Positions 1 through 64,000 of a stretch of 64,000 bases of DNA are shown here, one piece after another. Source of the DNA: Bacillota bacterium (lineage in GTDB: Bacteria > Bacillota > Dehalobacteriia > UBA4068); assembly GCA_024679955.1 (NCBI GenBank), contig JAILCQ010000021.1, positions 1 to 64,000 on the forward strand, in the 5' to 3' direction. Below the pieces are notes generated by a model. That model was not told the DNA's origin, did no database searches, and saw nothing but the letters and a program-made list of their open reading frames with translations. The translations under genes were made by a program, and so were the position numbers. The number at the start of each line of letters is the position of its first letter. Positions within the stretch are counted from its first letter, which is position 1.

Positions 1-1055
1 TCCACCGCCTCCTGGGTCAAAAAGACCATCATCGACCAGCCTACGGTCTCCATGGGCGCATACGCCGCATAGCTGGGCACGCCGTCAACGGACAGCAGCT
101 TTACCCCGGTTCCGCCTACCGTGGCTTTGGCCGCTATATCGGCAAGAGCCGTATCCTGGGATTGCCGCAGATCCGGCCCGGACGCCACCGCAGCCAGGAC
201 GCCTTCCTCGTATGTGGAAAACAGCACCTGACCGTTTTCGTTGATGATACAGGCGTTGCCGCTGTCGCCCAGATCCACGCTTTGGATCAAATCTTCCATT
301 TCATCCAGATACATCCCTGCGCCGGCCACGCCCATCAGCCTTTCGCCGGCGTAAACCGGCACGCCGCACATGATACCCAGACGCGGGGTATGGGCATCCT
401 TGGTAACGGGGGTAAAATAGGGCGCGCCGCTTTCGGCGGCCCCTTTATACCAGGGGCGTTCTTTGGCTTCCAGGGGCATCAGCTTCCCGGATCCGTCAAA
501 CTTTTTGGCCGAGATATAGTCCGCCTGCACCATAAAGCCGGACTCCGTGGCCACGTAAATGGAAGCCATACTGTCCTGGCTGGCGTTGACGGCCATCAGC
601 ACATCCTGCACATTGCCAATCAAAGCCAGTTCTTTGGCGATTTTCGCATCCGCCGGATCGACAGCGGCGGAATACAACACCTGCGTCGTCAGCTTTCCAT
701 CGTTTTTCGCGTCCGGCAAAGCCACGGTCTTGGCTGCATAAAGCTGCGGGTTATTATAAATCTGCTCCGCGATGGAGGCCACGATACCCACTTTCCGTTG
801 AAAACCGGCAAAAATTTCATCCGCGATCTCCGCTTTTTCTCCGGCAAGTTCCAAAAGCCGGGTCTGGGACTGTTCGGCCAAATAGGCCGAGGACGTCTCA
901 CCGATGGTCTGGCTGAGGCTGCGGTTGGAGGAAGCCAGCGTATCCGAAACATTTTGTATGGTAAGCGCAAAGATGGCGCCTGTGGCCAGCAGCATGCCGA
1001 TCACCAGCAGGACCATGGCGCCCTGTATCTTTTTCTCCAGGGAGATTTTTTTCAT
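1..1055 (-). CDS. Cache-domain membrane sensor, N-terminal part (3' end outside window)
   Basis: The reading frame is open from an ATG at 1055 to the window edge, giving about 351 residues of a longer protein. Residues about 12-32 form a membrane segment. A coiled, polar stretch follows, then an extracytoplasmic dCache-type sensor with the typical RPWYKGA motif and a PVYAGERLMGVAGAG strand near residue 240. A second hydrophobic segment would be expected just beyond the edge. Family knowledge: such N-termini belong to methyl-accepting chemotaxis proteins, histidine kinases, diguanylate cyclases or PP2C phosphatases that sense small molecules outside the cell. The output domain is not in the window, so the class cannot be decided. 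The ribosome site is weak (AGGGAACGG, rather far upstream). The gene follows lysS in the same direction, separated by a hairpin. Confidence 0.8.
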   Translation of the reverse strand, partial: MKKISLEKKIQGAMVLLVIGMLLATGAIFALTIQNVSDTLASSNRSLSQTIGETSSAYLAEQSQTRLLELAGEKAEIADEIFAGFQRKVGIVASIAEQIYNNPQLYAAKTVALPDAKNDGKLTTQVLYSAAVDPADAKIAKELALIGNVQDVLMAVNASQDSMASIYVATESGFMVQADYISAKKFDGSGKLMPLEAKERPWYKGAAESGAPYFTPVTKDAHTPRLGIMCGVPVYAGERLMGVAGAGMYLDEMEDLIQSVDLGDSGNACIINENGQVLFSTYEEGVLAAVASGPDLRQSQDTALADIAAKATVGGTGVKLLSVDGVPSYAAYAPMETVGWSMMVFLTQEAV

Positions 1056-1100
1056 TCTGCGATCCGTTCCCTATGCGATTTTTTCAAGCTTCGGTTTTGA

Positions 1101-1141
1101 GAAAGCATCGAGCAATTTTTGGCAAATTACTCGATGCTTTC
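1101..1141 (-). terminator. Inverted repeat between lysS and the Cache gene, possible terminator
   Basis: Perfect 12-bp arms (GAAAGCATCGAG and CTCGATGCTTTC) enclose a 17-nt loop. On the minus strand only a short, weak T-rich stretch follows, so efficient intrinsic termination is uncertain. Its place just after the lysS stop codon fits a terminator for the greA-lysS unit. Confidence 0.5.
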
Positions 1142-1161
1142 AGGTGTTACGAATATGTAAA

Positions 1162-3045
1162 TCAATATAGTTTGGCGCCGGCCGGGATGCTGTCGTCCAG
1201 CATAAGCAGATTCAGCATCTCTTTTCCGTCGTACTCGTTCACCGCGGAGATCAGCATGCCGTTGGATTCTATGCCCATCATCTTTCTGGGAGGCAGATTG
1301 ACAATGGCCACACAGGTTTTGCCCACCAGATCATCCGGGGCATAGAACTCCTTGATGCCGCTTAAAATCACGCGCTTTTCCGGCGTGCCGTCGTCCAGAA
1401 CGAATTTCAGCAGTTTTTTGGATTTCGGCACTTCTTCACAGGACAATACCTTCACCACCCGGAAATCGCTTTTGCTGAAGGTCTCGAAATCCACGAAATC
1501 CTGGAAAAGCGGTTCCACGGCTACCTTGCTGAAATCAATGGCCGCTTTTCCGTCTCCCGCCGGTTTGGCCTTCCTGTCGCCGGCCAACGGTTTCAAAGTC
1601 GGGAACAAAATCACGTCGCGAATGGAGGGCGCGTCGGTAAAATACATCACCAGCCGGTCGATGCCCACGCCCAAACCGCCGGTAGGCGGCATGCCGTATT
1701 CCAGGGCCCGCAGGAAATCTTCGTCGGTTTCATTGGCTTCTTCATCCCCTTTGGCCCGCTGCTCCATCTGTTTTTCAAAACGCTGCCGCTGGTCGATGGG
1801 ATCGTTCAATTCGCTGTAGGCATTGGCCAATTCCCGGCCGTAAACAAAGGCCTCGAAACGGTAAACGAAATCGGGGTCGTCGCTTTTCCGTTTGACCAAA
1901 GGAGAGATCTCAATGGGATAATCCAGGATGAACGTAGGTTCTACCAGATGTTCTTCCACTTTTTCTTCAAAAATCAAATTGATGACATTGCCACGGCTCA
2001 TATCCGCCTCCGGATGCAAACCGATGGACTGGGCGGCTTCCCGGGCGGCGGCGTCATCGGCGATCTGATCGAAATCGACGCCGGCGTATTGGCGAATGGC
2101 CTCAAACATGGTCAGACGCCGCCAGGGCGGGGCGAAGCTGATCTCCGTGCCCTGATATTGCACCGTATCGCTGCCCAATACCTGTTTGGCTACGGTGGAG
2201 ACCATATTCTCCAGCAATTCCATCATGCCTTGATAATCGCTGTAGGCTTGATACAGCTCCAGCAGAGTGAATTCCGGGTTGTGGCGTATGGATATGCCTT
2301 CGTTGCGGAACACCCGGCCGATTTCATACACCCGCTCCATACCGCCGACGATCAAGCGTTTCAAATGCAGTTCCAGGGCGATACGCATGTATAAATCGAT
2401 GTTCAAGGCATTATGATGGGTAATGAAGGGTCTGGCGGCCGCGCCGCCAGCAATATTGTGCAGGGTGGGCGTTTCCACTTCCAAAAAGTCCCGGCCGTCC
2501 AAAAAGGCGCGGATGGCGCTGATCATTTTGCTGCGAATGACAAAAGCATTCTTGACCTGGGGATTGACGATCAAATCCAGGTAGCGTTGGCGGTAGCGCA
2601 GTTCCACGTCGGTAAGGCCATGCCATTTTTCCGGCAAAGGCCGCAGGCATTTGGTCAAAAAGGTGACCTTTTGCGCTTTGACGGAGATTTCCCCCCGCTG
2701 GGTGCGGAAAACCTCGCCGGTAACGCCGATGATATCGCCGATATCCCACAATTTGACTTGGGCAAAGGCTTCTTCGCCCAATTCGTCCAGCTTCACATAA
2801 AGCTGGATCTGTCCTTCTTTATCCGCCAAAACGATAAAGCAGGCTTTGCCGTGCCCGCGAATGGCCATGATGCGCCCGGCCACAGTGGCCTGGCTGCCTT
2901 CCAGTTCCTCAAAACGGTTGAGGATCTCCGTCGAAGTATGGGTGCGGACAAAACTTTCCCCGTAGGGATCGATACCGGCAGCCTGCAATTGGGCCGCTTT
3001 GTCCAGACGGACTTGCATTTGTTCAGAGTTTTCTAATTCAGCCAC
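1162..3045 (-). CDS. lysS: Lysyl-tRNA synthetase, class II, with C-terminal tRNA-binding domain
   Basis: Charges tRNA-Lys with lysine in the cytoplasm. The first ~500 residues are a complete class II LysRS: an OB-fold anticodon-binding domain, then the catalytic core with motif 2 ([18 protein letters not shown]) and motif 3 ([14 protein letters not shown]). About 115 extra residues follow (from roughly residue 510), starting [29 protein letters not shown] and containing [23 protein letters not shown]; this is an EMAP-II/Trbp111-type tRNA-binding OB fold, as found at the C-terminus of MetRS. Bacterial LysRS is usually near 490-510 residues, so this is a fusion. I chose the GTG at 3045, which has GGGGAGG at ideal spacing and gives MAELENSEQ; an upstream in-frame start lacks a ribosome site. 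It lies 30 bp after greA, a common Firmicutes arrangement. Confidence 0.96.
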
Positions 3046-3075
3046 GTATATCCTCCCCGGCTCCACTGACCGTAT

Positions 3076-3549
3076 TTATTTGCGAATGTCCAATATTTCC
3101 ACTTTTACCACGCCGGCCGGCACGTTGATCTCCAAAACATCGCCGATTTTATGTCCCAAAACGGCTTTGCCCACCGGGCTTTCGTTGGATATCTTGCCTT
3201 CAAAGGGTTTGGCTTCCACCGAGCCGACGATTTGGATCTCTTTTTCCGAGCCGTCCTCGAAAAATTTCAAGCGCACCGTGCTGTATTCGGAAACCGCCGT
3301 GGTGATCACGTCGTCCTCGTTGATGATCCTGGCGTTTTTCAATTGTTTTTCCAGGGCCAAAATCTGCCCTTCGATAAAGGCCTGTTCGTTTTTGGCGTCT
3401 TCATATTCGGAGTTTTCACTGATATCCCCAAATTCGATCGCCTGTTTGATCCGGTCGGCCACTTCTTTGCGCCGTACCGTTTTCAAATTCTCCAGGTCTT
3501 CCTCCATTTGCTTTAAGCCTTCTTCGGTAATCAGCATTTCTTCCGCCAT
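3076..3549 (-). CDS. greA: Transcription elongation factor GreA
   Basis: Stimulates transcript cleavage by backtracked RNA polymerase. Its 157 residues are the normal family length. The N-terminal half is the antiparallel coiled coil (TEEGLKQMEEDLENLKTVRR and a DISENSEYEDAK tip, carrying the acidic residues that reach the polymerase active site). The C-terminal half is the FKBP-like domain ending GVVKVEILDIRK. AAAGGTGG precedes the ATG. It is first in a greA-lysS unit driven by the strong promoter at 3690-3718 and has a leader of about 130 nt that contains a hairpin. Confidence 0.97.
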   Translation of the reverse strand: MAEEMLITEEGLKQMEEDLENLKTVRRKEVADRIKQAIEFGDISENSEYEDAKNEQAFIEGQILALEKQLKNARIINEDDVITTAVSEYSTVRLKFFEDGSEKEIQIVGSVEAKPFEGKISNESPVGKAVLGHKIGDVLEINVPAGVVKVEILDIRK

Positions 3550-3603
3550 CCGTTAAACCACCTTTCGGATTCCTTTTCTTGCCAACAAGCCAAACCGCCA
3601 ATT

Positions 3604-3626
3604 GGCACTTCTATAGCGGAAGTGCC
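3604..3626 (-). other. Hairpin in the greA leader
   Basis: GGCACTTC and GAAGTGCC form a perfect 8-bp stem around a 7-nt loop, transcribed in the 5' untranslated part of greA. No T-run follows on the minus strand, so it is more likely an mRNA structure than a terminator. A short palindrome, GTATACGGTATAC, lies beside it. Confidence 0.5.
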
Positions 3627-3689
3627 TGTATACGGTATACGAAGCCTTGACGGCCCGGTCGTGCCGTTTCGTTTTACGCCTGTCGAGCT

Positions 3690-3718
3690 ATTATATTCTT
3701 TCAGCCGCTTTTTGTCAA
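3690..3718 (-). promoter_or_regulatory. Promoter of greA-lysS
   Basis: On the minus strand TTGACA (3718-3713) and TATAAT (3695-3690) are separated by exactly 17 bp: a full consensus housekeeping sigma promoter. Confidence 0.85.
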
Positions 3719-3744
3719 TATATTTCAGTCTATCCAAACAAAAT

Positions 3745-4482
3745 ATGAAAGAGAAACCGGATATCATTCATTTTGTCGCCGCACCCGGCAGCCAACCCTC
3801 TTTTTTTCCGCCGAAACCCCGGCAGTATGATCTGCCGGCGGGAAACAAACGCTTGAAAGTGACGGAAATCGCCTGTCCTTTGCGTCCAAAGGCGCTGGCC
3901 GGCCTATACCAAACCGTACAGCAGCAAAGGATACCCATACTGGCCCTGCCCCTGTCCGCTGCGGCGCTATGCCCGCCGGAAGGCCTCCGTTGCTTTGTCG
4001 CGGACGGCCGCCTGCTGGCTCTGGCCTGGGCGGCGGAAGCCTGGCGCAGCCGCTATGGCAGCGCCGGAGATATGCTGCCCGCCGTGGATATAAGCTTGGC
4101 GGAAGGCCGGCTGCTGGCCCGTTTGGCCCCCTCTTTTTTGCATCGCTTTTGCCTGTGGGGCGGCGCGCCGGAGCAGATCGCCGCTACCGCCCGGCAAATC
4201 TACCGGGAAAGCGGGCTGGTGGTAAGGGCGGGCCGGGGCGATATCCTGCTGCGGCCGGCAGGCGCGGCCTTCCGGCCCGGCTGGCAGCCTACGGCGGCGG
4301 ATTTTGTCCTGCCGGCGCCGCAGGCTGCTATGGAAGCAGGCGTTTGCGACGGGCCTTTGGCGGAGGCGGCGCTGTTTTGCGCGCTCAAACGGCGGCCCCG
4401 GGATCCGTATCTGCTGATCCAAGCCTTGCGGCGGCAAGCCTGCCGCTGCAAATATTACGGGCCATACTTTCCATCCAAATAG
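3745..4482 (+). CDS. Hypothetical protein, 245 residues, opposite strand between dusB and greA
   Basis: I do not recognise this protein. The frame has coding-like codon use and is open on the plus strand. Upstream in-frame starts exist, but the ATG at 3745 (MKEKPDIIHF) is the first one clear of the greA promoter. No convincing ribosome site is seen, so the start is uncertain. The sequence is rich in alanine, leucine and arginine, with no signal peptide or membrane segment; a central segment reads LWGGAPEQIAATARQIYRES and the basic C-terminus ends CKYYGPYFPSK. Its last 28 bp overlap the 3' end of dusB on the other strand. The opposite strand holds a shorter frame that does not look protein-like. 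Related genomes commonly have dusB-greA-lysS in a row, so this gene interrupts a usual arrangement. Confidence 0.55.
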   Translation: MKEKPDIIHFVAAPGSQPSFFPPKPRQYDLPAGNKRLKVTEIACPLRPKALAGLYQTVQQQRIPILALPLSAAALCPPEGLRCFVADGRLLALAWAAEAWRSRYGSAGDMLPAVDISLAEGRLLARLAPSFLHRFCLWGGAPEQIAATARQIYRESGLVVRAGRGDILLRPAGAAFRPGWQPTAADFVLPAPQAAMEAGVCDGPLAEAALFCALKRRPRDPYLLIQALRRQACRCKYYGPYFPSK

Positions 4483-5465
4483 GCGGCGAACAAAGCCTCG
4501 ATCTCCGCCACGGAAGTCAATCGGTTCAAATCCCGGCGCAAGGCCGCCGCATGGGGCAGGCCCCGCACATACCAGGCCAGGGGCGTGCGCATGGAACGCA
4601 CCGCCGCCAATTCCCCATCGGCCAGGGCCTCCGGGCCGGAGGAGCCATGCCGCCAACAGGACCAATAGCGGCAGCGTCCCCTATGCTGCCGCAAATGGCT
4701 CATGGCCTGGCGGATGATTTCCGCCGACGTAGGCGGGGGCGGCGGCGTTTTGCCCTGCAAAACGGCGACGGTTTGCCGGAACAGCCAGGGGTTGCCCAAC
4801 ATGCCCCGGCCGATCATCACCCCGTCGCAGCCGCTTTGCTCCAGGGCGGCCAGGGCTTGGGCCGGACTGAAAATATCGCCGTTCACCAGCACGGGTATGG
4901 AGAGCCGCCGTTTCACTTCCGCCGCCATGGGCCAATCCGCCTGCCCCTGATACATCTGCATGCGGGTGCGGCAATGCACAGCCACGCAAACCGCGCCGGC
5001 CGCCTCCATGCTTTGGGCAAAATCCGCGGCGTTGCGTTGGGCCTCGTCCCAGCCCAAACGGATCTTCACGCTGACCGGCAAACCGGAGCGGGCCGCCGCC
5101 TGCACCAAGGCCTGGGCCAAGGCGGGGTTTTGCATCAAAGCCGCCCCTTCGCCGTTTTTTACCACTTTCGGCACGGGGCAGCCCATATTGATATCGATGG
5201 CTTCGGCCCCCAAATCCTTAACAATATAGGCGGCCTCCGCCATATATTCCGGCACGGAACCGAACAGCTGCACAAGGCGCAGGGATTTTTCCCCCTGCAG
5301 ATCCAGCAGTTCCCGGGTGCGCCGGTTTTGATAATGCAAAGCGGTGGCGCTGACCATTTCGCCGTAAACCAAATCGGCGCCGTGGGCGCGGCATATGTCC
5401 CGATACGCCCGATTGCTGATCCCGGCCATGGGCGCAGCCGCCACCAAAGGGCGGGTCGCAGGCAT
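4455..5465 (-). CDS. dusB: tRNA-dihydrouridine synthase (DusB type)
   Basis: FMN- and NADPH-dependent enzyme that reduces uridines in the tRNA D-loop. The 336-residue product shows the TIM-barrel start APMAGISNRAYR, the catalytic cysteine C96 in DINMGCPVPK, the FMN-binding VNGDIFSPAQAL and GVMIGRGMLGNPW motifs, and a C-terminal helical domain. The ATG at 5465 is one base past the comM stop codon and has AAGAGG inside the end of comM, so the two are translationally coupled; an upstream in-frame ATG inside comM would give an unrelated extension. Confidence 0.95.
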   Translation of the reverse strand: MPATRPLVAAAPMAGISNRAYRDICRAHGADLVYGEMVSATALHYQNRRTRELLDLQGEKSLRLVQLFGSVPEYMAEAAYIVKDLGAEAIDINMGCPVPKVVKNGEGAALMQNPALAQALVQAAARSGLPVSVKIRLGWDEAQRNAADFAQSMEAAGAVCVAVHCRTRMQMYQGQADWPMAAEVKRRLSIPVLVNGDIFSPAQALAALEQSGCDGVMIGRGMLGNPWLFRQTVAVLQGKTPPPPPTSAEIIRQAMSHLRQHRGRCRYWSCWRHGSSGPEALADGELAAVRSMRTPLAWYVRGLPHAAALRRDLNRLTSVAEIEALFAAYLDGKYGP

Positions 5466-5466
5466 G

Positions 5467-7008
5467 CTATACCTCTTTTCTGTCCAAACTGCGATATTGG
5501 ATGGCTTCGGCGATATGGGCCTGGCCGATTTGCTCCGCGCCATCCAGATCCGCAATGGTCCTGGCCACTTTCAGGATGCGGTCATGGGCCCGGGCGCTCA
5601 TTTTCAGCATGCGGAAGGCCTGCTCCAGCAAGACCGACGCCTGCCGGTCGCAGCGGCAGAACTGCTCCAGTTCCCGGCGGGTCATGGAGGCGTTGAGCGG
5701 CGATGCTTTGCCGGGGAAACGTTTGGCCTGGATTTCCCTGGCCGCCGTCACCTGGCGGCGCAGCTCCGCGCTGCTTACGGATTTTTCCTTCCCGGAAAGC
5801 TGCCGGTATTCGGTGCGGGGCACCGAGATATGCAAATCGATCCGATCCAGCAGAGGGCCGGACAAACGCTGCATATAGCGTTCCCGGGCATAGGGCGTGC
5901 AGGTGCATTCCTTCAGCCCGTCCCCGTAATAGCCGCAAGGGCAGGGATTCATGGCCGCGATCAGCTGAAAATCCGCCGGATAGTTCACCCGGGCGTTGAC
6001 CCGGGCCACCGTCACCCGGCGCTCTTCCAAAGGCTGCCGCAAAGCCTCCAACACATCCCGGGAGAACTCCGGCAATTCGTCCATAAACAGTATGCCGTGG
6101 CTGGCCAGACTGATCTCGCCGGGACGGGGATTGGCGCCGCCGCCGATGATGCTGGCGGCGGAAGCGCCGTGATGGGGGGCGCGAAAAGGACGGACCGTCA
6201 GCAAAGGCTGATCCTTGGGCAGCAGGCCGCTGACGCTGTATAATTTGGTGGCTTCTATGCTCTCTTCCAGGGAAAGCGGGGGCAGCAAACCGGGCATACG
6301 CTTGGCCAACATGGTTTTGCCGCTGCCCGGCGGGCCGATCATCAGCACGTTATGGCCGCCGGCCGCCGCCACCGTCAAGGCCCGTTTGACCCCTTCCTGC
6401 CCCTTGACGTCCGCCATATCCAATTCTTCTTCTTTGTTCAAGGATTGCCGGAACAAGGCCTGCACGTCTACGGTGACCGGGCTGCACAAGGCATCGCCGG
6501 ACAACTGCTCCGTCAACTGCCGCAATTCCTCCACGCCGTAAACCTGAACGCCCTGGGCAATGGCCGCCTCTTTGGCATTGGCGGCAGGCAAGAAAAAGGA
6601 GGATAAACCCTGCCGGGCCACGCAGGCAGCCATGGACAAAGCGCCGCTGATGGGCCGCACGGCCCCTTCCAAAGACAGTTCGCCCACAAAGACCCCCTGG
6701 CGCAAAAAAGATTCGTCGCAGGACAATTGGCCGGTGGCGGCCAAAATCCCCACGGCGATAGGCAAATCCAACACGGATCCTTCTTTCCGGATATTGGCCG
6801 GAGCCAGATTTACGGTAAGCCGGCGCAAGGGGAATTCAAAACCGGAATTGCGCAAAGCGGCCCGCACCCGTTCCCGGCTTTCTTTCACCGCCGCATCCGG
6901 CAAGCCCACGATATCGAAGCGGGCGATGCCGGGACTGACGTCCACCTCCACCGTTAAGGGATACCCGTCCACGCCCATCAAGGCGCAGCTATTGACCAAA
7001 GCAAGCAT
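5467..7008 (-). CDS. comM: YifB/ComM-family Mg-chelatase-like AAA+ ATPase
   Basis: A 513-residue AAA+ protein. In naturally competent bacteria ComM is a hexameric branch-migration helicase acting during transformation; in Firmicutes its role is less well tested. Seen: an N-terminal Lon-like (ChlI) fold starting MLALVNSCALMGVDGYP with DIVGLPDAAVKESRERVRAA, Walker A GPPGSGKTMLAKR, Walker B GILFMDELPEF, a zinc-like NPCPCGYYG...CTCT cluster, and a C-terminal Mg_chelatase_C helical region. I use the ATG at 7008 because AGGGTGG lies 5 bp upstream and the family starts MLA; a GTG three codons earlier is less likely. Co-transcribed with dusB. Confidence 0.94.
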   Translation of the reverse strand: MLALVNSCALMGVDGYPLTVEVDVSPGIARFDIVGLPDAAVKESRERVRAALRNSGFEFPLRRLTVNLAPANIRKEGSVLDLPIAVGILAATGQLSCDESFLRQGVFVGELSLEGAVRPISGALSMAACVARQGLSSFFLPAANAKEAAIAQGVQVYGVEELRQLTEQLSGDALCSPVTVDVQALFRQSLNKEEELDMADVKGQEGVKRALTVAAAGGHNVLMIGPPGSGKTMLAKRMPGLLPPLSLEESIEATKLYSVSGLLPKDQPLLTVRPFRAPHHGASAASIIGGGANPRPGEISLASHGILFMDELPEFSRDVLEALRQPLEERRVTVARVNARVNYPADFQLIAAMNPCPCGYYGDGLKECTCTPYARERYMQRLSGPLLDRIDLHISVPRTEYRQLSGKEKSVSSAELRRQVTAAREIQAKRFPGKASPLNASMTRRELEQFCRCDRQASVLLEQAFRMLKMSARAHDRILKVARTIADLDGAEQIGQAHIAEAIQYRSLDRKEV

Positions 7009-7097
7009 GCCATCCACCCTTTAAAGCTCATTTCTTTCCATAGCGGGACGAAGCCCGAATTATTGTAGAGGTTCGCCGCTGGGATTGCTTTCCCTGC

Positions 7098-7126
7098 TTG
7101 CAATTAAACGGCGAATGGATTAGAAT
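7098..7126 (+). promoter_or_regulatory. Promoter of the DUF1015 gene
   Basis: TTGCAA (7098-7103) and TAGAAT (7121-7126) are 17 bp apart, about 50 bp before the start codon. Confidence 0.6.
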
Positions 7127-7176
7127 AAAAACAATTACCGGAGCAATCCGGCACAACAGACGATTGGAGGTCGACT

Positions 7177-8460
7177 ATGGCTACCGTCAAACCTTTCGCC
7201 GCCTGGCGCTACGATCCGGCGTTACCGATAGATCAATTGGTTTGCCAACCCTACGACGTGATCAACCCCAGCCAACAGGAGCAATACTATCAAAGACATC
7301 CCTACAATATGATCCGCCTGGAATTGCCGAAAAAAGACCGGGAGGATATATACAGCGGCGCGGCCGCCGTCTTTCAGGACTGGCAAAAGCAAGGCGTTTT
7401 GCGCCGGGACGATCGACCGGCTTTTTACCTGTACAGCCAGGAATTTACCGAAGGGGGACAACGCATCTGCCGCACCGGCTTTTTGGCCCGGCTGAAAGCG
7501 GAAGGCTATGCCAGCGGCCAGGTAGCCCCTCATGAAGAGACCCTGCCCGGCCATAAACAGGACCGGTTTTTGATGATGCAGGCCACATATGCCAATTTCA
7601 GCCCCATTTTCGGCCTTTACGCCCAACCCGGCCGGGAAATCGACAAGGCTTTGGTGGAAGCCGCCGCCGGACGGACGGAAATCGATTTTACCGACGAATA
7701 CCAGGTGCGCCACCGTCTGCAACCGATCACCCAGCCCCAGGTGCTGCGGCAGGTGGAGGAGCAATTGGCCGGACTGAAGATCTATATTGCCGACGGCCAT
7801 CACCGCTATGAGACCGCTTCCCGTTTCGCCCGGGAAATCGCCCCCGGCCAGGAAAACGCGGCCTATGTGATGATACATCTGGTCAATCTCTACGACCCGG
7901 GACTCATCGTTTTGCCCACCCATCGTATGGTGCGCAACGTAGCCGGTTTCCGCGGGGAAGCGCTGCTGTCCCAATTGCGCAACGGCCCGCTGCATCTGGA
8001 AGAGCTCTCCGGCCAAGACAAAGAAAGCGGCCTGCGCCGGCTGGAAGAGGTCATGGCCGCCGCCGGAGCCCGGGAAACCGTGTTCGGCTTATACCTGGAC
8101 GGCGCCTATTACGCCCTGCGTATGGATAAAACCGATCCGGCGCTGTCCCGCGCCGCCGCCGGTCATTCCGCCGCCTACAGCCAACTGGACGTTACCGTGG
8201 TACATAAAATGGTTCTGGAATACTGCTGCGGCATCGGCGACGCGGAAGCGGCCTCCGGCCAATACCTTTCCTACAGCCGTAACACCGAAGAAACCATAGC
8301 CGCCGTGGACAGCGGCGAATATCAATTCGCCCTGTTGCTGAACGCCACCAAAGTGGAAGAATTGCTGGCCGTAGCCGACGCCGGAGACAAAATGCCGCAA
8401 AAATCCACTTTCTTCTATCCCAAAGTGATCGCCGGTCTGACCATCAACGACTTAAAATAA
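7177..8460 (+). CDS. DUF1015 family protein
   Basis: 427 residues, matching the usual length of the DUF1015 family, whose function is not established. Recognised from the N-terminal VKPFAAWRYDP and CQPYDVINPSQ motifs, a central VAPHEETLPGHKQDR segment and the signature ADGHHRYETASRFARE, followed by the hallmark LVNLYDPGLIVLPTHR. No signal peptide or membrane segment, so cytoplasmic. GGAGG stands 7 bp before the ATG. It is probably monocistronic: the Trp-responsive leader with its own promoter follows. Related bacteria often have this gene near amino-acid genes, but nothing here shows a link with trpB. Confidence 0.9.
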   Translation: MATVKPFAAWRYDPALPIDQLVCQPYDVINPSQQEQYYQRHPYNMIRLELPKKDREDIYSGAAAVFQDWQKQGVLRRDDRPAFYLYSQEFTEGGQRICRTGFLARLKAEGYASGQVAPHEETLPGHKQDRFLMMQATYANFSPIFGLYAQPGREIDKALVEAAAGRTEIDFTDEYQVRHRLQPITQPQVLRQVEEQLAGLKIYIADGHHRYETASRFAREIAPGQENAAYVMIHLVNLYDPGLIVLPTHRMVRNVAGFRGEALLSQLRNGPLHLEELSGQDKESGLRRLEEVMAAAGARETVFGLYLDGAYYALRMDKTDPALSRAAAGHSAAYSQLDVTVVHKMVLEYCCGIGDAEAASGQYLSYSRNTEETIAAVDSGEYQFALLLNATKVEELLAVADAGDKMPQKSTFFYPKVIAGLTINDLK

Positions 8461-8500
8461 TTTTTGCAAAAAATTTTTTAAAATAATTTTATTTTGCCTA

Positions 8501-8529
8501 TTGACAAAGCAAAAAACCGGTGTTATCAT
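8501..8529 (+). promoter_or_regulatory. Promoter of the trpB leader
   Basis: TTGACA (8501-8506) and TATCAT (8524-8529) with a 17-bp spacer, placing the transcript start near 8536, just before the T-box. Confidence 0.8.
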
Positions 8530-8539
8530 TTGACTCAAT

Positions 8540-8790
8540 TGAATTATGCAAACCGGTGATTGAGAATAGTACCCTTTGGGAACCGTTTTCCCAGAGAGCC
8601 GCCGATGGTGGGATGGCGGCAAAACGGGCAAAGGCGAATGGACTCATGAGGGCGGCGTAATGGCCGACGGCACTCTGTCCGTTATCATGCAGAGCGTATG
8701 TGATGGCATACGATAAAAGCGGCCTTCGGGCAATTTGGGTGGCACCGCAGAGAAAATTCTTTGTCCCAAGATTGGGACAAAGTTTTTTTA
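8540..8790 (+). promoter_or_regulatory. T-box riboswitch, tryptophan specifier
   Basis: A tRNA-sensing leader. Seen in order: the GA-rich kink-turn region near 8560, the AGAGAG distal-loop motif near 8593, the specifier region GCGAATGGACTC with TGG (Trp) at 8639-8641 followed by A, the T-box sequence TGGGTGGCACCGCAG at 8736-8750, and a terminator hairpin (CTTTGTCCCA / TGGGACAAAG, 8759-8782) with seven Ts. Uncharged tRNA-Trp would pair with TGG and with the T-box bulge and favour the antiterminator, switching on the downstream trpB when tryptophan is scarce. The TGG frame is the best fit to the GAA-NNN-A context; ATG and GAC overlap it but fit less well. Confidence 0.92.
8759..8789 (+). terminator. 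T-box terminator hairpin
   Basis: Perfect 10-bp stem with the 4-nt loop AGAT and a run of seven Ts, 42 bp before the trpB start codon. It competes with the antiterminator formed by the T-box sequence. Confidence 0.9.
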
Positions 8791-8831
8791 TATTTTAGAT
8801 TAAAAAGCTATGCTAAGAAAGGAGAATACCC

Positions 8832-10199
8832 ATGACGAACATCCCTTACAAAATCTATCTGGAAGAAAGCGAGATGCCTCGTCAATGGCAGAATATACGC
8901 GCTTTCATGAAGGAATTACCGGATCCGATGCTGAATCCCGCCACCATGAAGCCGTGTACAGCCCAAGACCTGGCCCCCGTGTTCTGTGAAAAGCTGATCG
9001 AACAGGAACTGAACGATACCGATCCCTATGTGGACATTCCCCAACCGATTTTGGACTTTTATCACATGTACCGGCCCTCGCCTTTGGTACGGGCCTACAA
9101 TCTGGAGCGGGAACTGGACACCCCGGCCCATATTTATTACAAATTTGAAGGCAACAACACCTCCGGCAGCCACAAGCTCAATTCGGCGGTAGCCCAGGTG
9201 TATTATGCCAAGGAACAGGGCATCACCGACCTGACCACGGAAACCGGCGCCGGCCAATGGGGTACGGCCATGGCTATGGCCTGCGGCTTTTTCAAAATGA
9301 ACCTCACCGTCTATATGGTCAAGGTTTCCTCGGAACAAAAGCCCTATCGCAAAGCCATTATGGAAACCTACGGCGCGAAAGTGATCGCCTCGCCTTCCGA
9401 CACTACGGAAGTAGGCCGGAAAATCCTCAGCCAGAATCCGGATACCGGCGGTTCTCTGGGCTGCGCCATTTCCGAAGCCCTGGAAAAAGCCCTGCAAAGC
9501 GATAAATGCCGCTATGTTTTGGGCAGCGTGCTGAATCATGTGATCCTGCACCAATCCATTATCGGCCAAGAAGCCAAAATCGCCATGGACAAATACGATA
9601 TTCAGCCGGATATGATCATCGGCTGCGCCGGCGGCGGCTCCAATCTGGCCGGTTTGATCGCCCCCTTTATGAGCCAACGGCTGCAGGGGAAAAACGACAT
9701 CCAGTTTATCGCCGTGGAACCGGCCTCCTGCCCGTCCCTGACCCGGGGCCGCTACGCCTACGATTTCGGCGACACCGGCCGCACCACGCCGCTGTTGAAG
9801 ATGTATACCCTGGGGTCCGGCTTTATGCCCTCCCCCAATCATGCCGGCGGCCTGCGCTATCACGGTATGAACCCCATCCTCTCCAAGCTGTATCATGACG
9901 GCTATCTGGAAGCCCGGGCTGTGGAGCAAAGCCAAGTGTTCGCCGCGGCACAGACCTTCATCCGCGCCGAAGGCACCCTGCCTGCGCCGGAATCCTGCCA
10001 TGCTTTGAAAGTGGCCATGGACGAAGCCATCCGATGCCGGGAGACCGGCGAAGCCAAGACCATCCTCTTCGGTCTGACCGGCACGGGCTATTTCGATATG
10101 GCCGCCTATCAATCGTTCAACGAAGGCAAAATGACCGACTACATCCCCAGCGACGCCGATTTGGAACCGGGATTCGCTTCCCTGCCGCAAATAGGATAG
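8832..10199 (+). CDS. trpB: Tryptophan synthase beta subunit, TrpB2 type
   Basis: PLP enzyme that joins indole and serine to make tryptophan. At 455 residues, with a long N-terminal extension (MTNIPYKIYLEESEMPRQW), it belongs to the TrpB2 branch rather than the ~400-residue TrpB1 that partners TrpA. The PLP lysine is K115 in SGSHKLNSAVAQ; the phosphate-binding loop is CAGGGSNLAG; ETGAGQWG is the substrate loop. AAAGGAGAA precedes the ATG. No trpA or other trp gene is nearby, so it may salvage external indole or work with a distant TrpA. Expression is controlled by the Trp T-box; a hairpin terminator follows it. Confidence 0.95.
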   Translation: MTNIPYKIYLEESEMPRQWQNIRAFMKELPDPMLNPATMKPCTAQDLAPVFCEKLIEQELNDTDPYVDIPQPILDFYHMYRPSPLVRAYNLERELDTPAHIYYKFEGNNTSGSHKLNSAVAQVYYAKEQGITDLTTETGAGQWGTAMAMACGFFKMNLTVYMVKVSSEQKPYRKAIMETYGAKVIASPSDTTEVGRKILSQNPDTGGSLGCAISEALEKALQSDKCRYVLGSVLNHVILHQSIIGQEAKIAMDKYDIQPDMIIGCAGGGSNLAGLIAPFMSQRLQGKNDIQFIAVEPASCPSLTRGRYAYDFGDTGRTTPLLKMYTLGSGFMPSPNHAGGLRYHGMNPILSKLYHDGYLEARAVEQSQVFAAAQTFIRAEGTLPAPESCHALKVAMDEAIRCRETGEAKTILFGLTGTGYFDMAAYQSFNEGKMTDYIPSDADLEPGFASLPQIG

Positions 10200-10281
10200 G
10201 CAAATTTACGCCATAGGAACGTTATAGAAGCGTTATTTCAAACATTGTATTATAAAGAAGGGGAACCATCTCCTTGCCGAA

Positions 10282-10351
10282 AGCCCCGGCTGACAGACGC
10301 CCGCAGTCCGAAAAGATTGCGATTACGGAATGCTGTCAGACGGGGCTTTTT
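10282..10351 (+). terminator. Terminator after trpB
   Basis: AGCCCCGGCTGACAG pairs with CTGTCAGACGGGGCT (15 bp, one mismatch) around a 36-nt loop that can fold again (GTCCG/CGGA), followed by TTTTT. It ends 36 bp before the next gene, so it could also act as an attenuator if transcription starts upstream of it. Confidence 0.75.
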
Positions 10352-10387
10352 GAAAACAATGAAAAAAGAAGCGATAGGAGGAGGCAA

Positions 10388-11314
10388 ATGAAAAGACTGG
10401 TTGCGAGCATACTATGTATCCTGTTTTTGCTGAGCCTTGCCGCCTGCGGCGAGAGATCCGTTCTGCCGGAAGAGACGGGCGCCTCCCAGGCGGAGCAATT
10501 TGTTTTCACCCGCGATAATTTTCCGCGGCTAAACGGCTCCACCGCCATGGTACCGCTGGGACAAGCCATCGCCAGCGTTCTGCTGGGCGAGACCCGGGAA
10601 GAGGTCGCCGATCTGATCCAATTTTCCCGCACCACCCAGTCCTACCGCGAACTGATGAACGGCCAGGCGGATCTGCTCATTTCCGGCGCGCCGCCCGAGG
10701 GCATCTACGAGGAAAAAGAGGCGCTGGGCTTTGAATGGGAAATCTCTACCTTTGCCGTGGACGGGCTGGTGTTCATCGTCAATGCGGACAACCCTGTGGA
10801 TAGCCTTACCACCCGGCAGATACAGGATATTTACAGCGGTAAGATCACCAACTGGAGCCAGGTGGGCGGCAACGATGTGGAAATCGTCCCCTTCCAGCGC
10901 AATGAAGAAGCCGGCAGCCAGACGGCCATGAAAAAGCTGGTCATGGGCGATATCCCTTTAATGGAAGCGCCCAAGGAATATGTCAGCGGCGCCATGGGCG
11001 ATCTTGTGGAGGTCGTCGCCTCCTACAATGACTCCGCCGCCGCCATCGGCTACACGGTCTATTACTACGCCCACGACATGAAAATGGCGGAGGGCCTGAA
11101 ACTGCTGGCCGTGGACGGCGTACAGCCCAGCGCGGAGACGATCCGTAGCCGCGACTATCCGTTCATCAACGATTCCTATGTCGTCATAGCGGCAGGCCTT
11201 GCCGAAGACGCCCCCGCCAAGATACTTTATAACTGGCTCATAAGCGAGGAGGGGCAGAAGCTCATCGCCCACGAGGGCTATGTAAGCATCCTGGAAGTAG
11301 GCGACACGCCATGA
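10388..11314 (+). CDS. PstS-like periplasmic-binding lipoprotein
   Basis: 308-residue secreted lipoprotein: a basic, hydrophobic signal with lipobox LAAC (C20), then a type II binding-protein fold. The phosphate-binding-like motif LNGSTAMVPLGQAIA and the DIYSGKITNWSQVGG motif are typical of PstS. The start is the ATG after GGAGGAGG; upstream in-frame codons lie in the terminator. No pstCAB or phoU genes are near, so it is unlikely to be the working phosphate transporter subunit; such orphan PstS-like proteins are often surface sensors or solute traps. Its last four bases overlap the next lipoprotein gene (ATGA), suggesting the two act together. Confidence 0.85.
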   Translation: MKRLVASILCILFLLSLAACGERSVLPEETGASQAEQFVFTRDNFPRLNGSTAMVPLGQAIASVLLGETREEVADLIQFSRTTQSYRELMNGQADLLISGAPPEGIYEEKEALGFEWEISTFAVDGLVFIVNADNPVDSLTTRQIQDIYSGKITNWSQVGGNDVEIVPFQRNEEAGSQTAMKKLVMGDIPLMEAPKEYVSGAMGDLVEVVASYNDSAAAIGYTVYYYAHDMKMAEGLKLLAVDGVQPSAETIRSRDYPFINDSYVVIAAGLAEDAPAKILYNWLISEEGQKLIAHEGYVSILEVGDTP

Positions 11315-12390
11315 AAAAACGGATTGCCGTCTTGTTGCTGCTGCTGATCCTGGCCGGCTGCGGCAGGCAGCAGGAGGCGCTATCTCCCGTATACAGCGAT
11401 TGGTCAAAGCTCACACCCTATGAACCTGCCCAAACCATCTATACTTATCACCCGGGATACAGCGAAAACGGCGCCTTGGCGGCCCGGGACGACTATGGCG
11501 CGCTGCTGCCCTACATCGGTAAATATTCCGCGATGGATCGGTATGTGATTGAGGCATTGCCTTTTTACGGTCTTGTGACGGACAAAGGGGAGTTGGTGAC
11601 AGATCCCGTGTACAGCCGTATCGATTTCTATGACGATTTTCTTGTACTCTACCGCGGCGACCCTTCGGGCGACAGCGGCGGAGACGCTTACGCAGGCGGA
11701 ACGTTTTCCCGAACGCTTGCCGCCCCGGACGGTCGTTGGGCTCATGCGTTGACCGGCAGCTATTATATAGGCAACGGTCACGGCCTGCTGCTGACCGCCG
11801 CCAGCGACGGCTCCCTCGACCTTTGGAACAGAGATGGCGAAATCGTAACCCACTTTGACGGCGCTCCGTTCACCTCCCGCTTCGGCAAGGGTTTCCTTTG
11901 GGGCGAGGAGGGCGGCCCCTTTATCGATTGGCCAGACGACAAGGTGGGCTATGTCACGGCCTACTATGTGGACGGCGAAGAACAAGAGCAAGCCATCCGT
12001 CTTTATCTTGACTTTACGAACGGTACGGTTGCCGATACCCCGCCTGCGGGTTACCCCAGCCAGATGTACTATACGACCGATGCGGACCATACGCCTGAGC
12101 CGCCGGTGATCCAAGGATGCAATTATCTCCAGCCCATTTCCGATAAGATAACGGGAGAGACGTATTTCTACGGCCTTTACCGAGACAACGAAAACGACTA
12201 CGGACGCTATGCTCTGTTCGACAGCCAAGGCAAACTGCTGCTGGAAAACGTGGAGCCGACGCGCTACGAAACGTCGATTATTGTGCGTGCGGGATTGTAT
12301 TCCTCCGTTGAAAACGGCTGCTTCTGCTTTCGAGAGATTGACGGCAACGCGCCGGTATTTTGCTATACCCTGCGGACGAATTCCGATTGA
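11311..12390 (+). CDS. Lipoprotein with WG-repeat-like segments
   Basis: 359 residues with a signal peptide and lipobox LAGC (C17). The rest is acidic, rich in tyrosine, aspartate and glycine, and contains segments of the form YGLVTDKGELVTDPVYSRID and RYALFDSQGKLLLEN, which resemble WG (KWG) beta-repeats. No catalytic motif is recognised. Function unknown; translation is coupled to the PstS-like gene by a 4-bp overlap, so a joint role at the cell surface is likely. A terminator follows at once. Confidence 0.7.
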   Translation: MKKRIAVLLLLLILAGCGRQQEALSPVYSDWSKLTPYEPAQTIYTYHPGYSENGALAARDDYGALLPYIGKYSAMDRYVIEALPFYGLVTDKGELVTDPVYSRIDFYDDFLVLYRGDPSGDSGGDAYAGGTFSRTLAAPDGRWAHALTGSYYIGNGHGLLLTAASDGSLDLWNRDGEIVTHFDGAPFTSRFGKGFLWGEEGGPFIDWPDDKVGYVTAYYVDGEEQEQAIRLYLDFTNGTVADTPPAGYPSQMYYTTDADHTPEPPVIQGCNYLQPISDKITGETYFYGLYRDNENDYGRYALFDSQGKLLLENVEPTRYETSIIVRAGLYSSVENGCFCFREIDGNAPVFCYTLRTNSD

Positions 12391-12407
12391 TTTATGCTTA
12401 GGCTTTT

Positions 12408-12440
12408 GGCAACCATGGGGCTATCCCACGGTTGCCTTTT
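12408..12440 (+). terminator. Terminator of the lipoprotein pair
   Basis: GGCAACCATGGG and CCCACGGTTGCC form a 12-bp stem with one mismatch and a 5-nt loop, followed by TTTT. Confidence 0.8.
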
Positions 12441-12444
12441 AAAA

Positions 12445-12484
12445 ACAAAGAGGGCGCGGTATGATTTCTGTCACGCCGCGCCCT
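12445..12484 (-). terminator. Terminator of the gatB end
   Basis: AGGGCGCGG and CCGCGCCCT pair around a 16-nt loop. On the minus strand the stem is followed by CTTTGTTTTT. It converges with the plus-strand terminator next to it. Confidence 0.75.
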
Positions 12485-12560
12485 TTGGCAAACGCGTTTT
12501 CATGGTTTTACCGTTTAAGGCCGCCGCAAGGCATTTTGCTACCGTTGGCCACCGGTTTTT

Positions 12561-13994
12561 TTATTGCGGACGCAGCAGTTCTTCCAGAATGCGCCGGATC
12601 TCTCCCGGGTCGCCGGCGCCTTTCAATTGCCGCATGGCCTGGCCGAACAGGAAATCCAGGGCTTTGGTTTTGCCCCCCTGATAATCCGCCACCGACTTGG
12701 GATTCTCCGCCACGATAGAGGCCAGCAGTTTTTCCAAAGCGCCCTGATCCACCGCGGCGTCCAAATTATGCTCCTTGACATAGGCTTCCGGGTCCACATC
12801 GTCGCTGAAAATCGCGGCAAAAAGCTTTTTGCCGTTGACCCGGGTCAAGGTACGGTCCTCCACCGCCCGAATCAAATAGGCCAATTTATGCGGATCCAAT
12901 TCCAAATCGTCGATGGGCACCGCATGCTTTTTGGCCAGGGCCAAACCTTCGCCCACCAGCCAGTTGGCCGCTTCCTTGGGATTGCCGCACAGATCCGCGC
13001 TTTGCTCGAAGATCCGGGCCAGGGAGGGGCTTTGGCTCAGCAGGGCCGCGTCCTTGTCGCGGATGCCCCATTCCTGCACATAGCGTTCCTGCTTGCGATC
13101 GGGCATTTCCGGCAAAGCGGCCCGCACCTGCTCTATCCATTGGGAGGAAATCTCGATGGGGGCCAAGTCCGCGTCGGGGAAATAGAAATAATCCCCGGCG
13201 TTTTCCTTTTCCCGCATGGCGAAGCTGGCATTTTTGGCGTCGTCCCAACGGCGGGTCTCCTGGATCAGCGGCTCTCCCCACTCGATGGCGTCGATATGCC
13301 GCTCCGTTTCATAGGCGATGGCCCTTTCGATGGCGGAAAGGGAATTCATGTTCTTGATTTCCGTGCGCACGCCGAAATTGGGATCGCCCTTTTCCCGCAC
13401 GGACAAATTGACGTCGCAGCGGATGGAGCCTTCCTCAAAGCGGGCCCTGGCCACGCCGGCAAAACGCAGCAGGGAACGAAGTTTTTCCAAATAGGCGATG
13501 ACTTCCTCGGCGCTGCGAAAATCCGGTTTGCTGACGATTTCCACCAAAGGCACGCTGCAGCGGTTGTAATCCACCAAAGAGACGCCCAGGGTGTCGTCAT
13601 GGGTCAGTTTGCCCGCGTCTTCTTCCATATGGATCTGTTTGATGCCGATGCGTTTCACCCCTTGGGAAGTACGCACCTCCACATAGCCGTCGCGGCAAAT
13701 CGGCGCGTACAACTGGGTGATTTGATAGGAATTGGATAAATCCGGATAATAATAATTCTTTTTGTCAAAGGTGGTCACCGGACTGATTTTACAATTGGTG
13801 ACCAAACCGGCGGCGATGGCCAATTCCACCACTTTTTTATTGGTGACCGGCAGCAGTCCCGGCATACCGGCGCAAGCCGGACAAACATTTTGATTCGCTT
13901 CCGCCCCGTAGCCTACCGGACAAGCGCAAAAAATCTTGGAATTGGTGGCCAATTCGGCATGTACTTCCAACCCCATTACCACTTCATAAGCCAT
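12561..13994 (-). CDS. gatB: Asp/Glu-tRNA(Asn/Gln) amidotransferase subunit B
   Basis: GatB activates the mischarged Glu or Asp on tRNA with ATP and transfers ammonia to it. At 477 residues it is the family length. Seen: VMGLEVHAELAT at the start, the zinc cysteines KIFCACP and NVCPACAGMPG, the metal/ATP region IHMEEDAGK, the DVNLSVREKG and EIKNMNS motifs, and the C-terminal YqeY-like tail (LFGQAMRQLKGAGDP). These core motifs look intact, unlike those of its GatA partner. Start at 13994 with AAGGAGGG upstream; a long upstream extension of the frame runs into gatA and is not real. Last gene of the carbamoyltransferase-gatC-gatA-gatB cluster. Confidence 0.94.
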   Translation of the reverse strand: MAYEVVMGLEVHAELATNSKIFCACPVGYGAEANQNVCPACAGMPGLLPVTNKKVVELAIAAGLVTNCKISPVTTFDKKNYYYPDLSNSYQITQLYAPICRDGYVEVRTSQGVKRIGIKQIHMEEDAGKLTHDDTLGVSLVDYNRCSVPLVEIVSKPDFRSAEEVIAYLEKLRSLLRFAGVARARFEEGSIRCDVNLSVREKGDPNFGVRTEIKNMNSLSAIERAIAYETERHIDAIEWGEPLIQETRRWDDAKNASFAMREKENAGDYFYFPDADLAPIEISSQWIEQVRAALPEMPDRKQERYVQEWGIRDKDAALLSQSPSLARIFEQSADLCGNPKEAANWLVGEGLALAKKHAVPIDDLELDPHKLAYLIRAVEDRTLTRVNGKKLFAAIFSDDVDPEAYVKEHNLDAAVDQGALEKLLASIVAENPKSVADYQGGKTKALDFLFGQAMRQLKGAGDPGEIRRILEELLRPQ

Positions 13995-14013
13995 TCTCCA
14001 TTCCCTCCTTTGC

Positions 14014-15384
14014 TTATTTGCCCAAAGCGGCTGCGGCGGCAAACACAGCGCCGTCCTGCCCCTGCGCCCCAAACAGCTGGCAGGGCAAAGGCAGCCCCGC
14101 CTGATCCCGGCCAACGCTGAAAGCGACTGCCGGCAATCCCAGCAGGCTGGGAATGGCCGCGTAGAAGCGGTCGCGGAAGGAAAGCCTGCCGCCCCGGTCT
14201 TCCCCGGCCGCATAAGGCGGCCCAGCGGCCAAGGGGGTCAGCACCAGCGGATATTCCCGGAACAAATCGTTCATTTCCTGCCACAGCAAATGCCGGACCT
14301 GCAAAGCCTTATAGTAATAGGTTTGATACTGCTCTTTGGCCAGCACATATACGCCCAACACCGCGTCCCGCTTCACTTCCATGCCCAGGCCCTGGCTGCG
14401 GCTGTTGCAATACAGTTCTTCCATGTTTTTATATTCCGGCGCCCGGTAGCCGTATTTCACCCCGTCGAAACGGGAAACGTTATTGCAGCCCTCCGCCGCG
14501 GCGATGGCCGTCAGCGCCAAATGGGCGTAAGCGGCGTAACGGGTTTTGACTTCCACCGGTTCGATACCGGCCCGGCGCAGCAGGGAGACGCCTTGCTCCA
14601 AACAACGGCGGTCATAGTCATTGGTTTGATAGTCCACCAGCACCGCCGCTTTTTTACCGGCGATTTCCTGGGACAAATCATAGGTATACGCTTCCTGGGG
14701 CAAGCTGGCGCCGTCTTTGGGGTCATGCCCGGCCGCCAGATGCAGCAGTTCCGCCGCCTCGGCCACGACCGGCGCAATGGCGGCGATCTGCTCGCAGGAA
14801 GACACATTGGCGATCACGCCGAAGCGGGATACCGTGCCATAAGAGGGTTTACAGCAAACCACCCCGGCCTGGGCCGCCTGCCGGCGCACTTCGCCCAGGC
14901 TGTCCACGGCCAAAGCCAGGGGCACGATGCCGGCGGCCACCGCGGCGGCCGCGCCGCCGGAGCGCCGTCCCGCGTCCAGCGGATGGGTCACCGGCCCGAA
15001 ATAGGAGCTTTCCTCCCCGCCCATTTTCAATTCGCCCATATTGGCTTTGCCCAGCAGCACCAAACCGGCCTCGTCCAGACGGCGTATGACTTCCGCGCCA
15101 AAGGGCGGCGCGAAATTGGCCAGCATGCGGCTGCCGCCGCTGCTGATTTGATGTTCCACCATGATGCCGTCTTCCGCCACATAGGGCAAACCGGTCAAAG
15201 GGCCGGTCAGGCCGGCGTCGATACGCCGCTGCGCTTCCCGGCTTTGGGCTTCCGCCCGCTGCCTGTCCACCAAAGTCAAACAGTTCAATGTATCCGCCCC
15301 GGCGGCGGCCAAAGCTTTTTCCGTCCAGGCCATGGCGGCGTTTTCGCCGGCTTTCCAATCGTCGCAAAATCCCTTAGCTGCCAT
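14014..15384 (-). CDS. gatA: GatA-like amidase-family subunit lacking the catalytic triad
   Basis: 456 residues with the amidase-signature fold throughout: GLPY...EDGI, a KANMGELKMGGEESSYFGP-type stretch, SGGAAAAVAAG, KPSYGTVSRFGV and the C-terminal NSRSQGLGMEVKR. Normal GatA hydrolyses glutamine with a Lys-Ser-Ser triad. Here the Lys of the IKDN motif is E71 (VAEDG), the cis-Ser of GGSSGGS is R141 (GRRSGGA, with about four residues missing just before) and the nucleophile Ser of DTGGSIRQP is E165 (DSLGEVRRQ). Both strands of the sequence were checked at these places and the frame is unbroken. It is therefore unlikely to be a glutaminase. It sits between gatC (16 bp) and gatB (19 bp). Either the complex uses free ammonia or another nitrogen donor, or the protein has another role. 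Confidence 0.88.
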   Translation of the reverse strand: MAAKGFCDDWKAGENAAMAWTEKALAAAGADTLNCLTLVDRQRAEAQSREAQRRIDAGLTGPLTGLPYVAEDGIMVEHQISSGGSRMLANFAPPFGAEVIRRLDEAGLVLLGKANMGELKMGGEESSYFGPVTHPLDAGRRSGGAAAAVAAGIVPLALAVDSLGEVRRQAAQAGVVCCKPSYGTVSRFGVIANVSSCEQIAAIAPVVAEAAELLHLAAGHDPKDGASLPQEAYTYDLSQEIAGKKAAVLVDYQTNDYDRRCLEQGVSLLRRAGIEPVEVKTRYAAYAHLALTAIAAAEGCNNVSRFDGVKYGYRAPEYKNMEELYCNSRSQGLGMEVKRDAVLGVYVLAKEQYQTYYYKALQVRHLLWQEMNDLFREYPLVLTPLAAGPPYAAGEDRGGRLSFRDRFYAAIPSLLGLPAVAFSVGRDQAGLPLPCQLFGAQGQDGAVFAAAAALGK

Positions 15385-15400
15385 ATTTTTCCTCCCCTTT

Positions 15401-15682
15401 CTAATCCGCCACCCGGGGCGTCACATAAGCGCCGTCCATTTCTTCCGGGGCGCAGGCCAGTATTTCCTCACGGCTGACGGTTTGCTCCGCCACATCTTCC
15501 CGCAGAACCTGGCGCAGGGAGGTCAAATAAATCATCGGCGGCGTGTCGCCGCAATCCAGTTCGGCCAAAGGGGCCAATTGCGACAACTGCCACCGGATCA
15601 GATCGCGCAATTCCTCTTTTTCTTCCCCTTCCAATACAAATTTATTGAACCGGCAATATACGTCAAATTTTTCCGTGTCCAT
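15401..15682 (-). CDS. gatC: GatC-like subunit of the amidotransferase
   Basis: 93-residue small subunit that wraps around the GatA-GatB interface. Recognised from the C-terminal half (LRQVLREDVAEQTVSREEIL and APEEMDGAYVTPRV), which matches the GatC signature. The N-terminal half (FDVYCRFNKFVLEGEEKEEL) is more divergent than usual. Start with AAGGACGGAG upstream. Followed closely by gatA. Confidence 0.85.
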   Translation of the reverse strand: MDTEKFDVYCRFNKFVLEGEEKEELRDLIRWQLSQLAPLAELDCGDTPPMIYLTSLRQVLREDVAEQTVSREEILACAPEEMDGAYVTPRVAD

Positions 15683-15707
15683 TTTCTCCGTCCTTTCCGG
15701 CCCCGGC

Positions 15708-16895
15708 CTATTTCATTTGCCGCGGCATTTGTCCGGCGGCCAAAGCCAGCAAAGCGGCGCTGGGGTCTTGAATTTTCGCCAGGAAGATCATGGCTGCGAT
15801 AATATAGGGCTTGTAACTGGCTTGTTTATACAAAGAAATGCGGTTGCGGTCGAATACTTCCCGGCTGACCTCGCCGCTTTCACAGGAGACGCCGCTGATA
15901 TCCGCCGGCAGGCAGTGCAGGTACAGGCCTTTGCCCTCCTTGGTCAAGCGCATTTTTTCCTCCGTACATTGCCAATCCTTATGCCGGCTGTTCTGGGCCA
16001 GCATCTCCTGTTCCAAGCGGTCGATGCCGGCCTGATCCCCCTGATCGAACAACTGGGTGCGCCGTTCCATGGCGGCAAAGGGCGCCCAGCTCTTGGGATA
16101 CACCACGTCCGCGCCGTCGAAGGCCTCTTCCATGGAATCGGCCCGGCGGAAGCTGCCGCCGTTTTCCGCCGCCTGGCGGGCGGCCAAAGCTTCGATTTCC
16201 GGCATGATCTCATAGCCTTGCGGGTGGGCCAAAACGATATCGGCCCCGAAGCGGCTCAGCAGTCCGATAATGCCCTGGGGCACGGACAGGGGTTTGCCGT
16301 AGGAGGGGGAATAGGCCCAGGTCATGGCGATTTTTTTGCCCCGCAGCTGTTCTATACCGCCCAGCTCATGGATCAAATGCAGCGTGTCGGCCATGGTCTG
16401 AGTGGGATGGTCGATATCGCATTGCAGATTGACCAGGGTGGGCTTTTGCGCCAAAATACCGTCGGCATGTCCCTGGCGCACGGCTTCCGCCACCTGGCGC
16501 ATATAGGCGTTGCCCCGGCCGATGAACATATCGTCGCGGATGCCGATGACGTCGGCCATAAAGGAAACCATATTGGCGGTCTCCCGTACCGTTTCCCCAT
16601 GGGCCAATTGGGATTTTCCTTCATCCAGATCCTGGACGGCCAGGCCCAGCAAATTGCAGGCGGAAGCGAAAGAAAAGCGGGTGCGGGTAGAATTGTCCCG
16701 AAACAGGGAAACCCCCAGGCCGCTGTCAAAGATCCGCGGCGAAATATTATGCTCCCGCAGGGCCCGCAAAGCGTCGGCCACCGCAAAAACGCCTTGCAGC
16801 TCGTCCATGGTTTTTTCCCAGGTGAGGAAAAAATCCCCTTCGTACATTTTTCGTAATTTCAAGCCTTTGATCGTATCCATACATTTGCTTAACAT
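15708..16895 (-). CDS. ygeW: Knotted carbamoyltransferase, YgeW family
   Basis: 395-residue aspartate/ornithine carbamoyltransferase-fold enzyme. Seen: the carbamoyl-phosphate loop SLFRDNSTRTRFSFASA (STRTR), HGETVRET, CDIDHPTQTMADTLH and LYLHCLPADI. The long insert after HCLP and the LTWEKTMDEL start match the YgeW group rather than ATCase or OTCase; its physiological acceptor is not settled. The ATG at 16895 has GGAGG 8 bp upstream; a longer frame adds 15 residues without a ribosome site. It is the first gene of the cluster with gatCAB (25 bp to gatC), suggesting linked nitrogen metabolism. Confidence 0.88.
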   Translation of the reverse strand: MLSKCMDTIKGLKLRKMYEGDFFLTWEKTMDELQGVFAVADALRALREHNISPRIFDSGLGVSLFRDNSTRTRFSFASACNLLGLAVQDLDEGKSQLAHGETVRETANMVSFMADVIGIRDDMFIGRGNAYMRQVAEAVRQGHADGILAQKPTLVNLQCDIDHPTQTMADTLHLIHELGGIEQLRGKKIAMTWAYSPSYGKPLSVPQGIIGLLSRFGADIVLAHPQGYEIMPEIEALAARQAAENGGSFRRADSMEEAFDGADVVYPKSWAPFAAMERRTQLFDQGDQAGIDRLEQEMLAQNSRHKDWQCTEEKMRLTKEGKGLYLHCLPADISGVSCESGEVSREVFDRNRISLYKQASYKPYIIAAMIFLAKIQDPSAALLALAAGQMPRQMK

Positions 16896-17047
16896 CGCCG
16901 CAACCTCCGATTTTTCAATCCAGAGAATAAACGCCGGCAAAAGCTTCAGCCGGGAATCTTCCCTATTATAACAGCATACATTGTCAGTATATCATATTTT
17001 GGGCGTAAATACAGCAAAAGTTTGCCGTAAGCCCGGCGGCCTGCCGG

Positions 17048-17078
17048 AAAAACGCCCGGCCGCCATGGCAGCCGGGCG
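17048..17078 (-). terminator. Terminator of bofA
   Basis: CGCCCGGC and GCCGGGCG pair around a 10-nt loop; on the minus strand GTTTTTCC follows. Confidence 0.75.
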
Positions 17079-17128
17079 TCTGGTTTTTCTTCTCTTCCGT
17101 GCAAACGCAGGTATACTATCCCCGCCTT

Positions 17129-17389
17129 TCAAACGGCGGAAATGACGGCCAAAGCCACCACGCCCGGCGCGCCCATGATCCCGCTGACCGCCATGGTCAG
17201 GGCGTTCACCGGCAGCAGCAGATCGGTCCAACCGGAACAAACGTTGATCAAAAAAAGCAACAGCAGCCCCACCGCGGCATTGGTCAAAAAGCGCCCCGCC
17301 AGACGGAAAAACTTTTGCGGCGCGACGCATACGCCGAATACCAAGGCCAAACCGGCCAAAAGGATCAACAGGCTTTGCCACGCATACAT
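17129..17389 (-). CDS. bofA: BofA-family pro-sigma-K processing inhibitor
   Basis: 86-residue membrane protein with two or three hydrophobic segments. It matches the BofA family by length and by the C-terminal VNALTMAVSGIMGAPGVVALA segment after a long hydrophobic helix (AAVGLLLLFLINV). In Bacillus, BofA sits in the outer forespore membrane and holds the SpoIVFB protease inactive until the SigK checkpoint is passed. The chosen ATG (MYAWQSLL) follows GGGGGGTGATGG; a longer frame starting upstream lacks a site. Its presence suggests descent from endospore formers, although the family also occurs in some non-sporulating clostridia. Confidence 0.8.
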   Translation of the reverse strand: MYAWQSLLILLAGLALVFGVCVAPQKFFRLAGRFLTNAAVGLLLLFLINVCSGWTDLLLPVNALTMAVSGIMGAPGVVALAVISAV

Positions 17390-17471
17390 TCCATCACCCC
17401 CCTGCCTTATCCTATTGTCCAACCTCAAAAATATGCGAAAAAAATTTTTTCTTTTCCGTGACAAAATTCCC

Positions 17472-17500
17472 TTGACAAAAGCGGCGGCCGCGTGTATTAT
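17472..17500 (+). promoter_or_regulatory. Promoter of the gntR-ABC operon
   Basis: TTGACA (17472-17477), 17 bp, TATTAT (17495-17500). The bofA gene starts on the other strand about 80 bp away. Confidence 0.8.
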
Positions 17501-17520
17501 TGTATTGGTTGCTTAATACA
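17501..17520. promoter_or_regulatory. Candidate operator for the GntR regulator
   Basis: TGTATTGGTTGCTTAATACA: inverted half-sites TGTATT and AATACA with an 8-bp centre, immediately after the -10 box and covering the transcript start. This is the position expected for autorepression by the YtrA-type GntR encoded next. Confidence 0.6.
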
Positions 17521-17550
17521 ATCATACAAAATCATAAAAGAGGTGATTGC

Positions 17551-17919
17551 GTGAGCTGGGATTTTCAAACGGATCGCCCGATCTACAGCCAAATCATCGA
17601 TCATATCAGCCAAAAAATCATTTGCGGCGAATATATGCCGGGCTATCGATTGCCCTCGGTGCGAGATATGGCGAATCAGGCGGGCGTCAACCCCAACACC
17701 ATGCAGCGGGCCTTAAGCGAGCTGGAAAAAACCGGCCTGGTACGGGTGGAACGCACCGCCGGCCGGTATGTTACCGAAGATGAGGAACTGCTGCAGCAAA
17801 CCAAAAGCCATTTGGCGGAAAAACAGATCGAAGCTTTTTTCAACCAAATGCGCCAATTGGGCGTGGAGCCGGAGCAGGCCCTGGCTTTGGCCCAACGGTA
17901 TGTAAACGAAAAGAAATGA
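17551..17919 (+). CDS. GntR-family transcriptional regulator, YtrA subfamily
   Basis: 122 residues: a winged-helix GntR domain (PIYSQIIDHISQKIICGEY, LPSVRDMANQAGVNPNTMQR, TAGRYVTEDE) and a short C-terminal dimerisation helix only, which defines the YtrA subfamily. GTG start at 17551 with AGAGGTGA upstream; no ATG fits. It heads a three-gene unit with an ABC ATPase (9 bp on) and a permease, the usual YtrABC-like layout, where the regulator represses its own transporter operon and often responds to cell-wall stress. Confidence 0.93.
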   Translation: MSWDFQTDRPIYSQIIDHISQKIICGEYMPGYRLPSVRDMANQAGVNPNTMQRALSELEKTGLVRVERTAGRYVTEDEELLQQTKSHLAEKQIEAFFNQMRQLGVEPEQALALAQRYVNEKK

Positions 17920-17928
17920 GGTAGAGCT

Positions 17929-18717
17929 ATGGAACAAACACAAAACGGCGAATTTACCCCCCAAACCGTGCCCGAGACCGCTATGGCCCCGGTTTCGGAC
18001 AACCGGGCCGAGGAAAGCACGGCGGCAATTTTATCCTGCAAACATCTGGTCAAGCAATACGGCGGCAACCCCGCTTTGGCCGGTGTGGATCTGGATTTGC
18101 CCTCCGGCAAAATCATCGGCCTGCTGGGCCCCAACGGCAGCGGCAAAACCACTCTGCTGAAGCTGGCCTGCGGACTGATCCCGCCCACCTCGGGAGAAAT
18201 TTTGATTCAGGGCCTGCGCCCCGGTATAGAAAGCAAAAAAATCGTTTCTTTCCTGCCGGAAAAGACTTATCTCAACGGCTGGATGCGGGTCAACGATATC
18301 CTCGCCATGTTCAAAGATTTTTACGCGGATTTTTCTCTGGAAACCGCCAAAGAAATGCTGGCCAATCTGCAGATCGACGAAAGGGCCCGCCTGAAGACCC
18401 TGTCCAAAGGCACCCAGGAAAAGGTGCAGCTGATCCTGGTCATGAGCCGCCGGGCCAAGCTGTATTTGCTGGACGAACCCATCGGCGGCGTGGATCCGGC
18501 GGCCCGGGATTATATCCTGCGCACCATCATCAAGAACTACAATGAACAGTCCACCATTCTCATTTCCACCCATCTGATCAGCGAAGTGGAACAGATTTTG
18601 GATCAGGCGGTGTTCCTCAACCACGGTAAAATCGTAGTGAACGCGCCGGTGGACGTTTTGCGGGAACAAAGCGGCAAGTCCTTGGACGCCATGTTTCGGG
18701 AGGTTTTCAAATGTTAG
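17929..18717 (+). CDS. ABC transporter ATP-binding protein (YtrB-like)
   Basis: 262 residues. After an unusual acidic N-terminal tail of about 30 residues comes one ABC ATPase domain: Walker A GPNGSGKTT (67-75), Walker B LYLLDEPIGGVD and an H-loop (ISTHLISEVE). The signature is LSKGTQEK, the relaxed form common in this antibiotic-resistance/CcmA-like subfamily. Works with the permease that overlaps its end; substrate unknown. Confidence 0.92.
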   Translation: MEQTQNGEFTPQTVPETAMAPVSDNRAEESTAAILSCKHLVKQYGGNPALAGVDLDLPSGKIIGLLGPNGSGKTTLLKLACGLIPPTSGEILIQGLRPGIESKKIVSFLPEKTYLNGWMRVNDILAMFKDFYADFSLETAKEMLANLQIDERARLKTLSKGTQEKVQLILVMSRRAKLYLLDEPIGGVDPAARDYILRTIIKNYNEQSTILISTHLISEVEQILDQAVFLNHGKIVVNAPVDVLREQSGKSLDAMFREVFKC

Positions 18718-19505
18718 GAAAATTGATCAAATACGAAATGAAGAGTTCGGCCCGTTATTTATTGCCCTTGTATGTATCCGTATTGATCCTGGCCGTCGTC
18801 AACCGTCTGGGCGCCCTGTGGCTGCAGAATATGCCCGGAAGCTCCACCTGGGAAGGGCTGCTGATGTTCTTTTATGTGCTGCTTTCCATCAGCCTGTTCG
18901 TGGTCACCGGCGTCGGCATCCTGGTGCGCTTTTATCATAATCTGCTGGGCCAGGAAGGCTATTTGATGTTTACCCTGCCAGTGAGCACCTCCGCCAACCT
19001 GTTTGCCAAATTGATTTCGGCCATCTTTTGGATCATCGCCAGCATGCTCGTGTTTTTCCTCTCCGTGCTGCTGCTCACCTTCTCCTCCACCTGGCAGATA
19101 TCGGATATCATCGATTGGGTATCCCGGACTTTCAGCGGCTTTGAACTGGGAGCAGTTTTCGTCCTCCTGGAAATCTGCCTGCTGGTCTTGCTCAGCCTGG
19201 CCTCTTTTGTCCTGCTGTGCTACTTATCCATGTCCATCGGCCAATTGGCCAACCGGCAAAAGCTGTTATTGTCGGTGGCGGCCTTCCTGGCGCTGCAGGT
19301 CGTGATCAGCACTTTGTCCGTCATCTTTTTGAGTCACAACGCCGCCTGGCTGAGCACGAGTATCAGCGCCTGGATCGACTCCATGAGTCCCCAGGCCGCC
19401 ATCCATGGGGTGCTGCTGGGCTCCTGCCTGGGCGCCCTGGTCGAATGCGCGATACTGTACATCCCCTGCTGGCTGCTGTTGAAAAACAAACTGAATCTAA
19501 GCTAA
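18711..19505 (+). CDS. ABC transporter permease of the GntR operon
   Basis: 264-residue integral membrane protein with about six hydrophobic segments, beginning MLGKLIKYEMKSSARYLLPL, typical of ABC-2-type permeases in YtrABC-like operons. It overlaps the ATPase gene by 7 bp. A terminator follows. Confidence 0.85.
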   Translation: MLGKLIKYEMKSSARYLLPLYVSVLILAVVNRLGALWLQNMPGSSTWEGLLMFFYVLLSISLFVVTGVGILVRFYHNLLGQEGYLMFTLPVSTSANLFAKLISAIFWIIASMLVFFLSVLLLTFSSTWQISDIIDWVSRTFSGFELGAVFVLLEICLLVLLSLASFVLLCYLSMSIGQLANRQKLLLSVAAFLALQVVISTLSVIFLSHNAAWLSTSISAWIDSMSPQAAIHGVLLGSCLGALVECAILYIPCWLLLKNKLNLS

Positions 19506-19555
19506 AGCCAAAAGTCCCCCCAAGGCCGGGAGCCCCGGCCGGGACACCCGAAGCG

Positions 19556-19608
19556 AAAAGGCGGCAGGATGGAGAAGAGCCTCTCCCTCCTGCCGCCGCT
19601 TTTGTTTT
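19556..19608 (+). terminator. Terminator of the gntR-ABC operon
   Basis: GCGGCAGGA and TCCTGCCGC form a long stem, extended by GGAGA/TCTCC inside, followed by GCTTTTGTTTT. Upstream, GGCCGGG/CCCCGGCC can form a further GC-rich fold. Confidence 0.85.
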
Positions 19609-19706
19609 GCAGGGGCGGCCCTTGACGCTGCAGGTACGGTGTACTGTCGTATTAGGCGGTATCAGGCGGGAATGACCAAGCAAACGTTTCATATATTTAA
19701 TATATA

Positions 19707-19736
19707 TTGACAGCAAAATCGTATCCGTTCTATAAT
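19707..19736 (+). promoter_or_regulatory. Promoter of the ABC exporter pair
   Basis: TTGACA (19707-19712) and TATAAT (19731-19736), both perfect, with an 18-bp spacer. The 5' leader is about 75 nt. Confidence 0.85.
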
Positions 19737-19819
19737 TAGTCGTTATAATGCCCCTCGCCCAGGGGCTTTGCCCATGACCGGCGGCAAAGCGGCGGCAGGA
19801 GGCTGAAACAGGAGGCTTT

Positions 19820-21556
19820 ATGATCAAGCAACTCAGCGCCTTTATCGGCGAATACAAAAAGGACGTGCTGCTCTCTCCCACTTTCGTCATTCTGGAAGTG
19901 ATCATGGAGGTGCTGATCCCTTATGCCATGGCCTATTTGATCGATTTCGGCATCGAGCCGGGGGATATGAACGTGATCATCAAATTGGGGGCCTGTTTGG
20001 TTGTGGCCGCCTTGCTGTCCCTGCTGTTCGGCGCTTTGGCCGGCTGCTACGCGGCCAGCGGCTCCGCCGGATACGCCAAAAACCTGCGCAAAGGCCTGTA
20101 TTATAAAATCCAGGATTATTCGTTTTATAACATCGACAAGTTTTCCACCGGCAGTTTGATCACCCGTTTGACCACCGATATCACCAATGTGCAAATGGCC
20201 TTTATGATGATCATACGCCTGGGGGTGCGCTGCCCGGTGATGCTGGTTTTTGCCCTGATCATGTCCTTTTCCATCAGCGCCAGACTGTCCCTGATCTTTT
20301 TGCTGATTTTACCGGTACTGGCCGGCGGACTTTACCTGATCATCCGCAAAGCCCATCCTATATTCGAATCGGTTTTCCGCACCTACGATAAACTGAACAA
20401 TGTGGTGCAGGAAAACCTGCGGGGCATTCGCGTGGTAAAATCTTTCGTCCGGGAGGACTACGAAAAAGAAAAATTCCGCTCCATTTCCCAAAGGATATAT
20501 GAACAGTTTTCCAAAGCGGAAAAGCTGCTGGCCTTCAATGGCCCGCTGATGCAGCTTTGCATATACAGCGCCATCCTTTTGATCTCCTGGTTCGGCGCGG
20601 TGCATATCGTGGCCGGCAATTTGACCACCGGCCAGCTGGTCAGCCTGATTTCCTATGCCATGCAGGTGCTGATGTCCCTGATGATGCTGTCTTTGGTATT
20701 CGTCATGATCACCATTTCCCAGGCCTCGGCGGAACGGATCTGCGAAGCGCTGAACGAAACCCCGGATATCACCAATCCCGCCGAGCCTCAATATACCGTG
20801 GCCAACGGCGATATCGATTTTGAAAATGTGGGCTTCAGCTATGCCAAGGACGCCGGTAAGCTGTGCCTGAGCCATATCGATCTGCATATCCGCTCCGGGC
20901 AAACCGTGGGCGTCATCGGCGGCACCGGCAGCTCCAAAAGCACGCTGGTGCAATTGATCCCCCGCTTTTACGATGTGACCCAAGGGGCGGTAAAGGTGGG
21001 CGGCGTGGATGTCAGGGATTACGATCTGCAGGCCCTGCGGCAACAGGTGGCCATGGTTTTGCAGAAAAACATCCTCTTCAGCGGTACCGTCAAAGACAAT
21101 TTGCGCTGGGGCGACGCCGGCGCCGGCGAGGAAGAAATGAAAGAAGCCTGCGTCATGGCCCAGGCTGACGGCTTTGTCGGCGAATTCCCCGGCGGCTACG
21201 ATTATCAGATCGAACAGGGCGGCAACAATGTTTCCGGTGGGCAGCGGCAGCGGCTGTGCATTGCCAGAGCTTTGCTGAAAAAGCCCAAAATCCTCATTTT
21301 GGACGACAGCACCTCAGCGGTGGATACCAAAACGGAAGCTTTGATCCGCCAGGCCTTCCAAAGCAATCTGGCGGGCGTAACCAAAATCATCATTGCCCAA
21401 AGGGTGTCTTCCATTATGGACGCCGATCAAATTATTGTTTTGGATCACGGCGAAATCAACGCCATCGGCAACCATCAGGAATTGTTAGCCAACAATGCCA
21501 TTTATCAGGAAGTTTACTATTCCCAAACCAAAGGAGGGGACGATCATGCCGCCTAA
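19820..21556 (+). CDS. ABC exporter half-transporter with degenerate ATP site
   Basis: 578 residues: a six-helix type 1 exporter membrane domain (residues ~15-310) and an ABC ATPase. Walker A reads GGTGSSKST, with Ser for the usual Gly before the Lys. Signature VSGGQRQRLCIARALL is normal. The Walker B region is ILILDDSTSAVD, with Asp where the catalytic Glu belongs, and the H-loop reads IIAQRVSS, with Gln for His. These changes mark the degenerate-site partner of heterodimeric exporters such as TM287/288 and BmrC/D. AGGAGG before the ATG. Couples to the next gene by overlap. Confidence 0.93.
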   Translation: MIKQLSAFIGEYKKDVLLSPTFVILEVIMEVLIPYAMAYLIDFGIEPGDMNVIIKLGACLVVAALLSLLFGALAGCYAASGSAGYAKNLRKGLYYKIQDYSFYNIDKFSTGSLITRLTTDITNVQMAFMMIIRLGVRCPVMLVFALIMSFSISARLSLIFLLILPVLAGGLYLIIRKAHPIFESVFRTYDKLNNVVQENLRGIRVVKSFVREDYEKEKFRSISQRIYEQFSKAEKLLAFNGPLMQLCIYSAILLISWFGAVHIVAGNLTTGQLVSLISYAMQVLMSLMMLSLVFVMITISQASAERICEALNETPDITNPAEPQYTVANGDIDFENVGFSYAKDAGKLCLSHIDLHIRSGQTVGVIGGTGSSKSTLVQLIPRFYDVTQGAVKVGGVDVRDYDLQALRQQVAMVLQKNILFSGTVKDNLRWGDAGAGEEEMKEACVMAQADGFVGEFPGGYDYQIEQGGNNVSGGQRQRLCIARALLKKPKILILDDSTSAVDTKTEALIRQAFQSNLAGVTKIIIAQRVSSIMDADQIIVLDHGEINAIGNHQELLANNAIYQEVYYSQTKGGDDHAA

Positions 21557-23459
21557 ATCCATGCCCATGTCCGGACGGCGCGCCGCCTATGCCACCGCGC
21601 CGGCGCGGCGGTTTTCGCCGGTCACGGCCAAGCGCCTGTTCGTCTATTTTGGGCGCTACCGGCTGCTTTTCGCGGTGGTGGTGTTCTGCATCCTCCTTTC
21701 CGCTTTGGCGGCGGTGGCCGGGTCTTTGTTCCTGCAGATCCTGATCGACGACTATATCACCCCTTTGCTGGGCCAGGCCCATCCCAACTTCGCGCCGCTG
21801 TTGAAGGCCATCCTGATCATGGGCGGCGTGTATCTGATCGGCATCGTTTCCGTATTCGCCTACAACCGGCTGATGATCATTGTTTCCCAGGGCACGCTGA
21901 AGCATATTCGCGACGATATGTTCAGCCTGATGCAGGCCTTGCCCCTGCGTTACTTTGATACCCACACCTTCGGCGACGTCATGAGCCGCTATACCAACGA
22001 TACCGACGCCCTGCGGCAAATGATTTCCCAAAGCTTGCCCAACTGCATATCCTCCATTGTTTCCATTGTGGCGGTTTTCTGCGCCATGCTGCGGCTCAGC
22101 TGGCAACTGACCATCGTGGTGGTGGCCGTGGCCTTTCTGATGATCAAAGTTTCCGGCAAGATCACCGGCAAAAGCGGCGAATACTTTTTCCGCCAGCAAA
22201 ACTCCCTGGGCAAAGTAAACGGCTATATCGAAGAAATGATCAACGGCCAAAGGGAGATCAAAGCCTTTTGCCATGAGGACGAAGCCAAAAAAGGCTTCGA
22301 CCTGGTCAACGAGGAATTGTGCCAGGACGGAGCCAAGGCCCACCGCTACGCCAATATCCTCATGCCGATCATGGTCAATATCGGCAACCTGCAATATGTG
22401 TTGATCGCCGTGGTAGGCGGCGCTTTGGCCATTCACGGCATTTCCGGCCTGACGTTGGGCGTCATCGCCAGCTTTTTGCAGCTGAGCAAAAGCTTTACCA
22501 TGCCCGTATCCCAGGTGGCCCAGCAGATGAACTCGGTGGTGATGGCTCTGGCGGGCGCGGAACGGATCTTCCAACTGATGGACGAAAAGCCGGAAGCGGA
22601 TCAGGGTACGGTGACCCTGGTCAACGCCTGCTTGGAGGGGGGCGAGCTGCAGGAAACGCCGGAGCATACCGGTCTTTGGGCCTGGAAGCAAACCGATGAA
22701 AACGGCGTCAGCCGCTATCGCCAATTGAAAGGCGACGTTCGCCTGTTCAACGTGGATTTCAGCTATGACGGCAAAAAAACCGTGCTGCAGGACGTCAGCC
22801 TTTTTGCCAAGCCCGGACAAAAGATCGCTTTCGTCGGCGCTACCGGCGCGGGCAAAACCACCATCACCAATCTGATCAACCGCTTTTACGACGTCAACCA
22901 GGGGCAAATCACCTATGACGGCATCGATATCCAGCATATCCGCAAAAGCGATCTGCGCCATTCCTTGGGCGTCGTTTTGCAGGACGTTAACCTGTTTACC
23001 GGCACGGTGCTGGACAATATCCGCTACGGCCGTCTGGACGCCAGCGACAAGGAATGCATCGCCGCCGCCAAAACCGCCGGCGCGGACAGCTTCATCACCC
23101 GGCTGCCCCAGGGCTATCATACGGTTTTGGAAGGCGACGGTTCCGGCCTTTCCCAGGGACAGCGGCAATTGCTTTCCATCGCCCGGGCGGCAGTGGCCGA
23201 CCCGCCGGTGCTGATCCTGGACGAAGCCACCTCCAGCATCGACACCCGCACGGAAGCCATCGTGCAAAAGGGCATGGACGCGCTGATGCAGGGCCGCACC
23301 GTTTTCGTCATCGCCCACCGCCTGTCCACGGTGCGCAACGCCCAGGCCATATTGGTGCTGGAACACGGCAAAATCATCGAACGGGGCGAGCATCAGGAAT
23401 TGCTGGCGCAAAAAGGCAAATACTATCAACTGTATACCGGCGCTTTTGAATTGGAATAA
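21546..23459 (+). CDS. ABC exporter half-transporter with canonical ATP site
   Basis: 637-residue partner of the preceding gene, overlapping it by 11 bp, with AAAGGAGGGG before the ATG at 21546; an upstream ATG would give a spurious tail. It has a six-helix membrane domain and an ABC ATPase with GATGAGKTT, LSQGQRQLLSIARAA, LILDEATSSID (catalytic Glu present) and IAHRLST (His present). An insert of about 40 residues (LVNACLEGGELQETPEHTG region) lies before the nucleotide-binding domain. Together the two make a multidrug- or lipid-type heterodimer; the substrate cannot be told. Confidence 0.93.
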   Translation: MPPKSMPMSGRRAAYATAPARRFSPVTAKRLFVYFGRYRLLFAVVVFCILLSALAAVAGSLFLQILIDDYITPLLGQAHPNFAPLLKAILIMGGVYLIGIVSVFAYNRLMIIVSQGTLKHIRDDMFSLMQALPLRYFDTHTFGDVMSRYTNDTDALRQMISQSLPNCISSIVSIVAVFCAMLRLSWQLTIVVVAVAFLMIKVSGKITGKSGEYFFRQQNSLGKVNGYIEEMINGQREIKAFCHEDEAKKGFDLVNEELCQDGAKAHRYANILMPIMVNIGNLQYVLIAVVGGALAIHGISGLTLGVIASFLQLSKSFTMPVSQVAQQMNSVVMALAGAERIFQLMDEKPEADQGTVTLVNACLEGGELQETPEHTGLWAWKQTDENGVSRYRQLKGDVRLFNVDFSYDGKKTVLQDVSLFAKPGQKIAFVGATGAGKTTITNLINRFYDVNQGQITYDGIDIQHIRKSDLRHSLGVVLQDVNLFTGTVLDNIRYGRLDASDKECIAAAKTAGADSFITRLPQGYHTVLEGDGSGLSQGQRQLLSIARAAVADPPVLILDEATSSIDTRTEAIVQKGMDALMQGRTVFVIAHRLSTVRNAQAILVLEHGKIIERGEHQELLAQKGKYYQLYTGAFELE

Positions 23460-23503
23460 GCCCGTCCGCCCTTTGCTCCGCCAAACTTTATCGCACCGAT
23501 AAC

Positions 23504-23531
23504 AAAACGCCCTGTTGGCACAGGGCGTTTT
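23504..23531. terminator. Bidirectional terminator
   Basis: AAAACGCCCTG TTGGCA CAGGGCGTTTT: an A-flanked and T-flanked stem that can serve both the exporter operon and the converging pilin-like gene. Confidence 0.85.
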
Positions 23532-23562
23532 GATTTATCTATGTTTTATTGCGATTCTTTGC

Positions 23563-24861
23563 CTATTTGGCTGCCTTGCGCTTGCCGGCGGCCAGAGCGA
23601 TCAGAGTCAGGCCCAGTCCGGCCAGGGCCAGGAACATCAGGCTGAGCCACAGGCGGGCATGGCTTTCGTCTCCGGTGGGCGGGGTCGCCGCATCCTGGGG
23701 ATTCTCGGCTTTACTGACGGTCAGCGTACTGCCGGCCTGGGGCGGGTTTTCCGTCCCGTCCTGCCGGTATTTGTTTTGGAAGACCGGTATGGTCATATCC
23801 GGCATGCGCTTGCCGTCTTTGAAAATGCTGCGGACGGATACCAGCCGGCCGTTGCGCTCCGTCACCGCGTACTGTATGGTATAGACGCTGCCGTCATAGG
23901 TATAGCCTTTTTCGCCGGTATCGGTTTCCGTAACGGTATAGGTATAGACGCCCGGCTTGGTAAAGGTGATGACGCCGAACTCGCCCTCGCCCCGGCCGGT
24001 GATGCTCGTTTCTTTTACGCCGTTTTGGCTGCCGGCGGGCATGGGATAGGCAGGATCTTTGGCCCGCAAAACAAAGGCAAAGGCCGCGTTCCCCTGGGGT
24101 TGGCCGTCAATGGTCTTGCTGACCTTTAGGGCGGGATTGTCCAGCACCGGCACGGGCTTTCCTTCCTTGACGTTGGTGATGATGAACACATCGCCCTGCC
24201 AGGCGACAAGGGCCGTATAATTCTCCGGCGGATCGGCTTCCACCACGGTATAGGAATAGGCCGGAGAAAGCTCCGTAAACGTATGGGACCAGCCGTTTCC
24301 TTCATTCAGCACCGCCGTACCGGCGATATTGCCGGCGCACATCAGGTTGACGGTGACGCTGTCGGGATGATCGCCGTCGTCTACCCACAGCTTGTTGACG
24401 GTGATATGGATGCTGGAGGGGTCGGCCGGACGCACGGTATTGTGAAAAACGGGCTCCGTCAGTTTGCCGCTTGGGGCATTGCCGGTGGAACCGGCCTCTA
24501 TGGTATAGCCGGCGACGGCGTTGCCGCCCGCGTCCAAGGATACCCGGATGCCGTAAGCCGTTTTGTCATAGGTGACGCGGTTGGTATCGGTATTGTTCAG
24601 CTGCAGGGTAAAGCTTTGAGGCAAAGCGCCCTTGCAGGTCAATGTGAGCTGGGCGGTTTGTCCCGCCGTCAGCGAAAGGCGCTGCATCTCCGTGCCATCC
24701 GCGTTCAACAGCACCGCCGTACAATCCGCGCCGGTGCAGGAGACGGGTATCTTTACCTCCGCCGTATTGGAAGCCGCGAAAGCGGTCATATTGCCAAGCA
24801 ACAGGCAGAAAATGAGGGCGAAAAGCCCCATCGCCGCTTTGGCGATCCGTGGCATTTTCAT
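23563..24861 (-). CDS. Pilin-like surface protein with sortase signal
   Basis: 432 residues: signal peptide (1-30, cleavage after AFA), a beta-rich N-terminal half, a Cna_B-type domain (ITVNKLWVDDGDHPDS...YTVVEADPPENY), and a Spy0128/FctA-type pilin domain (VYTYTVTETDTGEKGYTYDG, VYTIQYAVTERNG, FQNKY) of the kind that forms internal isopeptide bonds. The C-terminus has PPTGD (394-398), a hydrophobic helix and GKRKAAK, a sorting signal of the (S/N/P)PxTG type read by clostridial class B sortases. No sortase or other pilin gene is in the window, so it may be a stand-alone wall protein. ATG at 24861 after GGGAG. Confidence 0.88.
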   Translation of the reverse strand: MKMPRIAKAAMGLFALIFCLLLGNMTAFAASNTAEVKIPVSCTGADCTAVLLNADGTEMQRLSLTAGQTAQLTLTCKGALPQSFTLQLNNTDTNRVTYDKTAYGIRVSLDAGGNAVAGYTIEAGSTGNAPSGKLTEPVFHNTVRPADPSSIHITVNKLWVDDGDHPDSVTVNLMCAGNIAGTAVLNEGNGWSHTFTELSPAYSYTVVEADPPENYTALVAWQGDVFIITNVKEGKPVPVLDNPALKVSKTIDGQPQGNAAFAFVLRAKDPAYPMPAGSQNGVKETSITGRGEGEFGVITFTKPGVYTYTVTETDTGEKGYTYDGSVYTIQYAVTERNGRLVSVRSIFKDGKRMPDMTIPVFQNKYRQDGTENPPQAGSTLTVSKAENPQDAATPPTGDESHARLWLSLMFLALAGLGLTLIALAAGKRKAAK

Positions 24862-24962
24862 ACCGTTTCACTCCCTTCTATCTCTGCTCCCGGCGGGTCG
24901 TTTGTCCGGCCCCATTGGGCCGGACGCCGGGAGATCGCTTCTTTCGAGAATTTTCCACATAT

Positions 24963-24991
24963 ATTTTATCACGAAAAAAGAAAAAAGCCAA
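24963..24991 (-). promoter_or_regulatory. Promoter of the pilin-like gene
   Basis: On the minus strand TTGGCT (24991-24986) and TAAAAT (24968-24963) with a 17-bp spacer; about 100-nt leader. Confidence 0.55.
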
Positions 24992-25208
24992 GATGCATTC
25001 CGGCGGCTTTTCGCTGCCGGAATGCCTGTATCCGCCCGGGGCCCGGCGGCGCGAAAAGAAAGAAGCCGGCAAAACCGCAGATGGAGATATCTGCCCGCCA
25101 TGTTTTTTCCTGCCGCATCGTTTTGATCATACGGCCGCTTCCCGGCGGCCGGATTTGTTTTTTCACAATTTTTTCGCTTTGTATACGCAAAATTTATGGC
25201 AAATGGTG

Positions 25209-25237
25209 TTGCATTTTGACGAAAGTAATAGTATTAT
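25209..25237 (+). promoter_or_regulatory. Promoter of the DUF4190-like gene
   Basis: TTGCAT (25209-25214), 17 bp, TATTAT (25232-25237), 52 bp before the GTG start. Confidence 0.6.
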
Positions 25238-25288
25238 GAAAAATGAGGTCATTATACATTATTTCATAAGAAAAAGGAGGAATTTACG

Positions 25289-25726
25289 GTGTCTGACGAG
25301 ATGGACAACATCAAGAACGAGGCCAAAGAAACCATGGACGAAGTCCGGGAAGAAGCCCGGGAAGTCGTCGAAGAAGTAAAGGCCGCGGTAAAAGGCGAAA
25401 CGCTGGATACGGCCGATACCGTGGGCGGCGCCGGCTACCGGGCCAATGACAATTCCAGCAATGGTCTGGCGGTGGCGTCTCTGGTTTTGGGTATCATCTC
25501 TCTGGTTTGCGCCTTTTTGGGTTGGGGCGCGATCCTGGGCTTGGCTACCGGTATTGCCGGTACGGTGCTGGGCGCGAAAGCCCGCAAGATCTCCCAGACG
25601 GGCATGGCTACCGCCGGCTTTGTCTGCAGCCTGATCGGTTTGATCTGCAGCGCCGCCGCTTTGCTCTGCGTCATCGCCTGCGCCGGTACTCTGGGCGCTC
25701 TGGGCGTTTTGGGCGCGCATGCCTAA
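25289..25726 (+). CDS. DUF4190-like small membrane protein
   Basis: 145 residues. Residues 1-35 are a highly charged helix (MSDEMDNIKNEAKETMDEVR). A short linker leads to a DUF4190-type membrane part: NGLAVASLVLGIISLVCAFL, a second glycine-rich hydrophobic segment and a third near the C-terminus, with GMATAGFVCSLIGLI between. Function unknown; such proteins are common small membrane proteins of Gram-positives. GTG start after AAAGGAGG. The Lgt-like gene follows 17 bp later. Confidence 0.75.
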   Translation: MSDEMDNIKNEAKETMDEVREEAREVVEEVKAAVKGETLDTADTVGGAGYRANDNSSNGLAVASLVLGIISLVCAFLGWGAILGLATGIAGTVLGAKARKISQTGMATAGFVCSLIGLICSAAALLCVIACAGTLGALGVLGAHA

Positions 25727-25743
25727 TCTGACGCGAGGAACCA

Positions 25744-26541
25744 ATGTATCCTTCGTTCACCCTGTTCGATAAAACCATACCAAGCTATTGGATCTGCGCA
25801 CTGGCAGGCCTGGCGGCCTGCTGTATTGCGGCGCTGATCCGGCACAAACGATTCAAAGAGCTGCAGGAAGTGGATATCACAAATTCTGCAGCTCTTGGTT
25901 TGGTGGGCATGATCCTCGGCGGGCGGGTCCTTTATCTTTTGCGCATTTCGCCGTTGATCGTGAAAAACTTTTCCTATTTGAAGGCCCATCCGCATCTGGC
26001 CTATGAAGTGCTGTCCAACGGCATGGTTTTTTACGGCGGCCTTTTCGGCGTGCTGGCCGTATTGTTGTGGTATTGCCGCAAATACCGGCTGGACCGGGCG
26101 GCGGTTTTTGATTATTACGCGCCGCTTTTCCCGCTGTTTCATGCTTTCGGCAGAGTGGGATGCTTCCTTACCGGCTGCTGTCACGGTATGGTTTGCCAAC
26201 GCTTCGGCATAGCCTTTGTCAACAGCCCCTCCGCGGAAAACGGCGTCCCCTATTTTCCGGTGCAGCTTTTGGGCAGCTTGGGCAATCTGTGCCTTTTCGG
26301 TATCGTGCTGGCCTTTGAGCGAAAGCATCACAAAAGCGGCCAGGCCTTGCCTTTGTATCTGCTGCTCTATGCCATAGGCAGATTCCTTTTGGAATTTTTG
26401 CGGGGGGACACGGTGCGAGGCGTTACCTTCGGCCTTTCCACCTCTCAGTGGATCAGCCTCGGCCTGCTCCTGGCCCTGGCCATCGTCCGCTACCGGATAA
26501 AGAAAGGCCGGGAAGCCCAGCCGCAAAGCGGGACAAATTGA
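25744..26541 (+). CDS. Lgt-like prolipoprotein diacylglyceryl transferase family protein
   Basis: 265-residue multi-pass membrane protein. Lgt moves diacylglycerol from phosphatidylglycerol to the lipobox cysteine. Seen: the family segments ILGGRVLYLL, NGMVFYGGLFGV, AFGRVGCFLTGCCHG, ALPLYLLLYAIGRFLLEFLRGD and a C-terminal SQWISLGLLLA helix. It is a divergent member: the essential His of the SFHGG motif is Tyr here (VFYGG), and the GR-motif carries Cys residues. It may be a paralogue with another acyl or glycerophosphate acceptor rather than the housekeeping Lgt. Probably co-transcribed with the DUF4190-like gene. Confidence 0.75.
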   Translation: MYPSFTLFDKTIPSYWICALAGLAACCIAALIRHKRFKELQEVDITNSAALGLVGMILGGRVLYLLRISPLIVKNFSYLKAHPHLAYEVLSNGMVFYGGLFGVLAVLLWYCRKYRLDRAAVFDYYAPLFPLFHAFGRVGCFLTGCCHGMVCQRFGIAFVNSPSAENGVPYFPVQLLGSLGNLCLFGIVLAFERKHHKSGQALPLYLLLYAIGRFLLEFLRGDTVRGVTFGLSTSQWISLGLLLALAIVRYRIKKGREAQPQSGTN

Positions 26542-26577
26542 CCGCTATGCCCCGCAGGCTGTCTGCCGCGGCGGCCG

Positions 26578-26943
26578 TCAACAGCCCACGATCTGCCGGC
26601 CAAAGGGGGCCATGGACAAAGAGGCGAATTTGAAGCATTGCAGGCCAAAGGGGATGCCCACCACGGTAAGGCAATAGACCAAGCCCACCGCCGCGGCGAT
26701 CAAAGCCAGCTCCAGGCCGCCCAAAAAGAACCAGGCCACGTTCAGCAGAAAGGAAACCGGGCCGCCTTCGAATACGGCCTGGCGTCCGAAGGGCCAAAAG
26801 GCCAGAGAAGACAGTTTGAAGCACTGCAGGCCCACTGGTATGCCGATCAGGGTAAGACACCACAGCAGGCCCACCGCCAGCCAGGCCAGACCCAGAACCA
26901 AACCGCCCAAGATCAACCAAAGGATATTGCCGATAAAACGCAT
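26578..26943 (-). CDS. YccF domain protein
   Basis: 121 residues made of two related halves, each a hydrophobic helix followed by GIP-[VF]-GLQCFK and a W/M-PFGR motif (LIGIPVGLQCFKLSS...FWPFGRQ and VVGIPFGLQCFKFAS...MAPFGRQ). This internal repeat defines the YccF family of inner-membrane proteins of unknown function. GGAGAG before the ATG. Converges with the Lgt-like gene. Confidence 0.88.
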   Translation of the reverse strand: MRFIGNILWLILGGLVLGLAWLAVGLLWCLTLIGIPVGLQCFKLSSLAFWPFGRQAVFEGGPVSFLLNVAWFFLGGLELALIAAAVGLVYCLTVVGIPFGLQCFKFASLSMAPFGRQIVGC

Positions 26944-27082
26944 ATTGCTCTCCTTTATCCGCTGTCAGCGCCGGAAGGGCATCTTCCCTGCCGGCGCGGT
27001 CTTTGTCTTTTTCCACATAAAAGACCTCTATCTCCCTAAAAATGTTTCCCGCCGCTTTGGGATTTTGCGGCGGGGGCAGCAT

Positions 27083-27111
27083 TTGTCATATTTTGTCCTT
27101 TTTGCTATAAT
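27083..27111 (+). promoter_or_regulatory. Promoter of nth
   Basis: TTGTCA (27083-27088), 17 bp, TATAAT (27106-27111). Confidence 0.8.
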
Positions 27112-27179
27112 AGCCTGGAGGAAGCACCGCCGTCCCGGCGGAAGCGCTTCCCCCTACCCACTGCAAAGGAGCCCCAACC

Positions 27180-27854
27180 ATGCCCTGCAAAAAACCAGCC
27201 CCTTCCCCGGCGGACCGGCGGAAACAAGATATTTTAGCCATATTGGAAGAAACCTATAAAAACAGCGGCACCGCCCTGCGCAGCCAATCGGTGTTTCAAC
27301 TGCTGGTGGCGGTGATCCTTTCCGCCCAATGCAACGACAATCAGGTCAACCGGGTGACCGGCCCTTTGTTCGCCCAATACGCCGACGCCGCCGCCTTCGC
27401 CGCCTTGGAACCGGCCCAATTGGAGCCCTATATCAGCAGCTGCGGCCTGTATAAAAACAAAGCCAAAAACATCGTGGGCGCTGCCAGGATCATTCACAAC
27501 GAATACGGCGGCCAGGTGCCGGCGGACCGGGAAAAGCTGATGGCCTTGCCCGGCGTGGGCCGGAAAACCGCCAATGTGATGCTCAGCGTCGGCTTCGGCT
27601 TGCCCGCTTTGGCCGTGGACACCCATGTGCAGCGGGTGGCCAACCGTTTGGGCCTGGCCCAAAGCAAAACCCCGGAACAAACCGAAGCGCAGCTTTGCGC
27701 TCTGATCCCCGAAGAGAAATGGGGCGACGCCCACCATTGGCTGATTTGGCACGGGCGCAAAATCTGCGCCGCCCAAAGGCCCAAATGCGGCCAATGCCCC
27801 GCCGCCGCCCTCTGCCCCAGCGCCCTGCCGCAAAAGGACGGCGGCAAGGCTTGA
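27180..27854 (+). CDS. nth: Endonuclease III
   Basis: Base-excision DNA glycosylase/AP lyase for oxidised pyrimidines, 224 residues. The helix-hairpin-helix LPGVGRKTANVML carries the catalytic lysine K129, the catalytic aspartate is D147 in AVDTHVQRVANRLGL, and the [4Fe-4S] cysteines are C196, C203, C206 and C212 with the standard 6-2-5 spacing. AAAGGAG before the ATG. Single-gene unit between its own promoter and terminator. Confidence 0.97.
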   Translation: MPCKKPAPSPADRRKQDILAILEETYKNSGTALRSQSVFQLLVAVILSAQCNDNQVNRVTGPLFAQYADAAAFAALEPAQLEPYISSCGLYKNKAKNIVGAARIIHNEYGGQVPADREKLMALPGVGRKTANVMLSVGFGLPALAVDTHVQRVANRLGLAQSKTPEQTEAQLCALIPEEKWGDAHHWLIWHGRKICAAQRPKCGQCPAAALCPSALPQKDGGKA

Positions 27855-27868
27855 CAAAAGAAAAGACA

Positions 27869-27905
27869 GCCGCTTGCGCCAAAAACGCAAGCGGCTTTTT
27901 GTTTT
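27869..27905 (+). terminator. Terminator of nth
   Basis: GCCGCTTGCG and CGCAAGCGGC with a 7-nt loop, then TTTTTGTTTT. Confidence 0.9.
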
Positions 27906-27954
27906 CTTCCGGCAGCGGCACAAACCGGCGCAAGGCCGGCCTGCGGCGGCCGCT

Positions 27955-29277
27955 TTATGCTTCCGGCGCGTCCTGGCCGGCTTCGGCCAAAGAGACCAAG
28001 GCCCATTCCACCCGCCGGTCTTTCACTTCTTCCACCTGGATACGCAGGCCGGCGGCTTCGATCTCCGGCTTGCTGCCGTCGGCGGGGATCTCGCTGAGGC
28101 AGGAGAAAATGAAACCGCCCAGGGTGGCGTATTCGTCTTCCGGATACTCGTAATGCCAGTTCAAGGCTTTTTGCAATTCTTCCAATTCTGCGGCCCCGGA
28201 AACCTTCCACAAGTTTTCGCCCAGCTTGACGATATCCTTTTGTTCCTGGGGATCGTATTCGTCGTAAATATTGCCCACGATCTCTTCCAGCAAATCTTCC
28301 AGAGTGATCAAACCGGAGGTGCCGCCGTATTCGTCCACCACGATGGCCATATGGATCTTTTTCTTTTGCATATCCCGGAACAGCACGTCGGTGGGAACGG
28401 ATTCCGGCACGAAATAAGCGGCGGCCAGCAATTCCTGCAAGGGCCGGGGCGGATCGTTTTCCAGATTCAGCAGATATTCCCGGGTACGCAAAATGCCGAT
28501 GATATCGTCCACATCCTCGCCGCATACGGGGAAACGGGAGAGGCCGCTTTGGCGTATGGTGGCCATGATCTCCTCATGGCTGTCGTCGGCGTACAGCATC
28601 ACCATATCCTTGCGGTGTATCATCACGTCTTCCGCCGTCATATTGTTGAACTCGAAGATGTTTTCGATCAATTCCCGTTCCGTAGGCTCGATCAAGCCGG
28701 TCTCGCCACTGATATCCACCATTTGGCGGATCTTTTCTTCCGAAGCGGCGTCCGCCTGCCGGGCGGGATCGTAGCCGGTCAGGCGGCACAGCGCCGCCGC
28801 TGCCGCCGTTCCCGGCCGTCCCAGGGCAGCCAATAAACGCAGGGGGCCGAAAGTCCGGGACAACAAAGCCTCTGGATGGCGGCAGGCCAGATTCTGCGGG
28901 AATTGGTAAAACAGAATCAGCAGCAGATACGCCGCCAGGGCCGCCGCTGCGGTCACCGCGGCGCGGACGCCGCCGCTTGCCGCCGGCCAACGGGCGGCCA
29001 AAAATGCCGCCAGCCGGGGCCCGTAGGCCGCCGCGGCTACTGCGATACCGCACAAAAGGAAAAACTGGCAAACCAGGAACAAAGGCAGCAAATAGCGGCG
29101 GGGTTCCTCGGCGATCTTTACCAAAGCCGCTGATTTTTCCTCATCCTCGCCGGCTTCTTTTTTTACATAACCGGCGCTCACCGCCGACACAGCGCCGCTC
29201 AAAGCGGCCGCCGCCGCGCCCAGCAAAAACAAAATCAAGCAGATGACCAGGCATCCTAAAGGGTCGTCCGTCAACAT
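27955..29277 (-). CDS. CNNM/CorC-type membrane transporter with CBS domains
   Basis: 440 residues: an N-terminal DUF21/CNNM membrane domain (hydrophobic segments within residues 1-160), a linker with GLIEPTERELIENIFEFNN and AEDVMIHRKDM, a CBS pair (SRFPVCGEDVDDIIGILRT; VDEYGGTSGLITLEDLLEEI) and a C-terminal CorC_HlyC domain. Related proteins export or sense Mg2+ or Co2+ and are often annotated as hemolysin C. The ATG at 29277 has AAGGAGGAATT upstream. It is expressed from a consensus promoter with a long structured leader. Confidence 0.92.
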   Translation of the reverse strand: MLTDDPLGCLVICLILFLLGAAAAALSGAVSAVSAGYVKKEAGEDEEKSAALVKIAEEPRRYLLPLFLVCQFFLLCGIAVAAAAYGPRLAAFLAARWPAASGGVRAAVTAAAALAAYLLLILFYQFPQNLACRHPEALLSRTFGPLRLLAALGRPGTAAAAALCRLTGYDPARQADAASEEKIRQMVDISGETGLIEPTERELIENIFEFNNMTAEDVMIHRKDMVMLYADDSHEEIMATIRQSGLSRFPVCGEDVDDIIGILRTREYLLNLENDPPRPLQELLAAAYFVPESVPTDVLFRDMQKKKIHMAIVVDEYGGTSGLITLEDLLEEIVGNIYDEYDPQEQKDIVKLGENLWKVSGAAELEELQKALNWHYEYPEDEYATLGGFIFSCLSEIPADGSKPEIEAAGLRIQVEEVKDRRVEWALVSLAEAGQDAPEA

Positions 29278-29477
29278 AATTCCTCCTTCGCCCATACGGC
29301 GTTTTTACAATGAAACGCAAGCAAGCATAGCCGGTAGACTTGGCTATGCTTGGAATTTACCTTATGAAGATATAGAGGCTGGAACTTCGCCCGGCTTCCG
29401 TATCGTCGTTCATACTTGCTGATAAATCCTTTATATTCAAAAGTTGCGATACTATGCGATCGTTCTGTTTCTACAAC
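29278..29477 (-). promoter_or_regulatory. Structured 5' leader of the CNNM gene
   Basis: About 200 nt lie between the expected transcript start and the start codon. The RNA can form GTATCG/CGATAC (29452-29447 with 29405-29400), enclosing about 40 nt, a GGAA...TTCC region with CCGGGCG, and a 10-bp hairpin AAGCATAGCC/GGCTATGCTT (29351-29342 with 29332-29323). A small frame crosses it but does not look like a protein. I could not match it to the M-box, the yybP-ykoY Mn2+ element or other riboswitches I know. Confidence 0.5.
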
Positions 29478-29483
29478 AAGAAC

Positions 29484-29512
29484 AGTATAGCAAAAGCCTG
29501 CCATCTTGTCAA
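29484..29512 (-). promoter_or_regulatory. Promoter of the CNNM gene
   Basis: On the minus strand TTGACA (29512-29507) and TATACT (29489-29484), 17-bp spacer. Confidence 0.8.
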
Positions 29513-29526
29513 CCGCAAGGCATGAT

Positions 29527-30504
29527 TCAGGGCAAACGGTGGCCCCGGACCGGGCCCAAACGGGGCAATACGCCGCCGCAGCAGGGGCAGGGGCCGGGCA
29601 ATAAGCGAGAGATATCGCCGGTGCGGTAGCGCAGCAGCGGCATGGCTCGCCGGTTCAGGGTGGAGATCACCACTTCCCCTTCCTCTCCCGGCGGCAGGAT
29701 CTCGCCGCTTTGAGGATGGATGATCTCCACATACAAATCCCCGTGGCGCAAATGATAACCGCTGCCGGGAGCGCATTCCAGGCCGCCGCCCCAGCCGGTT
29801 TCCGTCATCCCCCAATGGGCCAGCGTCCGGCATTGCCACAGCCGCGACACCTGCCGGCGGGTAGCCTCTTCCACATCGTCGGTGGAAAGAAAAACGGTTT
29901 GCGGCCGCAAACCGGGCAAGGCCCGGGCCAAAGCCAGCGTGGGCCGGGGCGCGCCGATCAACACTTGCGGCGGGGCCTGGGCGGCCAGGGCAGCCGCCTG
30001 ATCCGGCGCGGCTTTTTCCCCCAGCACATACGCTTCCGCGTTCAACCTGCGCCCGGCTTGGGCCAGGGTCTGCCCCAAGCCGTCCGGCTCCGGGCCGCTC
30101 AAACAGATCCACAGCGCCCCGCCCGCTGACAGCCAGGGCTGCAAGCCCTGGACAAAAAAATCTTCGCTGGCGGCCAAATCCTCCCGGCTGAAATAGACCC
30201 GCTTGGCCGGGCCGGCGCTGCCGGAGGTAAACTGGCTGACGATGCGCTGCACGCCGCTTTGGGGCAGGCACACCAGCTGCCGCTCAAAGCGGCGCAAATC
30301 CTCTTGCGTCATCAGAGGCCAGCTTTGAGGATACGCCCAATCCACATCCCGGTACAAACGGCGGTAAAAGGGGCTGTGGGCGACGGCCCAACGGGCCTGC
30401 CTTTGCAAAGCCGCCTGCTGATAGGCAAACATGGCCTGCGGGCCGTCCTGGAGATGCAAGCCTGCCTGAGAAAAACACCAGCTATCGAATGGGAGAACAT
30501 CCAT
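29527..30504 (-). CDS. PaaK-like AMP-forming ligase, short form
   Basis: 325 residues resembling the phenylacetate-CoA ligase branch of adenylate-forming enzymes: the P-loop SQFTSGSAGPAKRVYF, a central A-motif WGMTETGWGGGLEC and the core motif LRYRTGDISRLLPGPCPCCGG. It stops soon after that motif, so most of the C-terminal lid domain (about 100 residues in full-length PaaK) is absent. The lid carries a lysine needed for adenylation in full enzymes, so activity may be altered. GGAGG before the ATG. It starts 47 bp after the radical SAM gene and is probably in the same transcript; the acid substrate is unknown. Confidence 0.8.
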   Translation of the reverse strand: MDVLPFDSWCFSQAGLHLQDGPQAMFAYQQAALQRQARWAVAHSPFYRRLYRDVDWAYPQSWPLMTQEDLRRFERQLVCLPQSGVQRIVSQFTSGSAGPAKRVYFSREDLAASEDFFVQGLQPWLSAGGALWICLSGPEPDGLGQTLAQAGRRLNAEAYVLGEKAAPDQAAALAAQAPPQVLIGAPRPTLALARALPGLRPQTVFLSTDDVEEATRRQVSRLWQCRTLAHWGMTETGWGGGLECAPGSGYHLRHGDLYVEIIHPQSGEILPPGEEGEVVISTLNRRAMPLLRYRTGDISRLLPGPCPCCGGVLPRLGPVRGHRLP

Positions 30505-30551
30505 GATCCGTTCCTCCTGCGGCGGCAGGCCATGCCTGCCCTGCCCTTTCT

Positions 30552-31856
30552 TCAGCGGCGGCTTTTCCTTTGGGCCTGCACCCGCCGGGCGGCAACGCCG
30601 GCAGGACCGTTTTGTCCGGCATGGGTATAGCTGCCGATCTGCACCTGGGGCAAACGGCGGCCCAATTCCTCGATGAAGCGCAGCATGCCCATGCCCTGGC
30701 TATCCGCCAAAAACGGCGTCATCAGGGCAGGGCCGCAATTGAGATTGCGCAGTTGGATCTGGGCCACGCCAGTTTCCCCAACCAGATCCGTCAAGGCGTC
30801 CAGACGGCGGGGATCGTCGCTGAAGCCGGGATAAACCAATAGATTCAAAGAGGCTGGACGCCGGTATTCTTTGGCCAAAAGCAAGCTTTCCCGCACCTGG
30901 GCCAGGCCGTAGCCGCAGGGCCGGTGATAGGCCGCGTATTCTTCGGGCAGCGGGGAAAACATACTGACCCGCAGGCTGTCCATGCCCGCTTCCAGCAGGG
31001 CGTGGATGGCCTGGGTATCGCCGGCATTGGTATTGATATTAAAGCTGCCCCGCCGGGTCTGCCGGCGCACCCGGCGAATGGCCTCGGCGATGGCGGTATG
31101 GTTCAAGCTGGGCTCCCCTTCGCAGCCCTGGCCGAAGCTGACGATGGCGTCGGCGGCATGGCGCAAATGGGCCAGGGCGATCTCGGCGATTTCCTCCGCA
31201 TGGGGCCGGAAGGCAATGCGTTGCTGGGGCGAGGGGCAGCATTGGGAAGGCTGCAGGGAAATACAGCCCAGACATTGGGCATTGCATACCGGCGAAGCGG
31301 GTATGCCCCCTTCCCAGCGGCGGTAAAAAATGTTTTGGGCGGTGAAACAGCCGTATTCCAAAGCGCAATGGGCCAAATGGCGGATCAAACGATTGTCCGG
31401 GAATTCCGCTATCCTTTCCTCGGTCAACCGGGCCAGCTCCGGCGTATTGAAATACCGGGGATGCCATTTTTTATGCTCGTCGGTTTGCCGGGCCGCCACC
31501 ACCAAACGCCCCTTTTCCATGCCTACCGCCGTATAGCCCAGCAAAGGCAGAGGCAAATCCTTTTCTTCCGTGGCCGGACACAGCAAACGGGTAAACCCCT
31601 GAGGCAACAGGGCCGCCAGGGCGTAAACCGGCCCGCCGCCGCCATAGGGATCCTGGGACAGCACGACCGGGCTGCCATCGGCTTTATTCAGGCCCACCGG
31701 GGCCAGTCCGGGCATCATGGTCAAGGTCGCCCCCGCAGGCAAGGGGATCAACTCCTGCCGCCGGGGCGCGCGGGGCGACCGGTCCGCACCGGCCATAGCC
31801 AAGCCGGGGAAATCAAACCAACGGCCGTCCTCTAAAGCAAACAGCATACTGCTCAT
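30552..31856 (-). CDS. Radical SAM protein
   Basis: 434 residues. The [4Fe-4S] motif is CNAQCLGC (C191, C195, C198), followed by VSFGQGCEGEPSL (GGEP-like motif) and NINTNAGD, typical of a radical SAM barrel. About 190 residues precede the core, an unusual position; this part includes LTMMPGLAPVGLNKADGSPV and a GYTAVGMEKGRLVVAARQTD strand pair and matches no domain I know. A CC pair (SQCCPS) follows the cluster motif. The ATG at 31856 is preceded by GGAAGAGG. Substrate unknown; the downstream AMP ligase suggests a shared pathway. Confidence 0.85.
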   Translation of the reverse strand: MSSMLFALEDGRWFDFPGLAMAGADRSPRAPRRQELIPLPAGATLTMMPGLAPVGLNKADGSPVVLSQDPYGGGGPVYALAALLPQGFTRLLCPATEEKDLPLPLLGYTAVGMEKGRLVVAARQTDEHKKWHPRYFNTPELARLTEERIAEFPDNRLIRHLAHCALEYGCFTAQNIFYRRWEGGIPASPVCNAQCLGCISLQPSQCCPSPQQRIAFRPHAEEIAEIALAHLRHAADAIVSFGQGCEGEPSLNHTAIAEAIRRVRRQTRRGSFNINTNAGDTQAIHALLEAGMDSLRVSMFSPLPEEYAAYHRPCGYGLAQVRESLLLAKEYRRPASLNLLVYPGFSDDPRRLDALTDLVGETGVAQIQLRNLNCGPALMTPFLADSQGMGMLRFIEELGRRLPQVQIGSYTHAGQNGPAGVAARRVQAQRKSRR

Positions 31857-31923
31857 AACAGAACCTCTTCCGATGTGGTTGCAAACGCTTTTCTTCTCTT
31901 TCGTTTTTATCAAAAAAACGATT

Positions 31924-31954
31924 TAAAAAACGCCGCCTACACGCAGGCGGCGTT
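31924..31954 (-). terminator. Terminator of rpmB
   Basis: AACGCCGCC and GGCGGCGTT pair around a short loop, followed on the minus strand by TTTTTTAAAT. Confidence 0.85.
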
Positions 31955-31976
31955 CTTACCTTTTGGGCATAAAACC

Positions 31977-32165
31977 TTAGTTGGCTCGCTGTACTTTGCC
32001 GGAACGCAGGCAACGGGTGCAAGCGGTAACCTTTTTGGGCGTACCGTTCACGTTGGCGCGAACGGTTTGCAAATTGGGTTTCCACTGCCGTTTGGTGCGA
32101 ATATGAGAATGGCTGACGTTCATACCGGTGCGAACGGTTTTGCCGCAAATTTCACATTTAGCCAT
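31977..32165 (-). CDS. rpmB: 50S ribosomal protein L28
   Basis: 62 residues, complete: MAKCEICGKTVRTGMNVSHS, RTKRQWKPNLQTV and the C-terminal VTACTRCLRSGKVQ. Both CxxC pairs of the zinc-binding form are present (CEIC, CTRC). GGAGGCGCC precedes the ATG. Single-gene unit. Confidence 0.97.
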   Translation of the reverse strand: MAKCEICGKTVRTGMNVSHSHIRTKRQWKPNLQTVRANVNGTPKKVTACTRCLRSGKVQRAN

Positions 32166-32243
32166 GGGGGCGCCTCCTTCTATATCTTTCTATCTGTACC
32201 GGCGCGGTCCGGCCGGCAAACGCCTGATTTGAAACGCTTAAAT

Positions 32244-32272
32244 AGTATATCAAAAATAAATTGGCTTAGCAA
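32244..32272 (-). promoter_or_regulatory. Promoter of rpmB
   Basis: On the minus strand TTGCTA (32272-32267), 17 bp, TATACT (32249-32244). Confidence 0.7.
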
Positions 32273-32411
32273 GCTTTTTATTTTCAACTGGCAAAAAAAT
32301 TTTTATTTCCGCCGCACCTTTGGCCGCCCCCTTCATATCCTGCAGTAAACGCCGGCGCTTTGCCGGGACCGGATCGGATAGGATCGGCCGGGAAAAGGAG
32401 GGAACGCCGCC

Positions 32412-32630
32412 TTGCGCAATGAAACGGAAGTGCTGCTGCGAACCGAAGCTTACAAAAAGCAATTGGCTTTGGCCATAGAAGAAAAGGAGCATCCTTATAC
32501 GGCGGATAAAGCCAATCTGGATTTGATCATATTTTCCCTGATCGACAAATTGGAAATCCTCTTTTGGGTTTTGGGCCGTCCCTTGCCCCAGGACGATTTG
32601 CTGGATAGCTTTCAAGGGCCCAGCCATTGA
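32412..32630 (+). CDS. Small hypothetical protein
   Basis: 72 residues, charged and helical at the N-terminus (RNETEVLLRTEAYKKQLALA) with a hydrophobic second half (LIIFSLIDKLEILFWVLG) that may be amphipathic rather than membrane-spanning. It starts at TTG with AAGGAGGG 9 bp upstream; the next ATG, three codons in, would be poorly spaced. No family recognised. It ends 3 bp from the converging SGNH hydrolase gene. Confidence 0.6.
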   Translation: MRNETEVLLRTEAYKKQLALAIEEKEHPYTADKANLDLIIFSLIDKLEILFWVLGRPLPQDDLLDSFQGPSH

Positions 32631-32633
32631 GCC

Positions 32634-33329
32634 TTATGCCTGCCAAAAGTCATAGCAGAATTTTTCGATTTCCTGCCAGATCACATGATAACCCTCCGGG
32701 GAAGGATGGATACCGTCCGTGCATAACAAGCGGGGCAGATCCCGCCGCAGCAACAGGGGCAGGCGCAGATCCACCAGCGGACAGCCGGCAGCGGCGGCGA
32801 TACGCTCTACTTCCAGGCTATAGGCCTCCTGATGGCGGTAAATACTATCCAAATCCTCCAGCCAGGAACGCAGCGCCTCCCCATCCAGTCCCTGGGAAAA
32901 CCACTGGAAGTAACGCCGGGAATCGATAGGCGGCAAGGACATCAGCACCGGCTGTATCCCCCGGCCGCGCAATGTTTCGATGATGCGCAAATAGCTTTGG
33001 CGAAACCGGGGCAAAGCCGTTCTCGGCTGATGGGAGCCTCGGGGGTCGGCGGCCACGGCGGCCCAATCAAAATCCGAATCATTGCCGCCGTACTCCAAAA
33101 AAGCCGTTTGGCAGTCCAGGCCGGCGGCCAAGGCATTGTCTATCTTGGTCTCCCCCCGTTCCACCGTGGCGCCCATCTGGGAATAATTGACCACATCCAC
33201 ACCCAAATGTTCCGCCAGATTCTGTATATACCGGGTATTGTTCCAGATTTTGTAGCCTTGGCTTTCTTCATGCCAATACGCGCCCCGCATGATGGAATCG
33301 CCGAAAATTGCCGCCTTGCTCGTTTTCAT
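32634..33329 (-). CDS. SGNH/GDSL-type hydrolase
   Basis: 231 residues with the four SGNH blocks: AIFGDSIMRG (nucleophile Ser), the Gly block near QMGATVERG, LEYGGNDSDFDW (Asn) and LCTDGIHPSPEGY (catalytic Asp-x-x-His). No signal peptide, so a cytoplasmic esterase or lipase-like enzyme; substrate unknown. AAGAGG lies upstream of the ATG. NfeD lies upstream in the same direction, 72 bp away. Confidence 0.9.
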   Translation of the reverse strand: MKTSKAAIFGDSIMRGAYWHEESQGYKIWNNTRYIQNLAEHLGVDVVNYSQMGATVERGETKIDNALAAGLDCQTAFLEYGGNDSDFDWAAVAADPRGSHQPRTALPRFRQSYLRIIETLRGRGIQPVLMSLPPIDSRRYFQWFSQGLDGEALRSWLEDLDSIYRHQEAYSLEVERIAAAAGCPLVDLRLPLLLRRDLPRLLCTDGIHPSPEGYHVIWQEIEKFCYDFWQA

Positions 33330-33401
33330 GGTTGACCCTACACCTCTTTTTACACTTACCGGCTCCTCGCCTATGCCGCAGTCTGCGGCTTTAGCGCAGG
33401 C

Positions 33402-34160
33402 TTACTGTTTTTCCCGTACCACCACGCGGGAGCCTTCCACCGCTATCACTTCAATTTCCCGCTCCGCGGGGATGAATTCGCCCTGGGTCACCACATCCAC
33501 TTTTTCCCCTTGAAACAGCGCCGAACCGGCGGGCCGCAGCACCGTTACCGAACGGCCCGACGCGCCTGCCAGGCGGCTCAGACCGGCGTTGCCGCTGACG
33601 TAGCCGTCCTGGTTTTCCTGCTTCTTAAACAGCACCAAGCGCCGCCATATATTTCGGGTTTTGCGGTTTTTCAGGGTAAACACGATCAGCACGATGGAAA
33701 CGGCCAGGGCTATCACGAAAGAGATCGCCGCCGTTCCCGGATCGGGGGCGGCCATGATCAAAGAGATGACGATGGCCAGCACGCCGCATATGCCCGCCAC
33801 GCCGAAACCGGGGATCACCAAAATCTCCAGTGCCAGCAGTATCAATCCGGCCACGAACAGGGCCACCAAACCGACGCCGGCCCGGCCGGTCCAGACATTG
33901 CCCAAAAAGTACAGAGCAAAGCTGACCACGCCCACCACGCCGAACAGGCCGAAGCTGCCCACCGTGGCCACTTCCACCACGATGCCGGTAATGCCCAAAA
34001 TCAACAGCAGGGTCGCTACCGCCGGATGGGTCAACCAATGGCCCAAACCGTAGAGGCCGCCGCCGTCTACAACCACGTCCCCGGCGGCCAAAGCCAGGCC
34101 GGACAAACCAAAGCACCAGCACAAAACGGTAAACCACAGGCCGGAAAAAACGCGTCTCAT
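33402..34160 (-). CDS. NfeD family membrane protein
   Basis: 252 residues: signal or first membrane segment, then four to five hydrophobic segments (residues ~45-160) with GSFGLFGVVGVVSFALY and VIPGFGVAGICGVLAI, and a C-terminal OB fold (RPAGSALFQGEKVDVVTQGEFI, EVIAVEGSRVVVREK). It lacks the N-terminal ClpP-like protease of long NfeD forms. Short NfeD proteins usually work with an SPFH (flotillin) protein in membrane microdomains, but no SPFH gene is seen here. I prefer the ATG at 34160, 7 bp after GGGAGG, over the one two codons earlier. Confidence 0.9.
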   Translation of the reverse strand: MRRVFSGLWFTVLCWCFGLSGLALAAGDVVVDGGGLYGLGHWLTHPAVATLLLILGITGIVVEVATVGSFGLFGVVGVVSFALYFLGNVWTGRAGVGLVALFVAGLILLALEILVIPGFGVAGICGVLAIVISLIMAAPDPGTAAISFVIALAVSIVLIVFTLKNRKTRNIWRRLVLFKKQENQDGYVSGNAGLSRLAGASGRSVTVLRPAGSALFQGEKVDVVTQGEFIPAEREIEVIAVEGSRVVVREKQ

Positions 34161-34348
34161 TGCCATACCTCCCGCATTTTCTTTATCGTCCGGGAAATCG
34201 TCCCGATCGTCCCCAAACGTTTTGTCAAAGCAAAACGACGGATCGCAGCGAAGCGGACAACCGCCGCCGGATATACCGCTTTTGCGCCGGATAAAGCCCT
34301 TTCCGGGGATAAAAGCGCAAAGGCGGTTGCCGTCGACATACCATATTC

Positions 34349-34377
34349 AGTATATCATACTATCCGCCGCAAAACAA
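34349..34377 (-). promoter_or_regulatory. Likely promoter of the NfeD gene
   Basis: On the minus strand TTGTTT (34377-34372), 17 bp, TATACT (34354-34349). Confidence 0.5.
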
Positions 34378-34389
34378 AAAATTTATACG

Positions 34390-34413
34390 CGCAAAAAAAC
34401 GGGAACGATCGCT
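34390..34413 (-). terminator. Terminator of rpsU
   Basis: ACGGGAACGA and TCGTTCCCGT with a 4-nt loop, followed on the minus strand by TTTTTTTGCG. Confidence 0.85.
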
Positions 34414-34442
34414 CGTTCCCGTTATACGTTCGCTGGCCGGCG

Positions 34443-34619
34443 TTAGTTCCATTTCCGTTTTCTGGCCGCTTCAGCTTTCTTTTTCCTTTTGACGCTGGGT
34501 TTCTCGTAATGCTCATGCTTGCGGATCTCAGCCATAACGCCTGATTTCTGGCAGGTGCGTTTAAAACGCCTGAGGGCGCTGTCCAGCGATTCGTTTTTGC
34601 CAACTCGAACTTCACTCAT
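34443..34619 (-). CDS. rpsU: 30S ribosomal protein S21
   Basis: 58 residues: [40 protein letters not shown] and the basic tail RKRKWN. GGAGGGAGG precedes the ATG at 34619; the longer frame is untranslated leader. S21 helps the 30S subunit bind mRNA in initiation. Own promoter and terminator. Confidence 0.97.
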
Positions 34620-34670
34620 TAGTATCCCTCCCTCCGTGAAACCATAAAGCGCAAAGACGCGTACCCACAT

Positions 34671-34699
34671 AGTATAAACTAAAATTGTTCATCCGTCAA
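34671..34699 (-). promoter_or_regulatory. Promoter of rpsU
   Basis: On the minus strand TTGACG (34699-34694), 17 bp, TATACT (34676-34671), immediately after the HIT gene. Confidence 0.8.
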
Positions 34700-34702
34700 C
34701 CT

Positions 34703-35050
34703 TTATGAACAAAAAGGCCCTAAATATTGACCGCCGATCAAATGAAAGTGCAGGTGGGGCACTTCTTGCCCGGAATCGGCCCCGCAGTTGGTCAACAGGC
34801 GGTAGCCGCTTTCGGCCACGCCGTTTTCCGCCGCCAGTTTTTTTGCCACCAGGCAGATTTTACCCAGCAGCGCCTGATGTTCCGGCGTGATATCCGCCAA
34901 AGAAGGGATATGGGCCTTGGGAATGATCAATATATGCACCGGCTGCCGGGGGCTGATGTCCCGAAAAGCCGCTACGTCTTCGTCTTCATAGAGAAAATCC
35001 GTGGGAATGGCGCCGCTGGCCAATTTGCAAAAAATACAATCGTCTGCCAT
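34703..35050 (-). CDS. HIT family nucleotide-binding protein
   Basis: 115 residues, the size of HinT-type purine nucleoside phosphoramidases. Shows CIFCKLASGAIP at the start, the zinc-like CxxC, PKAHIPSLADIT and the histidine triad HLHFHLIGG near the C-terminus. Lies 39 bp after telA in the same direction, probably the last gene of that run. Confidence 0.95.
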   Translation of the reverse strand: MADDCIFCKLASGAIPTDFLYEDEDVAAFRDISPRQPVHILIIPKAHIPSLADITPEHQALLGKICLVAKKLAAENGVAESGYRLLTNCGADSGQEVPHLHFHLIGGQYLGPFCS

Positions 35051-35089
35051 CGCTGTATCGCTCCTTCCTGCCTTTGGGCGGACGCCCGG

Positions 35090-36259
35090 CTACGCGTTCA
35101 ACTGCAACAGTTTTTGCTTCAGTTCGCCTTCCAAAGCCCGCAGTTTGCCTTCGGCCTCCTGCCGTTTGGCCCGGCCTTCGTCCTGGATCTTGACCACTTC
35201 GTCCAAGGTGTCGATCAACAGACGGTTGGTTTGGACCAGGGTCTCGATATCCACGATGCCCCGTTCCGTTTCCTTGGCAGTGGCAACTGCCCCGGTGTGT
35301 AAAGTTTCCGCGTTCTTCTTCAGCAATTCATTGGTCAGCTCGGTCACCTGATGCTGCGCATCCAGGGCCTGCTGGGAATGGGTGATGCCCAAAGCCAAAA
35401 CCATTTGGTTCTTCCACAGGGGGATGGCGTTCATCAGCGAGGACTGGATCTTTTCCGCCATCAAAGCGTCGTTGTTCTGCACCAGACGGATCTGGGGCGA
35501 AAGCTGTATGGCGATGGTGCGGGTCAAATCCAAATCATGCAGTTTCTTTTCAAAGCGGTCGATCAGAGCCGCGTAATCATTGGCAGCCTGGGCTTCTTCC
35601 GGGCCGTTGCCGGCCTGGGCCTGGGCCAGCAGGGCGGGCAATTCTTCGTTTTTGGCCCGGTTCAGTCTTTGCTGTCCCGCGGCGATATACATGGTCAATT
35701 CCTTAAGATACAGGGCGTTGCGGTCATACATCTGATCCAGCATGGCGATATCCTTGAGCAATTGGGCCTGCTGTTTTTCCAGTTCGCCGGAGATTTGATC
35801 CACATTGGCTTCGGCTTTGTCGTAGCGGGCTTTGATCGTAGCCACCCGATTGGCACCGCGGCGGAACAAAGCGGCCAGTCCTTTTTTGTCCTCATCCAGG
35901 CCCAATCCGCGGAGCTCTACCGTCAGATCGCTGATCATTTCCCCCACCTGGCCCAAATCCTTGCTGCGCACGGATTCCAAAGCCTGATCGGAGAACTCGG
36001 CGATGTTCTTTTGCGCCGCCGAACCGTACATCAGCACTTGATTGCTGTTGGCGATGTCGATTTTCTCAGAAAACTCTTTTACCTGGGCCAATTCTTCCGG
36101 GGTGAGGGTTTGGGAGGGCTCCGGCGCGGGAGGCGCGGCGGCAGCGGCTGTGGCCGTTCCTTCTTCGGGCAAATCGACAAGAGCGGCAACGGTCTGCTCT
36201 ATCTCGTCCAGTTCCGGCGACATAGAAAGCGTGAGTTTGATTTGGTCTTTTTCGTTCAT
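35090..36259 (-). CDS. TelA/YaaN family toxic-anion-resistance protein
   Basis: 389 residues, mostly long helices, with no membrane segment. The family is linked to tellurite and cell-envelope stress resistance; the molecular role is unclear. Recognised from SEKIDIANSNQVLMYGSAAQ, FSDQALESVRSKDLG, the QQAQLLKDIAMLDQMYDRN coiled coil and VWKNQM-like IPLWKNQMVLALG. The ATG at 36259 (MNEKDQIKL) follows AGGAG; the longer frame adds 12 residues without a site. It follows an XpaC gene with a methyltransferase between them. Confidence 0.9.
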   Translation of the reverse strand: MNEKDQIKLTLSMSPELDEIEQTVAALVDLPEEGTATAAAAAPPAPEPSQTLTPEELAQVKEFSEKIDIANSNQVLMYGSAAQKNIAEFSDQALESVRSKDLGQVGEMISDLTVELRGLGLDEDKKGLAALFRRGANRVATIKARYDKAEANVDQISGELEKQQAQLLKDIAMLDQMYDRNALYLKELTMYIAAGQQRLNRAKNEELPALLAQAQAGNGPEEAQAANDYAALIDRFEKKLHDLDLTRTIAIQLSPQIRLVQNNDALMAEKIQSSLMNAIPLWKNQMVLALGITHSQQALDAQHQVTELTNELLKKNAETLHTGAVATAKETERGIVDIETLVQTNRLLIDTLDEVVKIQDEGRAKRQEAEGKLRALEGELKQKLLQLNA

Positions 36260-36315
36260 ATGCGTTTCTCCTGTTTTTTCCGGCCCCGGCGGCAAGCGCC
36301 GGCGGCGGGAGTATA

Positions 36316-36939
36316 TTATAATTTATACGCTTCCGCCACGGCGAACAAGCCTTCGCCGTGACCGTCGCGTACAGGTTGCTCTTTTGCGTCGAAAGAAAAC
36401 ACCGTTTGTATTTTGCGCCCCATGGCAAAGCCTGCCTGGGTCAGATAGGCTTCGATCTCCGCGGCGGTATGAAAGGTGGCGAAACGGTAATTCACGTCCT
36501 CATCTTTATGCTGGTCATAGATTTGTCCCAGGGGCGTGCCCTTGTCCAAAAAAGCGATGATAAAACGGCCCTGGGGTTTAAGTATGCGGCAGACCTGCCG
36601 GAAAGCGGCCGCCACATCCTGCAGGAAGCAATCCACCGTGACCATCAGGGCAAAATCATAGCTTTGATCCGGCAAAGGCATATCTTCCGCATAGCCCTGT
36701 ATCACCTCTATGCCTTTTTGCCGCGCCAGACGGGCCATATCCAGGGAAGGCTCCAGGCCGCAGGGAATGCCCAGGGCGGCGGCGAACAGGCCGGTGCCTA
36801 CGCCGATCTCCACGCCTTGTCCGGCTTGCGGCAGCAATTGCCGCACCGCCGCCAATTCCGCCTGGAAAAGCTGGGGGTTTTCGGCGAACCAATCTTCATA
36901 GGCCTGGGCGCCGCTGTCAAAGGGATTTATATGTTCCAT
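36316..36939 (-). CDS. Class I SAM-dependent methyltransferase
   Basis: 207 residues of the Methyltransf_11 type: GVEIGVGTGLFAAALG (motif I), GLEPSLDMARLARQKG, VIQGYAEDMPLPDQSYDFAL (motif II region) and LKPQGRFIIAFLD. No substrate-specific feature is seen. It lies between xpaC and telA, 70 and 56 bp away, in the same direction, so it probably belongs to that stress operon. Promoter not seen in the gaps. Confidence 0.88.
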   Translation of the reverse strand: MEHINPFDSGAQAYEDWFAENPQLFQAELAAVRQLLPQAGQGVEIGVGTGLFAAALGIPCGLEPSLDMARLARQKGIEVIQGYAEDMPLPDQSYDFALMVTVDCFLQDVAAAFRQVCRILKPQGRFIIAFLDKGTPLGQIYDQHKDEDVNYRFATFHTAAEIEAYLTQAGFAMGRKIQTVFSFDAKEQPVRDGHGEGLFAVAEAYKL

Positions 36940-37009
36940 ATTTTTTCCTTTTCTCTTATGTAGTATCGTGTAGCGGTCGTGCCGTGTATCGTATGCGGCT
37001 GCAATACCG

Positions 37010-37696
37010 TTACAGTTTCAATTCTATCGTCGATTGCCCCTCTTCCCGCATGGTTTTGCCGATCAAGCCGTCGCCGGCCAATACCGCCTGCAAAGCGGAG
37101 ACCTCGGCGCTGACGTCCATGGCCTCGCCGGAAAAGAGCATATCCAATTGTTTGCTGAAGGCCGTTTCCACATTATCCAAAGCGGCGGCGATATCCCGCT
37201 TGGCCCCGGAAATGTTCTCCCCTTCTCCGCCGGAAGTATCCAGATTCACATAGGTTTGCAGCAATTTTATAGAGGTAGGCAAAAAGTAATTGCTGAAGCG
37301 GCGGATCTGCGGCGCTTTGTCGGGGCTTTTGCGTATCTCTTCAAAAATGGAAGAACAGAGCTCCTGCAAACGGCCGGTCTTGGCGGAGACCTGGGGATCG
37401 CTCACCTTTTGCCGCAGGGCTTCAAACTGCCGCAAATAGTCGCTGCCTTCCGCCAGGATGCCGTCGGCGGCGGCGACGCCGGTTTGGGGCGGTTCTTCTT
37501 CCACTGTGACCTCTACGGTTTTACCGGGGACCGCCTTGCGCACCAGGAAATAGCTGAGACAGGAAAGCAGACAGGCGGCGATAAAAAAGCCCGGCTTGTA
37601 GATGGGAAACAACCATCCCATCAGCAGCCATACCACGGCCACGCTGTATATGGCAAGCGGGGAAGAAACGGTTTTCTGCACGGTTTTCCTGTTCAT
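37010..37696 (-). CDS. XpaC family protein
   Basis: 228 residues: two adjacent membrane helices (residues ~16-55) and a cytoplasmic helical domain with a conserved pattern LRQFEALRQKVSDPQVSAK, IFEEIRKSPDKAPQIRRFSN and YFLPTSIKLLQTYVNLD, typical of XpaC (named for 5-bromo-4-chloroindolyl phosphate hydrolysis but probably not a phosphatase). XpaC is regularly paired with TelA. The ATG at 37696 has AGGAGG 5 bp upstream; longer frames run through the promoter. Confidence 0.88.
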   Translation of the reverse strand: MNRKTVQKTVSSPLAIYSVAVVWLLMGWLFPIYKPGFFIAACLLSCLSYFLVRKAVPGKTVEVTVEEEPPQTGVAAADGILAEGSDYLRQFEALRQKVSDPQVSAKTGRLQELCSSIFEEIRKSPDKAPQIRRFSNYFLPTSIKLLQTYVNLDTSGGEGENISGAKRDIAAALDNVETAFSKQLDMLFSGEAMDVSAEVSALQAVLAGDGLIGKTMREEGQSTIELKL

Positions 37697-37757
37697 ATGG
37701 GCCTCCTGGCTTTTATGTATACAAAAACGGCAAACTGCGTATATTTTCGTATATTTT

Positions 37758-37787
37758 ATTATAGCAAATACGTACCGGATATGGCAA
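37758..37787 (-). promoter_or_regulatory. Promoter of the xpaC operon
   Basis: On the minus strand TTGCCA (37787-37782), 18 bp, TATAAT (37763-37758). Confidence 0.7.
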
Positions 37788-37798
37788 ATAAATTTGCC
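37783..37798. promoter_or_regulatory. Palindrome over the xpaC -35 box
   Basis: GGCAAATAAATTTGCC, 7-bp arms with a 2-bp centre, overlapping the -35 element. A repressor or activator site is possible; no cognate regulator is known. Confidence 0.45.
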
Positions 37799-37974
37799 GT
37801 ATCCGCTCAAGGGCCCGGCCTGGCCCTCTGCCGCGACTACCCGCATTTTCCGCTGTTTTCCGCAAAGAAGCCATGTCCGGGGCGGCACTGGTTTTTTATT
37901 TTTATAATATTTTTTGTTAATTTAATGATTTAAGAAAAATTTTATCTTTTTTATGTAAGATGGTAGGATTTTTT

Positions 37975-38003
37975 TTGTTGATGTAGAATTTTTTCTATAA
38001 AAT
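37975..38003 (+). promoter_or_regulatory. Likely promoter of the Lrp-pnt genes
   Basis: TTGTTG (37975-37980), 17 bp, TAAAAT (37998-38003), 18 bp before the Lrp gene's start codon. Confidence 0.5.
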
Positions 38004-38021
38004 TTATGAAGGACGGTCAAT

Positions 38022-38477
38022 ATGGACGATATCGATATAAAAATACTGCTTTGTTTAAAGGAAAACGCCCGCATGAACGCCTCGCAAATCAGCGAGCGCA
38101 TCAACCTTTCCGTATCCGCGGTCATCGAAAGGATCAAAAAAATGGAGCATAGCGGCGTCATTCGCGGCTATACTGTACTATTGGACAACAAACGGATCGG
38201 CAAGGACGTGGCGGCCTTCATCTATATTTGCCTGGAGCATCCGAAATTCAACGATAATTTCATCGAAAAGGTGCAGCGGCATAACGATATTACCGAGTGT
38301 TATTATGTGGCTGGGGATTATGACTTTCTGCTGAAGGTGACGGCGGATTCCATGGAGGATCTGACCGCCGTGCTGACGGATATCAAATCCATCAGCGGCG
38401 TGTCTTTGACCCGCACATCCATCGTCTTCGCCACTCATAAAAACGAGCTGACGGTCATTCCCCAAGCGCAAAAATAG
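38022..38477 (+). CDS. Lrp/AsnC family transcriptional regulator
   Basis: 151 residues: N-terminal helix-turn-helix (DIDIKILLCLKENARMNASQIS, SAVIERIKKMEHSGVIRGY) and a C-terminal RAM ligand-binding domain (VAAFIYICLEH, ECYYVAGDYDFLLKVTADSM). GAAGGACGG lies before the ATG. It stands 49 bp before pntAA in the same direction, so it probably controls the transhydrogenase operon, perhaps in response to an amino acid. Confidence 0.93.
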   Translation: MDDIDIKILLCLKENARMNASQISERINLSVSAVIERIKKMEHSGVIRGYTVLLDNKRIGKDVAAFIYICLEHPKFNDNFIEKVQRHNDITECYYVAGDYDFLLKVTADSMEDLTAVLTDIKSISGVSLTRTSIVFATHKNELTVIPQAQK

Positions 38478-38526
38478 ATTTTGCGGCTGTATAACAGACT
38501 ATGGTTTAGAATGGGAGGGAAAAAAG

Positions 38527-39687
38527 ATGATGATCGGCATACCCAAAGAGATCATGCACGGCGAAAGAAGAGTGGCGGCCATACCGGAAACGGTGGCCAA
38601 ATGGGTGGAAAGCGGCCAAACGGTGCTGGTGGAAACCGGCGCGGGCCTGGGCTCTTTTTACAGCGACGAGCAATACCGGGCCGCCGGCGCTGTCATACTG
38701 GACGATCCGGCGGCTTTGTACGCCCAGGCAGACTTGATTTTAAAAGTCAAGGAACCTTTGTTCAATCCGGAGAAAAACTGTTCCGAAATCGATATGATGC
38801 ATGCGGGACAGTATCTGATCACCTTTATCCATCCCGCCGCGCCGGCCAACAGCCAAATGGTCAAGGATATGGCCCGCCGGGGCGTCATCGGCCTGACCTT
38901 AGACGGCGTGCCCCGGATTTCCCGGGCGCAAAACATGGACGCTTTGACCTCCATGAGCACCTGCGCCGGGTATAAGGGCATGCTGATGGCGGCGGATGAA
39001 TTGAGCAAATTCATTCCCCAGATCTTTTGCGCCGTAGGCATGATCAAACCCTGCAATGTGCTGGTGATCGGCGCAGGCGTCGCCGGTTTGCAGGCCCTGG
39101 CCACCGCCAAACGGCTGGGCGCGGTGACTTATGCCGCGGATATCCGGGCCGATGCAGCGGAACAGGCCAAATCCCTGGGGGCGAAAGTGGTGGAATTGGA
39201 CGTGCCCCAGGAGATCGCCGTGGGACAAGGGGGCTATGCCGCCGCTTTGCCCGGCGAATGGCTGGAAAAAGAACGGAAGGCCCTGGCGGAGATCGTCCCG
39301 CAAATGGATATCATTTTCTGCTCCGCGCTGATCCCCGGCAAATTGGCCCCGGTGCTGCTTACCGATGCGATGGTGGCTTCCATGGCCCCCGGCTCGGTGA
39401 TCGTGGATATCTCCATCGACCAGGGCGGCAACTGCGCCGCCACCGTACCCGGAGAACGGGCCGTGGTCCATGACGTGATCATCGAAGGGATCAAAAACAT
39501 CCCCGGCATGCTGCCAACCAGCTCCACCTGGATGTTCGCCCACAATATATACAATTTGACCAATTATCTGATGAAGGACGGAGCCATGGCTTTGGATCTG
39601 CAGGATGAGATCGTCAAAAAGATTTTGGTCACCTGGAACGGAGAGATCGTCCACGAAGGGGCCAAGGAAACCATGGGCTTGGCCTGA
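38527..39687 (+). CDS. pntAA: Proton-translocating NAD(P)+ transhydrogenase, alpha subunit part 1
   Basis: 386-residue soluble NAD(H)-binding domain I. Starts MMIGIPKEIMHGERRVAAIPET, with the KVKEPLFNPEK and MSTCAGYKGMLMAADELSKF motifs and the Rossmann loop VIGAGVAGLQALATAKRLGA; VVHDVIIEGIKNIPGMLPTSS is also typical. It shares the fold of alanine dehydrogenase, but the next two genes fix it as PntAA. Start at the first of two ATGs after GGGAGGG. Confidence 0.93.
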   Translation: MMIGIPKEIMHGERRVAAIPETVAKWVESGQTVLVETGAGLGSFYSDEQYRAAGAVILDDPAALYAQADLILKVKEPLFNPEKNCSEIDMMHAGQYLITFIHPAAPANSQMVKDMARRGVIGLTLDGVPRISRAQNMDALTSMSTCAGYKGMLMAADELSKFIPQIFCAVGMIKPCNVLVIGAGVAGLQALATAKRLGAVTYAADIRADAAEQAKSLGAKVVELDVPQEIAVGQGGYAAALPGEWLEKERKALAEIVPQMDIIFCSALIPGKLAPVLLTDAMVASMAPGSVIVDISIDQGGNCAATVPGERAVVHDVIIEGIKNIPGMLPTSSTWMFAHNIYNLTNYLMKDGAMALDLQDEIVKKILVTWNGEIVHEGAKETMGLA

Positions 39688-39739
39688 AAGCCGCGGGCCG
39701 GTATTTTCCGGCCCCGCCCTGGGGCAAGGAGGGACCCGT

Positions 39740-40033
39740 ATGGAACCGATTTGGTTGATCGTTATTTTTGCCGCAACCGCCCTGGCCGGCTATAAGCTGA
39801 TCCGCCAGGTGCCCAGTTTGCTGCACACCCCGCTGATGTCGGGGATGAACGCTTTGTCCGGCGTCACGGTGTTGGGCGCTTTATGCGCCGCCGGGGCCGC
39901 CGTTTACAGCGGCAGCCGCTTTTGCGCCTATATCGCCATTGTTTTGGCCATGATCAATGTGGCCGGGGGATTTGGCGTGACGGCGCGGATGCTGAACATG
40001 TTTAAAAGCAAAAAGGAGGCGGGGGGCGAATGA
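39740..40033 (+). CDS. pntAB: Transhydrogenase alpha subunit part 2
   Basis: 97-residue membrane subunit with three or four helices: MEPIWLIVIFAATALAGYKL, RQVPSLLHTPLMSGMNALSG (the conserved family motif) and a C-terminal INVAGGFGVTARML segment. AAGGAGGG before the ATG at 39740. It overlaps pntB by 4 bp. Confidence 0.93.
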   Translation: MEPIWLIVIFAATALAGYKLIRQVPSLLHTPLMSGMNALSGVTVLGALCAAGAAVYSGSRFCAYIAIVLAMINVAGGFGVTARMLNMFKSKKEAGGE

Positions 40034-41523
40034 GCGACGTTTTGTACTATCTGCTCTGCGGCGGCCTGCTGCTGGGCGTTATGGCCGGTATTGCCATGCT
40101 CAGCCGGGTCAAAACCGCCCCTTACGGCAACGGCCTTTCCGCCCTGTGCATGGCGGCGGCCATTCTCCTGGTGATGCGCCGCTATGAACTGGTGAGCCTG
40201 CGGGCTTTGTGGATCTGCCTGGCGATCGGGCTGATCCTGGGCTTATGGGGCGCGGTCAAGGTAAAAATGATACAGATGCCCCAGACGGTGGCTTTGCTCA
40301 ACGGCTTCGGCGGCGCAGCCTCCGCCTTGGTGGCGGCGGTTTATGTATGGCAGGCCGGGCCCGGCGGCGGCTTTTTCTACACGGCGGCGGCCATAACTCT
40401 GGCCATCGGCTGGTTCACCTTCAGCGGCAGCCTGATCGCAGCCGGCAAACTGCATAACCGCATCCGGCCACAGCCGCTGATATGGCCCGGCCACAGCCGC
40501 ATCCTCATCCTTACGCTGGCGGTGATGGCGGCTCTGATCTGCCTGCTGCCCCTGTGGCGGCAGGGAAGCGGGGCCGTGGCCGTCGTCCTATCTCTGGTTT
40601 CTCTGTTCTTCGGCGTCGCTTTTGCCCTGCGCATTGGCGGCGCGGATATGCCCGTGGCCATTTCCCTGCTGAACGCCTTATCCGGCACGGCGGGGGCCGT
40701 GGCCGGCATGACCGTGAACGAACCCTTGCTGGTGGCCGTAGGCGGCGTGGTGGGGGCTTCCGGCATCCTGCTGACGCAAATCATGTGCCGGGGTATGAAC
40801 CGGCGTTTGCCGGAAATCCTTACCGGCGCTACCGTTGCCGTCAAGCCCCTGCCGGCGGCAGATGCGGCCGGCGAAGCGGCCGGCAATTCCGCGGATAGCC
40901 AACTCCAGGCAGGCGGCGATCCCGCCGGCAGCCAAAAGCCGGCAGACGATGCTTCTACAGATCGCCAAAAGCAGGAAAGCGGCGCGCCATCCGGCGGCAA
41001 AAAACAGGAAGCCGACGTCTTCGCCGCCTTGCGATCCGCCCGGCAGGTGATCATCGTCCCCGGCTATGGCATGGCTTTGGCCCAGGCCCAGCATTTGCTC
41101 AAAAAACTGAGCGACGCTTTGGAGCAGCGGGGCGCAGAAGTCAAATTCGCCATCCATCCGGTGGCCGGCCGCATGCCCGGGCATATGAATGTTTTGCTGT
41201 GCGAGGCGGACGTTCCCTACGGGCAATTGTATGAAATGCAGGATATCAACGAACAGTTCGCCCATTGCGATATCGCGGTGGCGGTGGGCGCCAACGACGT
41301 GATCAATCCCGCCGCCAATACCGCCGAAGGCACGCCCATTTACGGCATGCCGGTATTGCAAATCGCCGGCGCGCCTCTGGTGGCGGTATGCAATTTCGAC
41401 CGCAAACCCGGCTATGCCGGGGTGGAAAATCCCCTGTACGATATGGACAAAACCGTGCTGTTTTTGGGAGACGCCAAAGAAAGCCTGGCCAAGCTGTTGC
41501 AGGCTTTGGACGAAACGGTATAA
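40030..41523 (+). CDS. pntB: Transhydrogenase beta subunit with long hydrophilic linker
   Basis: 497 residues: eight or nine membrane helices (1-265) with IGLILGLWGAVKVKMIQMPQ and PVAISLLNALSGTAGAVAG, then the NADP(H)-binding domain III (VIIVPGYGMALAQAQH, FAIHPVAGRMPGHMNVLLCEA, VAVGANDVINPAA, GYAGVENPLY). Between them lies a low-complexity insert of about 55 residues (roughly 280-335), rich in Ala, Gly, Ser, Asp, Gln and Lys with repeated S/D-x-Q-K motifs; usual PntB proteins have a shorter linker (about 460 residues in all). The core motifs are normal, so the enzyme should work. Completes the pntAA-AB-B operon, which uses the proton gradient to drive NADPH formation. Confidence 0.94.
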   Translation: MSDVLYYLLCGGLLLGVMAGIAMLSRVKTAPYGNGLSALCMAAAILLVMRRYELVSLRALWICLAIGLILGLWGAVKVKMIQMPQTVALLNGFGGAASALVAAVYVWQAGPGGGFFYTAAAITLAIGWFTFSGSLIAAGKLHNRIRPQPLIWPGHSRILILTLAVMAALICLLPLWRQGSGAVAVVLSLVSLFFGVAFALRIGGADMPVAISLLNALSGTAGAVAGMTVNEPLLVAVGGVVGASGILLTQIMCRGMNRRLPEILTGATVAVKPLPAADAAGEAAGNSADSQLQAGGDPAGSQKPADDASTDRQKQESGAPSGGKKQEADVFAALRSARQVIIVPGYGMALAQAQHLLKKLSDALEQRGAEVKFAIHPVAGRMPGHMNVLLCEADVPYGQLYEMQDINEQFAHCDIAVAVGANDVINPAANTAEGTPIYGMPVLQIAGAPLVAVCNFDRKPGYAGVENPLYDMDKTVLFLGDAKESLAKLLQALDETV

Positions 41524-41563
41524 ACCCCCGCACGACAGGGTTTCCCGACGGTGCAGCACACAA

Positions 41564-41599
41564 AAAGACGGCGGAAAAGTCAAACCGCCGTCTTTTTTT
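41564..41599. terminator. Bidirectional terminator after pntB
   Basis: AAAGACGGCGG and CCGCCGTCTTT with a 10-nt loop, then a T-run on the plus strand; on the minus strand AAAAGACGG is preceded by A-rich DNA giving Ts, so it can also end the kinase gene. Confidence 0.85.
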
Positions 41600-41635
41600 A
41601 TTATGTTTTCGGTAAAACCGGCGCATTCTGCGCTG

Positions 41636-43207
41636 CTATTTGCCGTTTCCTTCCTCTGCCGGCGGCTGTGCCAGGGGCAAGCTGTACCAGAACACGCTGC
41701 CCTGCCCCACCTGGCTGCTTACGCCGCAATCGCCGTGATTCAGCTCCACCAGCTTTTTGACAATGGAAAGGCCCAGGCCGCTGCCGCGAGCGGAACGGCG
41801 ATGGCTTTCCGACACGCGGTAATAGCGTTTCCAGATATCCGCCAATTGCTCCGGCGAGATACCCGGCCCGTTGTCGATCACGCTGACCCGGGCTTGCCCC
41901 GCCTGCTGCTCCAGACGAAGCGTCACCTGCTTGTCCGGGCCGGTATAGGTCAGGGCATTGTTCAGCAAATTGCCCGTCACCTGGGATATCTGGCTTTGAT
42001 CCGCATACACCGGACAGGGAGGCCCCGGCGTATAGTGGATCTGATAGCCCTCATGGGCCAACAGACGGTTATAATTTTCCGCCGTGGCCGCCAAATCTGC
42101 ATTCAAATCGAATGAACAGGGCTTATTATTCACGATACCGGCATTGAGCTTGGACAGATCCAAAACATTATTGACCAGGGAAGTCAGCCGGGCGGTTTCA
42201 TCGATGATCAGTTGGATGTTTTCTTTATTGTTTTCGCCGGGGATATCCCGCATGGCCTCCGCATAGCCGCCGATCATGGTCAAAGGCGTGCGCAAATCAT
42301 GGGAAATATTGGCTACCAATTCCTGCTGCAGCTTATCCGCCCGGGACAATTCCGCCGACACATAATTCAGCGTGGACGCCAATTCGCTGATCTCCAGATA
42401 GCCGCCGTCGGCAAAACCGCCGGAGAAATCCTCTCTGGCCAATTTGGCGGCGGATTTGTTGATGCTGGCGATGGGCGAAGCCAAATGCCGGGAAATCAAC
42501 AGCGACAGCAGCAGGGCCACGAATACCAAGATCAAGGTGATATAGATCAACTGCACCCGCAACGCTTCCCGGGTGGAATCCACCGGGGAAATATTGGAAT
42601 TCAGCAGCAGCATAATGGTATCGCCGGCGTCGTTTTCCACCAGCTTGACATAGATCAGGCTGGAAGACAGGCCCTGATCCGCTTCCGGCACCCGGCCGAT
42701 AAAACGGTCGGATTGGTATTCGTCGTTGGCAAACCATTGCCGGGAAAACAACAACGAATAGGAGCCGCCGTTTTTTTCGGCCAGCTCATAAAACCGGTAA
42801 TACTCGTCGTCCGGCATATGATGGATGACGCAATTTCCCAAAATATCCGCCTTTTCCAGCACGTCCACACCCAAAAGAAATCTGTTGACGGTATGGACCT
42901 GAGCCACGGTGATGCACACATCGTTGCTTTGGGCCATGCGCACGATCAGATCCGGCAGATCCCGGTTGTCGATATTGTCGTCCAGCGTCGAGGCGATGCG
43001 GGCGATCTGGTCGGTTTTGATCTGCCGGTAAAAGGCGTCCAGATAGACGATTTGCAGCAGCCACAACAGCAACAGCAAAAAAGCGCAAAACCCCAAAAAA
43101 TAGGCAAAAATATGCCAGCGCATATGTATGCGGTTGACCAAAGCCCGGGGATCGGATATTTTTCTTTGCTTTTTTTGTTCTGCTTCAGGCTTCAAAACGA
43201 TAGCCAA
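41636..43207 (-). CDS. Sensor histidine kinase
   Basis: About 523 residues: membrane helix (32-54), extracytoplasmic sensor (~55-218), second helix (219-239), HAMP (240-292), HisKA with H303 in VANISHDLRTPLT, and HATPase_c (N box GNLLNNALTYTGP, G1 VIDNGPGISP, G2 GSGLGLSIVKKL). It overlaps the regulator gene by 23 bp. The start is unsure: a TTG at 43207 abuts the GAGGAG site and a TTG at 43195 has looser spacing (12 bp); no ATG fits before 43123. Confidence 0.92.
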   Translation of the reverse strand: MAIVLKPEAEQKKQRKISDPRALVNRIHMRWHIFAYFLGFCAFLLLLLWLLQIVYLDAFYRQIKTDQIARIASTLDDNIDNRDLPDLIVRMAQSNDVCITVAQVHTVNRFLLGVDVLEKADILGNCVIHHMPDDEYYRFYELAEKNGGSYSLLFSRQWFANDEYQSDRFIGRVPEADQGLSSSLIYVKLVENDAGDTIMLLLNSNISPVDSTREALRVQLIYITLILVFVALLLSLLISRHLASPIASINKSAAKLAREDFSGGFADGGYLEISELASTLNYVSAELSRADKLQQELVANISHDLRTPLTMIGGYAEAMRDIPGENNKENIQLIIDETARLTSLVNNVLDLSKLNAGIVNNKPCSFDLNADLAATAENYNRLLAHEGYQIHYTPGPPCPVYADQSQISQVTGNLLNNALTYTGPDKQVTLRLEQQAGQARVSVIDNGPGISPEQLADIWKRYYRVSESHRRSARGSGLGLSIVKKLVELNHGDCGVSSQVGQGSVFWYSLPLAQPPAEEGNGK

Positions 43208-43874
43208 CTCCTCTGAGGGTGACGATATAGTTGCGATAGGGCCCCAGGCTCAAACGCAGCAGCTTGATATGGGTATCCAGGGTGCGGTCGTCGCCGTAAA
43301 AATCGTAGCCCCAAACCGTATTGATGATCTGTTCCCTGGTCAGGGCGATGCCTTTGTTCTTCACCAGATAATGCAGCAATTCATAAACCTTGGGCGACAA
43401 ATCGGTGCGCACGCCGTCCACATAAACCAGGCGGGCGGCAAAATCGATGACCAAACCGCCGAATTGCGCCACTTCATGAACGGCGGGGGCGGGGGCTTGG
43501 CGGCGGGAAACGATCACATTGATGCGCATCATCAGTTCCCGGGGAGAAAACGGTTTCACCACATAATCGTCTACGCCCAGTTCAAAGCCGTGGATTTTAT
43601 CGTATTCTTCGCCCCGGGCCGAAAGCATCAGCACCGGCGTCTGTTTATGTTTGCGGATCTCCCGGCAGGCGGAAAAGCCGTCCAATTCCGGCATCATCAC
43701 ATCCATGATGATGATATCGAAATCCTCTTCTTCCGCCATTTGCACCGCCTGCATGCCGTCGGCAGCTTCTTTCACCGTATAGCCTTCAAATTCGGCGTAT
43801 TTGCGAATCAGAGAACGGATTTTTTCTTCATCGTCTACCACCAGTATTACTCCTTTGTTCTCTCCCGGCGCCAT
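43185..43874 (-). CDS. OmpR-family response regulator
   Basis: 229 residues: receiver domain with VVDDEE acidic pair, phosphoacceptor D58 in IIIMDVMMPELDG, the LSARG and K (VVKPFSPREL) sites, then a winged-helix DNA-binding domain (LSPKVYELLHYLVKNKG, VWGYDFYGDDRTLDTHI, TLRGVGYRFEA). ATG at 43874 with GAGGAGG 8 bp upstream. First gene of a two-gene operon with the kinase and close to the htrA gene; the pairing suggests control of an envelope-stress response, unproven. Confidence 0.95.
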   Translation of the reverse strand: MAPGENKGVILVVDDEEKIRSLIRKYAEFEGYTVKEAADGMQAVQMAEEEDFDIIIMDVMMPELDGFSACREIRKHKQTPVLMLSARGEEYDKIHGFELGVDDYVVKPFSPRELMMRINVIVSRRQAPAPAVHEVAQFGGLVIDFAARLVYVDGVRTDLSPKVYELLHYLVKNKGIALTREQIINTVWGYDFYGDDRTLDTHIKLLRLSLGPYRNYIVTLRGVGYRFEA

Positions 43875-43895
43875 AAGCAAAACCTCCTCCTCTTT

Positions 43896-43924
43896 ATTCT
43901 ACACTATCGCGCAAGATAACGCAA
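43896..43924 (-). promoter_or_regulatory. Promoter of the two-component operon
   Basis: On the minus strand TTGCGT (43924-43919), 17 bp, TAGAAT (43901-43896), 22 bp before the start codon. Confidence 0.65.
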
Positions 43925-43973
43925 AGGATAGGCCGGATAGCCCGGGCCATCGCCGCAAAAGCGAACTGCGGCC

Positions 43974-44011
43974 AGGGCCGGGCATACAGGCGGAACCTGT
44001 TTCCCGGCCCA
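43974..44011 (-). other. GC-rich hairpin after htrA
   Basis: GGGCCGGG and CCCGGCCC enclose an inner TACAGG/CCTGT stem. No T-run follows on the minus strand, so it may end htrA transcription poorly or protect its 3' end. Confidence 0.45.
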
Positions 44012-44027
44012 GGGCCCGATCGTCCCA

Positions 44028-45629
44028 TCAATATCCCGCCGGCGTGGTGGCGCCGTTTTCCATGCCTTGCGGCACTTCTTCCCGCAGCACCACGTTGACG
44101 CTCTTTTCCTGGCCGTTGCGGCTGACCACCACGGTGATCACGTCGTTGGCGTTATGCGCCTGAATGATATCCGATACGTCGGCGGCTTTTTCCACCGCCT
44201 GGCCGTCGATGCTGATCAGACGGTCCCCGGCCCGCAGGCCGTCCAATTGGGCGTTGGTGTTCTCGCCCGTATAGCCCAGGATGTATACGCCCAACTCCGT
44301 TACCCGGTAATTGGCCGCCGTGCGCTCATCGTTGATGTCCAGCAAATACACGCCCAGGGAAATGCGGTTGCGCACATAGCCGTATTGCATCAAGTCCTCC
44401 ACCACCGGCTGCACCTGATTCACCGGGATGAAGAAGTTCAGGCCCTGTACGCCGATGCCGCTGGCATAGGCCACGGCGATGCCCACCAATTCCCCTTTGT
44501 CATTGAACAGGCCGCCGCCGCTGTTGCCGGAATTGATGGTGGCGTCGGTTTGCAGCAGGGTCATGGTATGATCCTCAATGGTGATCTGCCGGTCCTTGGC
44601 GCTGACATAGCCTACGGTAACGGTGCCGCCCAGGCTGCCCAAAGGATTGCCGATGGCGATGACCCGGTCGCCCACCCGCAATTCATCGGAGCTGCCGAAT
44701 ACAGCCGGCGTCAGATTCTCGGCGTCGATCTTGATCACCGCCAGATCCGCCTGTTCGTCCCTGCCCACCAGGGTGGCGTCGTATTCTTCACCGTTGCGCA
44801 GGATCACGCGGATGGCGGAAGCGTCTTTCACCACATGATTGTTGGTGACGATGTAGCCGTTATCGGTGATGATCACTCCGGAGCCGGCGCCTTCGGAAAC
44901 GCTTTGGCCGAAGAAGTTGAAATTCACGGTTTGGATGGCGATCTCCACCACCGAATCCACGGTGATATCGCAGGTATCCGCCACCGACAGGGAAGCGGCG
45001 TCGTTGTTTTGGCTTTCGCCGCTGAGGCCTACGCTTCTATAGAGTATACCCGTGTCCTTTTGTTCCAGCAAATCGGCAATTTTTTGCTGGGCCTGACTGT
45101 TGGCGACGGAAGCGGCGGCAAAAGCGGCGGCCGCGGCGCATAAGGCAAACAGCAAGGCCATTAAAGCGATCGTGCCCCAGCCAAAGCGGCGCTTTTCTTT
45201 TTTGCCGCTGACGCCTTTATAATGATAGGTTGTCCGGGATTTGTTTTTTCCCGTACCATCAACAGAAGCGTCGGCTTCGGCCTCCGCACCGGCAGCAGAA
45301 GCGTATGGGGCTTCTTCCGCGCCGTCGTCCGCGACATATGGAGCGGCCTCCGTACCGGCGTCCGCAGCATATGGAGCGGCCTCCGCGCCGGTGAAAGAAG
45401 CGTATGCGGCGTCGTCCATTTCCACGGTATCCTGCCAATCCGTATTGGGGATTTTCCTATCGCCGGTGAAAGCATAAGCCGGTTCCCCGGTAAAAGACCC
45501 GTCCTTTATCGCGTTTGCCGCTTCATTGGGCAAACCGTCTCCGGAAGCGGCAGCCGGGGAAGCGGCTTCGCCGCCGGCAGTTTGCGCCTCTTCATGGGGA
45601 AGCGCATCCGTTTTGTCTTTAAAAAACAT
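44028..45629 (-). CDS. HtrA/DegP-like serine protease with PDZ domain
   Basis: 533 residues: an acidic, Ala-rich cytoplasmic tail (1-149) with imperfect repeats of EAAPYA(A/V)D(A/D)G (79-122), a membrane helix (150-175), a trypsin-like domain with triad H264 (TNNHVVKD), D294 (EQADLAVI) and S369 (INSGNSGGGLFND), and one PDZ domain (LRAGDRLISIDGQAVEKAADVSD). It is a membrane-anchored quality-control protease facing outwards. AGGAGG before the ATG. It stands between the SRP RNA and the two-component genes, all on the same strand. Confidence 0.93.
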   Translation of the reverse strand: MFFKDKTDALPHEEAQTAGGEAASPAAASGDGLPNEAANAIKDGSFTGEPAYAFTGDRKIPNTDWQDTVEMDDAAYASFTGAEAAPYAADAGTEAAPYVADDGAEEAPYASAAGAEAEADASVDGTGKNKSRTTYHYKGVSGKKEKRRFGWGTIALMALLFALCAAAAAFAAASVANSQAQQKIADLLEQKDTGILYRSVGLSGESQNNDAASLSVADTCDITVDSVVEIAIQTVNFNFFGQSVSEGAGSGVIITDNGYIVTNNHVVKDASAIRVILRNGEEYDATLVGRDEQADLAVIKIDAENLTPAVFGSSDELRVGDRVIAIGNPLGSLGGTVTVGYVSAKDRQITIEDHTMTLLQTDATINSGNSGGGLFNDKGELVGIAVAYASGIGVQGLNFFIPVNQVQPVVEDLMQYGYVRNRISLGVYLLDINDERTAANYRVTELGVYILGYTGENTNAQLDGLRAGDRLISIDGQAVEKAADVSDIIQAHNANDVITVVVSRNGQEKSVNVVLREEVPQGMENGATTPAGY

Positions 45630-45875
45630 GGTATTTTCTACCTCCTACTCGCATCTGATTTCTTGGCGAAAAAAATGAAAAAGCTTATACTCTTTATTTT
45701 GCTTTAAACACTATAAGCCGCTTGCGTGAAAATATGTTGAACATCGATTGAAATCATATTGAAAAATGAATCCGGTTCTGCTTTTCTTTTGGCAGCGGCG
45801 AACCCCGGAATCCGCCCCGGCGGCAGGGGGGAACCGGTCTTTTCCCGGCAGGAGCCGCGAGCCGGAAGCGGAGCG

Positions 45876-45910
45876 CAAAAAAGCGTCCGTCGTGAAGACG
45901 GACGCTTTTT
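45876..45910 (-). terminator. Terminator of the SRP RNA gene
   Basis: GCGTCCGTC and GACGGACGC around a 5-nt loop with A- and T-runs of six on both sides; ends the SRP RNA. Confidence 0.9.
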
Positions 45911-45913
45911 TAT

Positions 45914-46184
45914 TTACCGTGCGCTTGGCTTTGAACAAAACCTTCCAGGCGCTGATCAAACAGCCGGCTCAAACCAGGCGAACCCGCGGCGCCCGGGACA
46001 AATCCGCTTACCGCTGCTTCCTTCCGGACCTGACGGGGTTCGCGGCAGCCCGCCGCGCGGGACCCGATTCTCAACGCCACTTATTCAAGGCTGACCCCAC
46101 AAGGCCTGCCCGAGGCCGAAGCATGGACCCTACTATAGCGGATTGAAGGTTCAGGGAGCCGCTACCGCCCCGTCCTGCACGGTA
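45914..46184 (-). ncRNA. ffs: Signal recognition particle RNA, large Bacillus type
   Basis: Roughly 270-nt RNA (scRNA form with Alu domain). On the minus strand it opens with CCGTGC and ends with GCACGG, closing the long helix. The Alu part shows GGGGCGGTAGCGGCTCCCTG and ATCCGCTATAGTAGGG; the S-domain tip has AGGTCCGGAAGGAAGCAG (46028-46011), the Ffh-binding helix 8 signature. The order of these parts matches the Bacillus subtilis scRNA. Ends are set from the terminal pairing, good to about 5 nt. Confidence 0.95.
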
Positions 46185-46535
46185 AACTCGCAAACAAAAG
46201 AACCGGTATCCTATACCGTTTTTTTATTATAACAAACCGGCGGGAAATATACAATGCTTATTTTCGGCAAAGTGAATAAATCCCGCCAATGCATGGCTGC
46301 GGCTACGGCCGCATATTGACAAAAACGGAAAAAAATGACAATATATAATGAACAAATACTCTCATACTATTTTGAGAGATCGCAGGAACCGCCCGGCTGC
46401 CGGCATATGCCCCATAGGCTTGCCCCCGCCGCCGGCGGCAGAGGAGACGGCCGGCTTTTCCTGCGCGTACCCGGCCCCGTCCCATAGGCTATCGTTTTAC
46501 ACAAATCATACAAATCCGATCAAGGAGGTTACCCC
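46185..46535. other. Intergenic region before trxA
   Basis: No gene is seen; a short frame across it is not protein-like. It holds TTGACA at 46316-46321 and TATAAT at 46344-46349, but the 22-bp gap is too long for a normal promoter (a weaker CAATAT at 46339 has 17 bp). A palindrome CTCTCA/TGAGAG (46359-46378) lies downstream, and CCCATAGGCT occurs twice. The trxA-trxB promoter is probably here. Confidence 0.5.
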
Positions 46536-46853
46536 ATGCGCGTATTGACCATCACCAAAGACAATTTCCAGGAAGAAGTTTTGCAGGCCGAAGGCAAAGT
46601 TTTGATAGACTTTTGGGCGACTTGGTGCGGCCCCTGCCGTATGTTATCCCCCGTCGTGGATGAAATCGCCGAAGAAGCGGCCGAAGGCTTGAAAGTGGGC
46701 AAAGTGAACGTGGACGAACAGCCGGAATTGGCCCAGCAGTATCAGATCATGACCATCCCCAATCTGATCGTTTTCAAAGACGGACAAGCCGTGGCCCAAT
46801 CCATCGGCCTGAAGCCCAAACAAGAAATCCTGGCCCTGATAGAGGAGGCGTAA
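46536..46853 (+). CDS. trxA: Thioredoxin
   Basis: 105-residue disulfide reductase, complete, with active-site DFWATWCGPCRM (C31, C34), a KVNVDEQPELAQQYQIMTIPN stretch with the cis-proline, and FKDGQAV. AAGGAGG before the ATG. It is followed 4 bp later by thioredoxin reductase, so the pair is one unit. Confidence 0.97.
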   Translation: MRVLTITKDNFQEEVLQAEGKVLIDFWATWCGPCRMLSPVVDEIAEEAAEGLKVGKVNVDEQPELAQQYQIMTIPNLIVFKDGQAVAQSIGLKPKQEILALIEEA

Positions 46854-46857
46854 AACG

Positions 46858-47790
46858 ATGATCGACATCGCCATCATCGGCGGCGGCGCGGCCGGTTTGA
46901 CCGCCGGCATGTACGCTGCCCGGGGCGGTTGCCAGGTCACCGTTTTTGAAAGCTTTTTGCCCGGTGGCCAATCCGCCAAGATCCGCCATTTGGAAAATTA
47001 TCCCGGTTTTGCCCAGGGCGTCAGCGGCGTGGACTTTGTCCTGGCTTTGCAGGAGCAGGCCAGCCGTTTCGGCGTGGAATTTTGCTATGAAACCATAACC
47101 GGCCTGCATTTACAGGGGGAAGAAAAGCTTCTGATCAGCGCCAAAAACCGCTATCCCGCCCAGACGGTCATCATCGCCACCGGGGCCAGCCCCCGCAAAA
47201 TCGGCCTGGCCGGCGAAGAACGCCTGACCGGCCGGGGCGTCAGCTACTGCGCCACCTGCGACGGGGCTTTGTTCCGGGATCAGGCGGTGGCGGTGGTGGG
47301 CGGCGGCGACACCGCTTTGACCGACGCCCTGGTTTTGGCCAACTATGCCGCCCGGGTCTATTTGATCCATCGCCGGGACGCTTTTCGCGGCAGCTTCATC
47401 CTGCAGCAGCGGGTCAAGCAGACCGCCAATATCGAAACGGTGATGAGCCATGTGCCCAAACAACTGATCGGCGAAGACAAATTGCAGGGCCTGGTTTTGC
47501 AAAGCACCGTTACCGATTTGCAGCGCACCCTGCCCGTAGCCGGTTTGTTCGTGGCCGTGGGCGTCAATCCGCAAACCGAGTTTTTCCAGGATCAACTGGA
47601 GCTCAGCGGCAACGGCGCCATCCTGGTAGACGGCAAAATGGCCACGTCCTGCCCAGGGGTTTACGCCGCCGGCGATTGCCGGGAAACGCCCTTGCGGCAG
47701 GTGGTGACCGCCGCGGCCGACGGCGCGGTGGCTGCCTCCAGCGCCCTGGAATATCTGATCTCCCAAGGCAAGACGCTCCACCGCAGCTAA
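46858..47790 (+). CDS. trxB: Thioredoxin reductase
   Basis: 310-residue FAD/NADPH flavoenzyme. FAD loop IIGGGAAGLTAGMYAAR, redox pair C131 and C134 in YCATCDGALF, NADPH loop VVGGGDTALTDALVLA and C-terminal GVYAAGDCRETPLRQVVTAAADG. Length and motifs match the low-molecular-weight bacterial enzyme. GAGGAGG within the end of trxA serves as ribosome site. Confidence 0.96.
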   Translation: MIDIAIIGGGAAGLTAGMYAARGGCQVTVFESFLPGGQSAKIRHLENYPGFAQGVSGVDFVLALQEQASRFGVEFCYETITGLHLQGEEKLLISAKNRYPAQTVIIATGASPRKIGLAGEERLTGRGVSYCATCDGALFRDQAVAVVGGGDTALTDALVLANYAARVYLIHRRDAFRGSFILQQRVKQTANIETVMSHVPKQLIGEDKLQGLVLQSTVTDLQRTLPVAGLFVAVGVNPQTEFFQDQLELSGNGAILVDGKMATSCPGVYAAGDCRETPLRQVVTAAADGAVAASSALEYLISQGKTLHRS

Positions 47791-47830
47791 AGCCTATGAG
47801 CCGCCTTCCCGCAAGGGGCTACGCTTTTCC

Positions 47831-47870
47831 ATCCCCGTTTGCCCCAGGGCAAACGGGGATTTTTGTTTTT
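47831..47870 (+). terminator. Terminator of trxA-trxB
   Basis: ATCCCCGTTTGCCC and GGGCAAACGGGGAT, a perfect 14-bp stem with a CA loop, then TTTTGTTTTT. Confidence 0.92.
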
Positions 47871-47937
47871 CTACCCATGAACAGAGGGCTGGCGGCGTCG
47901 GTTTCGCCGGTTTTTCCGACGGGCCGGCTTTGACGGC

Positions 47938-47966
47938 TTGACAAAGCGGCAAACCTGTCCTATAAT
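47938..47966 (+). promoter_or_regulatory. Promoter of the thiamine transporter operon
   Basis: TTGACA (47938-47943), exactly 17 bp, TATAAT (47961-47966): perfect consensus. Confidence 0.92.
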
Positions 47967-47987
47967 GATAGACGTTCCAACTGGATA

Positions 47988-48078
47988 ACAGGGGCGCTGG
48001 AGCAATCCGGCTGAGAGTGAGGTTAAAGCACCTCTGACCCATAACCTGATCCGGATAATACCGGCGTAGGGAAATAAT
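47988..48078 (+). promoter_or_regulatory. TPP (THI-box) riboswitch
   Basis: Binds thiamine pyrophosphate. The diagnostic parts are GGGGCGCTGG, CTGAGAGTGAGG, ACCCATAACCTGATCCGG and ATAATACCGGCGTAGGGA. Followed by a terminator at 48094-48124, so bound TPP would stop transcription of the transporter genes. Confidence 0.97.
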
Positions 48079-48093
48079 AAAGACTTATTTTCT

Positions 48094-48124
48094 GCGCAAG
48101 GGTTTTTATCCTTGCGTTTTTTGT
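48094..48124 (+). terminator. Terminator of the TPP riboswitch
   Basis: GCGCAAGG and CCTTGCG around GTTTTTAT, then six Ts, 20 bp before the first transporter gene. Confidence 0.88.
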
Positions 48125-48143
48125 TTGCAAAGGAGTCCCCGCC

Positions 48144-48911
48144 GTGCGCAAAAAGACGTTTTCTACTATTATAGATAAGCTGTATCCGTTAAGCTTTATC
48201 GCCCTGTTCATCCTGCTTTGGCAAATCGTATGCTGGATGCAGGTGGTCCCCGGCTTTATGCTGCCTTCTCCGGGGAAAGTGGTGTCGGCCCTGATCCACG
48301 ATATGCCGCTGCTGCTGCAGCATGCGGCGGTTTCCCTGCAGGAATCCTTTTACGGCTTGACGGCGGCGGTGGTCACCGCCTTTTTCCTGGCTTTGCTGAT
48401 GGACGGCTGCCGTTTCCTGCGCCGTTCCCTGTATCCGCTGCTGGTATTGAGCCAAACGGTGCCGCCGGTGGCCATCGCCCCGTTATTGGTATTATGGTTG
48501 GGCTACGGCCTTTTGCCCAAAGCGGCCTTGATTTTCATCACCTGCTTTTTCCCTTTGGCCATCGGCCTGCTCACCGGCTTGCAGGGGGTGGATCGGGATA
48601 TCGTCCGCCTCTACCGTTCCATGGGGGCCAACAAACGGCAGATCCTCTTCCAGGTGAAGCTGCCCGCCGCCTTGGACAGCTTTTTCGCCGGCTTGCGCAT
48701 CGCCGTGGCCTATGCCATCGTCGGCGCGGTCATCGCCGAATGGCTGGGCGGCAATCGAGGTCTGGGCGTATACATGACCCGGGCCCGCAATTCCTTTTCA
48801 TATGACAAAATGTTCGCGGTGATCATCGTGGTCAGCCTGTTGAGCCTGCTGCTGATCAAAGGGGTAGACCTGCTGCAAAAGCGTTCCATGCCTTGGAAAA
48901 GGCTGAAATAA
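48144..48911 (+). CDS. ABC transporter permease for a thiamine precursor
   Basis: 255-residue BPD-type permease with about six helices and the EAA-like loop ALIFITCFFPLAIGLLTG...LYRSMGANKRQILFQVKLPA. GTG start with AAAGGAG upstream. Lies directly under the TPP riboswitch, so with the next two genes it is a ThiXYZ-like importer, likely for hydroxymethylpyrimidine or a related precursor (inferred from regulation). Confidence 0.9.
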   Translation: MRKKTFSTIIDKLYPLSFIALFILLWQIVCWMQVVPGFMLPSPGKVVSALIHDMPLLLQHAAVSLQESFYGLTAAVVTAFFLALLMDGCRFLRRSLYPLLVLSQTVPPVAIAPLLVLWLGYGLLPKAALIFITCFFPLAIGLLTGLQGVDRDIVRLYRSMGANKRQILFQVKLPAALDSFFAGLRIAVAYAIVGAVIAEWLGGNRGLGVYMTRARNSFSYDKMFAVIIVVSLLSLLLIKGVDLLQKRSMPWKRLK

Positions 48912-48961
48912 AACCTGGCCGCCTATGGCGGCGCAAAATATTGCAACAAAGGAGAATGGAT

Positions 48962-49984
48962 ATGGATTGGAAAAAAATGTTATGTTTCTGTCTCGTCGTT
49001 TTTTGCTGCCTGCTGGCTCTGAGCGGCTGCGCCAACAACGGCGCGGATAACGGCGCGGACAGCGACGCCGCCACCGGCGATTTGACCCCGGTGACCCTGA
49101 TGCTGGATTGGACGCCCAATACCAATCATACCGGCGTATACGTAGCCATGGCCAAAGGCTATTATCAGGACGCCGGTCTGGAAGTAAACATCCTGCAGCC
49201 GGCGGAAGGCGGCACGGAAATGGCGGTAGCCACCGGCCAGGCCGAATTCGGCGTCAGCTTCCAGGAAGTACTGGTCAACGCTTTGGCCTCGGATGATCCC
49301 CTGCCCATCACCGCCGTGGCGGCCATGGTGGATCACAACACCTCCACGTTGATCTCTTTGAAAGAAAAGAATATCACCAGCTTTAAGAATCTGGAAAACG
49401 CCACCTATGCCGCTTGGGGCGCTTTGGCGGAATTGGCCGTGGTCAAACAATGCATGGAGATCCAGGGCGGCGATTTTGATACGGTCAACGTGGTCCCCGC
49501 CCCCGGCGTGGACGCCATCGGTTTGCTGCAGGGCGGCGACGTGGACGCGGTATGGGTATACGAGGCCTGGGAAGTGCCCATGTTTGAACTGGCCGGTATC
49601 GAATGCAACACCATCCGCTTCCGTGACGTAGCCCCGGAATTGGATTATTACACCCCGCTGCTGATCGCCGGCAATGCCTTCCTGGAAGAAAACCCGGAAG
49701 CGGCAAAAGCCTTTTTGGCCGCCACCGCCAAGGGCTATCAGTTCGCAGCGGAAAACCCGGAAGAAGCCGCGGATATCCTGTGCGAAGCCGCGCCGGAGCT
49801 GAATCAGGAATTGGTGCTCAAAAGCCAGAACATCCTCTCCCCCCTCTATCAGGACGACGCGCCGTATTGGGGCTATATCGACCAGGCTCGTTGGCAAACC
49901 TTCAATGATTGGTTTTATAACCAGGGCCTGATCGAAAAGGAAGTGGGCGCGGAAGGATATACCAATGACTACCTGCCCCAATAA
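48962..49984 (+). CDS. Substrate-binding lipoprotein for a thiamine precursor (ThiY/NMT1 type)
   Basis: 340 residues: signal with lipobox LSGC (C23), an acidic Asn/Asp-rich linker, then an NMT1/ThiY-type binding fold: TLMLDWTPNTNHTGVYVAMAKG, a hallmark of HMP-binding proteins, and GLLQGGDVDAVWVYEAWE. Binds the ligand outside and delivers it to the permease. AAAGGAG before the ATG at 48962. Overlaps the ATPase gene by 20 bp. Confidence 0.92.
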   Translation: MDWKKMLCFCLVVFCCLLALSGCANNGADNGADSDAATGDLTPVTLMLDWTPNTNHTGVYVAMAKGYYQDAGLEVNILQPAEGGTEMAVATGQAEFGVSFQEVLVNALASDDPLPITAVAAMVDHNTSTLISLKEKNITSFKNLENATYAAWGALAELAVVKQCMEIQGGDFDTVNVVPAPGVDAIGLLQGGDVDAVWVYEAWEVPMFELAGIECNTIRFRDVAPELDYYTPLLIAGNAFLEENPEAAKAFLAATAKGYQFAAENPEEAADILCEAAPELNQELVLKSQNILSPLYQDDAPYWGYIDQARWQTFNDWFYNQGLIEKEVGAEGYTNDYLPQ

Positions 49985-50768
49985 GCCCATCCTGCAAGGG
50001 ATCGATCTCAGTCAAAGCTTTCAGGGACAACCGGTGATCGCCGGGATCAACGTGGAACTTTATCCGGGGGAAACCGTATGCATCCTGGGGAAAAGCGGCG
50101 TGGGCAAAACCACCTTGTTCAATATCCTTTCCGGATTGGAACGGCCGGAAACCGGACAAGTGCTGCTGAACGGCAAAGACATTACCGGACAAAGCGGCAA
50201 AGTGGCCTATATGCAGCAAAAAGATTTGCTTTTGCCCTTTCGCACGGTGGCGGATAACGCCGCCGTGCCCCTGCGTCTGCAGGGCGTGAGCAAAAAGGAG
50301 GCCCGCCGCCGGGTGGAAGCGCTGCTGCCCGAATTCGACCTGGCCGGCACGGCCAAAAAATATCCCGCCCAGCTTTCCGGCGGCATGCGGCAGCGGGCGG
50401 CTTTGCTGCGCAGCTATCTGTTCAACGATCAGATCATGCTGATGGACGAACCGTTTTCCGCATTGGACGCTTTGACCAAAAACGAGATGCATCGCTGGTT
50501 CCGCCATCTGGCCTTAAATCGCGGCACCGCCTCATTTATGGTGACCCATGATATCGACGAAGGCCTGAAATTGGCCGACCGCATCTATATCATGACCGGC
50601 GACGGCAAAGCCGGGCGCATCCGTCAGGAGATCCGCATCGACTACGACGGGGAACGGGACGAGACCTTTACCATCAGCCCCGCTTATGTGGGCTGGAAAA
50701 AGCAGATTTTGGACGCCCTGCATCCGAAAAAAGAGGAAGATGCCGCGACGGCAGGCACAGCGGAATAG
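49965..50768 (+). CDS. ABC transporter ATPase for a thiamine precursor
   Basis: 267 residues: Walker A LGKSGVGKTTLFN, signature LSGGMRQRAALLRSYLF, Walker B IMLMDEPFSALD and H-loop MVTHDIDEGLKLADR. Belongs to the nitrate/taurine/thiamine-type ATPases. Last gene of the TPP-controlled operon; starts inside the preceding gene, showing translational coupling. Confidence 0.93.
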   Translation: MTTCPNKPILQGIDLSQSFQGQPVIAGINVELYPGETVCILGKSGVGKTTLFNILSGLERPETGQVLLNGKDITGQSGKVAYMQQKDLLLPFRTVADNAAVPLRLQGVSKKEARRRVEALLPEFDLAGTAKKYPAQLSGGMRQRAALLRSYLFNDQIMLMDEPFSALDALTKNEMHRWFRHLALNRGTASFMVTHDIDEGLKLADRIYIMTGDGKAGRIRQEIRIDYDGERDETFTISPAYVGWKKQILDALHPKKEEDAATAGTAE

Positions 50769-50843
50769 CTTTTGCCAAATTTCACCTGCTTAACAGGCAC
50801 ATCAAACCTATAAACAGCATCATAAAGAATGCGCTTTCCGCAG

Positions 50844-50873
50844 TTGACAAGCGACAAAATCCTATGTTAGAAT
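50844..50873 (+). promoter_or_regulatory. Promoter of the structured RNA/surface protein unit
   Basis: TTGACA (50844-50849), 18 bp, TAGAAT (50868-50873). Confidence 0.75.
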
Positions 50874-50893
50874 ATAGTAACATAGGATTTTGT
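50854..50893. promoter_or_regulatory. 16-bp inverted repeat across the -10 box
   Basis: ACAAAATCCTATGTTA and TAACATAGGATTTTGT are perfect inverted copies with an 8-bp centre. The left arm fills the promoter spacer and the right arm covers the transcript start. As DNA it is an ideal repressor site; as RNA only the right arm would be transcribed. Confidence 0.7.
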
Positions 50894-50919
50894 TTTAAAT
50901 TGGCAAGTTTTTTAAAAAA

Positions 50920-51347
50920 CTGAATACAGAGCTATACCATAGTGTGCCGGAACCCGCAAAACCCCATATTCGAGGCAGGGTTTCGGTTTAGAGGAAACAG
51001 CTCACGGCCGGAAACGGCCGGAGAGCAACACGACCGGTGCTGTGAACGCGAGGACGTACCGAAACGATCCCATTGGCGGATCGTCGGGCCGAAAGGCCGC
51101 CATTGCAGAAAGGGCATTTCTGCGAGAAGGTAGGATACGGACGCAGACGGGTAAGGCCCGTCTTCAGCGTGAGGCAGAACAATCGCACTATGGGGAATCG
51201 GAGGTAGAGCGACGTGAATCTCGAACTCCCCGGCGACATGGCGCGCTTGCGCGCTTTGGCTTTTGGCGATGTCAAGCAACACCGCACGGAAGAAGACCAT
51301 CCGGTATCAAACGCCGCTGTTCACCCCGAACAGCGGCGTTTTTTTAT
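50920..51347 (+). ncRNA. Long structured leader or ncRNA before the surface-protein gene, class unknown
   Basis: About 430 nt between promoter and terminator with no coding frame of note. Many helices can be read: CCATAGTG/CACTATGG (50937-50944 with 51186-51193) enclosing 240 nt; GTTTCGGT/ACCGAAAC (50980-50987 with 51058-51065); ACAGC/GCTGT (50997-51001 with 51039-51043); CGGCCG-GAAA-CGGCCG (51005-51020); a hairpin at 51064-51084; GGCC-GAAA-GGCC (51087-51098); GCAGAAA/TTTCTGC (51105-51123); ACGCAGACGGG/CCCGTCTTCAGCGT (51141-51170); and GACAT/ATGTC (51235-51273). Two GAAA tetraloops and multi-branch nesting point to a real folded RNA. It does not carry the signatures of RNase P, tmRNA, 6S, SRP or the riboswitches I know. 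Confidence 0.65.
51310..51347 (+). terminator. Terminator at the end of the structured RNA
   Basis: AACGCCGCTGTTC and GAACAGCGGCGTT with a 5-nt loop, then seven Ts, 36 bp before the surface-protein start codon. Either it ends a separate ncRNA or it is the switch of an attenuation leader. Confidence 0.92.
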
Positions 51348-51382
51348 TTCCATAGAATCCATAAAAGAAAGGAAGTAAGCGC

Positions 51383-54300
51383 ATGAAAAAGAAATTGCTA
51401 AGCTTGTTTATAGCGCTGTTCCTGCTGGCCGGCATAGCCACCGCCGGCATACTGGCTACGGACGCCTTTTCCGCGTCCCTGCCCTCGGCGAACAGCGTAT
51501 GGAACGGTTCCACCATTACGGTGAACCAAGATAACCTCTTGCCCGGCGCCGGCGGCGTGGAAGATTTGCTTTCCGCCGGAGAACGATCCGAGAGCATCGT
51601 CCGGACGGCGGGGGTTATGAGAACCACAGACTCTCCAACCAAAGCCGGCAGCCAGGTGCGGGTGATTGTGGAGAATGCCACATATCCTGTATCCGAAGGC
51701 GCGCCTTGGGATGGCACGCTGGTAGATACATGGGTGGCCATCGATAACAGCTCCACCATGATGTCCTGCGTGGTGGCGGCCCTGGATTCGGTGGGCGCTA
51801 CCCAGGAAGGCGCGGAGGACGGCTACATATCCGAAGTAAACGGTTTGCAAGCCTTTGACGGTGGCGCAGAATCCGGCTGGATGGGCTTGCTCAACGACTG
51901 GCTCGTCAACGAGGGTTTCCCTGAGTTCACCGTAGCCAGCGGCAAACTGCAGGCCGACGACGTGATCCACATCATGTATAGCCGCAATGGTTATGGCGCG
52001 GATCTGGGCGGCACCTGGGAAAACCAGAACAAAACCCTGAAATCCCTTGCATTTGACGCAGGCGCTTTGTCTCCTGCCTTTGCATCGAATACCACAAACT
52101 ATACCCTGACCGTACCGGCGGGAACGAGCCAGGTAACGGTGACGCCCACCGCTGCCAATAAGAATTACCAGGTGCGGATCAAAAGCGGCAACGGCCAATA
52201 CCTGAACCCGGGCGCCAGGACGGTAACGGTGGAGGACGGCACTGTCATCACCGTCACCTGCGGCGACCCGTCATGGCCCAGTATGAACGGCCCCGATGGA
52301 GATCCTGTCAGCTATACCGTCACGGTAGCGGCGGAGAGCGCTGCCGGGAACACCCTGCCCACCCTGGCGGAAGGGGTGGCAGCCTCGGTCAACGCCAAGG
52401 TAGCCGCCGCCGGCAGCTACACCGTAGACCTGAGCCAAATCTTCACCGACGCGGACGGCGATGAGCTTACCTATAAAGTAAGCGTCAACGGCGCAGACCC
52501 TGTGGCCGCGGCTGAAAACTACAGCTATACCATGGATGGCAGCAGCGCCACCCTGGTCTTCACCGCCAATGACGGCCAGGCTGACAGCGAAGATACCTAC
52601 ACCGTCCAACTCAAGAAAAACGGCAAACCGTACATCCGGACTGCCAGCAACAAGACAAAGACCGGCACCGCCGAAATAAACCGGGAATACAGCTTTACCA
52701 TCAGCATGTTCACCGATCCCGACCGGGATACCATGACTTACCAGGTCAGCATCAACGGCGGCGAATATCAGGACGCGGCCCGGGCCTACAAATACACGCC
52801 TACGGCGGAAGGCACGGATACCCTGGTATTCCGGGCCTATGACGGCACGGAGTATTCCGACGACGTCTGCACGCTGACCCTGACGGTGGTCTCCAATCTG
52901 ACCCCCATCACCGTACCCAGCTACGCCACGCTATTGCTGGAAGAAAAGAACTTCAGCGGCTACAACTACAAATATTTCGATCCGGTACAGCCGGTTTCCA
53001 CCACCGTGGATCAGCAGGCCGGAACCACCACCTATTACTTTAATTTACCCAAAACCGCCAGCATGGCCTATCGGATTCGGGTCAGCGGCGAAGGCTGCGT
53101 CACCTATGCCAATCTGTTCACCAAGACGGCGGGCTACAGCCTGACGGTCAGCGACGCGGATCTGAAGCCGGAGGGCAAGACCCCGGCCACCGTGGAGCAC
53201 GACGCCAGCGCCAACAAAGGCTACAATATGGCGGACGTATTCCTCAACATCAACGCCCAGGGCTATCTGCGCCTGGCGGATGTGGGCAGCAGCTACCAGA
53301 TCGTCAATCTGCGCAACTGGGAAGCGGTGGACAGCACCACGGGCAATAATTTCGTGGAACCGGACTACCACTATACCGTGATCGACGAAAACGGCCGGCC
53401 CTCCAGCAATGTGGTCACCGTCAGCGATACGGGCCTGATCAACGCCGTGGGCCAAGGCACGGCCATCGTACTGGTCAATTATGACGCCATGACCTATCCG
53501 GCCGGCAATTCGGTAGGCGGCACCTTCTACGGCGCGCTGTGGCCGGAGAACACCGGCGTTTTCGTGGTCAGCGTGGGCGCGGCGGCCAGCGGCATCAACA
53601 CCGGCATGACCATAAACGAAGGGAAGAATACCTCTACCCAGAAGCTGTCCGCGGACGCGTTAGACGCCGAGCTGGACGTCATTTACTTCCTGGGTGAAAG
53701 CGGGGAATACACCTTCACGCCGGGCACCACGGGCGTAAGCGTATCCGTGGCCAAACCCAGCATCACCAGAGGCAGCAGCCTGGCCTACAGCGGCTTCCAA
53801 GCCGTTGCCGCCAATGACGACGGCAGCTACAGCGTGCCGCTGGCCAAAGGACGCAACATCGTCAAGCTGGAAAAGGATGGCAAAGCGGAATACCAGGTGA
53901 TCTCCGCCAAGCCCGTCGCCGTCACCGTCAACAACGGCGCGGTGGTCAATCCCGGCGACAAACTGAGCATCGTTTTCGACACGCTGTACCATCCCGCCAA
54001 TAAGCTGGCCGGCGTATACAACATGAACGCCATCGCCCTGTACACCGATGTGGACGCGGTGGAGGACGGCCAGCTGGTAGGCGGCACAGCCAACCAATAT
54101 AAATTCGCCTCCACTGCCGCGGCGCAAACCATCGACCGGGTGGTCAAGCAAGGCAGCGGCGGTTTTACAGGGGTCAGCTTCACCAAGGTGGCCGACCTGG
54201 CCGTGCCGGAAGACTGGACGGAGGATACCTTTACCCTCTCCGGCGGCGCGATCATGGCCTTTGGTTTCGGCGATCCCTACGGCAACCACCGGGCCATCAC

Positions 54301-57300
54301 CTACACCGGCGGCAAGGATCCCAACATGAGCGCTTCCACCCGGATCGCCTATATGGGCATGCTGCCGGATATCGTCATCCCCATCGGCGAACAAGCGGCG
54401 AACACCGCTCCCACCCTGGCGGAAGGCGTGGAAGAAACCGCTGCCAAAGAAATAGCCAAGGGCGAAACCTACACAGTCAACCTGGATGAAATCTTCACCG
54501 ACGCGGAAGAAGACGATCTCACCTACAAAGTCTCCGTCAACGGCGCGGACGCCGTAGACGCAAGCGCGGACTACAGCTATACGCCGCAAAGCAACGGCCG
54601 GGTCACCCTGGTCTTCACCGCCAATGACGGCCAGCTGGATTCCGACAAAAACTATACCGTGACCCTGACCGTAAAAGATCCGGTTACCGTTGAGATCACC
54701 GCCAGTGTCAGCAAATACGGCGCATTCGTCAACGATAAGAACGGCGAGCTGCTGGTACAAAAACCGGTGACCCTCAGCGGCAAGCTGAGCTACACCTTAA
54801 ACGACGCTTTCGCCGCCATCCATGACGCCTATTATCCGGGCGGCGCGACGGCGGGTTACGCCACCAGCGAGACCCAATGGGGCACCAGCGTAACCAAATT
54901 CTGGAACGATACCTCCGGCAATATCGCCTACCAGATCGATCATGGCGACGTTTATGTCATGGGGCCCGACACAGCTGTGGAAGACGGCAATGAAGTGGAA
55001 GCCTATATCCTGGAGAGCAATTATCCGGACAGCGAAGCGTATGTGACCTTTGACAAGAGCCAGGCCACGGTCTTCGCCGGCGAAACGCTGGAGCTGACCC
55101 TGAGCAAACAGGAATACGATGACAACTGGATGCCGGTGATGACCCCCTACACCGACGGCGCGGACATCACCGTGGACGGAGAAGCCAACGGCGCAGTCAC
55201 CGACCGCAACGGCAAAGTCTCCCTCAGCTTTGACGAACCCGGTACTTACCTGGTCTCCGCCAAAGATACCAAGCAGGTGAACGGCCAAACGGTCACCGCC
55301 ATCACCGCGCCTGCCTGCACCGTCACCGTGAAAGCGGTCACCACGGCGGAAGTGGACTTCACCTCCCAGAAATCCGGTGAATTCCTGCATGCGCCGCAAT
55401 TCGGCGTAGAGGTAGCCTCCAATCTGGCGGAAAGCTACGGCTACACGGATTCCGTGGACGGCGTTTCCGTCCTGGACGTGCTGGTCAAAGCCCATGAATT
55501 GGTCTATGAAGACGACTTCACCGCCGCTAGCGCGGAAGATTATCTGAAGATATCCGCCGCCTCCGGCTCCCCGAGCAAACAGTTCGGCGTGGATCCGGAA
55601 GCCAGCGGCAAATATCTGGGTGGATTCTTCCTCAACCATGCCATGGCCAATGACGGCACCATGTACGACCAAAGCAATTACAACGCCACCACCGTTACCA
55701 CCCAGGCGGTAACCGACGGCGACCTGGTGGAATTCTTCTTTTACGAAGACCCCTACTTCGGCGATTCCTACAACTGGTTCCTGGATGAAGACGAAAAATA
55801 CAGCCGGGAATTCGACGCCGTGGCCGGCCAGGACCTGGATCTGGTGATGAAGAGCTTCTTCGCCATGAGCAGCTCCATCTTTAAGGATGAAGCGGAAATG
55901 GTAGCCTCTTCCCGGCCCAGCGAAGTGGATTCCGCCCAAGTCTACATCGTCGATCCCAAGACCGGCGCGCTGACGGCCATAGAAGGCGCGGAAGTGGAAG
56001 ACGGCGAAGTGACCCTGAACTTTGCCGAGCCCGGCAGTTATCTGATCACCGCCTACGGCACGGAGGACAGCATGTTCATGCAGCTGCTGACCCTGACCAC
56101 CGTCACCGTGGCGGAGCCGGAAAACACCGCTCCCACCCTGGCGGAAGGCGTAGCAGCCTCGGCCACCGTCACGATCCCTGCCGGCGACAGCTATAGCGTA
56201 GATTTGAGCAGCATCTTCACGGATGCGGACGATGACGAGCTTACCTATAAAGTCTCCGTCAACGGCGCGGATCCCGTGGCTGCGGATGAAAACTACAGCT
56301 TCACCCCGGACGGCGACGGCGCCACCCTGGTATTCACCGCCAATGACGGCAAGGAAGACAGTGAGGACACCTATACCGTAGAAATCCAGATAAGCAGCAG
56401 TGGCGGCAGCGACGAGAACCATCTGCCCACCCTGGCCCAGGGCGTACCGGCCTCGGTTACCGTGACCTTGCCCGCCGGCGGCAGATACAACGTGAATCTC
56501 AACCAAATCTTCACCGATGCGGACGGAGACGAACTCACCTATAAAGTAAGCGTCAACGGCGCGGATCCTGTGACCGCCAATCCCTATTACACCTTCCTCT
56601 CCAACGGCAACAGAGCCACCCTGGTATTCACCGCCAATGACGGCCAGGGCGACAGTGAGGATACCTATACCGTACAGATCCGCAGAGAGAGCAACAGCGG
56701 TAACAGCGGCAGCCACAGCGGCAGCGGCAATAACGACAGCGCGAACAAGCCCGACGACGCAGTCGCAAAGGTAGAAGCGCTGATCCAAAAAATCGGCGAC
56801 GTAACGTTGGACAAAGAAGACGCCATCCAGGCCGCCAGAACGGCTTATGACGCGCTGAGCGACGCGCAGCAGAAACAGGTGAAGAACTTCGACGATCTGC
56901 GCGACGCCGAAAACAAACTGGCCCAACTGAAAGAAGCGGCGGGCAAGAACCGCTTCCGCGATGTGGACGCCAACGCCTATTATGCGGACGCCGTAAACTG
57001 GGCGGTGGATAAAGGCGTCACCGAAGGCACCGGCCCGGATACCTTCAGCCCCGGCCTGGTTTGCAGCCGGGCCCAAGTGGTCACCTTCCTCTGGCGGGCG
57101 GCAGGTTCTCCCGAACCCAATAGCAGCGAAAATCCCTTCACCGATGTGGAAAAAGGCAGCTATTATGAAAAAGCCGTCCTCTGGGCCGTGGAAAACGGCG
57201 TCACCGAAGGCACCGGCGCTACCACCTTCGGCCCCGATCAGGGCTGCAGCCGGGCACAAGTGGTCACCTTCCTCTGGCGGGCGGCAGGTTCTCCCGAGCC

Positions 57301-57478
57301 CAATAGCAGCGAAAATCCCTTCACCGATGTGGAAAAAGGCAGCTATTATGAAAAGGCCGTCCTCTGGGCCGTGGAAAACGGCATCACCGAAGGCACCGGC
57401 GCCACCACCTTCAGCCCCGACCAAAGCTGCAACCGGGCGCAAATCGTTACCTTCCTCTATCGCGCCGCGCAGCAATAA
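51383..57478 (+). CDS. Giant SLH-anchored surface protein with DUF4430 and cadherin-like repeats
   Basis: 2031 residues. Signal peptide 1-30; DUF4430-like module (~85-200; TMMSCVVAALDSVGATQEG, MYSRNGYGADLGG); cadherin-like beta-sandwich (~212-305); five repeats of about 90 residues (from ~322, 413, 1006, 1580 and 1678) with the core PTLAEGV, FTDADGDELTYKVSVNGADP and LVFTANDG; a BIG2-like part (~620-740); two more DUF4430-like modules (~1100-1240, ~1330-1470); a Ser/Gly/Asn linker (~1770-1787); a FIVAR-like helical bundle (~1790-1853); and three SLH domains (1855-2031) that bind wall polysaccharide. AAAGGAAG before the ATG. DUF4430 resembles the transcobalamin ligand domain, so small-molecule binding is possible, not shown. 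Confidence 0.9.
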   Translation: MKKKLLSLFIALFLLAGIATAGILATDAFSASLPSANSVWNGSTITVNQDNLLPGAGGVEDLLSAGERSESIVRTAGVMRTTDSPTKAGSQVRVIVENATYPVSEGAPWDGTLVDTWVAIDNSSTMMSCVVAALDSVGATQEGAEDGYISEVNGLQAFDGGAESGWMGLLNDWLVNEGFPEFTVASGKLQADDVIHIMYSRNGYGADLGGTWENQNKTLKSLAFDAGALSPAFASNTTNYTLTVPAGTSQVTVTPTAANKNYQVRIKSGNGQYLNPGARTVTVEDGTVITVTCGDPSWPSMNGPDGDPVSYTVTVAAESAAGNTLPTLAEGVAASVNAKVAAAGSYTVDLSQIFTDADGDELTYKVSVNGADPVAAAENYSYTMDGSSATLVFTANDGQADSEDTYTVQLKKNGKPYIRTASNKTKTGTAEINREYSFTISMFTDPDRDTMTYQVSINGGEYQDAARAYKYTPTAEGTDTLVFRAYDGTEYSDDVCTLTLTVVSNLTPITVPSYATLLLEEKNFSGYNYKYFDPVQPVSTTVDQQAGTTTYYFNLPKTASMAYRIRVSGEGCVTYANLFTKTAGYSLTVSDADLKPEGKTPATVEHDASANKGYNMADVFLNINAQGYLRLADVGSSYQIVNLRNWEAVDSTTGNNFVEPDYHYTVIDENGRPSSNVVTVSDTGLINAVGQGTAIVLVNYDAMTYPAGNSVGGTFYGALWPENTGVFVVSVGAAASGINTGMTINEGKNTSTQKLSADALDAELDVIYFLGESGEYTFTPGTTGVSVSVAKPSITRGSSLAYSGFQAVAANDDGSYSVPLAKGRNIVKLEKDGKAEYQVISAKPVAVTVNNGAVVNPGDKLSIVFDTLYHPANKLAGVYNMNAIALYTDVDAVEDGQLVGGTANQYKFASTAAAQTIDRVVKQGSGGFTGVSFTKVADLAVPEDWTEDTFTLSGGAIMAFGFGDPYGNHRAITYTGGKDPNMSASTRIAYMGMLPDIVIPIGEQAANTAPTLAEGVEETAAKEIAKGETYTVNLDEIFTDAEEDDLTYKVSVNGADAVDASADYSYTPQSNGRVTLVFTANDGQLDSDKNYTVTLTVKDPVTVEITASVSKYGAFVNDKNGELLVQKPVTLSGKLSYTLNDAFAAIHDAYYPGGATAGYATSETQWGTSVTKFWNDTSGNIAYQIDHGDVYVMGPDTAVEDGNEVEAYILESNYPDSEAYVTFDKSQATVFAGETLELTLSKQEYDDNWMPVMTPYTDGADITVDGEANGAVTDRNGKVSLSFDEPGTYLVSAKDTKQVNGQTVTAITAPACTVTVKAVTTAEVDFTSQKSGEFLHAPQFGVEVASNLAESYGYTDSVDGVSVLDVLVKAHELVYEDDFTAASAEDYLKISAASGSPSKQFGVDPEASGKYLGGFFLNHAMANDGTMYDQSNYNATTVTTQAVTDGDLVEFFFYEDPYFGDSYNWFLDEDEKYSREFDAVAGQDLDLVMKSFFAMSSSIFKDEAEMVASSRPSEVDSAQVYIVDPKTGALTAIEGAEVEDGEVTLNFAEPGSYLITAYGTEDSMFMQLLTLTTVTVAEPENTAPTLAEGVAASATVTIPAGDSYSVDLSSIFTDADDDELTYKVSVNGADPVAADENYSFTPDGDGATLVFTANDGKEDSEDTYTVEIQISSSGGSDENHLPTLAQGVPASVTVTLPAGGRYNVNLNQIFTDADGDELTYKVSVNGADPVTANPYYTFLSNGNRATLVFTANDGQGDSEDTYTVQIRRESNSGNSGSHSGSGNNDSANKPDDAVAKVEALIQKIGDVTLDKEDAIQAARTAYDALSDAQQKQVKNFDDLRDAENKLAQLKEAAGKNRFRDVDANAYYADAVNWAVDKGVTEGTGPDTFSPGLVCSRAQVVTFLWRAAGSPEPNSSENPFTDVEKGSYYEKAVLWAVENGVTEGTGATTFGPDQGCSRAQVVTFLWRAAGSPEPNSSENPFTDVEKGSYYEKAVLWAVENGITEGTGATTFSPDQSCNRAQIVTFLYRAAQQ
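57077..57442 (+). repeat. Tandem 183-bp DNA repeat encoding SLH domains
   Basis: Two consecutive SLH units are almost identical at the DNA level (period 183 bp, 61 codons; the block starting GTGGTCACCTTCCTCTGGCG recurs at 57077 and 57260), with a third, slightly more diverged end. Silent sites match too, which points to recent duplication or gene conversion. Confidence 0.8.
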
Positions 57479-57510
57479 AGGACTGCCGGCAAAAGCGTAA
57501 AACGACCATG

Positions 57511-57538
57511 CGGGGACGCGGCAAAAGCTGCGTCCCCG
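57511..57538 (+). terminator. Weak hairpin after the surface-protein gene
   Basis: CGGGGACGC and GCGTCCCCG with a 10-nt loop; the following TTGTG is a poor T-run. Confidence 0.45.
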
Positions 57539-57608
57539 TTGTGCCCATCCCCTGCCCAAGGCGGCCGGGGAACCAAAAATAAAGCCCTGGGAAAGCCAAT
57601 AAAAAATC

Positions 57609-57637
57609 TTTACAAAGAGAATGCTCTGTGATATAAT
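57609..57637 (+). promoter_or_regulatory. Promoter of rpmE
   Basis: TTTACA (57609-57614), 17 bp, TATAAT (57632-57637). Confidence 0.8.
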
Positions 57638-57686
57638 GTTCTGGCTGATTATTGTCAGCGGATTTGATAAGAAAGAGGTGACCAGC

Positions 57687-57887
57687 ATGAAAGAGGGTAT
57701 TCATCCCAAATACCAGGAAGCGGAAGTGGTATGTTCTTGCGGCGCCCGTTTTAAAACCGGCTCTACCAAAAAAGATATCAAAGTAGAGGTATGCTCTCAA
57801 TGCCATCCCTTCTACACCGGCTCCAAACGCCTTTTGGTGGAACAGGGCGGGCGTGTCGATAAATTCAAGAAAAAATACGGTCTGTAA
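57687..57887 (+). CDS. rpmE: 50S ribosomal protein L31, zinc-binding form
   Basis: 66 residues: [22 protein letters not shown], the cysteines CSC and [10 protein letters not shown] (C+ form, zinc-binding) and [25 protein letters not shown] before the ATG at 57687; an earlier in-frame ATG overlaps the promoter. Single-gene unit. Confidence 0.97.
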
Positions 57888-57989
57888 ACCGAAACTCTTG
57901 ATCGCAACGCAAGCCGTCCCGGCGCGCAGGGCAAGCCTGCGCCGGCGGACGTCATCCATAGGCAAACCACGGGTTTGCGCAAAAGAAAG

Positions 57990-58030
57990 CAAAAAAGCTT
58001 TGACCAGCAACGGCCAAAGCTTTTTTCTTT
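57990..58030. terminator. Terminator between rpmE and the DUF1846 gene
   Basis: AAAAAAGCTTTG and CAAAGCTTTTTT around a short GC-containing loop; serves both convergent genes. Confidence 0.85.
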
Positions 58031-58123
58031 TGTTATACGGTTTTATGCCGGTAAAACCTTGCAGGGGGTCCGCGAAGCCCCTGCGGCCTGCAATCGAGCC
58101 GGGCGGCAAGCGCCGGCCAAGGG

Positions 58124-59608
58124 CTAGTTTTCCTGATACAGGGCGTTATCGGTATATGCCGGGTCGCAGGTGAAATTCACGCCCAAACGGCGCAGCATAT
58201 CCTCTTCCGCGGCGGGCAGCATGGCGGAGCAGTGGGCTTCGCAGCCCCGCAGCAAAGGCAGCTTTTGGATGGCCATTTCCACAATGGGGCTGGTGGCGGC
58301 GCACAGGGACAGGGCAATCAGCACGTCGCTTAAGGTAAGGGCGGAATCCTTGCTGTTCAGCACCTGTTTTTTCATGTTGACGATGGGTTCCAGCACCACC
58401 AGGGAAAGCAGCAAGATGGAATCCTCGATACCGGCCAGGGCTTTGATGGCGTTGATCAGGCCGGAGGCGGCGGCGCTCATCAATTCGGAGGCCCGGCCGG
58501 TGGTGATGCGGCCGTTGGGCAGCTGGAAAGCGATAGCCGTCACTCCTCTTTGCTTCGCTTTTTCCCGGGCCGGAGCCACCACGGCTCGATCCTCTTCTCG
58601 CAGGCCCAGTTGCTGCATGATCATTTCGATCCGCTCTACGCTTTCTTTATCGGACAAGCCCTGCCGTGCTTCGCAGCGGGTCTTGAAATAGCGGCGGATG
58701 ATCTCCTGCTGGGCGGCCTGGCGCACGACGGCGTCGTCCACGATTGCCCTGCCGGCCATATTCACCCCCATATCGGTGGGAGATTTATAGATATCCTTGC
58801 CGTATACCCGCTGCAGCACCGCTTTGACCACGGGGAACATCTCGATATCCCGGTTGTAATTGACGGTGGTTTCCCCATAGGCCTCCAAATGATAGGGGTC
58901 GATGGCGTTGAAATCCCGCAAATCCACGGTGGCCGCCTCGTAGGCCAAATTGACCGGATGCTTCAGCGGTATGTTCCAGATGGGGAAGGTTTCAAACTTG
59001 GCGTAGCCGGCTTCCACGCCCCGCTTTTGTTCATGATAGACCTGGCTGAGGCAGGTGGCCAATTTGCCGGAGCCGGGACCGGGGGCGGTCACCACCACCA
59101 GGGGACGGGTAGTTTCTATGTAGGGATTGGCGCCGTAGCCTTCCTCGCTGACGATGGCGTCCACATCGTAGGGGTAGCCTTTGATCAAACCGTGCAAATA
59201 GGTTTTGATCCCTCTGGCGGTAAGACGGTTGCGAAACACCAAAGCAGCCACCTGGTCGGTGTATTGGGTGATCACCACGGCGTTGATGCGCAGGCCCAAG
59301 TCCGACAGGTTGTCGATCAGGCGCAGCACATCCATGTCATAACTGATGCCGATATCGGCGCGGATCTTATTCTTTTCGATGTCCGCCGCGGATATGGCGA
59401 AAATGATTTCCGTAATATCCTTTAATTCCAACAGCAATTTGATTTTGGCGTCCGACGCAAAGCCGGGCAAAACCCGGGCGGCATGATAATCGTCGAACAA
59501 TTTGCCGCCGAATTCCAAATACAATTTGTTGTTGAATTTCTCGATCCGCTCTTTGATGTATTTGGTTTGCAATTCCATATACAATTGCGGGTCAAAGCCG
59601 ATTTGCAT
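58124..59608 (-). CDS. DUF1846 family protein
   Basis: 494 residues, the usual length of this cytoplasmic family of unknown function. Recognised from MQIGFDPQLYMELQTKYIKE (near start), LYLEFGGKLFDDYHAARVLP, TAPGPGSGKLATCLSQVYHE (a P-loop-like GPGSGK) and SPTDMGVNMAGRAI. Structures in the family show a Rossmann-like nucleotide-binding fold; the activity is not established. ATG at 59608 preferred, with GGGGCGGTGA upstream; a GTG three codons earlier is also possible. Confidence 0.92.
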   Translation of the reverse strand: MQIGFDPQLYMELQTKYIKERIEKFNNKLYLEFGGKLFDDYHAARVLPGFASDAKIKLLLELKDITEIIFAISAADIEKNKIRADIGISYDMDVLRLIDNLSDLGLRINAVVITQYTDQVAALVFRNRLTARGIKTYLHGLIKGYPYDVDAIVSEEGYGANPYIETTRPLVVVTAPGPGSGKLATCLSQVYHEQKRGVEAGYAKFETFPIWNIPLKHPVNLAYEAATVDLRDFNAIDPYHLEAYGETTVNYNRDIEMFPVVKAVLQRVYGKDIYKSPTDMGVNMAGRAIVDDAVVRQAAQQEIIRRYFKTRCEARQGLSDKESVERIEMIMQQLGLREEDRAVVAPAREKAKQRGVTAIAFQLPNGRITTGRASELMSAAASGLINAIKALAGIEDSILLLSLVVLEPIVNMKKQVLNSKDSALTLSDVLIALSLCAATSPIVEMAIQKLPLLRGCEAHCSAMLPAAEEDMLRRLGVNFTCDPAYTDNALYQEN

Positions 59609-59647
59609 AAAAGTCACCGCCCCTACCTTTTTGCGTAATTCTTTCGG

Positions 59648-60358
59648 TTATTCCATCGTTTCCTCCGCGGCGTCCGCCGGGGTTGCCGCTTGCGGCATGT
59701 CGGACAGCGTCACACGGTTTTGCAGATTCAAATAGAAAGCCGCCGTGGCCGCATCTACATATGGAATCAAGAAAAAGAAGCCGATACCGCAAGTGACGAC
59801 GGATAGCAGCGCCCAACCGATAAAGCTCAACCACAGGCAAAACAGCCGTCCTTTATGCCCATGCATCATTTGCTTGGAGCGGCTGACCGACTCCCGGATG
59901 CCCATATCCGGGTTTTCCGCCATCAGATAAAAGGCCATCGAATAGCGGAAAGCGGCGATGATGCCCGGCACGATCAGCAACAGCGACCAGAGAAAAATAA
60001 AAAGACCGATAAAAAGATACAAACCGAATGCTTTGGGCCAAATGGAAAAGCGGGAAAACAGCGTCTTCACGCCCGGTTCGCCGCCGGAAACAATTCGGAT
60101 AAAAAATAAAGCCGCGCCCAAAATAAAGGCTGCGCTAAAAAGCAAAGAAGCCACCGCCAAAATCAATTTAAAATTGACGGGAAAATACAACACGGTTTTA
60201 TTCAATATGTTGTCCGCAAGCATATCCGAAATATCGTTGCTATACGGGCTGACGCCGGCGCATACCAGCATCGCCAAAAAAGAAACCAAAATTGCCGAAG
60301 CCCATTTGCCGGACAAAGCCTGTCGGGCCACTTGCCGGCATTCCGCCGCAGTAAACAT
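59648..60358 (-). CDS. DUF975 family membrane protein
   Basis: 236 residues with five or six hydrophobic segments. Start MFTAAECRQVARQALSGKW is the cytoplasmic amphipathic helix typical of DUF975; LLIVPGIIAAFRYSMAFYLMAENPDMGIRESVSRSKQMMHGHKGRLF is the conserved core (split here: PGI...SM and SRSKQMMHGHKGRLF). Function unknown. GGAGG before the ATG. Lies 39 bp before the DUF1846 gene, same strand. Confidence 0.9.
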   Translation of the reverse strand: MFTAAECRQVARQALSGKWASAILVSFLAMLVCAGVSPYSNDISDMLADNILNKTVLYFPVNFKLILAVASLLFSAAFILGAALFFIRIVSGGEPGVKTLFSRFSIWPKAFGLYLFIGLFIFLWSLLLIVPGIIAAFRYSMAFYLMAENPDMGIRESVSRSKQMMHGHKGRLFCLWLSFIGWALLSVVTCGIGFFFLIPYVDAATAAFYLNLQNRVTLSDMPQAATPADAAEETME

Positions 60359-60483
60359 AAATCGACCTCCCTGTCAATTGTTTTATCTCGTCTTTTGCTT
60401 GCGATACGCCTTCACGCAAAAACACCGCAGCAGCGGAAGCTTTCGCCGCTTGCGGATGTTTTCAGTTGGCTACATTATATTTT

Positions 60484-60512
60484 AGTATATCAAAAAAGGG
60501 CGGTTCTGACAA
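60484..60512 (-). promoter_or_regulatory. Promoter of the DUF975-DUF1846 genes
   Basis: On the minus strand TTGTCA (60512-60507), 17 bp, TATACT (60489-60484). Confidence 0.75.
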
Positions 60513-60515
60513 GAT

Positions 60516-60546
60516 ATTGCCGGCGCAAAGCGCCGGCAATGTTTTT
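60516..60546. terminator. Hairpin after the second DUF1638 gene
   Basis: ATTGCCGGCG and CGCCGGCAAT, perfect 10-bp stem with a CAAAG loop. The T-run (GTTTTTT) is on the plus strand, where no gene ends; on the minus strand it lies directly after the DUF1638 stop codon without a good T-run. Probably an end structure for that gene. Confidence 0.5.
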
Positions 60547-61205
60547 TAAAAGAACTGCTCCGTTTGGAGGATCTGCCCTTTTTCCACCACCATGAATTGC
60601 TGATCCCAGCGGCCGGCAAACAGCTTTTCCAAAATCAGATTGCTGGCGGGAACATGGCGGTAAGGACACTCCATTATGGCGGCCACCTTTTCCACTTTAG
60701 CGAGAAAATCCTTGTCGTGAGCGTCGTATGTGCCGTTCTCCATTATATCCACAGAAACATAGTCTTTATATAACATGCGCGTCAGTTTTTCACAACGCCG
60801 AGGGCCGAATTTTTCCAAAGCGGAATCATATTCGTCCTGAATGAAATTCTTCACATTAATATAGCCGTAGCTCAGATACATATGGCCTATTTCTTTCAGA
60901 TTTGCGTGGCGTTCATCATCCTGATGCAGGAAAATGGTTACGCAATCATCCATACGCGGCACCACCAAACGGCAGGGGGCGGAAAAACCGACGATGGCGT
61001 TGCCGCACAGAGCCATGGCCAGCAGCACCGTATCCACCTCCGGCGGCAATTCCTGCAGTTTTTTTTCTATTTCCTTACGCAATCTCGACGGATAGGCGTG
61101 CAAACCGCCGTCGATATATACGATGGGAAAGGAACAGTTCACCTTTTCCCAGGCCGCTTCCACCTCGTGTTTTAAAATCTCACAGGCTAAAATTGCCGTA
61201 GTCAT
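60546..61205 (-). CDS. DUF1638 family protein, copy 2
   Basis: 219 residues. DUF1638 core: MTTAILACEILKHEVEAAW, LAMALCGNAIVGFSAPC and VVPRMDDCVTIFLHQDDE, with conserved Cys and Asp/His residues that could bind a metal. The function is unknown; family members are often near corrinoid or methyl-transfer genes in other organisms, but none is seen here. About 85% identical by eye to the next copy upstream, most changes being conservative. Confidence 0.85.
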   Translation of the reverse strand: MTTAILACEILKHEVEAAWEKVNCSFPIVYIDGGLHAYPSRLRKEIEKKLQELPPEVDTVLLAMALCGNAIVGFSAPCRLVVPRMDDCVTIFLHQDDERHANLKEIGHMYLSYGYINVKNFIQDEYDSALEKFGPRRCEKLTRMLYKDYVSVDIMENGTYDAHDKDFLAKVEKVAAIMECPYRHVPASNLILEKLFAGRWDQQFMVVEKGQILQTEQFF

Positions 61206-61269
61206 ATTCTATCCTCCGCTTGGTCCATCTATTGTTGCCGGATATGGCGCAACGTACCGGACATGGTTT

Positions 61270-61929
61270 TTAAAAGAACTGCTCTGTTTGGAGGATCTGC
61301 CCTTTTTCCACCACCATGAATTGTCCGTCCCAGCGGCCGGCAAACAGCTTCTCCAAAACCAGATTGCTGGCGGGGACATGCCGGTAGGGACAGCCGATGA
61401 TGCCAGCCACTTTTTCCACCTTAGCGAGAAAATCCTTGTCATGGGCGTCGTAAGCGCCGTTTTCCACTACATCTACAGAGACATAATCTTGATATAGTAT
61501 GCGCGTCATTTTTTCACAGCGCCGGGGGCCGTACTTTTCCAAAGCATAGTCGTAATCGTCCTGGACAAAATTTTTTATATTGATATAGCCATAATTCAAA
61601 TAGAAATGTCCCTTTTCCTTCAGATTTGCATGACGTTCGTCATTCTGGTGCAGGAAAATCGTAGCGCAATCGTCCATGCGCGGCACCACCAAACGGCAGG
61701 GAGCGGCAAAACCGACGATGGCGTTGCCGCACAGGGCCATGGCCAACAATACCGTGTCCACCTCCGGCGGCAGCTCCTGCAGCTTTTTTTCTATTTCCTG
61801 GCGCAATTTCTGCGGAACCATATGCAAACCGCCGTCGATATATACGATGGGATAGGAACAGTTTACTTTTTCCCGCGCCGCCTCCACTTCCTGTTTCAAT
61901 ATCTCACAGGCCAAGATCACCGTAGTCAT
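61270..61929 (-). CDS. DUF1638 family protein, copy 1
   Basis: 219 residues, same length and layout as its neighbour (MTTVILACEILKQEVEAAR, ALCGNAIVGFAAPCRLV, MDDCATIFLHQNDER, QFMVVEKGQILQTEQFF). The two genes are head to tail with a 64-bp spacer, and the match continues a few bases past each stop codon, so the duplication unit included the 3' flank. AGGGGGAAGG lies before the ATG. Confidence 0.85.
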   Translation of the reverse strand: MTTVILACEILKQEVEAAREKVNCSYPIVYIDGGLHMVPQKLRQEIEKKLQELPPEVDTVLLAMALCGNAIVGFAAPCRLVVPRMDDCATIFLHQNDERHANLKEKGHFYLNYGYINIKNFVQDDYDYALEKYGPRRCEKMTRILYQDYVSVDVVENGAYDAHDKDFLAKVEKVAGIIGCPYRHVPASNLVLEKLFAGRWDGQFMVVEKGQILQTEQFF

Positions 61930-62067
61930 ATTCCTTCCCCCTCTTGATCCGCGTTTGATTCAATAAAACGATATACAGCCATTTCCGCACCGTTTTTCCC
62001 CCAGCGGCATATGCTGTAAACAAGGGGAAAAGCTATACCCCATTTTAGGTGAAAGCGAGGAATGCTT

Positions 62068-63213
62068 ATGATATATTTGGACAATGCCGCCGGTACGCAT
62101 CCCAAACCGGCGCCGGTGATCCGCTCTATGCAGGAAGCCTGCCGCAAATTCGGCGCCAATCCCGGCCGGGGTTGCTACCGGATGAGCAAACAAACCGCTT
62201 ATATGGTAAATGAAACCCGAGAAAAGCTGGCCCGCTTCTTTCATATCGCCCGGCCGGAACGGATCGTCTTTACCGCCGGGGCCACCGCCAGTTTGAACAT
62301 GGCCTTGTTCGGGCTGCTCAAGCCCGGCGATCATCTGCTGATCTCCTCCATGGAACACAACGCCCTGTGGCGGCCGGCCGCAGCCTTGGCCCGGGAAGGG
62401 AAAATCAGCGTCAGCCAAATCCAAGCCGACAGCCAGGGCTATGTGCGCGCCGAAGATTTCGCCGCCGCTTTGCGGCCGCAAACCGCCCTGATCGCCTGTT
62501 TGCACGGGAGCAATGTCAACGGCGCGGTGCAGCCCATCGCCGCCATAGGCGCGTTGGCCGCCGCCCATGGCATACCTTTTTTGGTAGACACGGCCCAAAG
62601 CGCCGGTTTGCTGCCGGTGGACGTGGAACGGGATCATATCGATCTGCTGGCCGTGGCCGGACATAAATATCTATACGGCTTGCCGGGCAGCGGATTTTTA
62701 TACGTTTCTCCCCGGGTGGAGCTCCGGCCACTGATCTACGGCGGCACCGGCAACAAAAGCGAAATGCCGGAACAGCCGGATTTTTATCCCGATCATCTGG
62801 AATCCGGCAGCATCAATACCCTGGGCATAGCGGCGTTGAACGCAGCCGTGGATTTTATTCAAGATATAGGCCCGGAAACGCTGGCCGGGCATTGCCGGGA
62901 ACTGAGCCAAAGCCTTCTGACCGATCTGGCCTGTATCCCAAGGCTAACGCTGCAAACCCCTACGGAAAAGGGCCTGCCGCTGCTGCCTGCGGTATCCTTC
63001 ACTCTGGCCCATCATACCCCGGAAGAAACCGCCGTGCTTTTGGATAAGGAATTCCATATCGCCGTGCGCTCCGGCTATCATTGCGCCCCTTTGGCCCATC
63101 AAACCCTGGGCACATTGGATGAGGGAACGGTGCGCCTTTCCCCCGGTTGGTTCAATACCGTGCCGGAGGTGAAACGCGCCGCCGCCGCCATCGCGCAAAT
63201 CGCCCGCCGCTGA
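62068..63213 (+). CDS. Class V aminotransferase, cysteine desulfurase-like
   Basis: 381-residue PLP enzyme. Starts MIYLDNAAGTHPKP, with the substrate loop ATASLNMALFG, PLP lysine in LLAVAGHKYLYGLPGSG, and a C-terminal loop RSGYHCAPLAHQTLGT whose cysteine is placed like the persulfide cysteine of cysteine desulfurases. It matches the stand-alone cysteine desulfurase family found in many clostridia rather than IscS or NifS of an isc operon; no scaffold or sulfur carrier gene is near. The second ATG (62068) is spaced better from GCGAGG than the first. Confidence 0.9.
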   Translation: MIYLDNAAGTHPKPAPVIRSMQEACRKFGANPGRGCYRMSKQTAYMVNETREKLARFFHIARPERIVFTAGATASLNMALFGLLKPGDHLLISSMEHNALWRPAAALAREGKISVSQIQADSQGYVRAEDFAAALRPQTALIACLHGSNVNGAVQPIAAIGALAAAHGIPFLVDTAQSAGLLPVDVERDHIDLLAVAGHKYLYGLPGSGFLYVSPRVELRPLIYGGTGNKSEMPEQPDFYPDHLESGSINTLGIAALNAAVDFIQDIGPETLAGHCRELSQSLLTDLACIPRLTLQTPTEKGLPLLPAVSFTLAHHTPEETAVLLDKEFHIAVRSGYHCAPLAHQTLGTLDEGTVRLSPGWFNTVPEVKRAAAAIAQIARR

Positions 63214-63370
63214 CGCCATACAGGGCTTTGTGCAGCGCCACGAAAGCAACGGCCTGCGGCAAATATTTATTTGGTTATTTTAACATGACTCTGCCGATCT
63301 GTAAAGAAAAAACGCAATAAAATTCGCCGTCATTTTTACGTTTCCCAACCTGTACCTGCCGTTCTGTCAT

Positions 63371-63409
63371 CGGTTGAGGCTTTTTGATTTAAAACAAAAG
63401 CCTCAACCG
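63371..63409. repeat. Inverted repeat between the aminotransferase and the VTT gene
   Basis: CGGTTGAGGCTTTT and AAAAGCCTCAACCG, perfect 14-bp arms with an 11-nt AT-rich loop. The T-run is within the stem, not after it, so it is not a standard terminator, but its place between converging genes suggests an end signal for the aminotransferase gene. Confidence 0.55.
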
Positions 63410-63439
63410 GCGTATCCGTTGGCCGGAGCCGCCAAAGAT

Positions 63440-63470
63440 AAAAAAACGGCCCGGCTTTTCCAGCCGGGCC
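63440..63470 (-). terminator. Terminator of the VTT gene
   Basis: GGCCCGGCT and AGCCGGGCC with a short loop, followed on the minus strand by GTTTTTTTATC. Confidence 0.85.
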
Positions 63471-63496
63471 AAGGCAGCCGTTGTTCGGGCACAAAA

Positions 63497-64000
63497 TCAA
63501 TTGCATTCATCCGGCGTTTCTCCTTGCTTCTGCTGCTGCGCGGCGCAGATGCGCCGGTAGATCAGCAGCCCCAGGCCGCTGAGGCCCAGAGTAACGCCGA
63601 AGACGATGGCGGCGAACCAATAATTCTGCACGCCCAAAGCGTCGCCGCCCACGGTGGAGGTAATGATAGACGGCAGGCGGGCCACAGCGCTGATCAACAG
63701 CCAGGTCCCCGCTTTCATATCGGTAAGGCCCGCCACATAGCTGAGCAGATCCTTGGGGGTGCCGGGGATGAGGAAAATCAAAAAGAACAATGCGTCCCGC
63801 CGGGGAGAACGGTGCAAAAAACGCAGGGAACGGATCTTTTCTTTAGGGAAAAACACTTCCACCGCCTTCATGCCCCAGGTGCGTACAAAAAGAAAAACCA
63901 AAAAGCTGCCCAAAACCGCGCCGGTCCAACAAAGCAAGGTTCCTTCCGCCATGCCGAACGCATACCCCGCCGCCATTTCCAAAGGCTCGCCGGGAATAAC
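63497..64000 (-). CDS. TVP38/TMEM64 (VTT/DedA-like) membrane protein, 5' end outside window
   Basis: The frame enters from beyond the window edge and 167 C-terminal residues are visible. It shows the family motif PGEPLEMAAGYAFG at the edge, several helices, the re-entrant loop LFFLIFLIPGTPKDLLSYVAGL, and a C-terminal IYRRICAAQQQKQGE. VTT-domain proteins act on lipid transport across membranes. The N-terminal helices are missing only because the window ends. Confidence 0.88.
   Translation of the reverse strand, partial: VIPGEPLEMAAGYAFGMAEGTLLCWTGAVLGSFLVFLFVRTWGMKAVEVFFPKEKIRSLRFLHRSPRRDALFFLIFLIPGTPKDLLSYVAGLTDMKAGTWLLISAVARLPSIITSTVGGDALGVQNYWFAAIVFGVTLGLSGLGLLIYRRICAAQQQKQGETPDECN

Follow-up and report, generated by a model that had tools for sequence, protein, structure and literature searches.

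Four genes on the reverse strand form an apparent operon in the window, the whole stretch of 64,000 nucleotides analysed. The first gene, ygeW (15708..16895), encodes a knotted carbamoyltransferase which matches the YgeW family with 724 bits (cut-off 500) and lies 25 bases upstream of gatC2 (15401..15682), coding for a divergent GatC of 93 amino acids. They are followed by gatA2 (14014..15384), the middle gene of gatC2-gatA2-gatB2, whose predicted product is an amidase-fold pseudo-glutaminase of 456 amino acids, and by gatB2 (12561..13994), whose GatB product has a cradle domain and a YqeY tail domain. The linkage of ygeW with gatC2 recurs in the same gene order in G001, an uncultured Peptococcaceae bacterium, and is confined to the host's genus, so that wide conservation of the link is ruled out; in other genera the neighbours of this second GatCAB (GatCAB2) are recO or ybaK/DUF1846, named by eye from sequence. 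No T-box was detected at the host operon or at the operons of its relatives, which rules out T-box control by tRNA-Asn of the kind found in Clostridium acetobutylicum. The T-box leader present in the window (8547-8771, forward strand, 94.6 bits) is located just upstream of a TrpB-like gene (8832-10199).

The reading frame of gatA2 is uninterrupted over 456 codons. In phmmer alignments with solved GatAs (S. aureus GatA numbering) E71 aligns with Lys79 and E165 with Ser178, and the position of cis-Ser154 is occupied by R141 after a deletion of four residues; in the MAFFT alignment the cis-Ser154 column is a gap, the Ser being absent by both methods, and S142 is the counterpart of the second Ser of GGSS. 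The earlier note had described the replacement of the triad by E71, R141 and E165 together with a deletion of about four residues, and the alignment to solved GatAs bears it out, with the cis-Ser read either as R141 or as a gap. The phmmer alignments and MAFFT alignments of two kinds rule out an intact Lys/Ser/Ser at shifted columns, and alignment with S. aureus GatA (K79, S154, S178) reveals no intact triad at any other column. Two glutamine-binding residues are also replaced, R358 by D340 and D425 by Arg; we take R358 and D425 of S. aureus GatA to be the counterparts of yeast R334 and D418. In the yeast protein R334 binds the glutamine carboxylate and D418 its amide (PMC4027206). All five residues (K79, S154, S178, R358 and D425) are kept in 67 of the 80 rows of a non-random GatA comparison set, which argues that their loss from GatA2 is not due to chance.

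Against TIGR00132, the NCBIfam GatA equivalog, GatA2 scores 305 bits, below the cut-off of 481, versus 608 bits for GatA1 of the same genome, and its match to the amidase signature PF01425 reaches 243 bits (cut-off 27). The predicted structure of GatA2 (mean pLDDT 81, pTM 0.87) gives a TM-score of 0.89 to 4wj3_A and a range of 0.78-0.89 to solved GatAs, with the reservation that the model was built with canonical GatAs as alignment rows and is uninformative on the pocket. The fold is thus predicted to be intact and of GatA type. With the triad and both glutamine ligands lost from such a fold, the designation of GatA2 as a pseudo-amidase is supported.

The partner subunits are preserved to different degrees. 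GatB2 scores 521 bits against a GatB cut-off of 314.8 and is recognised by TIGR00133, PF02934 and PF02637. The ATP- and Mg-binding residues E10, H12, E124/E125, E152, N196 and S198, whose roles have been described (PMC4027206), are all present together with the four zinc Cys, and the claim that the zinc and ATP motifs of GatB are intact agrees with this residue-by-residue alignment. Nine positions set GatB2 apart from every other GatB compared, and three of them (R78K, F82Y and P87S) fall in the loop FDRKNYFYPDLPK, where the adjacent Lys88 is replaced by Asn (N88). The last change is a weak signature of the clade, as the Lys is missing in other GatBs too. Lys88 presumably corresponds to Lys89 of Helicobacter pylori GatB, which is reported to belong to the ammonia tunnel where GatA and GatB meet (Zhao 2012, cited in PMC4027206). 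The clustering of three GatB2-specific changes near this loop, which lines the tunnel, could point to altered chemistry. GatC2 passes the Pfam cut-off (PF02686, 37.1 bits, cut-off 23) and falls under that of NCBIfam (TIGR00135, 36 bits, cut-off 47.1).

GatB2-type genes accompanied by GatA2 occur in seven genomes of four genera in the host's family (G000, G001, G003, G019, G011, G017 and G013), and the GatB2 clade is monophyletic with support of 100/100. Six GatA2s can be read across the active site and none of them has the triad, that of G011 being cut off before the Lys, and the seventh, in G019, is frame-shifted and readable in part only. The triads read E/R/E, D/L/A, E/L/A and D/L/A, the short deletion before the cis-Ser is identical in all, and R358 and D425 are lost throughout the readable GatA2s. 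A conserved salt bridge E71-R141-E165 is ruled out, as the relatives read D-L-A and E-L-A. In G019 the gatA2 gene (L038, G019:C34) is apparently split by a frame-shift, arising from decay or assembly error. GatC2 is encoded in all seven genomes except G011, whose contig ends. In f2 and f7, sister families within the same class, the single GatCAB has an intact triad, and its GatA is among the 67 rows with all five residues. A motif scan of genome contigs matched mostly Lachnospiraceae GatAs with intact triads, because the motif SRFDGVKY is common to them. The comparison of sequences confirms that some uncultured gut-type Peptococcaceae-related bacteria encode, beside a normal copy, a second GatCAB with a glutaminase subunit predicted to be dead.

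Between two species of the host's genus the Nei-Gojobori dN/dS was 0.10 for gatA2, 0.04 for gatB2, 0.05 for ygeW and 0.05 for gatA1; YN00 gave 0.17 for gatA2. Between genera GatB2 retains 69% identity versus 71% for GatB1, and GatA2 only 42% versus 71% for GatA1, with GatC2 diverging fast alongside GatA2. These values indicate that GatA2 is maintained yet freed from the glutaminase constraint, and that GatB2 has not been freed. The suggestion that the intact frame reflects selection rather than decay is supported by the purifying dN/dS of about 0.10 and by the presence of the operon in four genera, with the frame-shifted G019 copy as a caveat.

The host genome (1.92 Mb, 96% complete) contains exactly two PF01425 genes, the second of which is gatA1 in a normal gatC1-gatA1-gatB1 arrangement on contig C5 with K, S, S, R and D intact. 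This GatCAB1 rules out GatCAB2 as the sole essential GatCAB of the host. A genome search for a second gatA, glnS and asnS yielded, besides GatCAB1, a GlnRS (recognised from sequence and by analogy with scored relatives), and no match over the curated cut-off for AsnRS; AspRS and LysRS are also present. In bacteria the AspRS motif carries H in non-discriminating enzymes and L in discriminating ones, and the host AspRS, with H in RDHGG, is taken by us to be of the non-discriminating type. The single tRNA-Asn gene detected in the host carries U1-A72, the pair required by GatCAB (PMC4206432). With GlnRS present, AsnRS not found and a U1-A72 tRNA-Asn, the cell has to obtain its Asn-tRNA(Asn) through a GatCAB but can make Gln-tRNA(Gln) without one. 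Given the intact GatCAB1 and the GlnRS, the idea that the complex has stopped making Gln-tRNA or Asn-tRNA cannot be carried over to the cell. G001 and G003 encode, at L168 and L173, a divergent protein of about 550-565 residues that resembles GluRS. In the host GlnRS alone was found of this class of synthetases, and the host assembly may lack the GluRS gene.

A clue to the substrate is provided by G013, in which a 715-residue AspRS-GatC fusion (L037:3141-5285, G013:C115) comprises the anticodon-binding, catalytic and GAD domains of AspRS and a C-terminal GatC, and is directly followed by gatA2 and then gatB2. The fused AspRS has the motif RDHGG; another, separate AspRS of the same genome has RNLGG. 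The fusion suggests that GatCAB2 acts on Asp-tRNA(Asn), and taken with the missing AsnRS it makes this the most likely substrate as judged from sequence.

Loss of the GatA glutaminase residues is not limited to the GatA2 clade, and at least two further independent cases were found, one in G037 with G035 and the other in G009; the GatA tree was run in quick mode and counts of independent losses are unsure beyond the three robust ones. In G037 (L223, G037:C1, about 3507898-3510658), a complete single-contig genome, and in G035 (L225, G035:C120) Lys79 of a second GatA is replaced by Q or N and the nucleophile loop is deleted; this copy sits beside an intact first GatCAB and arose independently of the clade of the window. 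In G009 the only GatA detected (L275:4067-5527, G009:C142) departs from the canonical form only in the replacement of Lys79 by D and of Ser178 by A; AsnRS is present and GlnRS was not found in this 85% complete genome. Weaker cases are the second copy of G065, G098, the apparently single GatCAB of G004 (GatA S178G with the N-terminus missing; GlnRS present and AsnRS not found in a 90% complete genome), and the sole GatA of G143 (L227:2681-4168, G143:C50), which has K79A and a deleted cis-Ser region with the nucleophile Ser kept, next to a GatB in which EEEAGR replaces EEDAGK. Given the completeness of G009 and G004, a second GatCAB copy may have been missed in either. As both AsnRS and GlnRS are present in G037, G035 and G143, the persistence of dead GatAs there is not explained by translation alone, and they may have a role other than in the supply of aminoacyl-tRNA. 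We put forward only tentatively, and with some doubt, that glutaminase loss is recurrent in Clostridia and that several lineages, among them G009 and G004 apparently with their only GatCAB, may amidate tRNA with free ammonia or use a different nucleophile.

To account for the host operon we propose that gatC2-gatA2-gatB2 specify, in addition to GatCAB1, a specialised tRNA-dependent amidotransferase, to which we give about an even chance of being a working Asp-tRNA(Asn) amidotransferase with a scaffold pseudo-glutaminase, fed by free ammonia. GatA2 would neither bind nor hydrolyse glutamine and, with GatC2, would form the structural half that holds GatB2 in shape. GatB2 would still bind ATP and Mg and activate, by phosphorylation, the carboxylate in the side chain of the amino acid on a mis-acylated tRNA, with Asp-tRNA(Asn) as the most likely substrate; this carboxylate would then be amidated by ammonia from solution instead of the glutamine-derived ammonia channelled from GatA. 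Among the options offered by the earlier note, a complex taking its ammonia from elsewhere would be the most likely. It has been shown that yeast GatFAB supplied with NH4Cl can do without its glutaminase, and that a weakened glutaminase scaffold even raised the ammonium-driven transamidation (PMC4027206). The apparently single GatCABs of G009 and G004, with the nucleophile replaced, were also counted for the use of ammonia. The operation envisaged is like that of human CPS1, in which an inactive glutaminase domain is kept, free ammonia is taken up and the tunnel is altered (PMC4655335); the likeness lies in the inactive glutaminase-like domain and the free ammonia, and with an unrelated protein family and product CPS1 serves as precedent only.

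With an intact GatCAB1 available to the cell, GatCAB2 may have no catalytic activity at all, and GatC2A2B2 might instead hold, sort or shield Asp-tRNA(Asn) or another tRNA and so regulate its supply to GatCAB1. The YqeY tail domain retained in GatB2 and the dead copies that persist beside AsnRS and GlnRS in G037 and G035 are compatible with such a role, which we nevertheless consider unlikely, as a mere binder would not need the checked ATP and Mg residues, all of which are kept, nor a GatB2 that diverges no more than GatB1. Less probable again is a new chemistry in which the carboxylate activated by GatB2 is passed to a nucleophile other than ammonia, or the substrate is another acylated tRNA or acceptor, making the supply of ammonia by GatA useless. 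K78, Y82 and S87, the K to N change in the tunnel loop and the recurrence of glutaminase loss in genomes carrying GlnRS would suit it, but no consistent partner gene accompanies the complex (ygeW in the host's genus only, recO or ybaK/DUF1846 elsewhere) and the AspRS-GatC2 fusion speaks for Asp-tRNA(Asn).

It is very unlikely that GatB2 pairs with GatA1 while gatA2 is being lost: the rapid divergence of GatA2 and GatC2 and the frame-shift in G019 might be read in this way, but comparison of the two species of the host's genus reveals purifying selection on gatA2, and GatC2 and GatA2 diverge together with open frames in four genera. We regard as even less probable the supply of ammonia to GatCAB2 by a dedicated enzyme, for example YgeW acting via carbamoyl phosphate and carbamate kinase. 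The position of ygeW and the order repeated in G001 prompt the idea, and YgeW forms carbamoyl phosphate from a ureido substrate in uric acid breakdown, a route to ammonia (PMC12507026). The host ygeW belongs to the same family as YgeW of this reductive uric acid pathway, but neither carbamate kinase nor the uricolytic genes were recognised around it in the window, and its link with GatCAB2 is positional and seen in one genus. The least probable explanation is that gatA2 has decayed to a pseudogene or is an assembly chimera; the absence of all catalytic residues, the origin of the sequences from metagenome-assembled genomes and the G019 frame-shift would fit it, but it is contradicted by species assembled independently that have the losses and the deletion in common, with open frames and low dN/dS, as well as by the parallel case in the complete genome of G037.

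The amidotransferase proposed here shares with the solved GatCABs of S. aureus, Aquifex aeolicus and Thermotoga maritima (PDB 2df4, 3h0l and 3al0) the three-subunit operon, the GatA fold and the ATP, Mg and Zn residues of GatB; unlike them it has a GatA without the Lys-cisSer-Ser triad, R358 and D425, a changed GatB loop 78-88, and GatA and GatC subunits under the NCBIfam cut-offs. In C. acetobutylicum an additional GatCAB and an additional AspRS are devoted to Asn-tRNA(Asn) (Saad 2012, cited in PMC4206432), an arrangement paralleled by the AspRS-GatC2 fusion of G013. Where PMC4206432 cites that system, glutaminase loss is not mentioned; the T-box at its operon has no counterpart here. The open-access literature searched, with subscription journals lying mostly outside its scope, yielded no description of a GatA with a dead glutaminase.

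GatCAB is usually treated as glutamine-dependent, with the glutaminase coupled to GatB via an ammonia tunnel, and a clade that lacks the glutaminase and glutamine ligands and keeps the GatB site offers a natural test of the purpose of this coupling. If driven by ammonia, GatCAB2 would be the tRNA-amidation counterpart of CPS1 and would connect free ammonia with the decoding of Asn in anaerobes. For annotation it is a warning that a gatA match does not imply the use of glutamine.

Other features of the window include a large SRP RNA (45917-46182, reverse strand) and a TPP riboswitch (47980-48089, forward strand). The forward strand encodes, at 51383-57478, a surface protein of 2031 residues that combines SLH, cadherin-like and DUF4430 domains, and two similar adjoining genes of about 220 codons each, the first of which matches DUF1638, occupy 60546-61929 on the reverse strand.
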